From Candidatus Anaerobutyricum avicola (GTDB lineage Bacteria > Bacillota > Clostridia > Lachnospirales > Lachnospiraceae), in the NCBI GenBank assembly GCA_019113845.1, contig DXGQ01000005.1, positions 1-49,998 of the forward strand: a DNA stretch of 49,998 nucleotides. Reading direction: 5' to 3'. The notes under the pieces are model-generated. The model saw only the letters and a list, made by a program, of their open reading frames with translations, was not told where the DNA came from and did no database searches. Below, piece after piece: positions 1 through 49,998 of this stretch. Position numbers and translations under genes: made by a program. Position 1 is the first letter of the stretch. Each line of letters begins with the position of its first letter.

Positions 1-762
1 GAGGGCGTTCATAATAAAAGATGGCAGGCCAAAGGCAAAAATACGGCGGATCATCTGTTTCTGCAAGTGAAAGCCTTTGATTTTTATCTGCACTTTTTGC
101 TTTTTGTCCAGCAGCAAAGCAAACGCCAAAATCATGGACAACAAATAGCCCGCAACAGTAGCCACCGCAGCACCGCGGATTCCCATAGCCGGGAAAATAC
201 CAATACCAAAAATCAGGATGGGATCGAATACAAAATTGACCACCACGCCCGCAATCTGAAACCACATGGGAGCAATCATGTTCCCGGTGGCCTGTATCAT
301 CTTCTGGATTGCGATATGCACCATATTGGGGATTTGCATGAACGAACATACACCCATATAGGCAATACTCAACTGATAGATTTCTTCATTACTGGTGAAT
401 GCCCGAAAGTAGGGTTTCATAATCAGCAATGCCAGAAGATTGAGCAAAGCCCCAATTCCAAAGGCCAGTAATAATCCATGTGTGACGGTGGCATTCGCCT
501 CATCCTGCTTTTTCTGTCCAAGATACCCCGCAATCAACACATTCACACCAACGCCGATCCAAATAGAAGCTGCGTTCATCAGAGTTGTAATGGGAAACGA
601 CAGGGAAACCGCCGTCAACGCATTCTCACTCAGCCGCGCTACAAACGCGCTGTCTATCAGGTTATAGGAATATTGCAGGAACATGGACATCAGCGGCGGT
701 ATCGACATTTGCCAGATAAGCTTTCCAACGGGAGCGACCGCCATTTTATTATTGGTCTGCAT
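1..762 (-). CDS. MATE family efflux transporter, N-terminal part (runs off window)
   Basis: The minus strand is open from an ATG at 762 to the window edge, giving 254 residues with no stop, so the C-terminal half lies outside. The protein is hydrophobic and has MATE-type features: a start resembling LIWQMSIPPLMSMFLQ, a SxNALTAVSLSFPI segment, and a VVNFVFDPILIFG motif near residue 180 that is typical of the family. MATE proteins export cationic drugs or metabolites using a Na+ or H+ gradient in the cytoplasmic membrane. A GGAGGGAAAGC ribosome binding site precedes the ATG. The gene follows the nitroreductase gene by 59 nt on the same strand and is probably co-transcribed with it. The substrate cannot be deduced. 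Confidence 0.93.
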   Translation of the reverse strand, partial: MQTNNKMAVAPVGKLIWQMSIPPLMSMFLQYSYNLIDSAFVARLSENALTAVSLSFPITTLMNAASIWIGVGVNVLIAGYLGQKKQDEANATVTHGLLLAFGIGALLNLLALLIMKPYFRAFTSNEEIYQLSIAYMGVCSFMQIPNMVHIAIQKMIQATGNMIAPMWFQIAGVVVNFVFDPILIFGIGIFPAMGIRGAAVATVAGYLLSMILAFALLLDKKQKVQIKIKGFHLQKQMIRRIFAFGLPSFIMNAL

Positions 763-821
763 GCTTTCCCTCCTCTCCACAAATTGTCCGGCGCAAAAAC
801 ATTGCGCCGGACAGCAGGACA

Positions 822-1343
822 TTAAATCCGAACAATATAGTTTTGTTTGCGTGCTGCGGGTTGACCGGCTTCCTGGGCTGGATAACCCAATGCAATCGCA
901 CCGACGCCGCGCAAGGTTTCCGGCAGCTTCCACTCCCGCAGGAGAGCCTTGCCTTTTTCACTGTCAAAAATCTCACGTTCCCGATGCACCCATACGGTTC
1001 CCAGACCAAGGGCATGGGCAGCGAGCATCATATTTTCAAGAACGCAGCTTCCATCCTCGACAAAGGTGCTTGCGGAGCCATCTGCCAGAACCAAAATCAC
1101 GACAGGCGCGCCATAATAGGGGTCTGCATTGCTTCCCATCACTTCTGCATTTAGTTTTGCAATCTCCTGTCTATATTTGGGGTCTGTAATTGCAATGATA
1201 GTGGGAGATTGATGTCCTCCGCCAGTAGGTGCGTAAGTCCCCGCTTCCAGTACAGCGTCCAGCGCCTCGGAAGGGACAGGCTCCGATTTATAAGCCCTTA
1301 CACTGCGGCGCGTCTTGATCAGAGATAAGAAGTTGTTTTCCAT
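822..1343 (-). CDS. nitroreductase family protein
   Basis: A 173-residue FMN-dependent nitroreductase-like flavoprotein. The N-terminus has the FMN phosphate-binding TRRSVRAY motif (residues 11-18), the middle has PTGGGHQSP, and the C-terminal half has the family-typical SCVLENMMLAAHALGLG helix followed by a GVGAIALGYP strand. Such enzymes reduce nitro groups, quinones or flavins with NAD(P)H in the cytosol. I chose ATG 1343 because GGAGGAT lies just upstream; the longer frame (ATG 1361 or 1478) has no ribosome binding site and would overlap the promoter. It is expressed from its own promoter (1477-1505) through a leader containing a terminator-like hairpin. It is likely operonic with the MATE gene downstream. 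The substrate is unknown. Confidence 0.93.
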   Translation of the reverse strand: MENNFLSLIKTRRSVRAYKSEPVPSEALDAVLEAGTYAPTGGGHQSPTIIAITDPKYRQEIAKLNAEVMGSNADPYYGAPVVILVLADGSASTFVEDGSCVLENMMLAAHALGLGTVWVHREREIFDSEKGKALLREWKLPETLRGVGAIALGYPAQEAGQPAARKQNYIVRI

Positions 1344-1390
1344 AAAAAAATCATCCTCCATTCTGTCAACATTTCCGAGATACGGGCAAC

Positions 1391-1428
1391 AAAAAAGCCA
1401 CACAACTATTACAGAACAGTTGTGTGGC
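1391..1428 (-). terminator. terminator-like hairpin inside the nitroreductase leader
   Basis: A perfect 11-bp stem (GCCACACAACT at 1397-1407 with its complement at 1418-1428) has a 10-nt loop and is followed on the minus strand by six T residues (1396-1391). It lies about 50 nt downstream of the nitroreductase promoter and about 50 nt upstream of the start codon, so it fits a leader attenuator. It could also stop readthrough from the recombinase region. No alternative antiterminator helix was identified. Confidence 0.75.
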
Positions 1429-1476
1429 AAAAAGATGACCGAATCCGGAAAAGTCCACTCAAATTTTACGATTATC

Positions 1477-1505
1477 ATTATAGTGAAGTCTCAGGAGTCT
1501 GTCAA
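1477..1505 (-). promoter_or_regulatory. sigma-A promoter of nitroreductase-MATE unit
   Basis: On the minus strand, TTGACA (1505-1500) and TATAAT (1482-1477) are both exact consensus boxes separated by 17 nt. Transcription would start near 1470, giving a leader of about 125 nt before ATG 1343. Confidence 0.85.
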
Positions 1506-1608
1506 GCGTTAATTAATGTGATTACAGAATGGTAGCGGTGGCTATCTATTGTTTTTGATGTTATTTTACGGTGTATAAGCATTGTAAGCCGTGATGTAAT
1601 CAATGCCT

Positions 1609-2433
1609 TTAGAGCGTAACCTTCACAACCCTGTCCTCCGTTAAGGTGAAGATCAGGTGGCCGCCCCGGCAGACCTTGACGGACTCCACCAGCTTATTCC
1701 ACCTCTCATCGGTATAGACAGGATTTGAGTCGCCATATTTTTGCAGCATTTTCTCAAACGCCTCTTTGACTTCCTCATCCCGGAGTCTGGGAGACTCGCA
1801 GGCCTTATCGCCATCGTACTTGTGGTTACAGTACCAGACGTTATAACGTTCGCCCGTACTGCGCAGCCGCCAGACTTTGTGGCCATAAAAGGAGCCGCAG
1901 TCGCCACAGATGAGTCTCCCGGCAAAAGGATGCTTGGTGCGTACTTTTGCCCGGCGCTTGGTGGACTCTGCTAATATCTCCTGCACCCGGTCAAAAACCT
2001 CTGGTTCTATGATTGGCTCGTGGGAATTGCGCACACGGACGGATGGCACCTCGCCGTTGTTTTTCCGGACTTCTTTAGTCAGATAGTCTACGGTAAAGGT
2101 TTTCTGGAGCAAGGCCTCACCTTTGTATTTCTCGTTGCTGAGGATACTACGGACAGTGCTGACGCTCCATTTGGTTCTGCCTGCTGGCGTCAGGACGCCC
2201 ATACTCGTTAGGATGGCGGCAATCTCATTGATGGTCTTGCTGGAAATCCCGTTATCTGAGTAGATGGCAACCAGCTCCCAGTCCGGGTGCGCCGCAATAT
2301 AATTCTGGTAGTATTCCGTCTGGGCTTCCAGTGAGTGGAAGGCGGCATCCTTATCGGAAGAAACCCGGGCATAGGCTGCCACGCGGGTGACCTTTGGCTT
2401 CTTCGGACTAGCCGGTATTTCTTCAATACGCAT
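1609..2433 (-). pseudogene. large serine recombinase with internal in-frame deletion
   Basis: A 274-residue remnant of a large serine recombinase (resolvase/invertase superfamily). The N-terminus keeps the nucleophile motif YARVS (Ser25) and the strand ending YSDNGIS (residues 58-64). The sequence then jumps directly to the recombinase-domain segment INEIAAILTSMGVLTPAGRTKW. About 100 or more residues normally found between these points, including the conserved arginine block and the long helix E of the catalytic domain, are missing although the frame is open. The zinc-ribbon (CGDCG, later C and C) and a short C-terminus remain; the usual C-terminal coiled coil appears shortened. This protein should not be able to recombine DNA. 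It is probably the relic of an integrated mobile element. Start ATG 2433 is preceded by GGAGGTAAAG. Confidence 0.85.
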
Positions 2434-2596
2434 AATCTTTACCTCCTGCCACCATTCATCACTCTCTTGCCCGGAGAAGTCAAGTCCTGATCTCCGTAAC
2501 TTTCCGGTTTTCTCGGTACCATTTGGTGCGGCAATAGTCTGAGCAGAATAGCGCTCCCCGCCGCTTTGTTTCCGGCAATCTATGAAAGACAGACAT

Positions 2597-2630
2597 TAGA
2601 ATCTGGCGGGACAATGCCCGCCAGATTCTA
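2597..2630. repeat. perfect 14-bp inverted repeat
   Basis: TAGAATCTGGCGGG at 2597-2610 is followed by a 6-nt spacer and its exact reverse complement at 2617-2630. No T-run follows on either strand, so it is not a standard terminator. It may be an operator, a transcript hairpin or a scar of mobile DNA. Confidence 0.8.
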
Positions 2631-2692
2631 CTACCGTATTTCACTTATGCGCATGCCCAGTGTCTCGTCGCCTGTAGCGGGATGATCCATTA

Positions 2693-2998
2693 TTACCGGA
2701 TTGGCACATTTCTCCGTCGTAAAATTCTGCCGATTGTGCTACAATGGCAACCATAGCATTTAGCTATTGCGGCCATTGTCATGTCCTTTTGATACAGGTT
2801 TTCTATTTTAGTCTGTTCGTCCATGGTGAAAAATTTCTGCTTTATACGCAGTTTTTTGACAATTTTGGTATCCTCATCGTAAAGGTATTTTCGTTCAGGC
2901 TTGTCAATAGATAACGCACCCCTGTCGAGCCTTTCAAGTATTGAGGCGCGGCACTCCCAAGCTCTATTGACTTTTTTAAGTTTGGTGTAAAAGCAGGC
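2693..2998 (-). pseudogene. open fragment with C-terminal helix-turn-helix, likely element remnant
   Basis: Between two in-frame stops, 101 codons are open on the minus strand and read like real protein (charged, with few rare-looking runs). The last 43 residues begin MDEQTKIENLYQKDM and continue into TMAAIAKCYGCHCSTIGRIL, which resembles a resolvase/Hin-type helix-turn-helix. The internal ATG at 2824 has no ribosome binding site, and the frame has no plausible start further upstream. I read it as the C-terminal end of a decayed element-encoded DNA-binding protein. I do not recognise the family with certainty. Confidence 0.5.
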
Positions 2999-3004
2999 TT
3001 ATGA

Positions 3005-3064
3005 TAAAAAAGCCCCAAAGAATTACTTGCAATCATAGTGGTACAAGCGTATAATTCGAGGGGC
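3005..3064 (-). terminator. minus-strand intrinsic terminator
   Basis: GCCCC (3012-3016) pairs with GGGGC (3060-3064), GAATTA (3020-3025) with TAATTC (3052-3057), and CTTG with CAAG inside. On the minus strand the hairpin is followed by a run of T residues (3011-3006). It would end transcription coming leftwards from the acyltransferase side. Confidence 0.6.
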
Positions 3065-3086
3065 AAAAAAGCTCTGGGTGGAAAAA

Positions 3087-3154
3087 GTTTGAAGATAAAC
3101 TTTCAAATCTACCATTATTGACGCAGCAAATGTGTCAGGAAAGGGGAAACGATG
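3087..3154 (+). repeat. 68-nt structured leader repeat, copy 1
   Basis: This segment matches 26721-26788 at 62 of 68 positions and ends at the start codon of the acyltransferase gene. It contains an inverted repeat around TTTGAA...TTCAAA (3088-3107), a second one TGACGCA/TGTGTCA (3120-3136), and then GGAAAGGGGAAACG before ATG. In copy 2 the second stem is fully Watson-Crick; here one G-C pair is a G-U pair, so pairing is preserved. Its function is unknown; a translation-controlling 5' leader or a small inserted repeat are both possible. Confidence 0.8.
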
Positions 3155-4162
3155 AGTGGAAATCAAAGGGTCTGTATCTGGGATAATCTGAAATGCTTTC
3201 TGATGCTCTCTGTGGTGATCGGACATTTCGTCAACCAGTATCCGGATTCCTCTTTTATGAGAAGCATGTCTATTATCATTTATTCGTACCACATGCCCCT
3301 GTTTATTTTTGTGGGGGGACTATTGCAGAAGAGATGGACGAAGGAACGGCCCTTCCGATGGGATAAGCCGGTGTATTATATTATCCTCGGATACCTTCTG
3401 AAGATTGGTATCTATGTGATCAAGGTCGCTTTTGGGGAGGAAGCGGTATTTTCCCTGTTTACGGATACAGGGATACCGTGGTATATGTTTGCCATGGCTG
3501 CCTACATGGTGATCACCTTTGGCATAAGAAAATGGAATCCGAAGGTTTGTCTTACGGTTTCCGTACTCCTTGCCCTTCTGGCAGGTTATGTAGTGCAGAT
3601 TGGAAGTTTTTTGTATCTGTCGAGGATACTGGTCTTTTTCCCGTTCTATTATGCCGGTTATCTGCTGGATTCGGAGACAGTCTTCGCGTTCACCCGAAAG
3701 AGATGGGTGCGGGTGCTCTCTGTTTTTGTGATCGCAGCGGGGGTTTTTGTCAGCTTTTACTGGATCGATGACATTTTCTCAATCATCCGTATGTTTACCG
3801 GAAGAAATGCCTATGCGTTGATCCGGGTGGCAAATTGTGGATGGCAGCATCGTGCGCTCTGTTATGGTATTTCGGTGATCGTCAGCGTGGCGATCATCAG
3901 CCTGATGCCGGGAAGACGGCTTGCCTGGGCGGAAGCTGTGGGAAAAAATACGCTGCAGATCTATTTCTGGCATCGTTTGATTCTCTATATCATGATGTTT
4001 TCTGGTTTCTGTGATGCTGTCCGTGCATATTGCGGCCCGTTCTGGATTCCGGTTTACCTGCTTCTGGCGGTCGCTCTTACCTTTGTGCTGGCGCCGGATA
4101 TCGTCGGTTGGCCGCTGCGAAAGGTCAAGGAGCTGCAGATGCGCGTGAAAGACGCTCTGTGA
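3152..4162 (+). CDS. membrane acyltransferase 3 family protein
   Basis: A 336-residue protein with about ten predicted membrane segments. The N-terminus, WDNLKCFLMLSVVIGHF (residues 11-27), contains the His of the acyltransferase-3 family. YSYHMPLFIFVGG (residues 45-57) is the second typical motif, and the C-terminal LQIYFWHRLILY also fits. The family moves acetyl or other acyl groups from cytoplasmic donors to sugars or envelope polymers; fucose 4-O-acetylase-like proteins are the closest type I can recall. The gene stands alone between a recombinase relic and a terminator at 4224, and its start codon is part of a duplicated 68-nt leader. The acceptor is unknown. Confidence 0.88.
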   Translation: MSGNQRVCIWDNLKCFLMLSVVIGHFVNQYPDSSFMRSMSIIIYSYHMPLFIFVGGLLQKRWTKERPFRWDKPVYYIILGYLLKIGIYVIKVAFGEEAVFSLFTDTGIPWYMFAMAAYMVITFGIRKWNPKVCLTVSVLLALLAGYVVQIGSFLYLSRILVFFPFYYAGYLLDSETVFAFTRKRWVRVLSVFVIAAGVFVSFYWIDDIFSIIRMFTGRNAYALIRVANCGWQHRALCYGISVIVSVAIISLMPGRRLAWAEAVGKNTLQIYFWHRLILYIMMFSGFCDAVRAYCGPFWIPVYLLLAVALTFVLAPDIVGWPLRKVKELQMRVKDAL

Positions 4163-4223
4163 AACTGTACTGTCCGTATGATCATCCGATACAAATTATA
4201 ATTAGAAGAAATCCATAAAGAAT

Positions 4224-4277
4224 CCCCTTTGCGGTAAAGATACCCGCTGTCTGGCGGCTGCCGCAAAGGGGTTTTTT
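4224..4277 (+). terminator. intrinsic terminator after acyltransferase gene
   Basis: CCCCTTTGCGG (4224-4234) pairs with CCGCAAAGGGG (4261-4271) and is followed by six T residues. It ends 115 nt after the acyltransferase stop and separates it from the convergent DUF378 gene. Confidence 0.85.
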
Positions 4278-4288
4278 GTGTTGCCGGC

Positions 4289-4492
4289 TTATTCCCGTCC
4301 CTGTCGGATACGTCCGTACATGGTGAGCATGTAAAGACCGGAGAGACCGACCAGATCATAGATGAGTCTGCTGAAAAAGCTGGACTCTCCAAAGAGGGCG
4401 GAGACCAGATTGAACTGAAAAAGTCCGATCACGCCCCATACGATCGCTCCGATGATCGTGAGCGTCAAAGCGGTATAATCAATCCATTTCAT
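4289..4492 (-). CDS. DUF378 family small membrane protein
   Basis: A 67-residue protein with two hydrophobic segments separated by a short polar stretch. The start MKWIDYTALTLTIIGAIVWGVIGLFQFNLV and the centre RLIYDLVGLSGLYML match the DUF378 (YuzA-like) pattern of small integral membrane proteins. The function of the family is unknown. AAAGGAG lies 7 nt upstream of the ATG. It is a monocistronic gene convergent with the acyltransferase and divergent from the lipoprotein gene. Confidence 0.88.
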   Translation of the reverse strand: MKWIDYTALTLTIIGAIVWGVIGLFQFNLVSALFGESSFFSRLIYDLVGLSGLYMLTMYGRIRQGRE

Positions 4493-4727
4493 ATAGATAC
4501 TCCTTTCTGTGTTCTGTTATCCAGTATAACCAGAAGTCTGAAAAATAATCCTTGCTGTCAGAAAAGAAAACAGAAAAAAGGAAGCAAAATGAAAATAAAA
4601 ATTCTTTCGTATAGAGGGAAAAAATGTGCGGATACTACGGAGTGTACCGGCAGGAAAACAGCGGCAAAACGGCAGCGGACGGAGAAGATTTGTCCGGAAC
4701 ATGTTTGCTGCGGAAAGGAAATTTTAT

Positions 4728-5402
4728 ATGAAGAATTTTAAGAAGAAACTGAAAAAAAGTGCAATGATCCTTGTATTTATCCTGGCGACGGCCTGTCTGA
4801 CGGCGGGGTGCGGCAGCCAGACGGACCGGCAGGATGACAGTGGTGTCGGCGCTTCCACAGAGGACAACAGGACCACGGAAAATACGCAGGTGCAGGATTC
4901 CGGCCAGACGCCGGACACATCCGGTGACAGAGAGGATGCGGCGGAAGACGCGGGTGATGTGACAAAGGATGCAGTGGAAGACGCAGGCGATGTGACAAAA
5001 GATGCAGTGGAAGATGCAGGCGATATGACAAAGGATGCTGTGGAAGATGTGGGCGACGCGGCGAAAGATCTGACGGATGGAGCCGAAGATGCGGCAGATG
5101 ACGTGGCAGATGGTGTCGGAGATGCGATTGATAATCTGGGCGGCGGTTCCTTTGATTCTTACGGGGAAGCAAAGTCCTATCTGCTGGAAAAATTAAAGAA
5201 GGATAATGCCGGCGCCGACTATGAAGTGCGGGAGGAAAAGGAGGAACTGACAGCCTATAACAGCAATGACCCGGGAGCGGAAGGGTATGCATTTTCTGTG
5301 TATGAGACGGATGGCAACGAGAAGATCGGGATTTATTATGTGGACAAAGACACAGGAAAGATTTACCGGTATATGGGAAAAAATTCAATAGAGGCGTATT
5401 AA
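4728..5402 (+). CDS. repeat-rich lipoprotein
   Basis: A 224-residue exported lipoprotein. A lysine-rich N-terminus and a hydrophobic stretch lead to the lipobox LTAGC (Cys28). A low-complexity acidic linker follows, then three near-identical 11-residue repeats (DVTKDAVEDAG, residues 77-109) flanked by weaker copies, giving an amphipathic LEA-like helix. The C-terminal 80 residues form a separate domain (SYGEAKSYLLEKL ... GIYYVDKDTGKIYRYMG) that resembles a small beta-rich binding module. ATG 4728 is preferred over an upstream start because it places the signal peptide at the N-terminus and has AAAGGAA upstream. The function is unknown; a wall-spanning spacer holding a surface domain is a reasonable guess. 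Confidence 0.85.
   Translation: MKNFKKKLKKSAMILVFILATACLTAGCGSQTDRQDDSGVGASTEDNRTTENTQVQDSGQTPDTSGDREDAAEDAGDVTKDAVEDAGDVTKDAVEDAGDMTKDAVEDVGDAAKDLTDGAEDAADDVADGVGDAIDNLGGGSFDSYGEAKSYLLEKLKKDNAGADYEVREEKEELTAYNSNDPGAEGYAFSVYETDGNEKIGIYYVDKDTGKIYRYMGKNSIEAY
4956..5054 (+). repeat. three 33-bp tandem repeats within lipoprotein gene
   Basis: Units at 4956-4988, 4989-5021 and 5022-5054 are nearly identical at DNA level, each encoding 11 residues close to DVTKDAVEDAG. Degenerate units flank them. The array could change length by slippage in steps of 11 residues without breaking the frame. Confidence 0.9.
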
Positions 5403-5564
5403 GGCGCGCTTCACGTTTCGCAGAAAATGAGACGGGGAGGAGATGGGAATGGGAAAGGGGATATCTGTCCCTGGACCTGTCCCGTTTCCTGCCTGTTTGA
5501 GGTGAAATGAGCAGAAAAATAGAAAAAAACATAATATTTTACTGGAAATAAATTACAAATATGG

Positions 5565-5570
5565 TATAAT
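5565..5570 (+). promoter_or_regulatory. extended -10 promoter of DUF5688 gene
   Basis: TATAAT at 5565-5570 is preceded by ATGG, in an AT-rich stretch. AAAAGGAGG follows at 5588-5596, just upstream of ATG 5603. No strong -35 box is evident. Confidence 0.6.
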
Positions 5571-5602
5571 AAAAAATATCAAAATTAAAAGGAGGTTATA
5601 TT

Positions 5603-6523
5603 ATGATGAGTTTTGAGGAGTTCCAGTATTATATTGAGGAACACATTTTATGCGGATGGAAGGAACAGGCGGACGTCTACGTTAAGGAGACGAAGAAAAA
5701 TAACGGGATTACATACCAGGGACTTTATATCCGGGAGCAGGAGGAAGGGATCGCTCCCTGTATTTATCTGGAAGAGTTCTATGAAGAGTATAAGAAGGGC
5801 GAGGAGATGGATACGGTCATTGAGAGGATCCGGCAGGAGTATCGCTGGGCGATGGAACGGGCCTCCTCCTATGAGGTAGATGTCCTGCGCTATGAGGATG
5901 TGAAGAACCGGATTATTTTTCGCCTGATCAATTATGACAGAAACCGGGAGCTTCTGACCAACTGTCCCTTTATTCAGATGTACGATCTGGCATTGACGTT
6001 CCGTTGGCTTGCCCATACGGATTCCGTCGGTATTTCCACAGCGCTTATCACAAACCGGGAGCTGGATCTCTGGGGTGTCTCCGTGCAGGAACTCCTGCTG
6101 GTGGCCAGAGAGAATACCCGCCGTCTGTTTCCGCCGCGGGTTGGCTGTATCGATTCTTTTTTGCAGGAGAAAGATGCGGAGAAGGGGAAGCTTATGTATA
6201 TCATGACCAATGAACAGCAGATCAACGGGGCGACGGTGCTGCTCTATGATAATCTTCTGGAGGACTTTGCCGGGAAGATCCGGGATGATTTTTATATCGT
6301 GCCGAGCAGCATCCATGAACTGATCGCCATTCCTGCCAGCGAGTTTTCGGATCCGGAACCTCTCATAAAGATGGTGGCGGAGGCAAATCGTTTCATTGTG
6401 TCCGCGGTAGATATTTTATCGGATTCCGTGTATTATTATAATAGAAGGAATCATCGGCTGACCCCGGTCCCGGAAGCGGGAGAAGATCCTGCACAGGGAG
6501 AAAAAACAGAAGTACAGAAATAA
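5603..6523 (+). CDS. DUF5688 family protein
   Basis: A 306-residue soluble protein matching the DUF5688 type that is common in clostridia. Family-like features are the N-terminal MSFEEFQYYIEEHI, the KKNNGITYQGLYI segment with IAPCIYLEEFYEEY (residues about 37-64), and the central NCPFIQMYDLALTFRWLAH. No catalytic motif, signal peptide or membrane segment is visible. The role of the family is not known to me; lineage-specific expansion in gut clostridia is typical. It has its own promoter and an AAAAGGAGG site, and may be followed by the YtvI-like gene under a separate promoter. Met1 and Met2 are both possible starts. Confidence 0.82.
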   Translation: MMSFEEFQYYIEEHILCGWKEQADVYVKETKKNNGITYQGLYIREQEEGIAPCIYLEEFYEEYKKGEEMDTVIERIRQEYRWAMERASSYEVDVLRYEDVKNRIIFRLINYDRNRELLTNCPFIQMYDLALTFRWLAHTDSVGISTALITNRELDLWGVSVQELLLVARENTRRLFPPRVGCIDSFLQEKDAEKGKLMYIMTNEQQINGATVLLYDNLLEDFAGKIRDDFYIVPSSIHELIAIPASEFSDPEPLIKMVAEANRFIVSAVDILSDSVYYYNRRNHRLTPVPEAGEDPAQGEKTEVQK

Positions 6524-6540
6524 AAATCGGCCGGTGGGGG

Positions 6541-6569
6541 TTGATATGTCCGGGGGATATTGCTATACT
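6541..6569 (+). promoter_or_regulatory. promoter of YtvI-like gene
   Basis: TTGATA (6541-6546) and TATACT (6564-6569) are spaced by 17 nt and end 43 nt upstream of ATG 6612. Confidence 0.6.
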
Positions 6570-6611
6570 GATACAAAAAGGATAAAATGTAAAAGATTGG
6601 AAGGTGTATTC

Positions 6612-7766
6612 ATGAAAAGATGGCAGATTGGTTTGAACATCATTGGGGAGATCTTGATTTTTCTTATCTGCGCCGTGCTGCTTATCTTGCTCGTTCCGAG
6701 ACTGCTCGGATTTTTCTGGCCCTTTGTGGCAAGCTGGATACTGGCAATGCTGGCATCGCCCCTGTGTAATTTTCTGGAGAAGCATATCAAGTTGAAGAAA
6801 CAGTGGGCATCAGCGTTTATCATCATATTTGTTCTTCTGATCATAGCGGGACTTGGTTATCTGCTGATCACGAAGCTGGGGAGAGAGATGATCTCGTTCC
6901 TGTCGGATGCGCCGGTTTATTATGGCTATTTCCGCAATACGATCGAGATGATCAGCAGCAGATTGAATGATATGATCGCGCCTATTTCCGGAGATATTGG
7001 CAATCAGATAGAGACGGCGTTTAACGATCTGCTTCTGCAGGCAGGAACGGCGGTGAATAACTTTGCGCCGAAAGGAGTGGAGGTTCTGGGAAGTGCGGCC
7101 GCCAATATCACCAATGGACTGGTCGGCACGCTGGTGATGATTCTTGCCGCTTATTTTTTCATTGCGGACCGGGAGAAGATCACCGGGCAGCTTCTGCGGT
7201 TGATTCCGGCAGATATGGAGGAACATGTGCGCAAGATCAAGGACAGGCTGTTTTCGGCTCTGGGAGGTTTTCTGCTGGCACAGTTTAAGATCATGTTCGT
7301 GATCTTTCTGATCCTTCTGGCAGGTCTGTTGATCCTGCAGAATCCGTATGCGCTCTTTCTTGCTCTGCTGATCGCCTTTCTCGACCTTCTGCCGATTCTT
7401 GGTACGGGGACGGTGCTGATCCCGTGGGCGGTCATCGTATTCTTCGGTGGTCATTTCCGGCAGGGACTGATCCTGCTGATCATTTACGTTGTCTGTCTTC
7501 TGACAAGGCAGCTTCTGCAGCCGAAGATCATTGGTGACAGCATCGGTATGGGAACGATGACCACCCTGTTTCTCATCTATACAGGCTTTAAGCTCCGGGG
7601 AGTGGCCGGGATGATACTGGCGCTTCTGGTCGGAACGATCGTCATTACCCTCTATCGTCTCGGGCTGTTTGACAGGAAGATCAGGCGGATCGCCGCTCTT
7701 GTCGATGCCTACCGGCATTATAATGACAGAATTGAAGAGAAAAATAAAGAAGGGAAGAGACAGTGA
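6612..7766 (+). CDS. AI-2E/YtvI family membrane protein
   Basis: A 384-residue integral membrane protein of the UPF0118 family, which includes AI-2 exporter-like TqsA and the sporulation protein YtvI. Hydrophobic segments sit near residues 8-60, about 65-90 and at several points from 150 to 365, with the family-typical LDLLPILGTGTVLIPWAV (about 255-272) and LLQPKIIGDSIGMGT (about 295-310) motifs. In spore formers the YtvI branch is the likeliest identity; transport of a specific signal is not shown. I started at ATG 6612 (AAGGTG upstream) because the longer frame begins inside the promoter. The downstream phosphatase gene overlaps its stop. Confidence 0.88.
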   Translation: MKRWQIGLNIIGEILIFLICAVLLILLVPRLLGFFWPFVASWILAMLASPLCNFLEKHIKLKKQWASAFIIIFVLLIIAGLGYLLITKLGREMISFLSDAPVYYGYFRNTIEMISSRLNDMIAPISGDIGNQIETAFNDLLLQAGTAVNNFAPKGVEVLGSAAANITNGLVGTLVMILAAYFFIADREKITGQLLRLIPADMEEHVRKIKDRLFSALGGFLLAQFKIMFVIFLILLAGLLILQNPYALFLALLIAFLDLLPILGTGTVLIPWAVIVFFGGHFRQGLILLIIYVVCLLTRQLLQPKIIGDSIGMGTMTTLFLIYTGFKLRGVAGMILALLVGTIVITLYRLGLFDRKIRRIAALVDAYRHYNDRIEEKNKEGKRQ

Positions 7767-8386
7767 TGCGTATCTATCTGGTACGTCATGGAGAGACGGA
7801 TCTGAACCGGAGGGGTTGCTATTATGGAAGAACGGATGCCCCCCTCTCTCCCGAGGGGAGAGAGCAGGCGAGGATGCTTGGACAGTTTTTCCGGGAAATC
7901 TCGTTTTCGGCTGTGGTGACGAGTCCTCTGTGCCGGGCGGTGGAGACGGCGGAGATCATTCTGGGAGAGCAGATGATAGAACTATGCCGGGATGAGAGAT
8001 TATGCGAACAGGATTTCGGTATCTTTGAGGGATACACGTATTCGGAACTGATGAACAGATACCCGGACGAGATGCGTGCGTGGAATCAGGATTTTTCCGG
8101 CTACCGGATTCCGGGCGGAGAGAGCTTTCTCGATGTCCGGAGGCGAACGGAACAGTTCCTCTCGGAGATAAAACGGCGGGCGGGAGAGAGCAGGCGGGAG
8201 ACAGCGGTGCTTCTGGTAGCCCACAAGGGGACGCTGGGACATTTTCTGGCGGCCTGTCTCGGACTGCCGCCGGAAGGTTACTGGAATTTTGTCTTTGACC
8301 AGGGCTGCTACAGTCGTGTGGATCTGGAGGATGGTTATGCCATCATCCGGAAGCTCAATCAGAGTGTGGAGGATGCCGACTGCTGA
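7766..8386 (+). CDS. histidine phosphatase (phosphoglycerate mutase-like)
   Basis: A 206-residue member of the histidine phosphatase superfamily. The N-terminal LVRHGETDLNRRG holds the phospho-accepting His; the second conserved pieces are SPLCRAVETAEI, the acid ERLCEQDFGIFEG and the C-terminal VAHKGTL with the second catalytic His. It resembles alpha-ribazole phosphatase/GpmB-type enzymes in length and pattern, but no cobalamin genes are nearby, so the substrate is left open. Its ATG overlaps the TGA of the upstream gene by one base, showing translational coupling; an in-frame GTG one codon earlier is an alternative start. Confidence 0.9.
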   Translation: MRIYLVRHGETDLNRRGCYYGRTDAPLSPEGREQARMLGQFFREISFSAVVTSPLCRAVETAEIILGEQMIELCRDERLCEQDFGIFEGYTYSELMNRYPDEMRAWNQDFSGYRIPGGESFLDVRRRTEQFLSEIKRRAGESRRETAVLLVAHKGTLGHFLAACLGLPPEGYWNFVFDQGCYSRVDLEDGYAIIRKLNQSVEDADC

Positions 8387-8491
8387 CAGGCCGGGATCTC
8401 AGTGTGATAAAGCAGGTTGCCGTATTTCGCTGACCGGAATGTGTCTGCGATGCAGTAACATATGTATAAGAAGAAACAGGAGAGAAAATCG

Positions 8492-9820
8492 ATGGATTTG
8501 TTTGATTATATGCGGATGGAGAGGAAAAAACAGGAGTCTCCGCTGGCAGTGCGGATGCGTCCGCGGACACTGGATGAGGTGGTGGGACAGTCGCACATCA
8601 TCGGAAAGGATCGTCTGTTGTACCGCGCGATCCAGGCGGATAAGATCAGCTCGCTGATTTTTTACGGGCCGCCGGGAACCGGAAAGACGACGCTGGCCAA
8701 GGTTATCGCCAATACCACGAGTGCGCAGTTTGTGCAGATGAATGCCACCACCTCCGGGAAAAAGGACATGGAGCAGGCGGTCAGTCAGGCGAAAGATATG
8801 CTTGGAATGTATGGCAAGCGGACGATTCTCTTTATTGATGAGATACATCGCTTTAACAAGGCACAGCAGGATTATCTGCTGCCTTATGTGGAGGACGGGA
8901 CGATCATACTGATCGGAGCGACCACGGAGAATCCGTATTTTGAGGTGAACAGCGCCCTGTTGTCACGTTCTAAGATCTTTCATCTGGAACCGCTGTCCAC
9001 AGAGGAGATCGCCGGACTGATACGGATCGCCGTCTCCGATGCGGAGAGAGGGATGGGCGCTTACGGCGCGGTGATCACGGACGAGGCGGTGTCCTTTATC
9101 GCGGAGATGGCGGGAGGAGACGCGAGAGCGGCCTTAAATGCGGTGGAACTTGGCGTCATGACCACGGAGCCGGATGAGGAAGGGAAGATCGTCATTGATC
9201 TTGACGTGGCGCAGGAGTGTATTCAGCGCAAAGCGGTCAATTATGACAAGAGCGGGGATAATCATTATGATGTGATCTCCGCCTTTATCAAGAGTATGCG
9301 GGGGACGGATCCGGATGCGGCAGTGTTTTATCTGGCGCGGATGCTCGACGCGGGGGAGGATCCGAAGTTTATCGCCCGGAGGATTATGATCTGTGCCTCG
9401 GAAGATGTGGGAAATGCTGACCCTCAGGCGCTGCAGGTGGCAGTGGCGGCTTCCCTGGCTGTGGAAAGGGTAGGATTGCCGGAGGGAAGGATCATCCTCT
9501 CGCAGGCGGCGTCCTATGTGGCGAGCGCGCCGAAGAGCAATGCCTGTGTGATGGCCATTGATAAGGCGCAGGAGATGGTGAAAAGAGAAAATACCGGTCA
9601 GGTTCCGCCGCATCTTCGGGATGCGCATTACGGCGGCGCGAAAGAGCTGGGGCATGGCATCGGTTATAAGTACGCGCACGATTATCCGGAGAATTATGTA
9701 AAGCAGCAGTATCTGCCGGACGCTATCCGGGATGAGCGTTTCTATATCCCGACAGACAATGGCTATGAAAAACAGATCCGGATGCGGCTGGAGCATCTGA
9801 GAAACAGGGAGGATGAATAA
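8492..9820 (+). CDS. rarA: replication-associated recombination protein RarA (MgsA)
   Basis: A 442-residue AAA+ ATPase of the RarA/MgsA/WRNIP1 family, which acts at stalled replication forks. Near the start, LAVRMRPRTLDEVVGQSHI matches the family. The Walker A is GPPGTGKTTLA, the Walker B IDEIHRFNKAQQD, and sensor GATTENPYFEVNSALLSR follows. The C-terminal tetramerisation region includes NHYDVISAFIKSMRGTDPDAA and RRIMICASEDVGNADP. ATG 8492 is chosen over an upstream ATG (8462) because CAGGAGAG precedes it and the protein then begins MDLFDYMR as in relatives. The next gene starts directly at its stop codon. Confidence 0.96.
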   Translation: MDLFDYMRMERKKQESPLAVRMRPRTLDEVVGQSHIIGKDRLLYRAIQADKISSLIFYGPPGTGKTTLAKVIANTTSAQFVQMNATTSGKKDMEQAVSQAKDMLGMYGKRTILFIDEIHRFNKAQQDYLLPYVEDGTIILIGATTENPYFEVNSALLSRSKIFHLEPLSTEEIAGLIRIAVSDAERGMGAYGAVITDEAVSFIAEMAGGDARAALNAVELGVMTTEPDEEGKIVIDLDVAQECIQRKAVNYDKSGDNHYDVISAFIKSMRGTDPDAAVFYLARMLDAGEDPKFIARRIMICASEDVGNADPQALQVAVAASLAVERVGLPEGRIILSQAASYVASAPKSNACVMAIDKAQEMVKRENTGQVPPHLRDAHYGGAKELGHGIGYKYAHDYPENYVKQQYLPDAIRDERFYIPTDNGYEKQIRMRLEHLRNREDE

Positions 9821-10045
9821 ATGCGCAGGTTGAAACGGATCGCCGCGTTGCTTCTGGTGATCATTCTGGTGGGACTGGTCTTTCTCACTCTGTATTGTGC
9901 TGTGACAGGGAGCCGGTACTTTATGGCTTCTCTGATGACCGCTCTTTTGCTGCCGGTTTTACTATATGCCTATATGTTTATTTACCGGCTGTTGAAGAAA
10001 AACGGGGAAGAAAATGAACAGAAAAAATCAGAACAGAAAAAATAA
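9821..10045 (+). CDS. small two-helix membrane protein
   Basis: A 74-residue protein with two hydrophobic helices (about residues 6-27 and 34-57) and a highly charged Lys/Glu C-terminus. The ATG follows the rarA stop directly, and the end of rarA supplies GGAGG, so it is probably translated by coupling. I recognise no family. Confidence 0.7.
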
Positions 10046-10056
10046 TTCGGTCACTA

Positions 10057-10085
10057 TTGACAAGCCCGGCAGAATGGAATAATAT
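10057..10085 (+). promoter_or_regulatory. rubrerythrin promoter
   Basis: TTGACA (10057-10062) and TAATAT (10080-10085) are separated by 17 nt, 71 nt upstream of the rubrerythrin start codon. No PerR-box-like dyad was obvious around it. Confidence 0.75.
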
Positions 10086-10155
10086 AGATATCAGTAGTTA
10101 TTACTATTTTACTTTATCTTTATCTTATATGATAAGTGGGAAAGAGAGGTTTATC

Positions 10156-10698
10156 ATGCCAAATTTAAAAGGAACAAAAACAGAACAGAACTTAATGACC
10201 GCATTCGCTGGAGAGTCTCAGGCTACGAATAAATACACCTATTTTTCCAGCAAAGCAAAAAAGGACGGCTATGTACAGATCGCTAACATTTTTGCAGAGA
10301 CAGCAGCAAACGAGAGAGAACATGCAAAAATGTGGTTCAAATTATTAGAAGGCGGCGCTATCCGTTCTACAGCAGAGAACCTGCAGGCGGCAGCAGATGG
10401 TGAGAACTATGAGTGGACAGACATGTATGCTCAGTTCGCAAAAGAAGCCAGAGAAGAAGGTTTCTATGAGATCGCTGAGAAGTTCGAAGGCGTAGCAGCT
10501 GTAGAGAAAGAGCATGAGGCAAGATATTTAAAACTTCTTGATAACGTAAAGAAAGAACTCGTATTCTCCAAAGATAACGACGTTATCTGGCAGTGCGCAA
10601 ACTGCGGACATATCTGCATCGGTAAGAAAGCTCCAGATGTATGTCCGGTATGCGATCACCCACAGTCCTACTTCCAGGTAAAACCGGAGAACTACTAA
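10156..10698 (+). CDS. rubrerythrin
   Basis: A 180-residue rubrerythrin, the non-heme di-iron peroxidase that removes hydrogen peroxide in anaerobes using electrons passed through rubredoxin centres. The N-terminal four-helix domain has the repeated iron-ligand motifs [17 protein letters not shown] and [12 protein letters not shown]. The C-terminal rubredoxin-like domain has CANCGH and CPVCDHP cysteine pairs. Length and domain order are normal. ATG 10156 (AGAGAGGTTT upstream) gives the usual [13 protein letters not shown] start; the longer frame begins inside the -35 box. It is monocistronic, with a strong promoter, and its codon use is biased toward a highly expressed pattern (many AAA, GAA and GCA). 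Confidence 0.97.
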
Positions 10699-10920
10699 GA
10701 GGATATCCGGCAAAAACCGGTGAATGAAAAAGTATTTTCAGGGAATGATATAGTTGTCCTGCATCTGTCTTTTGTCTGTTGTTTTCCGGTATCTGCGCGT
10801 CGGTAAGATATTTTTTGCGGACATGCATATATTCCGGGAGATCAGGCAATAATGATACTATCCGATGGGGACATCGGATATGACAGTCGTCAGGAAAAAA
10901 CTTATATCCTCCCCTTTCGA

Positions 10921-10961
10921 ACAGGCATCTGTTTTGTAACAAGACAGATGCCTGTTTTCTT
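10921..10961 (+). terminator. intrinsic terminator
   Basis: ACAGGCATCTGT (10921-10932) pairs perfectly with ACAGATGCCTGT (10944-10955) and is followed by a T-rich tail. It lies 222 nt after the rubrerythrin stop, upstream of the ylxM promoter, and insulates the translation cluster. Confidence 0.8.
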
Positions 10962-11032
10962 GTTTCACAGGAAATGACGTTCCTGAGAAACAAAAAAACG
11001 CTTTGCTTTTTCAATTTTGCAAGGAAAAGTAC

Positions 11033-11061
11033 TTGACAAATGATCTGGTTTCCCATATAAT
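11033..11061 (+). promoter_or_regulatory. ylxM-ffh promoter
   Basis: TTGACA (11033-11038) and TATAAT (11056-11061), both exact consensus, are separated by 17 nt. The start codon is 43 nt downstream of the -10 box. Confidence 0.85.
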
Positions 11062-11104
11062 CATCCTCGGTAAAGGGAAAACACTTTACATGAGGTGATG
11101 ATAA

Positions 11105-11461
11105 TTGGACAGAATCGTGGAGAAGGCTCTGCTGTTTGATTTTTACGGCGAGCTTCTGACACAGAATCAGAAGGAAGTGTACGGCGAACATATTCAGAAT
11201 GACCTGTCAGTTTCCGAGATCGCCGATTTGCGGGGCATCAGCAGACAGGGCGTATACGATATGATTCGAAGATGCGAGAAGATTCTTGCGGATTATGAAG
11301 ACAGACTCCACCTGGTAGAACATTTTCTCAAAGTGAAGAAGATGGTCGGCATCATACATCGCTATGCGGAAGAGATATCCGTCTGCGATGACAGGGAGAA
11401 GATGCAGGAACGCATCGCGGACATTAAGAACATTTCCAGCGAGATTCTGGAGCAGTATTAG
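11105..11461 (+). CDS. ylxM: YlxM/p13 family DNA-binding-like protein
   Basis: A 118-residue UPF0122 protein with a sigma-like helix-turn-helix: LTQNQKEVYGEHIQNDLSVSEIADLRGISRQGVYDMIRRCEKIL (about 18-61). YlxM is encoded beside ffh across Firmicutes and modulates the SRP GTPase system. The start is TTG at 11105, supported by GAGGTGAT upstream; no in-frame ATG exists nearby. It lies 25 nt upstream of ffh, as in relatives, and shares its promoter. Confidence 0.94.
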   Translation: MDRIVEKALLFDFYGELLTQNQKEVYGEHIQNDLSVSEIADLRGISRQGVYDMIRRCEKILADYEDRLHLVEHFLKVKKMVGIIHRYAEEISVCDDREKMQERIADIKNISSEILEQY

Positions 11462-11486
11462 ATTTCAGCATTGACAGGAGGCTGTT

Positions 11487-12842
11487 ATGGCATTTGAGAG
11501 CCTTACAGATAAATTGCAGAATGTCTTTAAGAATTTAAGAAGCAAGGGCCGTCTGACGGAGGCTGACGTAAAGGAGGCCATGAAGGAGGTCAAGAGGGCT
11601 TTGCTGGAGGCGGACGTGAATTTCCGCGTGGTAAAGACATTTATTAAGACGGTGACTGACCGCGCCATCGGGCAGGATGTTCTCACCGGACTGAATCCGG
11701 GGCAGATGGTCATCAAGATCGTAAAAGAAGAGATGGAAGCCCTGATGGGCTCCGAGACGACAGAGCTTGTCATCAAGCCGGGCAATGAGATCACGGTGAT
11801 TCTGATGGCTGGTCTGCAGGGCGCCGGTAAGACGACGACGGCGGCCAAGATTGCCGGACAGCTGAAGAAAAAGGGAAAGAACCCGCTTCTGGTTGCCTGT
11901 GACGTATACCGGCCGGCAGCGATCAAGCAGCTGGAGATCAACGGTGAGAAGCAGGGAGTTCCGGTCTTTTCCATGGGAGATAAGAAGAATCCGGTGGATA
12001 TCGCCAGAGCGTCTGTTGAGTACGCCAGAGAGAATAACAAAAATATCGTTATCCTCGATACGGCGGGACGACTCCATGTGGATGAGTCCATGATGGAAGA
12101 ACTCCAGAATATCAAGGCGAACGTAGACGTGACGCAGACGGTTCTCGTGGTGGATGCCATGACAGGACAGGACGCAGTCAACGTGGCAAAGACATTTGAA
12201 GATAAGGTCGGCATCGACGGGGTGATCCTCACGAAGCTGGACGGCGATACGAGAGGCGGAGCCGCACTCTCCATCCGTGCCGTGACCGGCAAGCCGATTT
12301 TATATATAGGTATGGGTGAGAAGCTGGAGGATTTACAGCAGTTTTACCCGGACCGTATGACCAGCCGTATCCTCGGCATGGGCGATGTGCTCACTCTCAT
12401 TGAGAAGGCGCAGAACGCAGTGGATGAGGAGTCCGCGAAAGAGCTGGAGCAGAAGCTCCGGAAGGCGGAGTTTGGTTTTGATGATTTCCTTGCGCAGATG
12501 CAGCAGGTGAAAAAGATGGGAGGCATCGCAGATCTGCTTTCCATGATCCCGGGCGTTGGCAGTCAGATCAAAAATATCGACATTGACGACAGCGCCATGG
12601 ACCGCATTGAGGCGATTATCTATTCGATGACGCCGGAAGAGAGGTCCAACCCGAATATTTTAAACCCGTCCCGCAAGAAGCGGATCGCCAACGGAGCCGG
12701 CGTCAGCCTGCAGGAAGTGAATAAGCTGTGTAAGCAGTTTGAGCAGTCCCGCAAGATGATGAAGCAGATGAACGGCATGATGGGCAAGGGAGGGCGGCGA
12801 AGAGGCGGCTTCGGACTGGGAGGCATGAAGCTTCCGTTTTGA
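11487..12842 (+). CDS. ffh: signal recognition particle protein Ffh (SRP54)
   Basis: A 451-residue SRP GTPase that binds signal sequences at the ribosome together with SRP RNA and delivers them to FtsY at the membrane. The N domain comes first (FESLTDKLQNVFKNL); the G domain has GLQGAGKTT (109-117), DVYRPAA, DTAGRLHVDE and TKLDGDTRGGAALS. The M domain from about 327 is methionine-rich and ends GMMGKGGRRRGGFGLGGMK. The length is normal. ATG follows AGGAGG. It is co-transcribed with ylxM and followed by rpsP. Confidence 0.98.
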   Translation: MAFESLTDKLQNVFKNLRSKGRLTEADVKEAMKEVKRALLEADVNFRVVKTFIKTVTDRAIGQDVLTGLNPGQMVIKIVKEEMEALMGSETTELVIKPGNEITVILMAGLQGAGKTTTAAKIAGQLKKKGKNPLLVACDVYRPAAIKQLEINGEKQGVPVFSMGDKKNPVDIARASVEYARENNKNIVILDTAGRLHVDESMMEELQNIKANVDVTQTVLVVDAMTGQDAVNVAKTFEDKVGIDGVILTKLDGDTRGGAALSIRAVTGKPILYIGMGEKLEDLQQFYPDRMTSRILGMGDVLTLIEKAQNAVDEESAKELEQKLRKAEFGFDDFLAQMQQVKKMGGIADLLSMIPGVGSQIKNIDIDDSAMDRIEAIIYSMTPEERSNPNILNPSRKKRIANGAGVSLQEVNKLCKQFEQSRKMMKQMNGMMGKGGRRRGGFGLGGMKLPF

Positions 12843-12907
12843 TCACGCAGGACACCGGGAGATTTCCGGTTCCACATAGATGAAAAATATGAAAGAGGTG
12901 AAATCAC

Positions 12908-13153
12908 ATGGCAGTAAAGATGAGATTAAAGAGAATGGGTAAAAAGAAAAATCCTATCTATAGAGTTGTTGTTGCAGACGCAAGATCTCCAAGAGATGGA
13001 AGAAACATTGATGAAATCGGTTTCTACGACCCAAATCAGGAGCCAGCAGTCGTTAAGATCGACGAGGAAGCTGCAAAAGCATGGCTTGGAAAAGGTGCGC
13101 AGCCAACAGACACAGTTGCAAGATTATTAAAGAATGCCGGTATTGAGAAATAA
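12908..13153 (+). CDS. rpsP: 30S ribosomal protein S16
   Basis: An 81-residue S16 protein, a 30S assembly protein. The start [27 protein letters not shown] is the S16 signature, followed by [13 protein letters not shown] and a C-terminal [23 protein letters not shown] precedes ATG. It is part of the conserved ffh-rpsP-khpA-rimM-trmD-rplS cluster. Confidence 0.98.
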
Positions 13154-13171
13154 TAACTGGGGGCTTGTGTG

Positions 13172-13402
13172 ATGAAAGAGTTAGTGAAAGTTATCGCAGT
13201 ATCTCTGGTGGACCACCCGGAAGAGGTTGTCGTCACAGAAAGAGAAACCGACCACTCCATCATTCTGGAGCTTCATGTTGCTCCGGATGACATGGGAAAG
13301 GTCATCGGCAAGCAGGGACGGATCGCGAGAGCGATGCGTACTGTGGTGAAGGCTGCGGCTTCCCGGGAAGATAAAAAAGTGATAGTTGATATCGCGCAAT
13401 AA
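13172..13402 (+). CDS. khpA: KH domain RNA-binding protein KhpA
   Basis: A 76-residue single-KH-domain protein. The GxxG loop is GKQG in GKVIGKQGRIARAMRTVV; the start MKELVKVIAVSLVDHPEEV is typical of KhpA/YlqC, which binds RNA with KhpB and affects cell division and envelope growth. It lies 18 nt after rpsP; a GTG one codon earlier is an alternative start. A strong terminator follows. Confidence 0.95.
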   Translation: MKELVKVIAVSLVDHPEEVVVTERETDHSIILELHVAPDDMGKVIGKQGRIARAMRTVVKAAASREDKKVIVDIAQ

Positions 13403-13412
13403 TTGGCATGAA

Positions 13413-13444
13413 ACTGTTACCTGTCTGACGGGTAGCAGTTTTTT
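13413..13444 (+). terminator. intrinsic terminator after khpA
   Basis: ACTGTTACC (13413-13421) pairs with GGTAGCAGT (13431-13439, one G-U) and is followed by six T residues. It partly separates rpsP-khpA from rimM-trmD. Confidence 0.82.
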
Positions 13445-13540
13445 CGTTCTGGAAAAGGATGTGCAAACATACCGGTACATTTTCCGGCAGAACATCTGTG
13501 TGCTGCGCGGGAAAAACACGGTATATACAGGAGTAAATGT

Positions 13541-14050
13541 ATGGAAGACTTATTACAGGTGGGAGTGATCACCGGAACCCACGGACTGAAGGGAGAAGTC
13601 AAGGTTTTTCCCACAACAGACGACAAGGAGCGGTTCCTGGATCTGGAAGATGTTTTGCTGGATACGGGAAAAGAGCTTCTGGAATTAAAGGTAGAGTACT
13701 GCAAATTTTTTAAAAAGTTTGTTTTTGTCAAGTTTGAGGGACTTGATGATATCAATGAAGTAGAAAAATACAAGCGCTGCCCGCTGCTGGTCACCAGAGA
13801 AAATGCGGTGGAGCTTGAAGAGGATGAATATTTTGTGGCAGATCTGCTGGGACTTACCATCGTCGACGACAGTGGCGTCACGATCGGCCGGCTGGAAAAT
13901 GTGATCTCCACAGGCGCCAATGACGTTTATGAAGTACTGACAGAGGATGGCGGACGCATCCTTCTTCCGGCCATCAAGGAGTGTATCCTCGATGTGGATA
14001 TGGATGAGGGGATCATCCTGGTACATTTGATGAAAGGGCTGACAGACTGA
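13541..14050 (+). CDS. rimM: 16S rRNA processing protein RimM
   Basis: A 169-residue RimM, a 30S maturation factor that binds S19. The N-terminal barrel has QVGVITGTHGLKGEVKVFP, and the PRC-barrel C-terminal part has EDEYFVADLLGLTIVDDSG and LLPAIKECILDVD. ACAGGAG precedes ATG 13541. Its stop overlaps the trmD start by one base. Confidence 0.97.
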   Translation: MEDLLQVGVITGTHGLKGEVKVFPTTDDKERFLDLEDVLLDTGKELLELKVEYCKFFKKFVFVKFEGLDDINEVEKYKRCPLLVTRENAVELEEDEYFVADLLGLTIVDDSGVTIGRLENVISTGANDVYEVLTEDGGRILLPAIKECILDVDMDEGIILVHLMKGLTD

Positions 14051-14790
14051 TGAATTTTCATGTTCTTACGCTGTTTCCGGAGATGATCCGGCAGGGATTT
14101 GACACCAGCGTCACCGGACGTGCTCTGGCCAACGGTCTTCTTCATCTGAACGCAGTGGATATCCGGGATTATTCCCGGGATAAGCATAAACACGTGGATG
14201 ATTACCCTTACGGCGGAGGCGCGGGGATGGTCATGCAGCCGGAACCGATCGCGCTTGCCTATGAAGATGTGGTAAAAGACATGGAAAAATGTCCGCGGGT
14301 CATCTATGTCACTCCGCAGGGACGGGTATTTAACCAGTCCATGGCAGAGGAGCTGGCAAAGGAAGAAGATCTGGTTTTTCTCTGCGGACATTACGAGGGA
14401 GTCGATGAGCGGATCCTGGAAGAGATCGTGACAGATTATGTCTCCATCGGAGATTATGTGCTCACCGGCGGAGAACTACCGGCGCTGGTCATGATGGACG
14501 CCGTGTCCCGCCTTGTGCCGGGCGTGCTTAATAATGAAGATTCCGCGGAGTTTGAATCTTTCCACGATAATCTGCTGGAACATCCGCATTATACCCGTCC
14601 GGTGGAGTTCAATGGAAAGCGGGTGCCGGAAGTTCTTCTCTCCGGGCATCACGGAAATATTGAGAAGTGGCGGCGGGAACAGTCACTGAAACGGACGCTG
14701 GAGCGTCGTCCGGATTTGCTGGAGACGGCGGCTCTCACTTCGGAGGATAAAAAATATCTGAGAGAGCTGGGGTATACCTGTTTGGAATAA
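14050..14790 (+). CDS. trmD: tRNA (guanine37-N1)-methyltransferase TrmD
   Basis: A 246-residue SPOUT methyltransferase that makes m1G37 in tRNAs reading CUN, CCN and CGG codons. MNFHVLTLFPEMI starts the protein; the DYPYGGGAGMVMQPEPI loop and the SAM-binding trefoil knot (FLCGHYEGVDERI ... SIGDYVLTGGELPALV) are intact. The length is standard. Coupled to rimM by a one-base overlap. A tRNA-Arg(CCG), a substrate class of TrmD, is encoded at 47352. Confidence 0.98.
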   Translation: MNFHVLTLFPEMIRQGFDTSVTGRALANGLLHLNAVDIRDYSRDKHKHVDDYPYGGGAGMVMQPEPIALAYEDVVKDMEKCPRVIYVTPQGRVFNQSMAEELAKEEDLVFLCGHYEGVDERILEEIVTDYVSIGDYVLTGGELPALVMMDAVSRLVPGVLNNEDSAEFESFHDNLLEHPHYTRPVEFNGKRVPEVLLSGHHGNIEKWRREQSLKRTLERRPDLLETAALTSEDKKYLRELGYTCLE

Positions 14791-14905
14791 CAGAGTCTGT
14801 GCCGTTTTCGTCCGGTTTCTGTGTTCGCCGGGTGACGCCGACAGCGAGAAGAGCACGGCGTGGCAGAAAAACAGAAAAAATCATACAAAAAATGTTGAAA
14901 AAAAC

Positions 14906-14934
14906 TTGCATGGTGGCAGAATCCATGCTATTAT
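14906..14934 (+). promoter_or_regulatory. rplS promoter
   Basis: TTGCAT (14906-14911) and TATTAT (14929-14934) are spaced by 17 nt. Transcription would begin near 14941, leaving a leader of about 65-70 nt before rplS. Confidence 0.7.
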
Positions 14935-14942
14935 CTTATAGT

Positions 14943-15009
14943 TGTGAAAAAAGGTGGTCCGCTGTTACGAGAGGTATTAAGAACACCAAGATGATATAGG
15001 AGGTCACAC
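14943..15009 (+). promoter_or_regulatory. rplS 5' leader, likely L19-type autoregulatory leader
   Basis: The short leader has a GGTG/CACC closing stem (14953-14956 with the complement near 14985-14989), around a conserved-looking segment with TCCGCTGTT and GAGAGG, and ends with AGGAGG before the rplS ATG. Firmicutes carry a known L19 leader RNA at this spot. I place it there by position and pattern, without a covariance-model match. Confidence 0.5.
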
Positions 15010-15357
15010 ATGAAAGACATTATTAAAAGCATTGAAGATGCACAGTTAAAACCAGAAGTTGAGAGCTTCCGTGTCGGAGACACCGTTCGCGTTTCCGCAA
15101 AGGTAGTTGAGGGAACTCGTGAGAGAATTCAGGTATTCGAAGGTACTGTAATTAAGAGACAGAACGGCGGAGCAAAAGAGACCTTTACAGTAAGAAAGTT
15201 CTCTAACGGCATCGGTGTTGAGAAGACCTGGCCGGTACATTCTCCAATCGTTACCAAGATCGAAGTGATCAGAAAAGGTAAAGTAAGAAGAGCAAAACTT
15301 TACTACTTACGTGACAGAATTGGTAAGAAGGCTAAGGTTAAAGAGTTAGTTAAATAG
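15010..15357 (+). CDS. rplS: 50S ribosomal protein L19
   Basis: A 115-residue L19 protein located at the 30S-50S interface. The pattern [26 protein letters not shown], then [15 protein letters not shown] and [10 protein letters not shown], is the L19 signature. It has its own promoter and a probable leader, and is followed by an intrinsic terminator (15376-15408). Codon use is of the highly expressed type. Confidence 0.98.
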
Positions 15358-15375
15358 TATCAGAGGATGAGAAAG

Positions 15376-15408
15376 GGGCGAGTATTTGTGTATACTTGCC
15401 CTGTTTTT
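15376..15408 (+). terminator. intrinsic terminator after rplS
   Basis: GGGCGAGTAT (15376-15385) pairs with ATACTTGCCC (15392-15401, one G-U), followed by TGTTTTT. Because it lies before ATG 15427, it argues against the longer signal-peptidase frame beginning at 15367. Confidence 0.8.
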
Positions 15409-15426
15409 CCATATGGAGATTTTGTT

Positions 15427-15972
15427 ATGGCAGTAAAAAACTATCGATATTTGGAGAGAAGAAACCGGATGCTGCGCCGGATCGGACTCTGGGTGGGAGA
15501 GATCGCCGCGGTGATCCTGTTTGCCTTCGTGATCGTGCAGTTCTGCTTTCAGACAGTAACGGTACATGGGGAGTCCATGCAGCCTTCCTATTATGAGGGG
15601 GATGTGCTTCTGGTAAATAAGTTGAGTTACCGTATCGGCGCACCGAAACGATATGATCCGGTCCTTCTGGAGATTGAGAATGGAACCGCCGTCCATTACA
15701 CAGTAAAACGTGTCATCGGGCTGCCGGGAGAGACCGTGCAGATCAGCGGGGGAGAGATTCTGATCGACGGGGAAGCGCTGGATTATTCCTTTGAGGAAGA
15801 GATTTTGTCGGCCGGCCTGGCCGCCTATGGCGTGGAGCTGGGCGAGGATGAATATTTTGTCATGGGAGACAACTGTAACAACAGTGAAGATTCCCGGGTG
15901 GCAAACATCGGAAATATAAAACAGACACAATTTGTCGGTAAGATCGCGGGAAGGATCAAAAGCGGCCGGTGA
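15427..15972 (+). CDS. lepB: signal peptidase I (first copy)
   Basis: A 181-residue type I signal peptidase, which cleaves signal peptides outside the membrane. One N-terminal membrane segment (about 20-42) leads to the catalytic Ser in VTVHGESMQPS and the catalytic Lys in YTVKRVIGLPGE; the conserved GDNCNNSEDSR box follows. GGAG precedes ATG 15427. A second, divergent signal peptidase (16916) lies on the other side of rbgA. The two share active-site layout but differ in their N-terminus and substrate-cleft loops, suggesting different client proteins or growth phases. Confidence 0.95.
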   Translation: MAVKNYRYLERRNRMLRRIGLWVGEIAAVILFAFVIVQFCFQTVTVHGESMQPSYYEGDVLLVNKLSYRIGAPKRYDPVLLEIENGTAVHYTVKRVIGLPGETVQISGGEILIDGEALDYSFEEEILSAGLAAYGVELGEDEYFVMGDNCNNSEDSRVANIGNIKQTQFVGKIAGRIKSGR

Positions 15973-16039
15973 TCGGAGATAGAAAGAACAGGAAAGAAAC
16001 GGCTGTGGACAGATGCAGCCGGAAAGTGGGAGGACAGGT

Positions 16040-16900
16040 ATGCATTTTCAGTGGTATCCGGGCCATATGACGAAAGCCCGGCGAATGATGCAGGAAAATA
16101 TTAAGCTCATTGACCTGATGGTGGAGCTGGTGGATGCCCGTGTGCCTTACAGCAGCAAAAATCCGGATATTGATGAGCTGGCAAGAAATAAATCACGCCT
16201 GATCATTTTAAATAAGACAGATATGGCGGATGCGCAGGTGACAAAAGAGTGGGAGGAGTACTACAAAGAAAAAGGGTTCTTTGTGGCAAAAGTGAATTCC
16301 CAGAAAGGCGCCGGCATCAAAGAGGTAAAAAAACTGGTGGAAGAAGCCTGTCGGGAGAAAAAAGAACGAGACAGGAAGAGGGGCATCCTGAACCGCCCGG
16401 TCCGCGCCATGGTGGCGGGAATCCCCAACGTGGGTAAGTCCACCTTTATCAATTCTTTTGCCGGAAAGGCCTGTGCAAAAACCGGCAATAAGCCGGGAGT
16501 GACAAAGGGAAAACAGTGGATTAAAATAAATAAAAATGTGGAACTGCTGGATACCCCGGGTATCCTGTGGCCAAAGTTTGAGGATCAGCAGGTTGGTCTG
16601 CGTCTGGCGTGGATCGGTTCCATCAAGGAAGAGATCCTCAACACAACCGAGCTGGCGGCGGAGCTGCTGCAGTTTCTGTGCGTGCAGTATCCGGGCGCGC
16701 TGAAGATGCGTTATGGCATAGAGGAAGAAGGAGAAGCGGTGAAGCTTCTGGAAGAGATCGCCCGTGTCCGCGGCTGTCTCACAAAGGGAGGCCAGGTGGA
16801 TGTGGAGAAGGCGGGACTTCTCGTTCTGGATGATTTCCGTTCTCTGCGCCTGGGGCAGATCTCTCTGGAGCGTCCGGCAGATTTCACGGAAACAGTCTGA
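16040..16900 (+). CDS. rbgA: ribosome biogenesis GTPase RbgA (YlqF)
   Basis: A 286-residue circularly permuted GTPase needed for late 50S assembly. MHFQWYPGHMTKARRMM is the typical start; G4 LNKTDMAD comes before G1 GIPNVGKSTFIN, G2/G3 being GVTKGKQW and DTPGILWPKF, which is the permuted order. The C-terminal ANTAR-like helical domain is present (CLTKGGQVDVEKAG). GGAGG precedes ATG 16040. It sits between two signal-peptidase genes, next to rplS and rnhB, as in many Firmicutes. Confidence 0.97.
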   Translation: MHFQWYPGHMTKARRMMQENIKLIDLMVELVDARVPYSSKNPDIDELARNKSRLIILNKTDMADAQVTKEWEEYYKEKGFFVAKVNSQKGAGIKEVKKLVEEACREKKERDRKRGILNRPVRAMVAGIPNVGKSTFINSFAGKACAKTGNKPGVTKGKQWIKINKNVELLDTPGILWPKFEDQQVGLRLAWIGSIKEEILNTTELAAELLQFLCVQYPGALKMRYGIEEEGEAVKLLEEIARVRGCLTKGGQVDVEKAGLLVLDDFRSLRLGQISLERPADFTETV

Positions 16901-16915
16901 TGGGAGGAACGGAAC

Positions 16916-17533
16916 ATGGAAGGAAATGTAGAAGAAAAGAAACAGCAGGGACGGACGGAAAAAGGGAAAAAACATGATTCGGCAGAAGATAAGAAAAAGA
17001 GCATCGCGAGAGAGGTGATCGGTACCATCACCTATGTGGCAGTGATCTGTCTTGTCGTTTTTCTGGTTCTCAGATTTGTCGGACAGAGGACTGTGGTGAA
17101 TGGTCATTCCATGGACACAACCCTGGCCAATGGTGAGAATCTGATCATGGATAAGCTGTCCTATCATTTTTCGGATCCGGAACGGTTTGATATCGTGATT
17201 TTCCCGGGACCAAAGGAAGAAGGAGAGCAGTACTTTATCAAACGTGTCATCGGACTGCCGGGAGAGACCGTGCAGATCATGGATGGAAAGGTTTACATTG
17301 ACGGCGAGGAGCTGACGGGAGATGTCTATGGTATCACCGATTACATCGAGAATCCGGGCATCGCCGCGGAACCGCTGACACTGGGTGAAGACGAATATTT
17401 CTGTCTGGGAGACAACCGGCCGGTCAGCTACGACAGCCGCTACGAGGCGGTAGGTCCCGTGCACCGTTCGGAGATCATCGGCAAGGTGTGGATCCGAATC
17501 TGGCCATTGTCAAAATTTGGTCCGGTGGAATAA
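16916..17533 (+). CDS. signal peptidase I (second copy)
   Basis: A 205-residue type I signal peptidase. A charged N-terminus of about 30 residues precedes one membrane helix (about 36-55). The catalytic Ser is in VVNGHSMDTTL and Lys in YFIKRVIGLPGETV; the C-terminal box is GDNRPVSYDSR. It starts 16 nt after rbgA with GGGAGG upstream, so it is in the same operon. It is more like SipS-type enzymes in the SYDSR box than the first copy. Confidence 0.95.
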   Translation: MEGNVEEKKQQGRTEKGKKHDSAEDKKKSIAREVIGTITYVAVICLVVFLVLRFVGQRTVVNGHSMDTTLANGENLIMDKLSYHFSDPERFDIVIFPGPKEEGEQYFIKRVIGLPGETVQIMDGKVYIDGEELTGDVYGITDYIENPGIAAEPLTLGEDEYFCLGDNRPVSYDSRYEAVGPVHRSEIIGKVWIRIWPLSKFGPVE

Positions 17534-17612
17534 GAAAGCGGGCCCTTCCAAAAATGGCGCAGGAGAAAGAATGTTTTAAGAGCGTCAGTAGAGATATACA
17601 AGAGGAAATATT

Positions 17613-18377
17613 ATGTCAGTAAAAAGTATACGGGAGATCAAAGAGGAGCTGAAACAGATTCCTCCGGAGAGACTGCCGGAGTATCTGGCACTGTACCGGG
17701 ATGATGGGAGAAAAGGCGTGCAGGACGTTCTGAAAACGCAGGAGAATCGCCTGAAAAAATACGAGGCGGAACTGGCACGGATTCAGACACTCACTTTTTT
17801 TGAGAAAAGATATGAAGAGTATACGTACATTTGCGGGATCGATGAGGTGGGACGGGGTCCTCTGGCAGGCCCGGTGGTGGCCGGAGCAGTGATCCTGCCG
17901 AAGGACTGCCGGATTCTGTACATCAATGATTCCAAGAAGCTCTCCGCAAAAAAGAGGGAGGAGCTGTCGGAGGAGATTCACCAAAAAGCGGTCGCCATCG
18001 GTATCGGGCTGTCCACGCAGGAGAGGATTGACGAGATCAATATCCTGCAGGCAACCTACGAGGCGATGCGAAAGGCCATTCGGGCACTCTCTGTAGCGCC
18101 GTCGCTGCTCTTAAATGACGCGGTGACGATTCCGCAGGTGGATATCCCGCAGGTAGGCATCGTGAAGGGGGACGCCAGAAGTGTCTCCATCGCTGCTGCC
18201 AGCATTGTGGCGAAGGTATACCGTGACAGGATGATGGAGGAATATGACAAGATGTATCCGGGCTATGGTTTTGCGTCAAATAAGGGCTATGGTTCCAGAG
18301 AACATGTGGAAGCGCTGCATCGTCTTGGTCCGTGCCCGATTCACAGAAGAAGCTTTTTAAAGTCAATCTTATCATAA
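17613..18377 (+). CDS. rnhB: ribonuclease HII
   Basis: A 254-residue RNase HII that nicks RNA-DNA hybrids and misincorporated ribonucleotides. The catalytic DE pair is in CGIDEVGRGPLAGPVVAGAV (Asp77, Glu78); later acidic residues are in LLNDAV and KGDARSVSIAAASIVAKVYRD. An N-terminal extension of about 70 residues, mostly helical, precedes the core; such an extension is seen in a subset of Firmicutes. GAGGAAA precedes ATG. Downstream lies a TGTCCGG/CCGGACA hairpin before yraN. Confidence 0.96.
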   Translation: MSVKSIREIKEELKQIPPERLPEYLALYRDDGRKGVQDVLKTQENRLKKYEAELARIQTLTFFEKRYEEYTYICGIDEVGRGPLAGPVVAGAVILPKDCRILYINDSKKLSAKKREELSEEIHQKAVAIGIGLSTQERIDEINILQATYEAMRKAIRALSVAPSLLLNDAVTIPQVDIPQVGIVKGDARSVSIAAASIVAKVYRDRMMEEYDKMYPGYGFASNKGYGSREHVEALHRLGPCPIHRRSFLKSILS

Positions 18378-18453
18378 AGGACGGGGATGTCCGGGGCAGA
18401 CGCACTGCCGGACAGTGTATTGATCATATTATAATAGGAAGAGGAAAGAAAAA

Positions 18454-18810
18454 ATGAACAGAAAAGAGCAGGGACGCGCTGGAGAGACCGCGGCGGCTTC
18501 TTTTCTGGAAAAGCAGGGAGTGTCTGTTCTGGAGAGGAATTTTTTCTGCCGGTCCGGGGAGATCGACCTGATTGGAAGAGAGGGAGATACTCTTCTGATC
18601 GTGGAAGTGAAGATGCGCACGGACAACCGGCAGGGCAGTCCCTGTGAGGCGGTAGATACGAGAAAACAAAAGAAAATCTGCCGTGTTTTTGATTACTATC
18701 GGATGAAGCACCGGCTGGATGAATACGTGCCGGTGCGCTTTGATGTAGTGGAAGTGGACAGTCAGTATCACTGCCGCTGGATAAAGAATGCATTTGAGTA
18801 TCTGTGGTAA
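18454..18810 (+). CDS. YraN family protein (UPF0102)
   Basis: A 118-residue protein with a restriction-endonuclease-like fold family pattern: GRAGETAAASFLEKQG, then NFFCRSGEIDLIGREGDTLLIVEVKMR, where E, D and EVK form the nuclease-like core. Members are widespread beside rnhB and their function is poorly defined (a role in recombination or repair is assumed from fold). AGAGGAAAG precedes ATG. Confidence 0.94.
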   Translation: MNRKEQGRAGETAAASFLEKQGVSVLERNFFCRSGEIDLIGREGDTLLIVEVKMRTDNRQGSPCEAVDTRKQKKICRVFDYYRMKHRLDEYVPVRFDVVEVDSQYHCRWIKNAFEYLW

Positions 18811-18850
18811 GAGGTGTGTCTGTTTCAGAGCAGGAGAAAAGGAGAGCAGG

Positions 18851-19687
18851 ATGGAATGGATATATGCAAATGACAATCATTCAACCATAGTCAATGAGAA
18901 AAATGGCGTCATCTATCTGACATTTCCCAAGCTTGCGGCCGCTGGTGTGCGGCATGGGTTTTCCACCCGCATGGGAGGGGTCAGCAAAGGAAATCTCGGA
19001 ACGATGAATCTGTCTTTTACCCGGGGAGACCGGGAGGAGAATGTGCGGGAAAACTTTCGCCGGATCGCCGATGCCATCGGATTTGAGGCAAAAGACCTGG
19101 TGTTTTCTGCCCAGATTCATGAGACAAAGCTTCGGAAGGTGACAAAAGAAAACCGGGGAGAAGGAATTCTCCGGGAGACAGTGCCGGGTATCGACGGGCT
19201 TGTCACCAATGTGCCGGGAGTTCCTCTGTATACTTCCTATGCGGACTGTGTGCCGTTGTTGTTTTATGACCCGGAACAGAAAGTCATTGCCATGGCTCAC
19301 TCCGGCTGGAGAGGGACTGCCGCGCGCATCGGCGCAAAGATGATCCATTTGATGGAGGAAGAGTATGGAAGTCAGGCAGAAAATATCATAGCTGCCATCG
19401 GACCGTCCATCTGCCGTGCCTGCTATGAGGTCAGTGAAGATGTATGGGAGGCGTTCGGAGAGACATTTTCCGCAGAACAGCTCCCGCAGATTTTTGACAA
19501 CAAAGGGCAGGGCAAGTATCAGCTTGATCTGTGGGAGGCGAATCGGATCATCCTGACAGAGGCGGGAATCCTGCCGGAACATCTGGATATCACAGATCTG
19601 TGCACCTGTTGTAACCATGATAAGTTGTTTTCCCACAGAGCCAGTCATGGCAGACGGGGGAATATGGGCGCCTTTCTGTGCCTGTAA
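18851..19687 (+). CDS. pgeF: peptidoglycan editing factor PgeF / purine nucleoside phosphorylase (YfiH/YlmD)
   Basis: A 278-residue multicopper-polyphenol-oxidase-like (DUF152) protein. Zinc/ligand motifs are visible: RHGFSTRMGGVSKG near the start, SYADCVPLLFYDPEQ, AHSGWRGTAARI and the C-terminal DLCTCCNHDKLFSHRASHGRRG. Relatives act as adenosine/inosine phosphorylases or correct L-Ser in peptidoglycan precursors. ATG 18851 follows AAGGAGAG; the upstream in-frame ATG lies within yraN. A hairpin follows the stop. Confidence 0.94.
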   Translation: MEWIYANDNHSTIVNEKNGVIYLTFPKLAAAGVRHGFSTRMGGVSKGNLGTMNLSFTRGDREENVRENFRRIADAIGFEAKDLVFSAQIHETKLRKVTKENRGEGILRETVPGIDGLVTNVPGVPLYTSYADCVPLLFYDPEQKVIAMAHSGWRGTAARIGAKMIHLMEEEYGSQAENIIAAIGPSICRACYEVSEDVWEAFGETFSAEQLPQIFDNKGQGKYQLDLWEANRIILTEAGILPEHLDITDLCTCCNHDKLFSHRASHGRRGNMGAFLCL

Positions 19688-19785
19688 ACAGAGGAACACG
19701 GAGACCGTTCCGTGTCTGTTGACCAGCATATTTGCAGTGGAAGATTGCTTTGAACAGAGACGACAAAAGTGCAGGGAGAGAAATT

Positions 19786-21099
19786 ATGATTAAACATTGG
19801 CACCTTATCACCGGGGTGGAGCCGGACAGCATCGCGGAAGAATGCGGGCTGGAGCCGGGTGACCGGATTGGTTCCATCAACGGACATGAGATAGAAGATT
19901 TTTTTGATTACCAGTATTATATAGAAGAAGAATATCTCGAGATGGAAGTCCTCACAAAAGACGGCGAAGAATGTACCCTGATTATTGAGAAAGAAGAGGA
20001 AGAAGATCTGGGTCTTACGTTTGAATCTTTTTTAATGGATGAGTACAATTCCTGCTGCAATAAATGTATATTCTGCTTTATTGATCAGATGCCTCCGGGG
20101 ATGCGGGAAACGCTTTATTTTAAGGACGATGATTCCCGGCTTTCGTTTTTGCAGGGGAATTATATCACGCTCACGAATATGAAAGAAAAGGATATGGAGA
20201 GAGTGATCCGGTATCACCTGGCGCCCATCAATATTTCTGTGCACACGACGAATCCGGAGTTGCGCTGCCAGATGCTTCATAATCGGTTTGCGGGAGATAT
20301 TCTGGAAAAAATCCGCCGTTTTTATGAAGCGGAGATTCCCATGAACAGCCAGGTGGTCTTGTGTAAGGGGATCAATGACGGCGAAGAGCTGGACCGGACC
20401 ATCCGGGAGCTCGGGGAGTTCCTCCCTTTTATGGAGAGCCTGTCCGTGGTGCCGGTGGGACTGACGAAATACCGGGAGGGATTGCCGGAGCTTGCGGCAT
20501 TTACGAAGGAAGATGCCAGAAAGATACTGGCGCAGATTCAGGGCTGGCAGGCACATTTTCTGGAAAAAAACGGAACCGCTTTCGTCCATGCCAGTGACGA
20601 GTGGTTTATCCTTGCTGAGGAGGATTTTCCGCCGGAGGATTATTATGAGGGATTCGGTCAGCTGGAAAATGGCGTTGGTATGATGCGCCTCCTCATGCAG
20701 GAAGTGGAGGAGAGGCTTGCGCAGCTGTCTGGCGATGAGAGAGAAAAAACGGTTTCCATCGCCACGGCAAAGCTGGCGTTTCCGACGATAAAGGAGCTGG
20801 CCGGGAAGGTAATGGAGAAGTATCAGGGAATCCAGGTGCATGTGTACTGCATTGAGAACCGGTTTTTCGGGGAGCTGATCACGGTGTCCGGTCTTCTTAC
20901 CGGGCAGGATATCCGGGAACAGCTTTCTGAGAGAGAGCTTGGGGAAGAACTTCTGCTTCCGTGCAACGTGCTGAAAGCAGACGAGGATATTTTTCTTGAC
21001 GATATGCGGCTTTCCGAGCTTTCCGAAGCTTTACAAGTCCCGGTGAATATTATACAATCAGAAGGACAGGATTTTGTCGATAAAATCATCAATAAATAA
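19786..21099 (+). CDS. DUF512 family radical SAM-like protein
   Basis: A 437-residue protein of the clostridial DUF512/PDZ type. The N-terminus is a PDZ-like piece (ITGVEPDSIAEECGLEPGDRIGSINGHEI). The cysteine cluster CCNKCIFCFIDQMPPGMR (about residues 87-104) suggests an iron-sulfur cluster of radical-SAM type, and a C-terminal DUF512 domain follows. The function is unknown; the gene is regularly placed next to der in clostridia, as here. ATG 19786 follows CAGGGAGAG; the longer frame lacks a ribosome binding site. Confidence 0.93.
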   Translation: MIKHWHLITGVEPDSIAEECGLEPGDRIGSINGHEIEDFFDYQYYIEEEYLEMEVLTKDGEECTLIIEKEEEEDLGLTFESFLMDEYNSCCNKCIFCFIDQMPPGMRETLYFKDDDSRLSFLQGNYITLTNMKEKDMERVIRYHLAPINISVHTTNPELRCQMLHNRFAGDILEKIRRFYEAEIPMNSQVVLCKGINDGEELDRTIRELGEFLPFMESLSVVPVGLTKYREGLPELAAFTKEDARKILAQIQGWQAHFLEKNGTAFVHASDEWFILAEEDFPPEDYYEGFGQLENGVGMMRLLMQEVEERLAQLSGDEREKTVSIATAKLAFPTIKELAGKVMEKYQGIQVHVYCIENRFFGELITVSGLLTGQDIREQLSERELGEELLLPCNVLKADEDIFLDDMRLSELSEALQVPVNIIQSEGQDFVDKIINK

Positions 21100-21189
21100 A
21101 AAGACTGTTTTTTGACAGTGCTGCGGGAGCCGACCCGGAGCTGTATCTTGGTCGAAAACACAGTGGATACAGAAAAATGGAGGTAAAAC

Positions 21190-22512
21190 ATGAGTAAACC
21201 AGTTGTAGCGGTAGTGGGCCGTCCGAATGTGGGCAAGTCCACGTTATTTAATGCGCTGGCGGGAAGCAGGATTTCCATCGTAGAAGATACCCCCGGAGTA
21301 ACGAGAGACAGAATATATGCGGATGTTTCCTGGTTGAACTATGCATTTACGCTGATAGACACCGGAGGTATTGAGCCGGAGTCCAAAGATATCATTCTGG
21401 CGCAGATGCGGGAGCAGGCGGAGACAGCCATTATGACTGCCGATGTCATTCTGTTCCTGACCGATGTGCGGCAGGGGCTTGTGGATGCGGACTTTAAGGT
21501 GGCGGATATGCTGCGGCGTTCCGGTCGTCCGGTCCTTCTCATCGTCAATAAGGTGGACAGTTTTGAAAAGTTCATGCCGGATGTGTATGAGTTTTATAAC
21601 CTGGGACTTGGCGACCCGATCCCGATTTCCGCAGCGGGCAAGCTCGGTATCGGCGATATGCTTGATGAGGTTGTGAAACATTTTCCGGGAGCGGCAGGAG
21701 AGGAAGAAGAAGACGAGCGGCCGAAGATCGCGGTGATCGGTAAGCCAAATGCCGGTAAGTCTTCTATCGTCAACCGTCTTCTGGGAGAAGACCGGGTGAT
21801 CGTTTCTCCGATCGCCGGAACGACGCGGGACGCCATCGATACGACCGTGACAAGAAACGGACAGGAGTATGTGTTCATCGACACGGCAGGTCTTCGCAGG
21901 AAGAGTAAAGTAAAAGAAGAGCTGGAGCGATACAGTATCATCCGTACGGTCACGGCGGTGGAGCGCTGTGATGTGGCGGTCCTGGTCATTGACGCGGAGG
22001 AAGGCGTCACAGAGCAGGATGCCAAGATCGCGGGCATTGCCCATGAGAGAGGCAAGGGGATGATCATTGCCGTCAACAAATGGGATCTGATCGAGAAAGA
22101 TAATCATACCATGAAGGAGTTTACGGAGAAAATCTGGGAGAAGCTTTCCTACATGCCATATGCGGAGCTGATCTTCCTCTCCGCAAAGACCGGGCAGAGA
22201 CTGCCGAAGCTTTTTGATATGATCGACGCGGTCATCGCCAACTGTGCTCTCCGGGTGCAGACCGGTGTGCTGAATGAGATCCTCACGGAGGCGATGGCCA
22301 TGAAACAGCCGCCTTCCGATAAGGGAAAGAGGCTGCGGATTTATTATATCACGCAGGTTTCGGTGAAGCCGCCTACATTTGTGATGTTTATTAATGATAA
22401 GAATCTGACGCATTTTTCTTATACCAGGTACATCGAAAATCAGATTCGTACCACTTTTGGTTTCCGGGGAACGCCGATCAAGTTCATCTACCGGGAAAGA
22501 AAGGAGAAATAA
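21190..22512 (+). CDS. der: ribosome-associated GTPase Der (EngA)
   Basis: A 440-residue GTPase with two tandem G domains and a KH-like end, needed for 50S maturation. First domain: [25 protein letters not shown]. Second: [40 protein letters not shown]. The C-terminal KH-like region has [34 protein letters not shown] precedes ATG. It overlaps plsY by one base. Confidence 0.98.
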
Positions 22513-23150
22513 TGACAGGGTATATTGGTTACTTTATAGTGGCGATCATTGTGGGTTACTTTCTGGGCTGTATTCAGACAGGATATTTTGTCGGCAGGCT
22601 CTGCGGACTCGATATCCGTCAGTACGGCAGCGGCAATGCCGGGACGACGAACGTTCTTCGGACTCTCGGAAAAGGCCGCGCGTTGATCACGTTTCTGGGA
22701 GATGCCTTAAAAGGCATGATCCCGGTCCTCATCATCAAGTTTGCCATCGGACCGGCAGTACCGGGACTGAACTCTGAGCTTCTGCAGCTGGTCCTCGGAT
22801 TTGCAGTTGTAATCGGTCATGATTTTCCTTTTTTCCTGCATTTTAAAGGAGGAAAAGGAATTGCCACTTCCGCGGCGGTCATGATGGGATTTGACTGGAG
22901 AATGGGTCTTTGCTGCCTGGTGATCTTCGTGGTGGTCGTGGCAGCTACCAGATATGTTTCTCTGGCATCTACACTGCTTTCTGCAGCTCTCATCGTGGAG
23001 ATTCTCATTTTCTATCCGGGACGCTGGGATTTGTTTGTATTGATCCTTCTCTACGCCGGATTTGCGATCTACCGTCACCGCGCGAACATCAAGCGACTGA
23101 TGGCAGGAACGGAGAGTAAACTCGGACAGAAAGTGGAAGTGAAGAAATAG
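22512..23150 (+). CDS. plsY: acyl-phosphate glycerol-3-phosphate acyltransferase PlsY
   Basis: A 212-residue membrane enzyme that acylates glycerol-3-phosphate in phospholipid synthesis. The family motifs are intact: RQYGSGNAGTTNVLRTLGK, IGHDFPFFLHFKGGKGIATS and the C-terminal YRHRANIKRLMAGTE. The ATG uses the last base of the der stop, with AAAGGAG upstream in der, so translation is coupled. Confidence 0.97.
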   Translation: MTGYIGYFIVAIIVGYFLGCIQTGYFVGRLCGLDIRQYGSGNAGTTNVLRTLGKGRALITFLGDALKGMIPVLIIKFAIGPAVPGLNSELLQLVLGFAVVIGHDFPFFLHFKGGKGIATSAAVMMGFDWRMGLCCLVIFVVVVAATRYVSLASTLLSAALIVEILIFYPGRWDLFVLILLYAGFAIYRHRANIKRLMAGTESKLGQKVEVKK

Positions 23151-23544
23151 GGATTGGTCGAGATGAAACTGTGGTTTTGAGAGAATCTGAGGATGTGGAA
23201 ACAGACGAGATTTGCGACGCTGTATATACCATAGAAAAACTCAGGCAGGAAGCTCTTCTCCTCCACCTCGGCAGGCTGATTGTGGGAACAGCATCATAAT
23301 ATTCTCATGACGCCTGCGCTCACAGCCGTCGCCGACCTTTCCCGCTGTGTTTTTCTACCTGGATAGTATGCCGCAAATCTCTGTCTGACTTCATCAATAA
23401 GATTATGACAAGATGCCGTTCCATCTCGAGCGCATCTACAGTATTGTGGCTGGCTCTCCGGAGATACCAGAATTCTTTGTTTCTTATCCCCTCAACAAAA
23501 TAACTATCTATATCTATAGCCTGCTGTTTTGCCAGTATACACAG
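23151..23544. other. gene-free region after plsY
   Basis: No convincing gene. A CACAGC/GCTGTG hairpin (23321-23349) followed by five T residues may be a weak terminator for the der-plsY unit. A short frame from GTG 23171 to 23299 has protein-like composition (43 codons) but no ribosome binding site. The rest shows nothing I can support. Confidence 0.55.
23321..23354 (+). terminator. weak terminator downstream of plsY
   Basis: A 6-bp stem CACAGC (23321-23326) with GCTGTG (23344-23349) is followed by TTTTT. It lies about 170 nt after the plsY stop. Confidence 0.4.
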
Positions 23545-23867
23545 GATTCTTGTAAAGATGAAACAGTGTTTCCAAATATCCAGATGCCATTCGGAGTGCA
23601 TACAGTTTCCGACCGCGAGCTGTGAGGGAGGACTGGCTAAGACTTGTGGACGGCAGGGAGCAGGATTGAAAAAGGGATGGCTCCCGTGCTTGCACGAAGG
23701 AGCACACCTTTTTAATCCTGTAAGGCGCAGCCGAAACCGCAAAGCGGTTTCTCCCTGCCAATCAGAAAACGCCTGTAGTCCGAGTGAGGGTCGAGTCGGG
23801 AGGAACTGTATGAGAACGGATGGCATCGTCTGTTATATAAGAACGCTGTTATCGCCTTTACAAATCC
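23545..23867 (+). repeat. large palindromic structured repeat, copy A
   Basis: The two ends are long imperfect reverse complements: TTGTAAAG (23550-23557) with CTTTACAA, ATGCCAT (23583-23589) with ATGGCAT, and CATACAGTT with AACTGTATG. Inside lies a compact core (23652-23759) closed by GGCAGGGAG/CTCCCTGCC. The core has a long arm (CAGGATT with AATCCTG, AAAAAGG with CCTTTTT) ending in a hairpin around GTGCTTGCAC, then AGGCGCAGCCG, then an ACCGC/GCGGT hairpin. The right end lies 6 nt from the ABC-F stop codon. Copies B (35838) and C (49874) share this design. It could be a non-coding RNA, a repeated terminator or a non-autonomous mobile element. Confidence 0.88.
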
Positions 23868-23872
23868 CCATC

Positions 23873-25822
23873 TTATTCTTCGGAGAGTTCCTCCCATTTT
23901 TCATAGAGTTCCAGCAGAGCTTCTTCATTTTCTTCGTATTGTCTGGACAGTTCCATGAGGCGGCTGACGTTGCTGCCGATTTCCGGATCGTTCATTTCAT
24001 TTTTGATCGTTTCATTTTCTTCTTCCAGTCGGCTGATCTCTGCCTCGGTTTTTTTGAGTTCGTTGGCGCGTTTTCGCTGTCTGGCGGCCTCCTCCCGGGA
24101 GCGTTTCCAGTCTTCTTTGGAAGAGCCGGAGGAAGGATTGCCTGCGGATGATGCGGCTGTTTCGTCGCTGCCGGCAGGCGGCGAGAGGACAGAGTCGCTG
24201 TCTGCCTCGATATTGCCGGCTTCTTTCTGTTCCAGATAATAGGTATAATTGCCCTTATAGTTGACGATGCCGTCCGGGGACAGATCCAGGATCCGGGTAG
24301 CTGTCTGATTGATAAAATACCGGTCGTGGGAGACGTAAAATACAGTACCCTCGTAATCATTGATGGCATCTTCAAGGATTTCTCTTGACTGGATGTCCAG
24401 GTGGTTGGTTGGCTCGTCGAGGATGAGGAAGTTTGCGTTTGAGAGCATCAGTTTGGCAAGGGATACCCGTCCTTTTTCTCCGCCGCTTAAAGTACCGATC
24501 TTCTGGAAAACACGGTCGCCGGTGAAAAGGAAGGCAGCCAGCACATTTCGGATGCGGGTGTTCGTCAGTTTCGGGTAGGCGTCGGATATCTCGTCAAAAA
24601 TAGTGTTTTCATCATTTAATACATGCTGTTCCTGATCATAATATCCGATGGATACTTTGGCTCCGTAGTGAATCTTTCCGCTGTCCGGCCGGAGATGGCG
24701 GTTGATGATCTTAAGGAGGGTAGTCTTACCGGTGCCGTTGGCGCCCAGGAGACCGACCACTTCTCCCCGATGAATGGAGAGGTTTAAGTTGCGGAAAAGA
24801 GGTTTGTTCTCAAAAGATTTTGAAAGATTTTCGATGGTGAGAACGTCGTTGCCGCTTATGACCTCCGGTTCCAGAGAGATGCGCATCCGGCTGTTTAAGA
24901 CGACCGGTTTGTCCACAAGCTCCATCTTGTTCAGCATTTTTTCCCGGCTCTCGGCGCGGCGGATGGATTTTTCCCGGTTGAATGAGCGGAGTTTTGTGAT
25001 GACGTCCTCCTGATGTCTGATCTCCTGCTGCTGATTCAGATAGAGCTTCATCTGTGCGTCCCGCTGTGCTTTCTTCTTCTCAGCGTACTGGCTGTAGCTG
25101 CCGAGGAAGGTCTGACTCTTTCCTGCTTCTATTTCAATGACTTTGGAGACAACCCGGTCAAGAAAGTAACGGTCATGGGAGACGATGAGCACAGCGCCCC
25201 GGTAATTGCTGAGAAAGGTCTCCAGCCAGCGGATGGCGTCCATATCCAGATGGTTGGTCGGCTCGTCCAGAAGGATGATATCCGGCTGCGTGAGAAGGAT
25301 CCGGCTTAAAGCCACCCGGGTTTTCTGTCCGCCGGAAAGTGTGTGGATCGGCGTATCAAACTCGGCTTCTGTGAAACCAAGACCTTTTAAGACGCCGACG
25401 ATCTCGCTCTTCCAGGCGTAGCCGTTGGATTTCTCAAAACGGTCTGTCAAAAGAGAATAGCTTTCCATGGCATTTTCCAGTTTTTCGCCGGACAGGCGGC
25501 TGATGTCCTGTTCCAGTGTATGGATTTTCTGTTCCATTTCTATAATGTCCTTTTTGGCGTCGAGCATCTCCTCGTAGATAGTCCGGCGGGAAGTCACATC
25601 AATGACCTGAGAGAGGTATCCCATGGTGGCTCCCCGCTGGAGTACCACCTCGCCGCTGTCTGCCTCATATTCTCCGGTGATGATCTTTAAAAGGGTTGTC
25701 TTTCCGGCCCCGTTGATGCCGATCAGAGCCGCCTTTTCCCCCTCATTTATGATAAAATTTATATCCTGTAAAATGGTGTCGCCACCAAAGGCTTTTGTTA
25801 TTTTCTGACATGCTAAAATCAT
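23873..25822 (-). CDS. ABC-F family ATP-binding protein
   Basis: A 649-residue ABC-F ATPase with two ATP-binding cassettes and no membrane segments, acting on the ribosome. Cassette 1 has GINGAGKTTLLKI, LSGGQKTRVALSRIL and LLDEPTNHLD; cassette 2 has GANGTGKTTLLKI, LSGGEKGRVSLAKLM and LILDEPTNHLD. A charged linker lies between them, and a C-terminal Lys/Glu-rich coiled coil (about 555-649) follows a Ser/Ala-rich stretch. Length and coiled coil resemble the YdiF branch, a translation factor rather than a proven resistance protein. GGAGG precedes ATG 25822; the longer frame lacks a site. Its stop abuts palindromic repeat A. It is divergent from rex. Confidence 0.95.
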   Translation of the reverse strand: MILACQKITKAFGGDTILQDINFIINEGEKAALIGINGAGKTTLLKIITGEYEADSGEVVLQRGATMGYLSQVIDVTSRRTIYEEMLDAKKDIIEMEQKIHTLEQDISRLSGEKLENAMESYSLLTDRFEKSNGYAWKSEIVGVLKGLGFTEAEFDTPIHTLSGGQKTRVALSRILLTQPDIILLDEPTNHLDMDAIRWLETFLSNYRGAVLIVSHDRYFLDRVVSKVIEIEAGKSQTFLGSYSQYAEKKKAQRDAQMKLYLNQQQEIRHQEDVITKLRSFNREKSIRRAESREKMLNKMELVDKPVVLNSRMRISLEPEVISGNDVLTIENLSKSFENKPLFRNLNLSIHRGEVVGLLGANGTGKTTLLKIINRHLRPDSGKIHYGAKVSIGYYDQEQHVLNDENTIFDEISDAYPKLTNTRIRNVLAAFLFTGDRVFQKIGTLSGGEKGRVSLAKLMLSNANFLILDEPTNHLDIQSREILEDAINDYEGTVFYVSHDRYFINQTATRILDLSPDGIVNYKGNYTYYLEQKEAGNIEADSDSVLSPPAGSDETAASSAGNPSSGSSKEDWKRSREEAARQRKRANELKKTEAEISRLEEENETIKNEMNDPEIGSNVSRLMELSRQYEENEEALLELYEKWEELSEE

Positions 25823-25909
25823 AAAAAACCTCCGTGTATGTCGTGCATAAAAATCAAACATTGGCTATTTTAACATGAAAGAAAAGATAAGGAAAGAGGA
25901 AAAACCGGT

Positions 25910-25938
25910 TTGACAAATGTATAAAATCTGAGTATAAT
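25910..25938 (+). promoter_or_regulatory. rex promoter
   Basis: TTGACA (25910-25915) and TATAAT (25933-25938), both exact consensus, are spaced by 17 nt and lie 54 nt upstream of the rex ATG. Confidence 0.85.
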
Positions 25939-25991
25939 TGATGTGCTGTGTAATGAAAAGAATGCGAAAGTTTTGTCAAAGGAAGGATAAT

Positions 25992-26654
25992 ATGGAAGAC
26001 AAAAAAGGAAATGCAAAATCAGCAAATGAAAAAGTGATTTCACCTGCTGTTATCAAGAGATTGCCAAGGTATTACCGGTATCTCGGTGATTTGCTGAAGA
26101 ACGATGTTGTCCGTATTTCCTCCAAGGAACTGAGTCAGAAGATGAATGTGACTGCTTCACAGATTCGACAGGATCTGAATAACTTCGGAGGATTTGGTCA
26201 GCAGGGATATGGATATAATGTAGAATTTCTCTATAATGAGATGGGAAAAATACTTGGCCTTGACAAAACAAATAATATAATTATTCTGGGTGCCGGTAAT
26301 CTGGGACAGGCGTTGGCCAATAACCAGGAGTTTGAGGAGAACAGTTTCAAGATCATCGGTTTGTTCGACGTGAATCCCCGTCTGGTGGGGATGACAGTGC
26401 GCGGTGTTGAGGTGTATGACATTGACATGCTGGAAGAGTTTCTGTCAACACATGAGGTTCGCATCGCTGCGCTGACTCTGCCGAGAAGCAAGGCGCCGAA
26501 GATTGCCAGAGAGCTTGTAAGTCTTGGGGTGAAGGCATTCTGGAATTTTGCTCCGATAGATCTGAATCTTCCGGAAGATGTTATTGTCGAGAATGTACAT
26601 TTGTCAGAAAGTATTATGACACTTTCCTATCGTATTCATAATATAAATGAATAG
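25992..26654 (+). CDS. rex: redox-sensing transcriptional repressor Rex
   Basis: A 220-residue Rex repressor that senses the NADH/NAD+ ratio. The N-terminal winged helix has ISPAVIKRLPRYYRYLGDLL and TASQIRQDLNNFGGFGQQGYGY; the Rossmann domain has ILGAGNLGQALANN (GxGNLG) and ends with the domain-swapped helix. Rex usually represses fermentative genes such as lactate and alcohol dehydrogenases and butyrate genes; ldh (46180) and an alcohol dehydrogenase (40604) lie in this window, but I saw no convincing Rex box there. ATG 25992 follows GGAAGGATAAT. Confidence 0.97.
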   Translation: MEDKKGNAKSANEKVISPAVIKRLPRYYRYLGDLLKNDVVRISSKELSQKMNVTASQIRQDLNNFGGFGQQGYGYNVEFLYNEMGKILGLDKTNNIIILGAGNLGQALANNQEFEENSFKIIGLFDVNPRLVGMTVRGVEVYDIDMLEEFLSTHEVRIAALTLPRSKAPKIARELVSLGVKAFWNFAPIDLNLPEDVIVENVHLSESIMTLSYRIHNINE

Positions 26655-26720
26655 CAGGCAGAAAGATGGAGGACTGAGGTTTTTCATCTTTCTTTTTATT
26701 GCCTGAGAAATGGAGGAGAA

Positions 26721-26788
26721 GTTTGAAAGTAAACTTTCAAATCTGCCATTATTGACGCAGTAAATGCGTCAGGAAAGGAGAAACGATG
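26721..26788 (+). repeat. 68-nt structured leader repeat, copy 2
   Basis: The match to 3087-3154 has 6 differences in 68 nt and ends at the start codon of the NAD(P)HX repair gene. TTTGAAAGT/ACTTTCAAA (26722-26741) is a perfect 9-bp inverted repeat with a 2-nt spacer, and TGACGCA/TGCGTCA (26754-26770) a perfect 7-bp one. AGGAAAGGAGAAACG and ATG follow. This copy has better-paired stems than copy 1. Confidence 0.85.
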
Positions 26789-28285
26789 CAGTATATTGGT
26801 TCAGGAGATGAAATGCAGCGGATTGACGCATACAGTATCGAGACGGTGGGGATACCGGGAATTGTTCTTATGGAAAGGGCGGCTCTTGCCATGGAAGAGG
26901 AGATTGTCTGTCGTTTTCCATCTCCGGTTTCCGTGACGGTCATCGCGGAGCGGGGAAATAACGGCGGAGACGGTCTGGCACTGGGACGGCTGCTCCTTGC
27001 CAGAGGGTACACGGTGTCCTTTTATGAGATCGGCGGTGTCCGCCATGCATCGGAGTCTTATCAGACACAGAGGAAGATCCTTGAGAATCTGGGAGTACAT
27101 TTTCTGGAAAAGCTGCCGGACAAAGACAGTGACATCTGGGTGGACGCTGTGTTCGGTGTGGGATTGAAACGTGATGTGGCGGGCATTCAGTGGGAAGTTC
27201 TTGAGGAGGTAAATACCCGGAGCGGTTTTAAGATCGCTGTGGACGTCCCTTCCGGGGTGGATGCTTCCAGTGGAAAGATACTGGGGTGTGCTTTTCAGGC
27301 AGATCTGACAATTACCTTCGGGCTTTCCAAGATCGGGCTGGTCCTTTATCCGGGCGCTTCTCTGGCAGGAGAAGTGGTCGTAAAGGAGATTGGATTTCCG
27401 GAGGAGGCGGTGGAAGCGGTGCTTCCAAAGACAATCCGGTATACAAAAGAGGATCTGTGCCGTCTGCCAAAGAGATGGCCATGGTCCAATAAAGGGTCCT
27501 ACGGAAAAGTGCTGCTGATCGTTGGTACAAAAAATATGGCGGGCGCCGCCTATCTCTCGGCGACGGCGGCGTACCGGACGGGGAGCGGTCTGGTGCGGAT
27601 CTTTACCTGCGAGGAAAACAGAGAAATCTTACAGAGCCGGGTGCCGGAAGCAATCATGACGACCTATGCCTCGGACGAAGAAGCTCTTGCGAAACTGCCG
27701 GAAGCGCTTGACTGGGCTACTGTCATCGGTATCGGGCCTGGACTTGGACAAAATGCACGGACGGCCCGTCTTCTTACCGCCGTGTTGCAGCGGGGAAGCT
27801 GCCCTTTGGTCATTGACGCCGACGGGATCAACACGCTGGCGGCATTGAAACAAAACGGTTCGGTGTCGTCAGAGTATGATTCCTACGGGGCTCCGATCAT
27901 CCTTACCCCGCATCTTAAGGAGATGGAGAGACTCACCGGGAAAAAAGTGGCGGAGATCCAGAATACACTCATGGAGACAGCCAGGGAAGCGGCGGACGCC
28001 ACACACATTTTCGTGCTTAAAGATGCGAGGACCATTGTATCCGACGGCAGCGCCCCGACATATATTAATATGAGCGGGAATAACGGTATGGCGACCGGCG
28101 GCAGCGGCGATGTGCTCACGGGTATCCTCTGCGGTCTGCTCGCCGGAGGCCTGTCCGCCCTTGAGGCAGCCCGCCTTGGCGTGTACTGCCACGGCCTCGC
28201 GGGGGACGCTGCGGCCAAAGAAAAGGGATATTACGGAATAACGGCGGGCGATCTGCTTACGTATCTGCCGGATATCATCCGATAG
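26786..28285 (+). CDS. nnr: bifunctional NAD(P)HX epimerase/dehydratase
   Basis: A 499-residue fusion of NnrE (epimerase, about 1-215) and NnrD (ADP-dependent dehydratase, about 225-499), which together repair hydrated NAD(P)H. The NnrE half has AERGNNGGDGLALGRLL and DVPSGVDASSGKILG; the NnrD half has KGSYGKVLLIVGTKNMAGAAYLSATAAYRTGSGLV-like sequence, DADGINTLA, LTPHLKEMERLTG, and the phosphate loop NMSGNNGMATGGSGDVLTG. The length is normal. It is preceded by the duplicated 68-nt leader, and is followed by EndoA as in many Firmicutes, although the alr gene often found between them is absent. Confidence 0.97.
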   Translation: MQYIGSGDEMQRIDAYSIETVGIPGIVLMERAALAMEEEIVCRFPSPVSVTVIAERGNNGGDGLALGRLLLARGYTVSFYEIGGVRHASESYQTQRKILENLGVHFLEKLPDKDSDIWVDAVFGVGLKRDVAGIQWEVLEEVNTRSGFKIAVDVPSGVDASSGKILGCAFQADLTITFGLSKIGLVLYPGASLAGEVVVKEIGFPEEAVEAVLPKTIRYTKEDLCRLPKRWPWSNKGSYGKVLLIVGTKNMAGAAYLSATAAYRTGSGLVRIFTCEENREILQSRVPEAIMTTYASDEEALAKLPEALDWATVIGIGPGLGQNARTARLLTAVLQRGSCPLVIDADGINTLAALKQNGSVSSEYDSYGAPIILTPHLKEMERLTGKKVAEIQNTLMETAREAADATHIFVLKDARTIVSDGSAPTYINMSGNNGMATGGSGDVLTGILCGLLAGGLSALEAARLGVYCHGLAGDAAAKEKGYYGITAGDLLTYLPDIIR

Positions 28286-28329
28286 ATCAGACGAAAAGGT
28301 TTCGGCAGAAAGAAATATGCCTGCAGAGG

Positions 28330-28341
28330 GGAACGCGTTCC
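28330..28341. promoter_or_regulatory. 12-bp palindrome upstream of the MazF-type gene
   Basis: GGAACGCGTTCC is a perfect palindrome between the NAD(P)HX repair gene and the EndoA gene. It might be an operator; nothing else supports this. Confidence 0.3.
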
Positions 28342-28418
28342 TCCCGGGATAAAAAGAATACTCACGACATTTTTGGGAAATACTTCAATTAAAAAAGAAA
28401 ATGGAGTGAGTGAAATTG

Positions 28419-28763
28419 ATGATAAAAAGAGGCGACATTTATTATGCAGATCTCCGGCCGGTGGTCGGGTCCGAGCAGGGCGGCGTGCGGCCGGTGCTCA
28501 TCATTCAGAATGATGCCGGGAACAGACACAGTCCGACCGTCATCTGCGCGGCGATCACCAGCCGTATGAACAAGGCAAAGCTTCCGACCCATGTGGAGCT
28601 TTCCGCGGCGGAGTGTGATATCAGCAAAGATTCCGTCATTCTTCTGGAACAGATCCGGACCATTGACAAGCAGCGGCTGAAAGAAAAAGTCTGTCATCTG
28701 GACGGGAAGACGCTGCGCCGGGTGGACCGGGCATTAAAGATCAGTCTGGAACTTATTACATAG
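28419..28763 (+). CDS. type II toxin endoribonuclease EndoA/MazF
   Basis: A 114-residue MazF/PemK-type mRNA interferase. [32 protein letters not shown] is the NdoA signature, with later [21 protein letters not shown] and [14 protein letters not shown]. It cleaves mRNA in single-stranded regions at a short motif. No antitoxin gene sits upstream, where ndoAI lies in Bacillus, and there is no alr either, so it appears as an orphan. ATG 28419 is chosen by analogy with relatives; GTG 28410 and TTG 28416 are alternatives, and the only nearby GGAG is best placed for TTG or ATG. Confidence 0.93.
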
Positions 28764-28822
28764 GAAAAACCTATGGTATGTAAAATATAGAGAAAACAGA
28801 CCATATTGAAGGAGGACGCAGT

Positions 28823-28912
28823 GTGCCGGATGATTCTGCCGGGTCTGGGTTGTGGACACCCGGCATGAAGCAGATCCGGTCTGTGCCAACGCATATATGT
28901 GGTACGATATAA
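28823..28912 (+). CDS. possible 29-residue leader peptide
   Basis: A GTG at 28823 with an ideally placed AAGGAGG (28809-28815) begins a 29-codon frame that ends 22 nt before the aminotransferase ATG. It reads VPDDSAGSGLWTPGM then KQIRSVPTHICGTI. The frame overlaps nested stem-loops (28826-28879). It might be a leader peptide of the aminotransferase gene. A second GTG two bases earlier opens a 15-codon frame. No homology is recognised. Confidence 0.35.
   Translation: MPDDSAGSGLWTPGMKQIRSVPTHICGTI
28826..28879 (+). promoter_or_regulatory. nested stem-loop in aminotransferase leader
   Basis: CCGGAT (28826-28831) pairs with ATCCGG (28874-28879), enclosing TGCCGGGT (28837-28844) paired with ACCCGGCA (28858-28865). 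There is no T-run after it. It may control translation of the aminotransferase or be part of an attenuator. Confidence 0.5.
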
Positions 28913-28933
28913 GCGGAAAGAGAGGATATACAT

Positions 28934-30121
28934 ATGCACTTTGAAGCAGCCGACAAAATGAAGAATTTTGAGGCGGGCATCTTCAATATTCTTGATGATA
29001 AGAAAAAAGAGCTGGAGAGACAGGGACGAAAAATCTATAACTTTTCTGTGGGCACGCCGGATTTTGAACCGGAAGAATCCGTCATGCAGGCCGTCGCAGA
29101 GGCCTGCCGCCATCCGGAAAACTATCGCTATGCACTGAGCGACAGAGACGAATTATTGGAAGCGGTCATTCGTCGTTACAAGAACAGATATCATACGGAC
29201 ATTGAGAAGAATGAGATTATGTCTGTCTACGGTTCCCAGGAGGGGATGACGCACATTTTTCTGCCGCTCATCAATCCGGGCGATGTGGTGCTTCTGCCAA
29301 ATCCCGGTTATCCGATTTTTAACACGGGGGCATTTGTGGCGCAGGCGAATCAGTGGCTCTATCCACTGACAGAGGAAAACGGTTATCTGCCGGACTTTGC
29401 GGCGATCCCGGATGACATAAAAAAGGCGGCAAAGGTCATGGTCGTCTCCTATCCGGCTAATCCGATCTGCAAAACAGCGCCGGATTCTTTCTACGAAGAA
29501 CTCATTGCATTTGCCAGAGAAAATGAAATCCTGATCATCCATGACAATGCGTACTCAGATATTATTTATGATGGCCGTGAAGGGCGCTCTTTCCTCTCTT
29601 TTCCGGGGGCAAAGGAAGTGGGCGTGGAGTTTTATTCCCTGTCCAAAAGCTACAATTACACAGGCGCCAGAATGTCCTTTGTCATCGGCAATGCGGATGT
29701 GGTCGCCCTGTTTAAGCGGTTCCGTTCCCAGATTGATTACGGTATCTTTCTGCCGGTGCAGGCGGGAGCCGTTGCCGCGCTTTCCGTCGATGACGCCGTC
29801 GTAAAAGAGCAGTGCCGCAAGTACCAGGAACGAAGAGACGCCCTGTGCGGAGGACTTCGGGAGATCGGCTGGAACATTCCGGACAGCGAGGGAACGATGT
29901 TTGCCTGGGGACCGCTTCCGGAAGGATATACGGATTCCGGCGCCTTTGTGATGGAACTGATGGAGCGCACCGGGGTCATCTGCACGCCGGGCGTAAGCTT
30001 CGGAAGCCTCGGGGAGGGACATGTCCGCTTTGCCCTGGTGCTCCCTCCGGAAAAAATCCGGGAGGCTGTCGCGAGCATTAAAGAATCCGGTATACTTGAC
30101 GATGGGAAAAAACAGTGCTAA
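28934..30121 (+). CDS. PLP-dependent aminotransferase, DapL-like
   Basis: A 395-residue fold-type I aminotransferase. The start FEAADKMKNFEAGIFNILDDKKKELERQGRKIYNFSVGTPDFEP resembles LL-diaminopimelate aminotransferase and related enzymes. VYGSQEGMTHIFLPLINPGD and LLPNPGYPIF bind PLP phosphate; the Schiff-base Lys is in SLSKSYNYTGAR; the C-terminal Arg is in GHVRFALV. Substrate assignment (LL-DAP or other amino acid) is not secure. It is preceded by a structured leader, and has no ribosome-binding AGGAGG but GAGAGG close to ATG 28934. Confidence 0.9.
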   Translation: MHFEAADKMKNFEAGIFNILDDKKKELERQGRKIYNFSVGTPDFEPEESVMQAVAEACRHPENYRYALSDRDELLEAVIRRYKNRYHTDIEKNEIMSVYGSQEGMTHIFLPLINPGDVVLLPNPGYPIFNTGAFVAQANQWLYPLTEENGYLPDFAAIPDDIKKAAKVMVVSYPANPICKTAPDSFYEELIAFARENEILIIHDNAYSDIIYDGREGRSFLSFPGAKEVGVEFYSLSKSYNYTGARMSFVIGNADVVALFKRFRSQIDYGIFLPVQAGAVAALSVDDAVVKEQCRKYQERRDALCGGLREIGWNIPDSEGTMFAWGPLPEGYTDSGAFVMELMERTGVICTPGVSFGSLGEGHVRFALVLPPEKIREAVASIKESGILDDGKKQC

Positions 30122-30186
30122 ACTTTAAAAGTATGTCTTTTTCCAGAAAATGAAAAGAAATCATAAAAAGAAACGAGGAGAGAATT

Positions 30187-30918
30187 ATGTCTGGACATTC
30201 CAAATTTGCTAATATTAAGCATAAAAAAGAGAAAAACGACGCTGCCAAAGGTAAGATCTTTACCGTCATCGGCCGTGAGATCGCCGTAGCGGTAAAAGAA
30301 GGCGGCCCGGACCCGGCCAATAACAGTAAGCTCCGTGACGTGATCGCCAAGGCAAAAGCCAATAACATGCCGAACGATACCATTGAGCGGGGCATCAAGA
30401 AGGCCGCCGGCGACGCCGAGTCCGTCAACTATGTGCAGAATACTTACGAAGGCTACGGCCCGAGCGGAATCGCGATCATCGTGGAGACGCTGACCGACAA
30501 CAAAAACCGTACCGCCGCTAACGTCCGTGCCGCCTTCTCCAAAGGAAAAGGAAACATCGGAACCAGCGGCTGCGTGTCCTTCATGTTCCAGAAGAAGGGA
30601 CAGATCATCGTCTCCAAAGAAGAATATGAGACAGACCCGGATGAGTTCATGATGCTGGCTCTCGACGCCGGAGCGGAAGACTTTGTGGAAGAGGAAGACA
30701 GCTACGAGATCACCACAGACCCGGATTCCTTCGGCGAAGTCCGCGAAGCCCTCGAGAAAGAAAACGTGCCGATGGCATCCGCGGAAGTGACCATGATCCC
30801 GGATACTTACGTGAAGCTCACCAACGAAGACGACATCAAGAACTTAAACCGTATCCTTGACCTTCTGGACGCCGATGACGACGTGCAGGCAGTCTACCAC
30901 AACTGGGAAGAAGAATAG
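30187..30918 (+). CDS. YebC/PmpR family protein
   Basis: A 243-residue YebC-type protein. [32 protein letters not shown] is the family start; [24 protein letters not shown] and the C-terminal [33 protein letters not shown] complete it. Relatives were described as regulators; recent work points to a role in translation of stalling proline motifs. AACGAGGAGAG precedes ATG. A terminator follows at 30929. Confidence 0.96.
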
Positions 30919-30928
30919 AAGAGCGTGA

Positions 30929-30972
30929 ACTCCTTTCTGATTATCTTTTTGCAGTCGGAAAGGAGTATTTTC
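30929..30972 (+). terminator. intrinsic terminator after yebC
   Basis: ACTCCTTTC (30929-30937) pairs with GAAAGGAGT (30958-30966), followed by a T-rich tail. Confidence 0.7.
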
Positions 30973-30982
30973 TCATTTAAAT

Positions 30983-30998
30983 ACTTAGAAAACTAAGT
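30983..30998. promoter_or_regulatory. palindromic operator candidate for the MarR-type regulator
   Basis: ACTTAG at 30983-30988, AAAA, and CTAAGT at 30993-30998 form a perfect 16-bp palindrome about 90 nt upstream of the MarR-type gene. Size and symmetry fit a MarR autoregulatory operator. Confidence 0.6.
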
Positions 30999-31086
30999 AA
31001 TTATTTCTGGGAAGAAATGGCACATTCTGACGAAATAAAAATTCCCCTGAAATAATGTACATCTTAGAGAGTGAGGGCAATGAAAC

Positions 31087-31506
31087 TTGGAAACGGGAAT
31101 GATCATCAATAAAATATCTCATCGCCTGAGGAGACGTTCGCAGGCGGTACAGGAATCCATCGGCATCAGCGAGGCACAGGGCCGGATTCTCAACTATATA
31201 CTGGCAGCGGGCTTCAGCCGTGACGTATATCAGAAAGATATCGAGGAGGAGTTTGATCTGCGTCCGCCAACGGCAAGCAGTATTTTGCGGAGCCTGGAAA
31301 AACAGGAGATGATCTTGCGGGTGCCGGATGAAAGAGACGGGAGACTCAAAAAGCTTGTCTTTACCGAAAAAGCAGGACGGATCCGGAAGGCACTTGAGGA
31401 GGAGATCGTGGAGACAGAGCGTCGGCTTCTTACGGGGATCAGCGAGGAAGAGAAGGAAACCTTCCTTCGCCTGGCGGAGAAAATGCTTCATAATCTGGAT
31501 GGATAG
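31087..31506 (+). CDS. MarR family transcriptional regulator
   Basis: A 139-residue winged-helix regulator. The recognition region is SRDVYQKDIEEEFDLRPPTASSILRSLEKQEMILRVPDERDGRLKKLVFTEKAG (about 39-92), including the DxRxxR-like wing of MarR proteins. It starts at TTG 31087, 9 nt after GAGGG; an in-frame ATG at 31099 is the alternative. It lies 63 nt upstream of a MATE exporter and probably represses it, with a palindromic operator upstream. Confidence 0.93.
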   Translation: METGMIINKISHRLRRRSQAVQESIGISEAQGRILNYILAAGFSRDVYQKDIEEEFDLRPPTASSILRSLEKQEMILRVPDERDGRLKKLVFTEKAGRIRKALEEEIVETERRLLTGISEEEKETFLRLAEKMLHNLDG

Positions 31507-31569
31507 AAGAAAAGCACTCTATTTACAAGGACATGAGAGTTATTTATAGGACAACAGGAGGAGATCTCG

Positions 31570-32907
31570 ATGAATGAACATGAACTAATGGCGGAGGTGA
31601 AGGTGTCAAAGGCAGTGGCGAAAATGGCGATTCCGAGTGTCATCAGCAGTCTTGTCACCGTCATCTACAATATGGCCGATACATTTTTTGTGGGACAGAC
31701 CGGGGATGCCCTGCAGGTGGCTGCGGTCAGTCTCACAAACCCGATTTTTATTTTGCTGATGGCATTTGCCAACATGTTTGCCATGGGCGGTAGCGCCGTG
31801 GCGTCGGTGGCACTGGGAAAGAAAGACGAAAAGAGAGTAAAAAATGTCACATCCTTCGTGTTTTACGCGTCGCTGGCTGTGGGCGTGGTTTTTATGATCG
31901 TGCTTCTGATTTTTATGCGGCCGGTCCTGACATTATTTGGCGCTGACGCGGACACTTACGAATATGCCCGGGGATATACCCTCCATATTTCTTACGGCGC
32001 GCCGTTTATCATCTGGTCCGCGGCGTCCAGTTTCATACTCCGGGTGGAGGGCGCCAGCAAGGAGGCCATGATCGGAAATATGATCGGAACGATCGCAAAT
32101 ATCGTGCTGGACCCGATTTTTATTTCCGGGCTGCATATGGGAGCGGCCGGAGCAGCCATTGCCACCACGATAGGAAATGTGCTGGCGTGTCTCTATTATC
32201 TGTGGTACTTCCTGAAAAAAACAAAGATTTTTTCCATTCATTTCCGGTACTTTACCTACCGGGAGAAAATTCTCAGTAGAGTATGCACCATCGGACTGCC
32301 AACGGCAATCTTTTCCGGACTGATGAGCGTTTCCACCATCATCCTCAATCAGATCCTTGTGGCTTACGGCAACGCGCCGGTGGCGGCCATCGGCATTGTG
32401 TTTAAAGCAAATATGTTTATCACATTTTTACAGATGGGACTTGCCAACGGTGTTCAGCCTCTTCTGGGATATAATTACGGGGCGGAAAATGAAAACCGCT
32501 TTCAGGAAGTGGAGCGGTTTACAAAAATGTGCTGTATCATAGTAGGAATTGCTTCGGTCATCTTCTATTATGTATGCAGGGAACCGATCATCCGTATATT
32601 TATCAACGACAGCGAAGTGATCGCCTACGGTGTACAGATGCTCATCGGTTACATGCTGTCCGGGCCGGTCATCGGCATTCTGTTTATGAATATGAATTGC
32701 ATGCAGTCGGTGGGACATGCCTTCCCCGCCACGGTACTTTCCGTACTGCGTCAGGGTATCCTGCTGATCCCTCTTTTGTATCTGCTGAACGCGCTGTTCG
32801 GACTAAACGGAGTGATTTACGGACAGAGCATCACCGACTATATCGCGGTGATTTTGTCGGTGATATTGTGGCAGCGGATAAAAAAGAATCTCAAGACAAA
32901 AAAATAG
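31570..32907 (+). CDS. MATE family efflux transporter
   Basis: A 445-residue MATE exporter with about 12 membrane segments. The two pseudo-repeats begin with SKAVAKMAIPSVISSLVTVIYNMADTFFVGQ and, in the second half, SRVCTIGLPTAIFSGLMSV; NIVLDPIFI and NGVQPLLGYNYGA are family motifs. It exports drugs or toxic metabolites through Na+ or H+ exchange. AGGAGGAGATCTCG precedes ATG. It forms a unit with the MarR-type regulator. It is distinct from the MATE gene at the window start. Confidence 0.96.
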   Translation: MNEHELMAEVKVSKAVAKMAIPSVISSLVTVIYNMADTFFVGQTGDALQVAAVSLTNPIFILLMAFANMFAMGGSAVASVALGKKDEKRVKNVTSFVFYASLAVGVVFMIVLLIFMRPVLTLFGADADTYEYARGYTLHISYGAPFIIWSAASSFILRVEGASKEAMIGNMIGTIANIVLDPIFISGLHMGAAGAAIATTIGNVLACLYYLWYFLKKTKIFSIHFRYFTYREKILSRVCTIGLPTAIFSGLMSVSTIILNQILVAYGNAPVAAIGIVFKANMFITFLQMGLANGVQPLLGYNYGAENENRFQEVERFTKMCCIIVGIASVIFYYVCREPIIRIFINDSEVIAYGVQMLIGYMLSGPVIGILFMNMNCMQSVGHAFPATVLSVLRQGILLIPLLYLLNALFGLNGVIYGQSITDYIAVILSVILWQRIKKNLKTKK

Positions 32908-33061
32908 TCCGCCATCAGAGAGTTGTTCCCGTGTGCTGCTGCCGTTATGAAAAAAGAAATGACGATACCCTCTGACGATGCTATAATAAAGCTTATAGGT
33001 ATAGAACACAGCCGTCAGGGAAAGCGGCGGCGCATTGGTCTGTGGAAAAAGGAGGTTCCCT

Positions 33062-33511
33062 ATGAAAGTAGACAAAATGATCGACAAGCTTATCAAGAAA
33101 TCCGTATATGTCATTGACCCGCTTCCGGAGAAAGTTCCGAAAGACAGCCGAGGACAGTATCTCACCATAGAAAATTTCTGGCACGAAGGCAGCGAAGCAA
33201 AGAAAATCTGCCGCAAATTTGAGCGGATTATTTTTAAGCTGAACTGCTACTATGACATGGACGTCAAGTTCAGGGGAACCTGCACGAGAAACCCTGAGCC
33301 GAAAAAACTGCAGACATGGATCAGAAAATGTGTCTCCGGCAAGAAGGACTATATGAATATCCTGCTCAATGACGGAGAGGCCATGGTCATTTTAAATGAA
33401 GACGACACGATTTTGAGCATATACAACCCGGATAAAAGACTGCTCTCCCTGATAGAAAGACTGTCGGCGGCGGAGGGGCTGTTCGTGCGGCAGATATGGG
33501 AAGATAAGTGA
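33062..33511 (+). CDS. conserved-looking hypothetical protein
   Basis: A 149-residue soluble protein starting MKVDKMIDKLIKKSVYVIDPLPEKVPKDSRGQ, with a cysteine/lysine-rich middle and a C-terminal part (YMNILLNDGEAMVILNEDDTILSIYNPDKRLL) that looks like a small alpha/beta domain. I recognise no family. It has AAAAGGAGG upstream and a TATAAT (32982-32987) before that, so it is probably a separate transcription unit. Start ATG 33062 is supported by the ribosome binding site. Confidence 0.82.
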   Translation: MKVDKMIDKLIKKSVYVIDPLPEKVPKDSRGQYLTIENFWHEGSEAKKICRKFERIIFKLNCYYDMDVKFRGTCTRNPEPKKLQTWIRKCVSGKKDYMNILLNDGEAMVILNEDDTILSIYNPDKRLLSLIERLSAAEGLFVRQIWEDK

Positions 33512-33570
33512 GACTGTGAACCTTATTATGATAATCCCATGGAGGATGTGATTTATTTTAGAAAAAACTC

Positions 33571-33601
33571 TTGACTGTAAACCCGGTTCATACTATATAC
33601 T
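33571..33601 (+). promoter_or_regulatory. MerR-type promoter with 19-nt spacer
   Basis: TTGACT (33571-33576) and TATACT (33596-33601) are 19 nt apart, the overlong spacing typical of promoters activated by MerR regulators. The spacer includes an imperfect dyad, GTAAACC C GGTTCAT. It sits 33 nt upstream of the MerR-type gene, so self-regulation is expected. Confidence 0.75.
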
Positions 33602-33634
33602 GATGCCTCATAACAGGATAAAAGGAGGCGCACT

Positions 33635-34483
33635 ATGACCATAAAGGAAGTGGAGGAGCGGACAGGGCTTGCCCGCTCCAACATACGATTTTACGAAAAA
33701 GAAAAACTGCTTCATCCGTCAAGAAATGAGCGAAACGGATACAGGGACTATTCGGAGAGTGATGTGGAAGATCTGAAAAAGATCGCGTATCTGCGAACTC
33801 TGGGGATAACCATCGAAGACATACGCAATGTAATTCAGGAGAAGGTTTCTCTCCCTGAGATTCTGGAGCGGCAGAGCGAACGGCTGAATGAGCAGATGAC
33901 GGATCTGGATAGGGCAAAAGCGCTCTGCAATCAAATGCTTCATGACCGGGAACTCAGCTACGAAACGTTGCAGGTGGAGCGGTATGTGAATGAGCTGAAG
34001 GATTATTGGGAGCAGAATCAGCCGGTGTTCCGTCTGGATACCGTCAGTTTCGTCTGGTTTTGGTGCAGCTTCCAGACATGGATAATACTGACTGTTTTGT
34101 GCCTGCTTGTGGGCATCTTGTTTTACAGCAAGCTGCCGCCGCAGATTCCGGTACAATGGAAGCTGGGCATCGCAAGCACGCTGGTACGAAAAGAGTTTAT
34201 TTTTGCTTATCCTCTTATTTGCATTGCCATCCGCTACTTTCTCAGACCGTGCATTTATGTAAAGGTACAGATGAACACGATTTACGGAAAGATCATATCA
34301 GAATATCTGAGTAATTCGCTGTGTTTTGTCGCTCTGTCGGCAGAAATCTTCAGCGTGTTGTTTGTGTTTGGACTGGCAGAAAATATCGTGACAGTTTTTC
34401 TGGCAGATGCCGTCGTGCTCCTCGGCCTGCTGGCGGTAGGACTTGTGAAAATGGATCTGAGGGGCTTTGGGAGAAAAGAATAA
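33635..34483 (+). CDS. MerR family regulator fused to a membrane domain
   Basis: A 282-residue protein. The N-terminal MerR helix-turn-helix (MTIKEVEERTGLARSNIRFYEKEKLLHPSRNERNGYRDYSESDVE, 1-45) and a dimer helix extend to about residue 120. Four hydrophobic segments then follow (about 143-163, 185-205, 225-250, 255-272) with a LPPQIPVQWKLG stretch like DUF1648 proteins. A membrane-tethered MerR may sense an envelope or membrane signal and still bind DNA. AAAGGAGG precedes ATG. The promoter has a MerR-type 19-nt spacer. Confidence 0.92.
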   Translation: MTIKEVEERTGLARSNIRFYEKEKLLHPSRNERNGYRDYSESDVEDLKKIAYLRTLGITIEDIRNVIQEKVSLPEILERQSERLNEQMTDLDRAKALCNQMLHDRELSYETLQVERYVNELKDYWEQNQPVFRLDTVSFVWFWCSFQTWIILTVLCLLVGILFYSKLPPQIPVQWKLGIASTLVRKEFIFAYPLICIAIRYFLRPCIYVKVQMNTIYGKIISEYLSNSLCFVALSAEIFSVLFVFGLAENIVTVFLADAVVLLGLLAVGLVKMDLRGFGRKE

Positions 34484-34547
34484 TACTTTTCCAAACAGAA
34501 ACCTTTGAAATAAAAATGGATTTAAAGTAAAAATGGAGATATAGAAA

Positions 34548-34994
34548 ATGAACATAAATGTGTTAAGAGCAGAAGAACTCTGGCAGCAGGCGGGCGCCTA
34601 CTATGTGCGAATCCAGGCCATGGCAAGACAGTACCATATCACGCTTCGGGAAGAATTTGACGAATATGACAGCCCGGAAGCCAAATATATTGTGCTGTTG
34701 GACGATGAATTTCCGGTGGCTACCTGCCGTCTGTATGAACTTTCCGGTGAGCCGGTTCCCACAGTGATGCTGGGGCGTGTCGTGGTTTTGCCGGAATACA
34801 GAAAGCAGGGGCTCGGACAGAGGGCGGTAAAAGAAGCAGAACAGTGGGCCAGGGAACTGGGGTATCAAAAGTCAGTTCTGGAGAGCAGAGATGTGGCCGT
34901 GGGTTTCTATGAAAAGCTTGGTTATGAAATCTGCGACGGACAGATTATCCACGGCGACACTTTTGACTGTATCCGGATGGAGAAGATGCTGTGA
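34548..34994 (+). CDS. GNAT family N-acetyltransferase
   Basis: A 148-residue acetyltransferase with the acetyl-CoA-binding pattern GRVVVLPEYRKQGLGQRAVKEAEQWA (QxxGxG region, about 78-100) and C-terminal YEKLGYEICDG. The target is unknown; a small-molecule amine or a peptide is possible. ATGGAGAT precedes ATG. Its stop overlaps the first codon of the truncated methyltransferase fragment. Confidence 0.93.
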   Translation: MNINVLRAEELWQQAGAYYVRIQAMARQYHITLREEFDEYDSPEAKYIVLLDDEFPVATCRLYELSGEPVPTVMLGRVVVLPEYRKQGLGQRAVKEAEQWARELGYQKSVLESRDVAVGFYEKLGYEICDGQIIHGDTFDCIRMEKML

Positions 34995-35362
34995 TTATTA
35001 TGATGCCATCCAGTCGGTGCATTTTGGAAGCGGAAAAAATATGGGAAGAACCACTGGAAGGTATTGAAGAAGATAAATTTATCACCCATACTGCCGCATA
35101 TTATTATGATATATTTGCGGAACAGACTCCAGAAATTCATATGTGGGTGACGGATTACTGCCATATCATGCAAAACCATGAGCAGATCCTGGACTTTTTG
35201 AGAGGAGCCGCGTTTACACCATATCAAAGCCGACTTGACGAAGAAGAAATGCAGGTGTTTGCAGAGGAAGTACTTGCCCGCATAAAAGAGGAATACCCAA
35301 CCCGGAAAAACGGGACGGTGCTGTTTCCATTCCGAAGATTATTTTTGACAGGGCAAAAATAG
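34991..35362 (+). pseudogene. C-terminal fragment of a trans-aconitate methyltransferase-like protein
   Basis: The 123-codon frame aligns by eye with the C-terminal third of trans-aconitate 2-methyltransferase: YYYDIFAEQTPEIHMWVTDYCHIM, GAAFTPYQSRLDEEEMQVF and NGTVLFPFRRLFL mirror the family. The N-terminal SAM-binding Rossmann domain is absent. The only upstream start is a GTG overlapping the acetyltransferase stop, without its own ribosome binding site. A deletion probably joined the acetyltransferase gene to the tail of this gene. It should have no methyltransferase activity. Confidence 0.72.
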
Positions 35363-35405
35363 AGGAACAGGAAATGTGAAGCAAACGTTATGACGGAGGT
35401 GCGAT

Positions 35406-35831
35406 ATGAAGCTGATTCCTGTTGATAAAGACAATAGAAATGCTTACCGAAAATTTGAAAATGCAGAAGATTTGTCGTGTTATTTGTCCAGAATATATCC
35501 GGACTTAGAAGCTTCCTATCTGAAGTGGATGTATATTGAAGAAGATGGAAATTATATTGGAAGCGTATGGTTGGAAGGGCAGAATATTCATCAGGCCAAA
35601 CTGGGGATTTTCATTGCTGATCCAGCGTATCGTGATAAAGGCATTGGAAAATATGCAATCCAACAAATGATTTCTTTGGCAAAAAGTGACGGCATAGATA
35701 TAATCACCCTGAATGTCAGGGTGGGGAATCTGCGTGCCAGAAAAGTGTATGCTGCTTGCGGTTTTAAGGAAGAGAAACGATTTAAAAAAGAAAATGGCAT
35801 AGAGGTGTTTTCTATGGAATTGGTATTATAA
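35406..35831 (+). CDS. GNAT family N-acetyltransferase
   Basis: A 141-residue acetyltransferase. The start MKLIPVDKDNRNAYRKFENAEDL is followed by the core strand LGIFIADPAYRDKGIGKYAIQQMI (acetyl-CoA loop DKGIGK) and C-terminal NLRARKVYAACGFKEEKRF, typical of RimJ/RimL-like GNATs. ACGGAGGTGCGAT precedes ATG. The gene is followed after 6 nt by palindromic repeat B. The substrate is unknown. Confidence 0.92.
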   Translation: MKLIPVDKDNRNAYRKFENAEDLSCYLSRIYPDLEASYLKWMYIEEDGNYIGSVWLEGQNIHQAKLGIFIADPAYRDKGIGKYAIQQMISLAKSDGIDIITLNVRVGNLRARKVYAACGFKEEKRFKKENGIEVFSMELVL

Positions 35832-35837
35832 TATATG

Positions 35838-36150
35838 AAGTGAATTGCAAAAAATCGCTGTTCTTTGATACCCAGACGGCGTACTATGCGTCCATGTCCT
35901 TTGAACCGTCGGCCTGTGAAGGAGGACATGACACAGACTATGGAAAAGCAGGGAGCGGGAAAGACGATAAAGCGGCTGCCCTGTGCTTGCACTGAGGGCG
36001 AAGCTTTTCGTCTGACCGTGAGGCGTCAGCCGGGAACCGCAGTAAGCGGTTCCTCCCTGCTTGATTCATAAAATATCTAATGTCCGAACTGAGGGTGTCG
36101 GCGGGCAAAGCGGCATGGGCGCTCCCGCCGTCGTTTGCTTGACTGCACTT
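35838..36150 (+). repeat. large palindromic structured repeat, copy B
   Basis: Outer arms pair as AAGTG...GCAAA (35838 onwards) with TTTGC...CACTT (ends 36150), and GACGGCG (35875-35881) with CGCCGTC (36126-36132), with several G-U pairs. The core (35948-36060) is closed by GCAGGGAG/CTCCCTGC and contains GACGA with TCGTC, AAAGC with GCTTT, a GCCCT/AGGGC hairpin around GTGCTTGCAC, AGGCGTCAGCCG, and AACCGC/GCGGTT. Almost every stem differs in sequence from copy A while keeping its pairing, and the loops and linkers are conserved. Also shared are CTGTGA-GGAGGAC before the core and GTCCGA-TGAGGGT after it. Confidence 0.85.
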
Positions 36151-36206
36151 CTATAAATCAGAACATTACGGAAGTGATTCTGAATCATTTCTCACAATTT
36201 TCCCTT

Positions 36207-36235
36207 GCTTTTTCCCTTTTCTTCGACTATAATAC
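36207..36235 (+). promoter_or_regulatory. promoter of amino-acid ABC operon
   Basis: TTGCTT and TATAAT (about 36230-36235) are separated by about 17 nt, roughly 70 nt upstream of the binding-protein ATG. A dyad ACTnnACTAGAGT follows the -10 box and could be an operator. Confidence 0.55.
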
Positions 36236-36301
36236 TTTACTAGAGTAGATTGATAAATCTCTGAATTAAAGAAGAAACAAAATGTGAAGGAGAAATATGT
36301 T

Positions 36302-37267
36302 ATGAAAAAGTTTATTGCTATGGCATTGTTTTCTGCAATGTGCGTTACATCTCTGGCCGGATGCGGTAATTCCAATGGAACAAATGGAAGTGGGGATGCT
36401 TCTGCCGAAGGCGGCACACAGGCTGCGGCTTCGGATGAATCTGATTGGGCGGATATCAGTGCCAAAGGTGAGATGACCATCGGTATGACCTTATTTGCAC
36501 CGATGAACTATTATGATGAGGACAACAACTTTGTCGGTTTTGATACAGAGCTGGCGCAGGCTGTGGGCGAGAAGCTGGGTATCGATATTAACTTCGTGGA
36601 AATCAACTGGGATTCCAAGGAGATTGAGTTAAATTCCAAAAATATCGACTGCATCTGGAACGGTATGTGCAGCACAGCGGAGAGACAGGAGACCATGACG
36701 CTCTCTGAGCCGTACCTGTACAATACACAGGCGATGGTTATGAAGGCTGACCGCGAAGATGAGATTATGCAGAGTGTGGACGGACTGACTGTTACGGCAG
36801 AGAAGGGGTCTACCGGCGAAGGTAAACTACAGGGAACCATCGCTGATGATGATACTGTGGAAGTATCCGCACAGGAATATTTTGCAAATGCGAATTATGT
36901 GGCTTCTGATTCCATGGCAAAGGCTCTGATGGAAGTGAAGGCAGGAACCGCCGATGTGGCGTTGGTGGACAGTGTGGCTGCTTATGGTATGGTTGGTCCT
37001 GACACTGATTATTCCGATATGGTCATCAATGTGGATAATAACTTTGGTCTTCAGGAATATGTCATCGGATTCCGTAAAGGAAGCGATTTGGAAGAGCATG
37101 TGAGCGCTGCCATTGATGAGCTTTACGCAGACGGCACCGTTGCACAGCTCGCTGAGAAATATAATCTTTCTGATCTTCTGATTGAAAATGACGCGGCAGC
37201 TACCGAGGCAGCTCCGGAAGCAGCGACAGGGGATACCGCAGCAGAGGCAGCAACCGCAGTCGAGTAG
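36302..37267 (+). CDS. amino-acid ABC transporter substrate-binding lipoprotein
   Basis: A 321-residue SBP_bac_3 protein. The signal peptide ends in lipobox LAGC (Cys21); after a Ala/Gly/Ser-rich linker the binding domain begins MTIGMTLFAPMNYYDEDNNFVGFDTELAQAVGEKLGI, with WNGMCSTAERQETMTLSEPYLYN typical of polar amino acid receptors. It feeds the permease and ATPase downstream. The last 25 residues are an unusual Ala/Glu/Thr-rich tail. ATG 36302 has AAGGAG upstream; the longer GTG 36284 frame would break the signal peptide. Confidence 0.95.
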   Translation: MKKFIAMALFSAMCVTSLAGCGNSNGTNGSGDASAEGGTQAAASDESDWADISAKGEMTIGMTLFAPMNYYDEDNNFVGFDTELAQAVGEKLGIDINFVEINWDSKEIELNSKNIDCIWNGMCSTAERQETMTLSEPYLYNTQAMVMKADREDEIMQSVDGLTVTAEKGSTGEGKLQGTIADDDTVEVSAQEYFANANYVASDSMAKALMEVKAGTADVALVDSVAAYGMVGPDTDYSDMVINVDNNFGLQEYVIGFRKGSDLEEHVSAAIDELYADGTVAQLAEKYNLSDLLIENDAAATEAAPEAATGDTAAEAATAVE

Positions 37268-37415
37268 GGGACGTTGTACCGACAGCGCCCTGAAACGGGC
37301 AGATGCCGGAGGCAGGCGTCGATGGAGTCTGTCGGTCGTGAAATTATATGTGTTAGATGAATCATATCGAGATGCAATGGATCATACAACGCATAATAAG
37401 TAAATAAAAATCAAT

Positions 37416-37469
37416 GAATCCGGATTTCCGGCATCCTGCATTGTGGTGGGAGAGTGGAAAGCCGGATTC
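37416..37469 (+). promoter_or_regulatory. stem-loop between binding-protein and permease genes
   Basis: GAATCCGG (37416-37423) pairs with CCGGATTC (37462-37469) with a further stem inside. It is followed by a short TTATTGT. A partial terminator or RNA-stability hairpin here would make more binding protein than permease. Confidence 0.5.
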
Positions 37470-37529
37470 TTATTGTGAAGATACGGAACCGGACGAAGAG
37501 TCCGAATACATAAAAAGGAGAGATACGCT

Positions 37530-38174
37530 ATGTTGGGAGCTAATCCGATCGAGTCGCTGACCAGCGGATTTTTGTTAAACTTGGAATTGTTCGTGGTGAC
37601 ATTGCTTCTGGCGCTTCCGCTGGGACTGATCATCACATTTTGTTCTATGTCCAGATTCAAACCGTTGAAATGGATTACGAAAGTATTTATCTGGGTGATC
37701 AGAGGAACTCCTCTGATGCTGCAGCTTTCCGTTGTCTTGTATGCGCCGGGTCTTCTGTTTGGAATCCCGATGTCCTCACGGTTTACGGCGGCGGTGATCG
37801 CCTTTGTCATTAACTACGCAGCTTATTTTTCAGAGATTTACCGCGGCGGGATCGAGAGTATTTCCGTGGGCCAGTATGAGGCCGGAAAAGTACTGGGTAT
37901 GACCCGGTCGCAGATTTTCTTTAAGGTCGTTTTGCTGCAGGTGGTAAAGCGGATCGTGCCGCCGATGAGCAACGAGATCATCACTCTCACAAAGGATACG
38001 GCTCTGGCACGAGTGATCGGTATCGGCGAGATCATCATGAGCGCGGAGAGATTTACCAAAATGGGTCTGATCTGGCCGCTGTTCTCCACAGCGCTGTACT
38101 TCCTTGTGTTTGTCGGCATTCTCTCTCTGCTGTTTGGCTGGATTGAGAAAAAGATGGATTATTTCAGAGTATAA
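37530..38174 (+). CDS. amino-acid ABC transporter permease
   Basis: A 214-residue HisM-type permease with about five membrane helices. The family IRGTPLMLQLSVVLY segment, the EAGKVLGMTRSQIFFKVVLLQ coupling helix (EAA-like loop, about 113-135) and the ALARVIGIGEI stretch are present. It forms the channel of the importer with the neighbouring ATPase. AAAAAGGAGAG precedes ATG. Confidence 0.96.
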   Translation: MLGANPIESLTSGFLLNLELFVVTLLLALPLGLIITFCSMSRFKPLKWITKVFIWVIRGTPLMLQLSVVLYAPGLLFGIPMSSRFTAAVIAFVINYAAYFSEIYRGGIESISVGQYEAGKVLGMTRSQIFFKVVLLQVVKRIVPPMSNEIITLTKDTALARVIGIGEIIMSAERFTKMGLIWPLFSTALYFLVFVGILSLLFGWIEKKMDYFRV

Positions 38175-38186
38175 GGAGGCGCGGAC

Positions 38187-38972
38187 ATGGCAATATTAGA
38201 AGTAAGTAATCTGAAAAAGAATTTTGGCAATCTGGAAGTGTTAAAGGGGATTGATTTTTCTCTGGAAAAAGGAGAGTCTCTCGCCATGATCGGCGCGTCA
38301 GGAAGCGGAAAGACGACACTTCTTCGCTGTCTGAACTTTCTGGAAAGACCGACCAGCGGACAGATTCGTGTCAATGATAAGGTGGTCTTTGACGGGGCCG
38401 ACGCACGGACATTAAGTGAGGCGGAGATTCGGAAGAACCGCCTGCATTTTGGCCTTGTTTTTCAGTCCTTTAATCTTTTTCCGCAGTATACGGTGTTGAA
38501 GAACTGTACGCTGGCAAAAGAGCTTATGGCGAAGGAACGCCCGGATTTTAGGGCGAACAAGAAACAGATTCTTGACGAGATTAAGACGGAGGGGGAGGCG
38601 GTGCTTGCCAGCGTCGGCCTGCAGGAAAAAATGGATTACTATCCGCATCAGCTTTCCGGCGGTCAGCAGCAACGTGTGGCGATTGCCAGAGCTTTGATGC
38701 TTCAGCCGGATATCCTCTGCTTTGACGAGCCGACTTCGGCTCTTGACCCGGAGCTTACCGGAGAGGTGTTAAAAGTAATCCGCGGTCTGGCGGATAAGAA
38801 GACAACCATGGTCATTGTCACCCATGAGATGCAGTTTGCCCGCGACGTCTCCGACAAGGTGCTGTTCCTCGATAAAGGAATGGTTGCCGAGTACGGCAGT
38901 CCGGAGCAGGTATTCGAGCACCCGAAGGAAGAGAGAACGAGACAGTTCCTGGAAAGATACTTCGAACAATAG
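38187..38972 (+). CDS. amino-acid ABC transporter ATP-binding protein
   Basis: A 261-residue ATPase of the GlnQ type. Walker A GASGSGKTT, Q-loop FGLVFQSFNLFPQYTVLKN, signature LSGGQQQRVAIARAL and Walker B ILCFDEPTSALDPE are all present, and the H-loop is VTHEM. A 14-residue insertion around residues 108-121 is typical of the group. It lies 12 nt after the permease with AGGAGG upstream, and a large hairpin terminator follows. Confidence 0.97.
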   Translation: MAILEVSNLKKNFGNLEVLKGIDFSLEKGESLAMIGASGSGKTTLLRCLNFLERPTSGQIRVNDKVVFDGADARTLSEAEIRKNRLHFGLVFQSFNLFPQYTVLKNCTLAKELMAKERPDFRANKKQILDEIKTEGEAVLASVGLQEKMDYYPHQLSGGQQQRVAIARALMLQPDILCFDEPTSALDPELTGEVLKVIRGLADKKTTMVIVTHEMQFARDVSDKVLFLDKGMVAEYGSPEQVFEHPKEERTRQFLERYFEQ

Positions 38973-38987
38973 AAAACTGCATTCATA

Positions 38988-39101
38988 AAAGAGCAGTCGG
39001 TTATCTTGCAGCGATATGCCTTCTGTCAGTCAGACAAGAGAGAAAGCTTGTTTCTGTCAGAAGGGAGCGCAGAGAAAAACAGCTGCTCTTTTTATTTTTT
39101 T
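38988..39101 (+). terminator. large nested terminator of the amino-acid ABC operon
   Basis: AAAGAGCAG (38988-38996) pairs with CTGCTCTT (39083-39090) and encloses CTTCTG/CAGAAG and ACAAG/CTTGT stems. A run TTTTTATTTTTTT follows. It ends the operon and faces the convergent aminotransferase. Confidence 0.8.
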
Positions 39102-39153
39102 ATCGCATCCGCTTATGGCGCGATGTCTGTTCCGGATATTTTGCAGACAATCT

Positions 39154-40341
39154 TTATTTCAGATATTCTTCTGCCAGTTCTTTAAAGACCGGCAGAGCTT
39201 TTCTTATACGTTCCGTCGGCACGCAGTAGGCGATCCGGAAATGTCCCGGACAGCCGAAGATGTCGCCCGGCACAAGTATCAGATTCTTTTCTCTTGCTTT
39301 TTCGCAGAAAGCGTAGGAATCCGGTTCCAGAGAACGCGGGAACATGTAAAAGGTTCCGCCCGGCTCCACGCAGGAATACCCGTAGGAGATCAGAGCGTCA
39401 TAAAGAATCTTTTTGTTTTCCTCATAAACAGAGAGGTCGGAGGTGTCGCCGCATACGTCAATGATCGTTCTCTGCATGAGGGAGGCAGGACCGTTCTGGC
39501 CGATGGTTCTTGAAATCTGCGGACAGATGGCAATGATATCCGCCGCGCCCTCGCAGTCCGGATTCACAGCCAGATAGCCGATACGTTCGCCTGGAAGGGA
39601 TAAGGACTTGCTGAAAGAGTAGCAGGTCAGTGTGTTCTTATAATAATTGGCAATGTACGGGCTGTCCGTTCCCGTGAAGACAATATCCCGGTACGGCTCG
39701 TCGGAGATCAGATAGATCGGATGGCCGAACTCTTCTGATTTGGCGTTTAAGATGGCGGCGAGTCTCTCGATCGTTTCCGTGGAATAAACGATCCCGGACG
39801 GATTGTTCGGAGAATTGATGAGCACCGAGGTCACGGCAGGGGTGAGCATTTCCTCAAAAGCCGCAAAGTTGATCTGAAAACTGTCGGTATCCGCCGGGAC
39901 GATGGATAATTTCAGAGAAGCGCCGGCAGTATAAGGCTTATATTCAGAAAAGCATGGCGCAAAGGTCAGCACCGTATCTCCCGGATTGTTCACGGCGCGG
40001 AAGGCGTGTGCCAGCGCTCCGGCGGCGCCGATAGCCATGAAGATATTTTCTGCCTTGTAGTGGCAGCCGTATTTCGCATTAAGGCTTTCCGCGATGGCGG
40101 CCCTTGCCTCCGGGACGCCCATTCCCGGGCTGTAGCCATGGAGGGAGAGCGCGTCCAGTTCCCGGACATTTTTTATGATGGTGTCGTTGACGCTTGCCGG
40201 CGCCGGAACAGAAGGATTGCCAAGGCTGAAATCATAAATATTTTCTGCGCCCACAATCTTTGCCTTTTCCTGTGCGTATTGGAATATTTCAAAAATAACG
40301 TCTTTTTCAGACAGCATGGATGTGTAATATTGGTTGATCAT
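39154..40341 (-). CDS. PLP-dependent aminotransferase (aspartate aminotransferase-like)
   Basis: A 395-residue fold-type I aminotransferase. YDFSLGNPSVPAPASVND and GYSPGMGVPEARAAIAESLN form the N-terminal part; AIGAAGALAHAFRAVNNPGD and INSPNNPSGIVYS are cofactor-domain motifs; the Schiff-base Lys is in SFSKSLSLPGERIGYL, and the C-terminal Arg in GHFRIAYC. The substrate is probably a dicarboxylic or aromatic amino acid but is not defined. GAAAGGAG precedes ATG 40341. A TTCGGG/CCCGAA hairpin (40369-40384) lies just upstream of the ribosome binding site on this strand. Confidence 0.94.
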   Translation of the reverse strand: MINQYYTSMLSEKDVIFEIFQYAQEKAKIVGAENIYDFSLGNPSVPAPASVNDTIIKNVRELDALSLHGYSPGMGVPEARAAIAESLNAKYGCHYKAENIFMAIGAAGALAHAFRAVNNPGDTVLTFAPCFSEYKPYTAGASLKLSIVPADTDSFQINFAAFEEMLTPAVTSVLINSPNNPSGIVYSTETIERLAAILNAKSEEFGHPIYLISDEPYRDIVFTGTDSPYIANYYKNTLTCYSFSKSLSLPGERIGYLAVNPDCEGAADIIAICPQISRTIGQNGPASLMQRTIIDVCGDTSDLSVYEENKKILYDALISYGYSCVEPGGTFYMFPRSLEPDSYAFCEKAREKNLILVPGDIFGCPGHFRIAYCVPTERIRKALPVFKELAEEYLK

Positions 40342-40368
40342 AGTATGTCTCCTTTCTCATTGCTGTCA

Positions 40369-40384
40369 TTCGGGATTGCCCGAA
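40369..40384 (-). promoter_or_regulatory. small hairpin in aminotransferase leader
   Basis: TTCGGG and CCCGAA flank a 4-nt loop 28 nt upstream of the aminotransferase ATG. It could be an operator or translation-affecting hairpin. Confidence 0.45.
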
Positions 40385-40498
40385 CCGACCTTATTTTACC
40401 ACGGAAAGCGGTGTCCCACAAGATTACGAGGGATACGATTGTGGCGTAAAATGAAGACAGAGGTGTCAGACGAAAATACAGGAAATCCCTGTTCGACG

Positions 40499-40527
40499 TT
40501 GACGGATAAAAGGACTTTGTTTATAAT
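40499..40527 (+). promoter_or_regulatory. alcohol dehydrogenase promoter
   Basis: TTGACG (40499-40504) and TATAAT (40522-40527) are 17 nt apart, 77 nt upstream of ATG 40604. No Rex-like box (TTGTTAA dyad) overlaps it. Confidence 0.75.
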
Positions 40528-40603
40528 ACGAAGAGAAATACTCATGTTTTGGAAACAATAAACAGTACACAGACAGGAGAATTATACAAAAAAGGAGTAC
40601 ATC

Positions 40604-41680
40604 ATGGAAAATTATACGATATTGCCGGTTCCTTACACAGTGGGACCGGAGGCTTATGACAGCATTACGGAATACACCCGTCTGTACGGCACGAAGGCGG
40701 TAGTGATCGGCGGAGAGAAGGCGATGAACGCTTCCAGAGAGAAGCTTCTTGCTGCCGTCAGAGATACGGAGACGGAGATTCTTGATTTCGTGCTTTTCGG
40801 GAAGGAATGTACCTTTGAGGCGGCGGCAAAGCTGGAAGAGCTGGACGCAGTAAAAGAGGCGGACATGATTTTTGCTGTCGGCGGAGGAAAAGCTATTGAC
40901 ACGGCAAAGCTGGTGAGTATTGACCTGAAAAAGCCGTACTTTGCCTTTCCGACCATCGCGTCCAACTGCGCGGCGGCTTCCGCAGTGTCCATTGTCTATA
41001 AGGAGGACGGTTCCTTTGCGGACTTCGTACATTTTCTGGACGCGGCAAAGCATGTGTTTATCGACACGGATATTATCGCCCGCGCGCCGGGGGAATATCT
41101 CTGGGCGGGTATCGGTGATACCTACGCCAAATATTATGAGGTGAGCATTTCCGCCCGGGGCGAGAGCCTGCCGCATTATATGGCGCTGGGCGTCAATATG
41201 AGCCGTATGTGTATGGAGACGCTGGTGGAGCACGGAGCGCAGGCGCTCCGTGATAATGAACAGGGCATTGCCTCTTACGATTTGGAACAGGCGGCGCTTG
41301 CCATTATCATCACCACAGGATGGGTGTCCATGCTGGTGGCGAGAGATCACACCATGGATTACAACGGCGGCGTGGCACATGCATTCTTCTACGGCCTCTG
41401 TAACCTGCCGGGATTTGATGAAAACCATCTGCACGGCGTGGTCGTTGCCTTCGGCGTGTTGCTCTTGCTTGTGATGGATGGCAGAGAGGAAGAATGTCAG
41501 AAGCTGATCGAATTTAATAAGACGGTGGGGCTGCCGACCTGTCTTTCGGATATCGACGTCACCGTGGAACAGGTGGCTGCCTGCGCCCATGCCATGACAG
41601 AAGATGAAGACGTCGAACATTATCCGTATAAGGTGACGGAAGAAATGATTCTTGACGCAGTGCGGAAACTGGACGTGTGA
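40604..41680 (+). CDS. iron-containing alcohol dehydrogenase family protein
   Basis: A 358-residue Fe-ADH superfamily enzyme, closest to glycerol dehydrogenase/YbdH-type proteins. The NAD-binding glycine motif is AVGGGKAIDTAK (about 90-101), PTIASNCAAASAVSIVY follows, and metal ligands lie in GIGDTYAKYYE, VAHAFFYGLCNLPG and ENHLHGVVVAFGV. The reaction would be oxidation of a small polyol or alcohol, or the reverse reduction. AAAAGGAGTACATC precedes ATG. It is monocistronic with its own promoter. Confidence 0.92.
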   Translation: MENYTILPVPYTVGPEAYDSITEYTRLYGTKAVVIGGEKAMNASREKLLAAVRDTETEILDFVLFGKECTFEAAAKLEELDAVKEADMIFAVGGGKAIDTAKLVSIDLKKPYFAFPTIASNCAAASAVSIVYKEDGSFADFVHFLDAAKHVFIDTDIIARAPGEYLWAGIGDTYAKYYEVSISARGESLPHYMALGVNMSRMCMETLVEHGAQALRDNEQGIASYDLEQAALAIIITTGWVSMLVARDHTMDYNGGVAHAFFYGLCNLPGFDENHLHGVVVAFGVLLLLVMDGREEECQKLIEFNKTVGLPTCLSDIDVTVEQVAACAHAMTEDEDVEHYPYKVTEEMILDAVRKLDV

Positions 41681-41877
41681 GAGAAGATTTTCGTCTGGTG
41701 TTATTTTGTCGGAAAATGTGAAAATATTTCTGCAAAGACAGCGCGCAGGACACAATATAAACATAATTTGCCCGTATAATATTCCGAAACCTGTAAAAGA
41801 TTTGCAGGTGTATTCTTTACATTGCATATACATAATAAAAATGAGTCATCGCATATGGAATGTATGGACGAATTGAT

Positions 41878-41921
41878 GTTGCCCCGGGAGACTTCCGGAC
41901 AGTCAGAAGATCCCCGGCAAC
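41878..41921 (+). promoter_or_regulatory. long stem-loop in yugP leader
   Basis: GTTGCC (41878-41883) pairs with GGCAAC (41916-41921); inside, GGG pairs with CCC and CTTC with GAAG. It ends 21 nt before the zinc protease ATG. TATAAT-like boxes lie upstream (41775 and near 41840). Function unknown; there is no T-run, so it is not a terminator. Confidence 0.55.
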
Positions 41922-41942
41922 GATGGGAAAGGTGGTATCACT

Positions 41943-42653
41943 ATGTATTATGGATACGGTATGGGCGGTTTCTTCTGGGACCCGACCTATATTTTAGTTA
42001 TTATCGGTGTGGTCATTTGTCTCATCGCCTCGGCGAGAGTCAAAAGTACTTACTCGAAGTTTGAAAAAGTGAGAAGTCACTCCGGTGTCACGGCAGCGGA
42101 GGCGGCACAGCAGATTCTGCACGGCGCGGGCATCTATAATGTCCGGATTGAACATATTTCCGGACATCTGACGGATAATTATGACCCGAGAAGCAAGGTA
42201 CTTCACTTGTCAGACGCGACCTGGCGCTCCACCTCGGTGGCGGCTATCGGCGTGGCGGCTCATGAGTGCGGGCATGCCATTCAGGACGCGAGGGATTATG
42301 CGCCGCTTCGGATCCGGGGAGCGATCGTTCCGGTGGTTAATTTCGGTTCAGCGTTGTCCTGGCCGCTCATCATTATCGGTATCCTGCTGAGCTTTAATCA
42401 CTTTCTGATTACTTTGGGCATTGTATTATTTTCTCTTACGGTGGTCTTTCAGCTTGTGACCCTGCCGGTGGAGTTTGACGCGTCCTCAAGAGCGCTGCGG
42501 ATTCTGGGAGATTCTCATATGCTCTATGAGGAGGAACTGCGGGGCGCGAGAAAGGTGTTAAGCGCGGCGGCGCTTACCTATGTGGCAGCAGCGGCTTCCA
42601 CGATCCTGCAGCTTTTGCGTCTGGTGCTGCTGTTTGGGAGAAGAGACGATTAA
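41943..42653 (+). CDS. YugP-type zinc metallopeptidase (membrane)
   Basis: A 236-residue membrane protein of the YugP/DUF zinc-peptidase family. The zinc motif HECGH is at about residues 111-115, in VAAIGVAAHECGHAIQDARDY. N-terminal (about 15-30), two central (about 135-180) and C-terminal (about 205-230) hydrophobic segments anchor it; SGHLTDNYDPRSKVLHLSD and EFDASSRAL are family motifs. It is an uncharacterised membrane protease. AAAGGTGG precedes ATG. It is likely co-transcribed with rlmH downstream. Confidence 0.94.
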   Translation: MYYGYGMGGFFWDPTYILVIIGVVICLIASARVKSTYSKFEKVRSHSGVTAAEAAQQILHGAGIYNVRIEHISGHLTDNYDPRSKVLHLSDATWRSTSVAAIGVAAHECGHAIQDARDYAPLRIRGAIVPVVNFGSALSWPLIIIGILLSFNHFLITLGIVLFSLTVVFQLVTLPVEFDASSRALRILGDSHMLYEEELRGARKVLSAAALTYVAAAASTILQLLRLVLLFGRRDD

Positions 42654-42746
42654 ACAGGATATATGAGGGAAATGGCGCAGGCGGATTATGCCTGCGCTTC
42701 CTTTGTGTGTGATACGAATGAGAATTGGAATCAGAATGGAGAAAAT

Positions 42747-43205
42747 ATGCAGGGGATAAAGATACTGTGTGTGGGAAAAGTAAAAGAAAAATATTTTCGG
42801 GATGGTATCGAATGTTATGTCCGGCAGGTTCGCCGGAAATATCTGATGGAGATCGTGGAGTGCGACGATGAGCCGACGCCGGAGGGAGCTTCAGCGGTGA
42901 TGGAGCGTCAGATCCGGGAAAAAGAAGGGGACCGGTTGTTGCAGAAAATACAGGAGGGCGACTATGTCATCGCTCTCTGTATTGATGGAAAACATTATTC
43001 TTCTGACGTCTGGCGGGAGCGGATGCAAAAGTGCGCGCGCCGTATTTCCGGTTCGCTGGTTTTTGTTATCGGAGGTTCTCTGGGCCTTTCGGATGCCGTA
43101 GTGAAGAGGGCAGATGAGAAACTCAGTTTTTCCGCCATGACGTTTCCACATCAGATGATGCGGATGATTCTCTGTGAGCAGATCGCCGGCATTTTTACAG
43201 ATTGA
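42747..43205 (+). CDS. rlmH: RlmH 23S rRNA pseudouridine1915 methyltransferase, C-terminal tail missing
   Basis: A 152-residue SPOUT methyltransferase matching RlmH, which methylates pseudouridine 1915 in 23S rRNA. The SAM-binding knot is intact: FVIGGSLGLSD (106-116) and the active-site region MTFPHQMMRMILCEQI (131-146). Normal RlmH proteins continue with a tail ending in a YRxFRI...EPYHK pattern. Here the frame ends after CEQI with AGIFTD and a stop. No downstream frame restores the YHK end. In RlmH dimers the tail of the other subunit completes the active site, so this protein alone should be inactive. A second RlmH-like protein (49435) carries exactly this tail. ATG 42747 follows TGGAGA. 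Confidence 0.93.
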   Translation: MQGIKILCVGKVKEKYFRDGIECYVRQVRRKYLMEIVECDDEPTPEGASAVMERQIREKEGDRLLQKIQEGDYVIALCIDGKHYSSDVWRERMQKCARRISGSLVFVIGGSLGLSDAVVKRADEKLSFSAMTFPHQMMRMILCEQIAGIFTD

Positions 43206-43260
43206 AAGAAAGATACCGGAATCCCGTTGATGGCAGATCGTGGAAAATATGCAGGTGGAT

Positions 43261-44802
43261 TCACACGGAAAAACGTTCTACCAGGCATTGTATACTCATA
43301 AAAAATGCACAGTAGAACAGCCCGCAGATGATGAGCATCCAAAAAGGATGGAGCCCCCCACTCAGGAGGAGATACTGGTACAGATGCTCTGAGAGCCATC
43401 CTCCGGCGAGAGACAGGGCGGCGGGCAGAAGCAGCGTCTTTTCCACGGAAAAAGGGAAGGTCGTGATCTTCAGGATACAGAACAGGTCGAGGAGGATCTG
43501 CACGATATACCCGGCTAGAAGACCGTACAGGTAACCGCGGATGCCGCAGGACGGGATCATGGTCAGGATAAAGAAAATCCGCATGGCCATGCCCAGCAGA
43601 TTATGGTACAGTGTCTGACGGGTGCTGCCAAAGCCGTTCAGGATACTGGAAAGGGTCTGTGCCGCATACATAAACGGGCAGAGGATAGCGAACAGATAGA
43701 CATAGTGTCCGGCCTCTTCGCTGCCAAATACCAGGTTACCCAGAATATTTCCGTAAATAAGAAAACCAAAGGTGCTGAATATACCGATGATGATGCAGTA
43801 ATGAAGACTTTTTGCGATAGTGCTTCGTATCTGCATCATTTTTTTCTGTTTATAAGAAAAGGAGATGGCAGGCAGCAGCATCACGGACAGAGAATTAACG
43901 ATAGTCGCCGGAAAAAACAAAAAAGGGAGGGCCATGCCGGTGAGTGTTCCGTAGCACTCCAGCGCCCGGGTCTGACTGCCAAGATACGAAACAAGCATAA
44001 AGGGAATCAGCATATTTTCCAGGCTGTTTATGATGGTCAGAGAAAAATGGTTGATGGTCAGAGGAATACTGAAGGAGAAAAATTCCCGGACCATAGTGGA
44101 AAACGGCTGTGTTGAGCGGGAAACAAAATCGTGCCGGACGGAATGCTTCCGAAAGAGATTTTTTTCGCTGACCAAGCTGGTATACAGATAGGCGAATGCC
44201 GTGTAGATGGTCGAGGCAATCTCTCCGACGACCATACCCCAGGCGGCGATGCGCGCATCGGCGGTAAACAGATAGACAGAGATGGAGAGCAGATAAATGC
44301 TCCCCACCCGGGCGCACTGCTCCACCAGCTGACTGGCGGCCGGTACGCTGGAACGGTTTAATCCGATATAGTAACCGTGCAGACAGGACTTCACAGCGAC
44401 AAAAGGAAGAGACAGGGCGGCGATGCGAAGGGCAGGCGCAGCGGAAGTCTCATGGAGCAGATGAGTGCTCAGATAACCGGCGCCCTCCCAGAGAAAGGCG
44501 AGGAGAAACAGGGAGAGCAGGAAGGAGAGGGTGCATGTCAGGCGGATCAGACGGTGGATATTTTTGCGTTCCCCCATGGCATAAAAACGGGAGGCAAGGT
44601 TGGAGATCCCTGTCTCAAACCCATGGCAGACCAGAGTAAAACAGAGCATATATACCGGAAAGATAAGCTGGTAAATGCCCAGTTCTTTTGCACCGATCAG
44701 GTTGGAGAGGAATATCCTGTTATAGAACCCCAGAATTCTGGAGAGAAATCCGGAAAAGGTGAGAATCAGAGTTCCGGTAAAAATGGTTTTTTTGTAGGAC
44801 AT
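43261..44802 (-). CDS. SpoVB-like flippase (polysaccharide biosynthesis/MurJ superfamily)
   Basis: A 513-residue membrane protein with about 14 segments. MSYKKTIFTGTLILTFSGFLSRILGFYNRIFLSNLIGAKELGIYQL is the SpoVB start, and SQLVEQCARV, LPFLFFPATIVNSLSVMLLPAIS and SILNGFGSTRQTLYHNLLGM are family stretches. It moves lipid-linked peptidoglycan precursors for the spore cortex or cell wall. The long open frame upstream to 45294 overlaps the cysteine desulfurase gene and lacks a ribosome site, so I start at ATG 44802 (AGGTGTTTCT upstream). It converges on rlmH and diverges from the cysteine desulfurase gene. Confidence 0.94.
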   Translation of the reverse strand: MSYKKTIFTGTLILTFSGFLSRILGFYNRIFLSNLIGAKELGIYQLIFPVYMLCFTLVCHGFETGISNLASRFYAMGERKNIHRLIRLTCTLSFLLSLFLLAFLWEGAGYLSTHLLHETSAAPALRIAALSLPFVAVKSCLHGYYIGLNRSSVPAASQLVEQCARVGSIYLLSISVYLFTADARIAAWGMVVGEIASTIYTAFAYLYTSLVSEKNLFRKHSVRHDFVSRSTQPFSTMVREFFSFSIPLTINHFSLTIINSLENMLIPFMLVSYLGSQTRALECYGTLTGMALPFLFFPATIVNSLSVMLLPAISFSYKQKKMMQIRSTIAKSLHYCIIIGIFSTFGFLIYGNILGNLVFGSEEAGHYVYLFAILCPFMYAAQTLSSILNGFGSTRQTLYHNLLGMAMRIFFILTMIPSCGIRGYLYGLLAGYIVQILLDLFCILKITTFPFSVEKTLLLPAALSLAGGWLSEHLYQYLLLSGGLHPFWMLIICGLFYCAFFMSIQCLVERFSV

Positions 44803-44934
44803 AGAAACACCTGGGGATGGGTTCTCTTGAATATATGAACCGGACAGATCAATTAGACTATAAAGCGGGAAAGAAGTAAAAAGGAATCCTGATCCGGCAG
44901 AATAAAAACAGAAAAAAGAAAGGTTGGTGCGACG

Positions 44935-46173
44935 ATGATTTATCTGGATAATGCTGCCACGACTCCGGTGCGGCCGGAAGTGTTGGAAGCAATGCTTCCG
45001 TATCTGAAGGAAGAGTACGGCAATCCCTCCGGGCTGTACCTGACTGCCGTCAAGGCGAAGGAAGCGGTGGAGAAAGCGAGAAAAACTATAGCGGACACTC
45101 TGGGCTGTGAAGAGGAAGAGATTTATTTCACTTCCGGTGGGACAGAATCGGATAACTGGGCGATAAAATCGGCCGTGCAGACTGCGGCAGAACAAAAATC
45201 GGAGGGCAGTAACGAAAAAGAGAGAGAAGGAGAGACAGAACGGGCGGATCTTCTGAAAAATTGTCATATCATTACAACACAGATTGAGCATCATGCCGTT
45301 CTCCGTACCTGCCAGGCGTTGGAGCGGGAAGGCTGTGCAGTCACATATCTGAGGGTCAATGAGATGGGGCAGATCTCATTGAAAGAGCTGGAAAAGGCTA
45401 TCCGCCCGGAGACGGTCCTCTTCTCTGTCATGATGGCAAACAACGAGGTGGGAACCGTACAGCCGGTAAAAGAAATTGGAGCAATCGCCAGACGCCGTCA
45501 CATTTTCTTTCACACGGACGCCGTGCAGGCATACGGGCATCTGCCGATCTCCGTAAAAGAGATGAACATTGATATGTTGAGCGCCAGCGCGCACAAGTGC
45601 GGCGGTCCCAAAGGCGTTGGTTTTCTCTATGTGAGACGTGGTGTGAATCTGCCGCCATTTATGCACGGGGGAGGACAGGAGAGAGGGCGGAGAGCCGGCA
45701 CAGAAAATGTACCGGGAATCGTCGGTTTTGGGAAAGCAGCCGAACTGGCTGCCGTGCAAATGAAGCAGACAGAAAAAGAGACGGCGCTCATGAGAGATCA
45801 TCTCATCCGCCGTCTCCTGACAGAAATCCCGTATGCCCGTCTGAACGGAAGCTGGAAAAACCGCCTGGCAGGCAACTGCAATATCAGCTTTCAGTTCACA
45901 GAAGGCGGTGCGCTCCTCATTCTCCTGGATGAAGAAGGAATCTGCGCTGCAGCAGGTTCCGCCTGCAGCACAGGTTCCAAAGAACCATCCCATGTGTTAA
46001 AAGCGATGGGAATCCCGGATGACATTGCCCGCGGGACCCTACGCCTGACCATCGGCCATCAGAATACGATGGAAGAGATGGACCAGGTGGTGGAGAGTAT
46101 GAAAAAATGTGTCGCGAGACTCCGGAAAAATGCGGGAGAATATGAAGACTTCAGAAATCATATGCCGGGATAA
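44935..46173 (+). CDS. cysteine desulfurase (NifS/IscS family)
   Basis: A 412-residue PLP enzyme that takes sulfur from cysteine for iron-sulfur clusters or tRNA thiolation. MIYLDNAATTPVRPEVLEAM starts it; GGTESDNWAI, IEHHAVL and ANNEVGT bind PLP; the Schiff-base Lys221 is in SASAHKCGGPKG and the sulfur-carrying Cys344 is in GSACSTGSKEPSHVL. A charged insertion of about 22 residues (85-106) follows GGTESDNWAI and is not usual. AGGTTGGTGCG precedes ATG. No scaffold protein gene is beside it. Confidence 0.94.
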   Translation: MIYLDNAATTPVRPEVLEAMLPYLKEEYGNPSGLYLTAVKAKEAVEKARKTIADTLGCEEEEIYFTSGGTESDNWAIKSAVQTAAEQKSEGSNEKEREGETERADLLKNCHIITTQIEHHAVLRTCQALEREGCAVTYLRVNEMGQISLKELEKAIRPETVLFSVMMANNEVGTVQPVKEIGAIARRRHIFFHTDAVQAYGHLPISVKEMNIDMLSASAHKCGGPKGVGFLYVRRGVNLPPFMHGGGQERGRRAGTENVPGIVGFGKAAELAAVQMKQTEKETALMRDHLIRRLLTEIPYARLNGSWKNRLAGNCNISFQFTEGGALLILLDEEGICAAAGSACSTGSKEPSHVLKAMGIPDDIARGTLRLTIGHQNTMEEMDQVVESMKKCVARLRKNAGEYEDFRNHMPG

Positions 46174-46179
46174 ACACAA

Positions 46180-47121
46180 TTATAAATCTAACTCTTCTGC
46201 CACACTCTTTAGTGTTTTTGCAGACTCCCGGAGCTTTTGCTGTTCCTCTTCGTTCAGAGAGATCGGCACGTGCGTCTCCACTCCGTCGAATCCTACGATG
46301 GCCGGCATACTGAGTGCAATTCCTTCGATGCCGTACTCTCCGTGCATCATGGAGGAGATGGACAGAATGGAACGCTCATTGCGCACGATACATTCGCAGA
46401 TACGTTTTACGGACATGGCGATACCGTAATAAGTAGCACGTTTCTTTTCGATGATCTCGTAGGCGCTGTTTTTAACGGAATCGGCGATTCGCTTCATGGA
46501 AGCCTCATGATTGAAATGTCCCCTCATTTCACAGAAGGTATTCAGTGGGATACCGGATACATTTGTGCTGCTCCATGCGGCGATCTCGCTGTCACCGTGC
46601 TCGCCGATGATGAAAGAATGAACGCTGCGGCTGTCCACACTCAGATGTTCGCCAAGAGCGTATTTCAGCCGGGCGGTATCGAGAACAGTACCGGAACCGA
46701 TGACTCTGTTCTCCGGTAGTCCGCTGAGTTTTAATGCGACATAGGTGAGAATATCCACCGGATTGGAAACGATCAGTAAGATTCCCTGGAAATCCTGCTC
46801 GGTGATCTGAGGAATGATACTTTTGTAAATTGCCACATTTTTATGTACAAGATCCAGTCTGGTCTCATTTGGCTGCTGGTTGGCTCCGGCAGTGACGATC
46901 ACAATACCGGCATCCGCGATATCTTTATAATCTCCGGCATAAATCTTCATCTGGCCGGCAAACGGGATGCCGTGCGCGATATCTTTTGCCTCGCCGTCAG
47001 CCTTATCATAGTTGGCGTCAATGAGAACGATCTCAGAGAACAGGCGGCTCTGCATCAGAGTAAAAGCCGTTGCGGAGCCGACAAAACCACAGCCGATAAT
47101 GGCAGCTTTTCTTGGATTCAT
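46180..47121 (-). CDS. ldh: L-lactate dehydrogenase
   Basis: A 313-residue LDH of the L-2-hydroxyacid type. NAD-binding GCGFVGSATAF (residues 10-20), substrate loop ANQQPNETRLDLVHKN (Arg88; Gln rather than Arg at the specificity position fits pyruvate over oxaloacetate), Arg151 in LDTARLKY, and catalytic His175 in IIGEHGDSE. It converts pyruvate to lactate with NADH. AGAGGT precedes ATG 47121; an upstream open frame crosses the tRNA gene and is not coding. It is divergent from tRNA-Arg. Confidence 0.95.
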   Translation of the reverse strand: MNPRKAAIIGCGFVGSATAFTLMQSRLFSEIVLIDANYDKADGEAKDIAHGIPFAGQMKIYAGDYKDIADAGIVIVTAGANQQPNETRLDLVHKNVAIYKSIIPQITEQDFQGILLIVSNPVDILTYVALKLSGLPENRVIGSGTVLDTARLKYALGEHLSVDSRSVHSFIIGEHGDSEIAAWSSTNVSGIPLNTFCEMRGHFNHEASMKRIADSVKNSAYEIIEKKRATYYGIAMSVKRICECIVRNERSILSISSMMHGEYGIEGIALSMPAIVGFDGVETHVPISLNEEEQQKLRESAKTLKSVAEELDL

Positions 47122-47299
47122 AATAAGCACCTCTTTCATTTGATTTGTATCAGTAATGACAACGGAGTTATTATAGCACATTTTTGAACAAAAGCAGTAG
47201 TAATTGCAACAAAAAACGGTAAAAAAGAATCTGTTTAATGACAAAAAATTTTCAAAAAAAGATAATTTTCTGCCTCTTTGAAATTTTTGAAAAAAACCC

Positions 47300-47328
47300 T
47301 TGCAAATTGTGTGAAAATATAGTATTAT
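47300..47328 (+). promoter_or_regulatory. tRNA-Arg promoter
   Basis: TTGCAA (47300-47305) and TATTAT (47323-47328) are 17 nt apart and end 23 nt before the tRNA. The region is strongly AT-rich. Confidence 0.75.
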
Positions 47329-47351
47329 AAACGCCGGAAGTTTTCTTCCAT

Positions 47352-47425
47352 GGACCAGTAGCTCAGTTGGATAGAGCAACGGTTTCCGGAACCGTGTGTC
47401 GGGGGTTCGAGTCCCTTCTGGTTCG
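47352..47425 (+). tRNA. tRNA-Arg (anticodon CCG)
   Basis: A 74-nt tRNA. The acceptor stem GGACCAG/CTGGTTC, D arm GCTC/GAGC, anticodon stem ACGGT/ACCGT around the loop TTCCGGA (anticodon CCG, reading CGG) and T stem GGGGG/CCCTT with TTCGAGT all form. The CCA end is not encoded. A promoter precedes and a terminator follows, so it is a single tRNA gene. Confidence 0.96.
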
Positions 47426-47431
47426 TTTTGT

Positions 47432-47460
47432 ATGCCTGAATATATTTCGGGCATTTTTTT
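47432..47460 (+). terminator. terminator after tRNA-Arg
   Basis: ATGCCTGAA (47432-47440) pairs with TTCGGGCAT (47445-47453, one G-U) and is followed by seven T residues. Confidence 0.85.
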
Positions 47461-47469
47461 ATTTCATAG

Positions 47470-47511
47470 GATCAGGGTGCCAGAAGGTTCATCACTTTTG
47501 ACACTCTGATC
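47470..47511. terminator. hairpin between tRNA-Arg and the secreted-protein gene
   Basis: GATCAGGGTG (47470-47479) pairs with CACTCTGATC (47502-47511, one G-U), followed by TTTC. It lies 73 nt past the stop of the minus-strand secreted-protein gene, so it may serve either strand. Confidence 0.45.
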
Positions 47512-47583
47512 TTTCATAAGAAATTGTGTTCCTGTGAAACAAAAAACGCTCCGCGGGGATCATACTGCGGGAAAAAGATGGCT

Positions 47584-48039
47584 TTATTTCCACTTTCCAC
47601 GGAAAAGGCTGCTGGAACCGGAATAGTAATTGCCGTCTGCTTTCCACCCCATATAGTTTTCCATCATATCTGCTTTTTTGTTGTATTTATAACAGAGCTT
47701 TTCTCCCTGGCTGTTTTTTAAGCGGATGACGTAACCGCCCTTTACCTTTTTACAGCCATAAATTTTCATGCTGTCGATGCATTGCCCGGTAGTTCTGTCA
47801 AAAATTTTCATTTTTGTCCGGGTGAACTTGCGGTCCGTGCCGCCGGAAGAGACATTCGTCCACCAGCCTTTTACCTGACGGTACACCTTTTTGCTCAGTT
47901 TAAATGTCTTTTTCTTTGCCATGGTCTCCATCTGCACAGATGCCGGAGTTGTTTCTTTTGCGTGAAGCGCAGTGCCCGGAAATGAAACGGACAGCAGTAA
48001 GGAAAAAATTACAACAGATATCCATATTTTTTTCTTCAT
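47584..48039 (-). CDS. secreted protein of unknown function
   Basis: A 151-residue exported protein. The N-terminal MKKKIWISVVIFSLLLSVSFPGTALHA is a type I signal peptide with a cleavage site after ALHA (about residue 27). The mature part is basic, with motifs WWTNVSSGG and KMKIFDRTTGQ, and ends in a beta-like region rich in Tyr and Gly (GYVIRLKNSQGEKLCYKYNKKADM ... YYSGSSSLFRGKW). It has two cysteines. I recognise no family. GGAGG precedes ATG 48039. It stands alone between tRNA-Arg and the DUF362 gene. Confidence 0.8.
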   Translation of the reverse strand: MKKKIWISVVIFSLLLSVSFPGTALHAKETTPASVQMETMAKKKTFKLSKKVYRQVKGWWTNVSSGGTDRKFTRTKMKIFDRTTGQCIDSMKIYGCKKVKGGYVIRLKNSQGEKLCYKYNKKADMMENYMGWKADGNYYSGSSSLFRGKWK

Positions 48040-48123
48040 GAGAATCCTCCTTTTTATTATGATAACTTCATTATACTATAGTGGCAGAGAGAAGAAAAGA
48101 AGCTTTTATTTTGTATTTTTTAG

Positions 48124-48153
48124 TTGTGCTTTCTTCGCGAAAGAGAGTATAAT
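48124..48153 (+). promoter_or_regulatory. DUF362 gene promoter
   Basis: TTGTGC (48124-48129) and TATAAT (48148-48153) are 18 nt apart and 68 nt upstream of ATG 48221. Confidence 0.6.
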
Positions 48154-48220
48154 AAGAACGGACTTTACGTGTCCGGCAGGCGATGCATGCCGGGATAAAA
48201 CAGAAAAAAGGAGTAAAAAC

Positions 48221-49351
48221 ATGGCAAAATCAAAAGTATATTACACAGATTTCAGAACAAAATTAGGGGAAGGACTTCCAACCAAATTAAAAAGACTCAT
48301 CAAGAAGGCCGGCATCGGTGATATCGATATGGATCAGAAGTTTGTCGCCATCAAGATGCATTTCGGCGAATTGGGTAACCTCGGATTTCTTCGTCCAAAT
48401 TACGCAAAGGCAGTGGCTGATGTGGTAAAAGAGATGGGCGGACTGCCATTCCTCACCGACTGTAATACCTTATATCCGGGCAGCCGGAAAAATGCGCTGG
48501 AGCATCTGCAGTGCGCCTGGGAGAATGGGTTTACCCCGCTGACCGTCGGATGTCCGGTGATCATCGGCGATGGTCTGAAAGGAACCGATGATATCGACGT
48601 TCCGGTAGAGGGCGGCGAATACATAGAGAATGCAAAGATCGGACGAGCTGTGATGGATGCCGATATCTTTATCAGCCTGACACATTTTAAAGGACATGAG
48701 ATGACCGGATTCGGCGGAGCCATCAAAAACATCGGTATGGGCTGTGGTTCCCGCGCCGGAAAGAAAGAGCAGCACTCCAACGGAAAACCGAGCATTGACC
48801 CGGAAGCATGCCGCGGCTGCAAACGCTGCCAGAAGGAATGTGCTAACAACGGTCTGGAATTCAACGAAGAGACAAAGAAAATGACGGTCAACATGGATAA
48901 CTGCGTGGGCTGCGGAAGATGTCTTGGCGCCTGCACCTTTGATGCCATCGAGTTTGTCAACGACGCCGCGACAAAAGAACTGAACTGCCGTATGGCGGAA
49001 TACACAAAGGCAGTCATCGACGGTCGTCCGAACTTCCACATCTCCCTCATCGTGGACGTTTCCCCGAACTGTGACTGTCACGCGGAAAACGATGCGCCGA
49101 TCCTGCCGAATATCGGTATGTTCGCGTCCTTCGACCCGCTGGCGCTCGACCAGGCTTGCGTGGACGCCTGTCTGAAATGCGACCCGCTGCCAAACAGCCA
49201 GCTTTCCGACCGGATGCACAGAGAGGACTTCTGCGACCATCATGACCACTTTGAGAACACCACACCGGACTCCGAGTACAAGACATGCCTTGACCATGCG
49301 GCTAAGATCGGCCTTGGAAACCGCGAGTACGAGCTTATCTTTGTAAAATAA
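48221..49351 (+). CDS. DUF362 domain protein with two iron-sulfur clusters
   Basis: A 376-residue protein of the clostridial DUF362/ferredoxin fusion type. The N-terminal DUF362 domain has KMHFGELGNLGFLRP and FLTDCNTLY; SLTHFKGHEMTGFGGAIKNIGMGCGS lies about 160-185. The ferredoxin part has two CxxCxxCxxxC motifs (CRGCKRCQKEC and CVGCGRCLGAC), enough for two [4Fe-4S] clusters. The C-terminus has histidine-rich FCDHHDHFEN. It probably moves electrons in the cytosol; its partner is unknown. AAAAAGGAG precedes ATG 48221, which is preferred over an upstream frame that crosses the promoter. Confidence 0.94.
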   Translation: MAKSKVYYTDFRTKLGEGLPTKLKRLIKKAGIGDIDMDQKFVAIKMHFGELGNLGFLRPNYAKAVADVVKEMGGLPFLTDCNTLYPGSRKNALEHLQCAWENGFTPLTVGCPVIIGDGLKGTDDIDVPVEGGEYIENAKIGRAVMDADIFISLTHFKGHEMTGFGGAIKNIGMGCGSRAGKKEQHSNGKPSIDPEACRGCKRCQKECANNGLEFNEETKKMTVNMDNCVGCGRCLGACTFDAIEFVNDAATKELNCRMAEYTKAVIDGRPNFHISLIVDVSPNCDCHAENDAPILPNIGMFASFDPLALDQACVDACLKCDPLPNSQLSDRMHREDFCDHHDHFENTTPDSEYKTCLDHAAKIGLGNREYELIFVK

Positions 49352-49368
49352 TCAGGATACGGCGAAAA

Positions 49369-49407
49369 AGCAGGAAATGTTTAGGTGGTTTTCGAATATT
49401 TCCTGCT
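49369..49407 (+). terminator. hairpin between DUF362 gene and rlmH-like gene
   Basis: AGCAGGAAAT (49369-49378) pairs perfectly with ATTTCCTGCT (49398-49407). Only a short T-rich tail follows, so termination may be partial. Confidence 0.55.
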
Positions 49408-49434
49408 AATGTTTACAGCAAATGAGTTACAATA

Positions 49435-49872
49435 ATGAAATATGAAATTTATATTTTTGAGGAGGTCAAAACGGCCTCCTTTTATAAAAAAGCTATCGAA
49501 GAATACGAAAAACGGCTGAGCCGTTATTGCAAAATATCCTGCCGTTTTATAAAAAAACAAAAAGAATGGGAGAAACTTCTGGCAGAGTCTGAAGGCGCCG
49601 GCGACGCCTGCTTTGTTCTGGCCGGACCGGATTCTGTATCCTCTGAGACTTTCAGCCAGGGAATCGGGCGATGGGAAATGTCCGGTCAGGGCAGAAAACG
49701 CTTCTTTATACCGGCCGCATACCTCGCCTTTACAGAAAAAAATAAAGAAGGAAAAATGGCGGTCATCAACCTCTCCGACTTTACCATGAACACGGCTATG
49801 ACAGCCATGATCCTCTATGAGCAGATATATCGGGGATATCGGATATTGAACAACCATCCATATCATAAATAA
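49435..49872 (+). CDS. divergent RlmH-like protein retaining the C-terminal tail
   Basis: A 145-residue protein related to RlmH. Its last 18 residues, YEQIYRGYRILNNHPYHK, are a full RlmH tail. The SAM-loop motif (GGSLG in normal RlmH) is replaced by FFIPAAYLAF, and the TFPHQ-R segment by FTMNTAMTA, so the catalytic His and Arg are missing. The start MKYEIYIFEEVKTASFYKKAIEEYEKRLSRYCKI also fits RlmH. Alone it should not bind SAM. It could supply the tail in a heterodimer with the tail-less RlmH at 42747. There is only a weak ribosome site before ATG 49435. The stop is followed after 2 nt by palindromic repeat C. Confidence 0.88.
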   Translation: MKYEIYIFEEVKTASFYKKAIEEYEKRLSRYCKISCRFIKKQKEWEKLLAESEGAGDACFVLAGPDSVSSETFSQGIGRWEMSGQGRKRFFIPAAYLAFTEKNKEGKMAVINLSDFTMNTAMTAMILYEQIYRGYRILNNHPYHK

Positions 49873-49873
49873 G

Positions 49874-49998
49874 AATTTGTAAAGGTGATAACAGGTTTCT
49901 CCTATAACAGACGACGCCATTCGTTCTCATACAGTTCCTCCCGACTCGACCCTCACTCGGACTACAGGCGTTTTCTGACCGGCAGGGAGAAACCGCTT
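49874..49998 (-). repeat. large palindromic structured repeat, copy C (cut by window end)
   Basis: This is the reverse complement of the right half of copy A with few differences: ATTTGTAAAG, CTCATACAGTTCC, TCCCGACTCGACCCTCACTC and GGCAGGGAGAAACCGCTT all match. The copy is in opposite orientation on the chromosome and is truncated at the window edge after the first strand of the small ACCGC hairpin. Confidence 0.9.

What the first reader, a model, noticed from the sequence alone, without database searches (positions are those of the whole stretch)
42747..49872. Two RlmH paralogues with complementary losses: possible obligate heterodimer
The protein at 42747-43205 keeps the SAM loop (IGGSLGLSD) and TFPHQMMR but stops right after CEQI, lacking the conserved RlmH tail. 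The protein at 49435-49872 keeps that tail (EQIYRGYRILNNHPYHK) but has FFIPAAYLAF in place of the SAM loop and has lost the catalytic His/Arg region. RlmH works as a dimer in which one monomer binds SAM and the C-terminal tail of the other supplies catalytic residues, so the two proteins divide exactly these tasks. This would be the asymmetric RlmH dimer made permanent by gene duplication. The alternative is that the first gene is decaying and the second has another role.
Basis: partly seen in the sequence, partly recalled or inferred. Interest (0 to 1): 0.88.

Follow-up and report, generated by a model that had tools for sequence, protein, structure and literature searches.

The report
Ribosome methylase split into two halves
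A gut bacterium appears to make one ribosome-modifying enzyme from two related proteins, one holding the methyl donor and the other lending the catalytic tail, and the same split recurs in other bacteria, sometimes with the tail-lending gene beside DNA that has inserted into the enzyme's own gene.

Summary
Gene 1 (42747-43205) keeps the RlmH SAM site and stops just after helix alpha-5. Gene 2 (49435-49872) lacks the SAM loop but keeps E138, R142 and the YHK tail. No other RlmH-family gene was found in the 98%-complete genome. Nineteen of 24 same-genus genomes carry both; both are under purifying selection. At sites assigned from the E. coli structure, 37 of 37 gene-2 proteins keep every tail-side position, while gene-1 proteins mostly keep the SAM side. 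In a curated set 46 of 46 gene-2 carriers have a lost or altered gene-1 tail, against 0 of 43 non-carriers. Gene 2 is one clade (100/100), but tail loss needs about ten changes, three firmly: not one local duplication, but an old tail-donor family repeatedly coupled to damaged RlmH. In some Bacilli gene 2 adjoins rlmH whose end is replaced by a shared junction; that junction occurs in 2 of 397 genomes, both gene-2 carriers. Best reading: obligate RlmH heterodimer, confidence 0.8.

The parts
42747..43205 (+). Gene 1: SAM-binding, tail-less RlmH (152 aa)
   Evidence: PF02590 3-141/154, 146 bits; over the NF000985 cut-off; B. subtilis 1to0, E 4.6e-40
43068..43085 (+). SAM glycine loop IGGSLG (E. 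coli 103GGPEG107 region)
   Evidence: G103, G104, G107 kept in 39 of 39 gene-1 rows
43140..43163 (+). TFPHQMMR, bight 3 with H129
   Evidence: H129 kept in 39 of 39 gene-1 rows, 0 of 37 gene-2 rows
43176..43205 (+). End of gene 1: E138, then QIAGIFTD and stop; R142 and the Y152-H153-R154 tail absent
49435..49872 (+). Gene 2: tail-donor RlmH paralogue without SAM site (145 aa)
   Evidence: PF02590 1-154/154, 83 bits; below the RlmH equivalog cut-off; 15 matches with E <= 0.001, all RlmH-family chains
49501..49518 (+). EYEKRL, holding the basic pair at E. coli positions 25-26 assigned to monomer B
   Evidence: K and R at these positions in 37 of 37 gene-2 rows
49702..49752 (+). Former SAM loop replaced by FFIPAAYLAFTEKNKEG; variable in length and content among relatives
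   Evidence: lowest confidence of the model (block mean pLDDT 73 for residues 101-110)
49819..49869 (+). EQIYRGYRILNNHPYHK: E138, R142 and the Y152-H153-K154 catalytic tail
   Evidence: each in 37 of 37 gene-2 rows
41943..42653 (+). Zinc metallopeptidase-like gene (named by eye) just upstream of gene 1, conserved neighbour within the genus
   Evidence: next to gene 1 in 11 of 11 same-genus loci compared

Best explanation
Genes 1 and 2 encode the two unequal halves of an obligate heterodimeric RlmH, which N3-methylates pseudouridine 1915 in helix 69 of 23S rRNA. Gene 1 binds SAM in the knotted pocket (monomer A). Gene 2 packs against it head to tail and supplies E138, R142, the basic pair at 25-26 and the Y152-H153-K154 tail (monomer B). 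A gene-1 homodimer would have SAM but no catalytic tail; a gene-2 homodimer would have tails but no SAM; only the mixed dimer builds a complete active site, and it builds one, not two. Shown here: the complementary residue sets, their conservation, no other RlmH found, and the tight link between gene 2 and damaged rlmH tails. Inferred: dimer formation, activity and substrate.
For: Residue roles come from Koh et al. 2017 (PMC5430550, parts 1-3 of 7 read): monomer A binds SAM and the second monomer's C-terminal tail is essential; E138A, E138Q, Y152F, H153F and R154A had no detectable activity; the second SAM site of the homodimer stays empty below 500 uM SAM. Scored at those sites (kept = same residue class as the single-copy consensus): monomer-B sites 296 of 296 cells in gene 2, 113 of 312 in gene 1, 284 of 288 in single-copy RlmH; monomer-A sites 589 of 663 in gene 1, 185 of 629 in gene 2, 559 of 612 in single-copy RlmH. 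Two RlmH-family matches in the genome. Tail lost or altered in 46 of 46 gene-2 carriers and 0 of 43 non-carriers; all 30 single-copy genomes have the full tail. In one order, gene 2 is in 3 of 397 genomes, all 3 with a damaged gene-1 end, and the junction that alters the end is in 2 of 397, both carriers. Gene 2 is one clade at 100/100 while gene 1 is not (AU p 0.0056); tail loss needs about 10 changes with tail columns removed. In G408, G482 and G697 the genes are adjacent and co-directional, gene 1 first. Purifying selection on both. Confident single-chain models, pLDDT 94.4 and 92.3.
Against: No biochemical data and no dimer model. Rows of the curated set were mostly found through gene 2, so 46 of 46 measures tail state given gene 2. 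Only 3 independent pairs lie on firmly supported branches; all go the expected way but the sign test gives p 0.25. G020 and G023 show gene 1 alone and G007 gene 2 alone, G104 and G504 gene 2 alone; incomplete assemblies are likely but not proved. Some genomes lack RlmH altogether (G040, G050, G054, G055), so methylation is dispensable in some lineages. In 4 of the 46 carriers gene 1 keeps Y152 and H153 in an altered end (YHTKP) and may still be active. About a third of monomer-B cells are kept in gene 1 (113 of 312).
Confidence: 0.8

Rival explanations
1. Subfunctionalised but not strictly heterodimeric: gene 1 forms a weakly active homodimer on its own (for instance with another residue acting as base), and gene 2 is an RNA-binding or stimulating partner.
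For: In 4 of 46 gene-2 carriers gene 1 still ends in Y-H (YHTKP). Koh et al. note orthologues that end at H153 and lack R154. About a third of the monomer-B cells are kept in gene 1 (113 of 312).
Against: In the window's genus gene 1 ends right after helix alpha-5, removing Y152 and H153 outright; single substitutions there abolished detectable activity in E. coli. Gene 2 keeps the catalytic residues and not merely a basic surface.
Confidence: 0.1
2. Neo-functionalisation: gene 2, or the pair, now acts on a different RNA or has a non-enzymatic ribosome role, and Psi1915 is no longer methylated.
For: Gene 2 varies widely outside its conserved stretches (28-81% identity to the window protein) with variable inserts where the SAM loop was. 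RlmH is absent from some genomes of the order, so its loss is tolerated.
Against: 9 of the 21 invariant columns of gene 2 lie in its tail stretch 129-145, and the SAM loop and TFPHQ stretch are the densest invariant part of gene 1; a changed function would not predict this.
Confidence: 0.07
3. Gene 1 is decaying and gene 2 has another role.
For: Tail loss by premature stop, in G420 and G1041 exactly before YHK.
Against: dN/dS well below 1 in gene 1 across the genus; 21 of 21 same-genus copies tail-less yet otherwise open; SAM-site residues nearly unchanged.
Confidence: 0.03

Closest known systems
RlmH / YbeA / OrfX homodimer (23S rRNA m3Psi1915 methyltransferase, PF02590)
   Same: Same fold, same residues, same composite active site of one monomer's SAM pocket and the other's tail (PMC5430550, parts 1-3 of 7 read)
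   Different: There each monomer has both halves; here each protein has lost one half and two genes are needed
Upa1-Upa2 (yeast SPOUT paralogues)
   Same: Two SPOUT paralogues proposed to work as a heterodimer on a large-subunit rRNA precursor (PMC8994135 and PMC1829167, passages)
   Different: Eukaryotic, another SPOUT family, heterodimer assumed from homologues; no split of SAM site and tail in the passages seen
METTL3-METTL14 and DNMT3A-DNMT3L
   Same: Active methyltransferase plus a relative that does not bind SAM, needed for or stimulating activity (PMC10908127, passages)
   Different: Not SPOUT; in the passages seen the inactive partner binds and activates the active one, here it would supply the catalytic residues
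SCC-type cassettes inserted at the rlmH 3' end (SCCmec, ECC and related Bacilli islands)
   Same: Serine-recombinase islands whose attachment site is the last codons of rlmH (PMC10061031 and PMC6222049, passages); gene 2 of some Bacilli lies at that junction
   Different: No half-RlmH cargo is mentioned in the passages seen; in staphylococci the reading frame of rlmH is kept on insertion (recalled)

Membership tests
RlmH (gene 1) | Profile membership: PF02590 and NCBIfam RlmH equivalog | tested here: met
   146 bits against 27; 175.4 against 172 for NF000985
RlmH (gene 1) | SAM site: glycine loop and H129 bight | tested here: met
   (sequence only; SAM binding itself not tested)
RlmH (gene 1) | C-terminal catalytic tail Y152-H153-R/K154 | tested here: not met
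RlmH (gene 2) | PF02590 membership and RlmH fold | tested here: met
   83 bits against 27; 15 Foldseek matches with E <= 0.001, all RlmH-family chains
RlmH (gene 2) | RlmH equivalog cut-off | tested here: not met
   60 bits against 172 for NF000985; the other eight RlmH models also below cut-off
RlmH (gene 2) | SAM-binding glycine loop and H129 | tested here: not met
   G107 2 of 37, H129 0 of 37
RlmH (gene 2) | Catalytic tail with E138 and R142 | tested here: met
   37 of 37 each
RlmH activity | N3-methylation of Psi1915 by a dimer | not testable with these tools
   No biochemistry; no complex prediction offered
Heterodimeric methyltransferase with inactive partner | Physical heterodimer | not testable with these tools
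   Inferred from complementary residues, co-occurrence and adjacency
SCC-like cassette (gene 2 in Bacilli) | Insertion at the rlmH 3' end | tested here: met
   Same 29-nt end of gene 1 in Brevibacillus, Cytobacillus and B. mediterraneensis; same junction in G754
SCC-like cassette (gene 2 in Bacilli) | Large serine recombinase in the element | tested here: inconclusive
   PF07508 about 22 kb from gene 1 in G337 and next to gene 1 in G332; none near in G336 or G338; G754 and G1041 not searched
SCC-like cassette (window genus) | Element around gene 2 | tested here: not met
   Conserved chromosomal neighbours; the only PF07508 match on the window's contig is at 1966-2244, about 40 kb from gene 1

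The most novel reading that the evidence does not exclude
Tail-donor half-RlmHs began, or travel, as cargo of cassettes that insert into the last codons of rlmH. Insertion wrecks the host enzyme's catalytic tail; the cassette carries a RlmH without a SAM site that lends its tail in trans, so host ribosome methylation becomes dependent on the element. In Anaerobutyricum, Anaerostipes and other Clostridia the element has gone but the split enzyme has become fixed, giving a standing heterodimer that arose by ratchet and not by advantage.
Probability: 0.5. Interest if true: 0.88.

Novelty: new variant of a known kind. Interest (0 to 1): 0.82.

Why it matters
It would be a natural dissection of the asymmetric RlmH active site: evolution has put the donor half and the catalytic half into two genes, more than once, giving ready-made single-site enzymes to test the proposed mechanism. 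It would also be a clear case of a homodimer becoming an obligate heterodimer with intermediate states still visible (stop exactly before YHK, altered tails, tandem genes, a broken rlmH beside a whole spare one), and it suggests how an element that inserts into a useful gene can make itself tolerated. By the curated RlmH models gene 2 would not be called RlmH, so the pair is easy to miss.

Tried and rejected
Rejected: read-through restoring gene 1's tail (no YHK-like relict after the stop in the gene-1 frame in the 24 copies; the 'stop inside' matches are the profile running past the stop). Rejected: decay of gene 1. Rejected: one duplication in this genus. Misleading first result: a 33-row gene-1 clade fell apart when tail columns were left out, so it is not used. 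Not supported: gene 2 as phage or plasmid cargo in the collections held. The 12 rows listed of 23 plasmid records and the 12 listed of 22 phage records are 465-480 bp matches, that is full-length RlmH (the unlisted rows not seen); of 61 pattern matches in IMG/VR one was a relative, a 438-bp match not followed up. Limits: the K11 column is off by one residue, and R43, D73 and S145 are not conserved as in E. coli even in single-copy RlmH, so single sites there mean little. Limit: profile coverage to 154 does not see altered ends such as YHTKP (G337 and G754 also reach 154), which is why the junction was searched for. Searches with A1 and A3 used lists that were capped or strict cut-offs, so gene-2 counts are lower bounds. 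Fold comparison by VIA-align was not available. No complex prediction is offered.

Literature searches: (PMC library only; most subscription papers absent). Listings and abstracts seen; passages of PMC8994135, PMC9508554, PMC10061031, PMC6222049, PMC1829167 and PMC10908127 and parts 1-3 of 7 of PMC5430550 read. None of these listings or passages reports a two-gene RlmH or a half-RlmH on a cassette; (RlmH with Anaerobutyricum) found 0 papers.
Full report
WHAT IS THERE. Gene 1 (42747-43205, +) encodes 152 aa with the RlmH SAM loop IGGSLGLSD and TFPHQMMR, ending CEQIAGIFTD. Gene 2 (49435-49872, +) encodes 145 aa with no glycine loop (FFIPAAYLAFTEKNKEG in its place) and the intact end EQIYRGYRILNNHPYHK. 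Pfam places both in PF02590, gene 1 over positions 3-141 of 154, gene 2 over 1-154. NCBI's RlmH equivalog model NF000985 accepts gene 1 and rejects gene 2. The genome assembly (2.87 Mb, 98% complete) has no other PF02590 match.

THE GENUS. Of 24 genomes of the genus (window included), 19 carry both forms; 2 show gene 1 only (G020, G023; 75% and 70% complete), 1 gene 2 only (G007; 96%, 360 contigs), 2 neither (G010, G015; 84% and 76%). The 21 gene-1 copies all end just after helix alpha-5 and the 20 gene-2 copies all end in YHK. The 13 genomes of other genera of the family in that call (G024-G036) carry one full-length RlmH each. In 11 same-genus loci holding both genes on one contig, gene 1 follows the zinc-peptidase-like gene in 11, and between gene 1 and gene 2 lie the flippase-like gene in 9 and the cysteine-desulfurase-like gene in 8 (these gene names are by eye, from recall). 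Both genes are under purifying selection: finite dN/dS 0.071-0.155 for gene 1 (7 of 8 pairs) and 0.045-0.135 for gene 2 (6 of 7 pairs), with dS above 1 in several.

THE DIVISION OF LABOUR. In E. coli RlmH one monomer binds SAM and the other supplies R25, R26, E138, R142 and the tail Y152-H153-R154; E138A, E138Q, Y152F, H153F and R154A had no detectable activity; the second SAM site of the dimer is empty below 500 uM SAM (PMC5430550, parts 1-3 of 7 read). I scored those sites, fixed by the paper and not by these sequences, in 39 gene-1, 37 gene-2 and 36 single-copy proteins, counting a cell as kept if it has the residue class of the single-copy consensus. Tail-side cells kept: gene 2 296 of 296, gene 1 113 of 312, single-copy 284 of 288. 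SAM-side cells kept: gene 1 589 of 663, gene 2 185 of 629, single-copy 559 of 612. H129: 39 of 39 in gene 1, 0 of 37 in gene 2. The two proteins have lost complementary halves of the same composite site. Single-chain models are confident (gene 1 pLDDT 94.4; gene 2 pLDDT 92.3), and gene 2's 15 Foldseek matches with E <= 0.001 are all RlmH-family chains.

BEYOND THE GENUS. PF02590 shows the SAM-type partner in the ten besides G000 and G104; G104 showed gene 2 only. In a class-wide sample of 391 genomes, 8 besides the window's have gene 2 at the cut-off used; 7 of these 8 also have a SAM-type copy, and G504 shows gene 2 only, at a contig end. All seven SAM-type copies lack YHK; in G420 the stop falls exactly before YHK. 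In G408, G482 and G697 gene 1 and gene 2 are adjacent and co-directional. In G039, G103, G154, G192 and G141 they are adjacent and convergent. Named genomes with the pair: Anaerostipes avistercoris and A. excrementavium, a Lachnospiraceae MAG, Youngiibacter fragilis, a Clostridium MAG, and the Bacilli Paenibacillus sanguinis, Brevibacillus massiliensis, Cytobacillus gottheilii and Bacillus mediterraneensis; each of these 9 has exactly two PF02590 matches, one of each type. In the order of C. gottheilii 3 of 397 genomes carry gene 2, C. gottheilii (G337, the centre of the sample) being one, and all three have a damaged gene-1 end (YHTKP in G337 and G754; a stop exactly before YHK in G1041) (for G754 and G1041, for G337). 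Controls: all 140 genomes sampled from that order have rlmH, and the 138 without gene 2 each have a copy reaching profile position 154 (this would not see YHTKP-like ends); the junction sequence that gives YHTKP occurs, with up to 3 mismatches allowed, in 2 of 397 genomes, G337 and G754, both gene-2 carriers.

ASSOCIATION AND HISTORY. In the curated set 46 of 46 gene-2 carriers have a lost or altered gene-1 tail (41 lack Y152 and H153, 4 end YHTKP, 1 ends YRR) and 0 of 43 non-carriers do (G020, G023 and four single-copy rows untested for gene 2 were left out). Thirty of the 43 are all the single-copy genomes, not chosen by tail; the other 13 were chosen. Carriers were mostly found through gene 2, so this is tail state given gene 2. 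On firmly supported branches only 3 independent pairs remain, all in the expected direction, too few for significance (p 0.25). Gene 2 is one clade with 100/100 support. Gene 1 is not: holding all 39 gene-1 rows together is rejected (AU p 0.0056), and with tail columns removed the best tree needs 10 changes (9-12 in bootstraps, at least 3 forced by supported branches). The tail was therefore lost more than once, each time with a member of one gene-2 family present.

A MOBILE ROUTE. In L086 and L087 gene 1 is the ordinary chromosomal rlmH beside htrA- and walJ-like genes (named by eye), and the sequence just downstream is element-like: a D12 DNA methyltransferase in L086; transposase-like genes (by eye) and an ABC-3C component in L087. 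Gene 1 ends with the same 29 nt in Brevibacillus, Cytobacillus and B. mediterraneensis while the sequence upstream differs, and a near copy of that junction lies just after the truncated gene 1 of the Clostridium MAG. Gene 2 of Cytobacillus and B. mediterraneensis is almost identical (0.026 changes per column) although their gene 1s are about 0.48 apart, as expected of horizontal transfer. In C. gottheilii a large serine recombinase lies about 22 kb downstream, followed by repeats resembling the rlmH end; in P. sanguinis a recombinase sits next to gene 1. In Brevibacillus and B. mediterraneensis none was found near, and no clear second end was found in the stretches read. Cassettes inserting at the end of rlmH are known in Bacilli and enterococci (PMC10061031, PMC6222049; passages). 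G785 shows a related state: a broken chromosomal rlmH, a 554-aa recombinase-like frame (by eye) and a complete spare rlmH side by side. That gene 2 of Clostridia came from such elements is inference; no element surrounds it in the window.

MECHANISM, STEP BY STEP. Shown: two proteins with complementary halves of one site; no other RlmH found; selection on both; repeated coupling. Inferred from the E. coli structure: gene 1 and gene 2 pack head to tail; SAM binds gene 1; gene 2's E138-R142-Y152 triad faces the SAM methyl group; one Psi1915 is methylated per dimer. Not shown: dimerisation, activity, substrate.

VERDICT. I call it a new variant of a known kind: an RlmH whose asymmetric homodimer has become two genes, more than once, with a plausible origin in rlmH-targeting cassettes.

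Noticed in passing
L260 (G785:C12:121500-129500): Chromosomal rlmH broken by an internal stop with altered end, next to a 554-aa serine-recombinase-like frame (by eye) and a complete divergent rlmH: perhaps a cassette with a whole spare rlmH, a possible precursor of the tail-donor state.
   Followed up: partly
L087:8439-11036: DUF2326 protein and HNH plus CTD11 (ABC three-component) genes, a candidate defence system, between gene 2 and rlmH in Bacillus mediterraneensis.
   Followed up: no
G040, G050, G054, G055, G082: Genomes with no RlmH-family match, so the methylase seems dispensable in several lineages of the order.
   Followed up: no
L040:3021-3527 and L048:7571-8095: Gene 2 has long variable inserts where the SAM loop used to be (a strongly acidic one in G009), as if that region were free of constraint.
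   Followed up: no
gene 1 and gene 2, E. coli positions 122, 125, 127: The conserved hydrophobic dimer patch is mostly F/M/F in gene 1 and L/F/M in gene 2, which may favour mixed dimers.
   Followed up: no
window 1966-2244 (-): A serine-recombinase domain (PF07508) lies about 40 kb from gene 1; no link to the pair was found or looked for further.
   Followed up: no
window 47351-47426 (+): tRNA-Arg(ccg) gene between gene 1 and gene 2; the long open frame 46180-47454 (lactate dehydrogenase-like, by eye) runs over it and is probably over-extended at its start.
   Followed up: partly
L262:1053-1187 (G821): A short remnant of an rlmH 3' end about 7 kb from an intact rlmH, perhaps an old attachment site.
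   Followed up: no
L261 (G062:C1:4538500-4545500): A broken and an intact rlmH copy of the ordinary type, same strand, about 3 kb apart.
   Followed up: no
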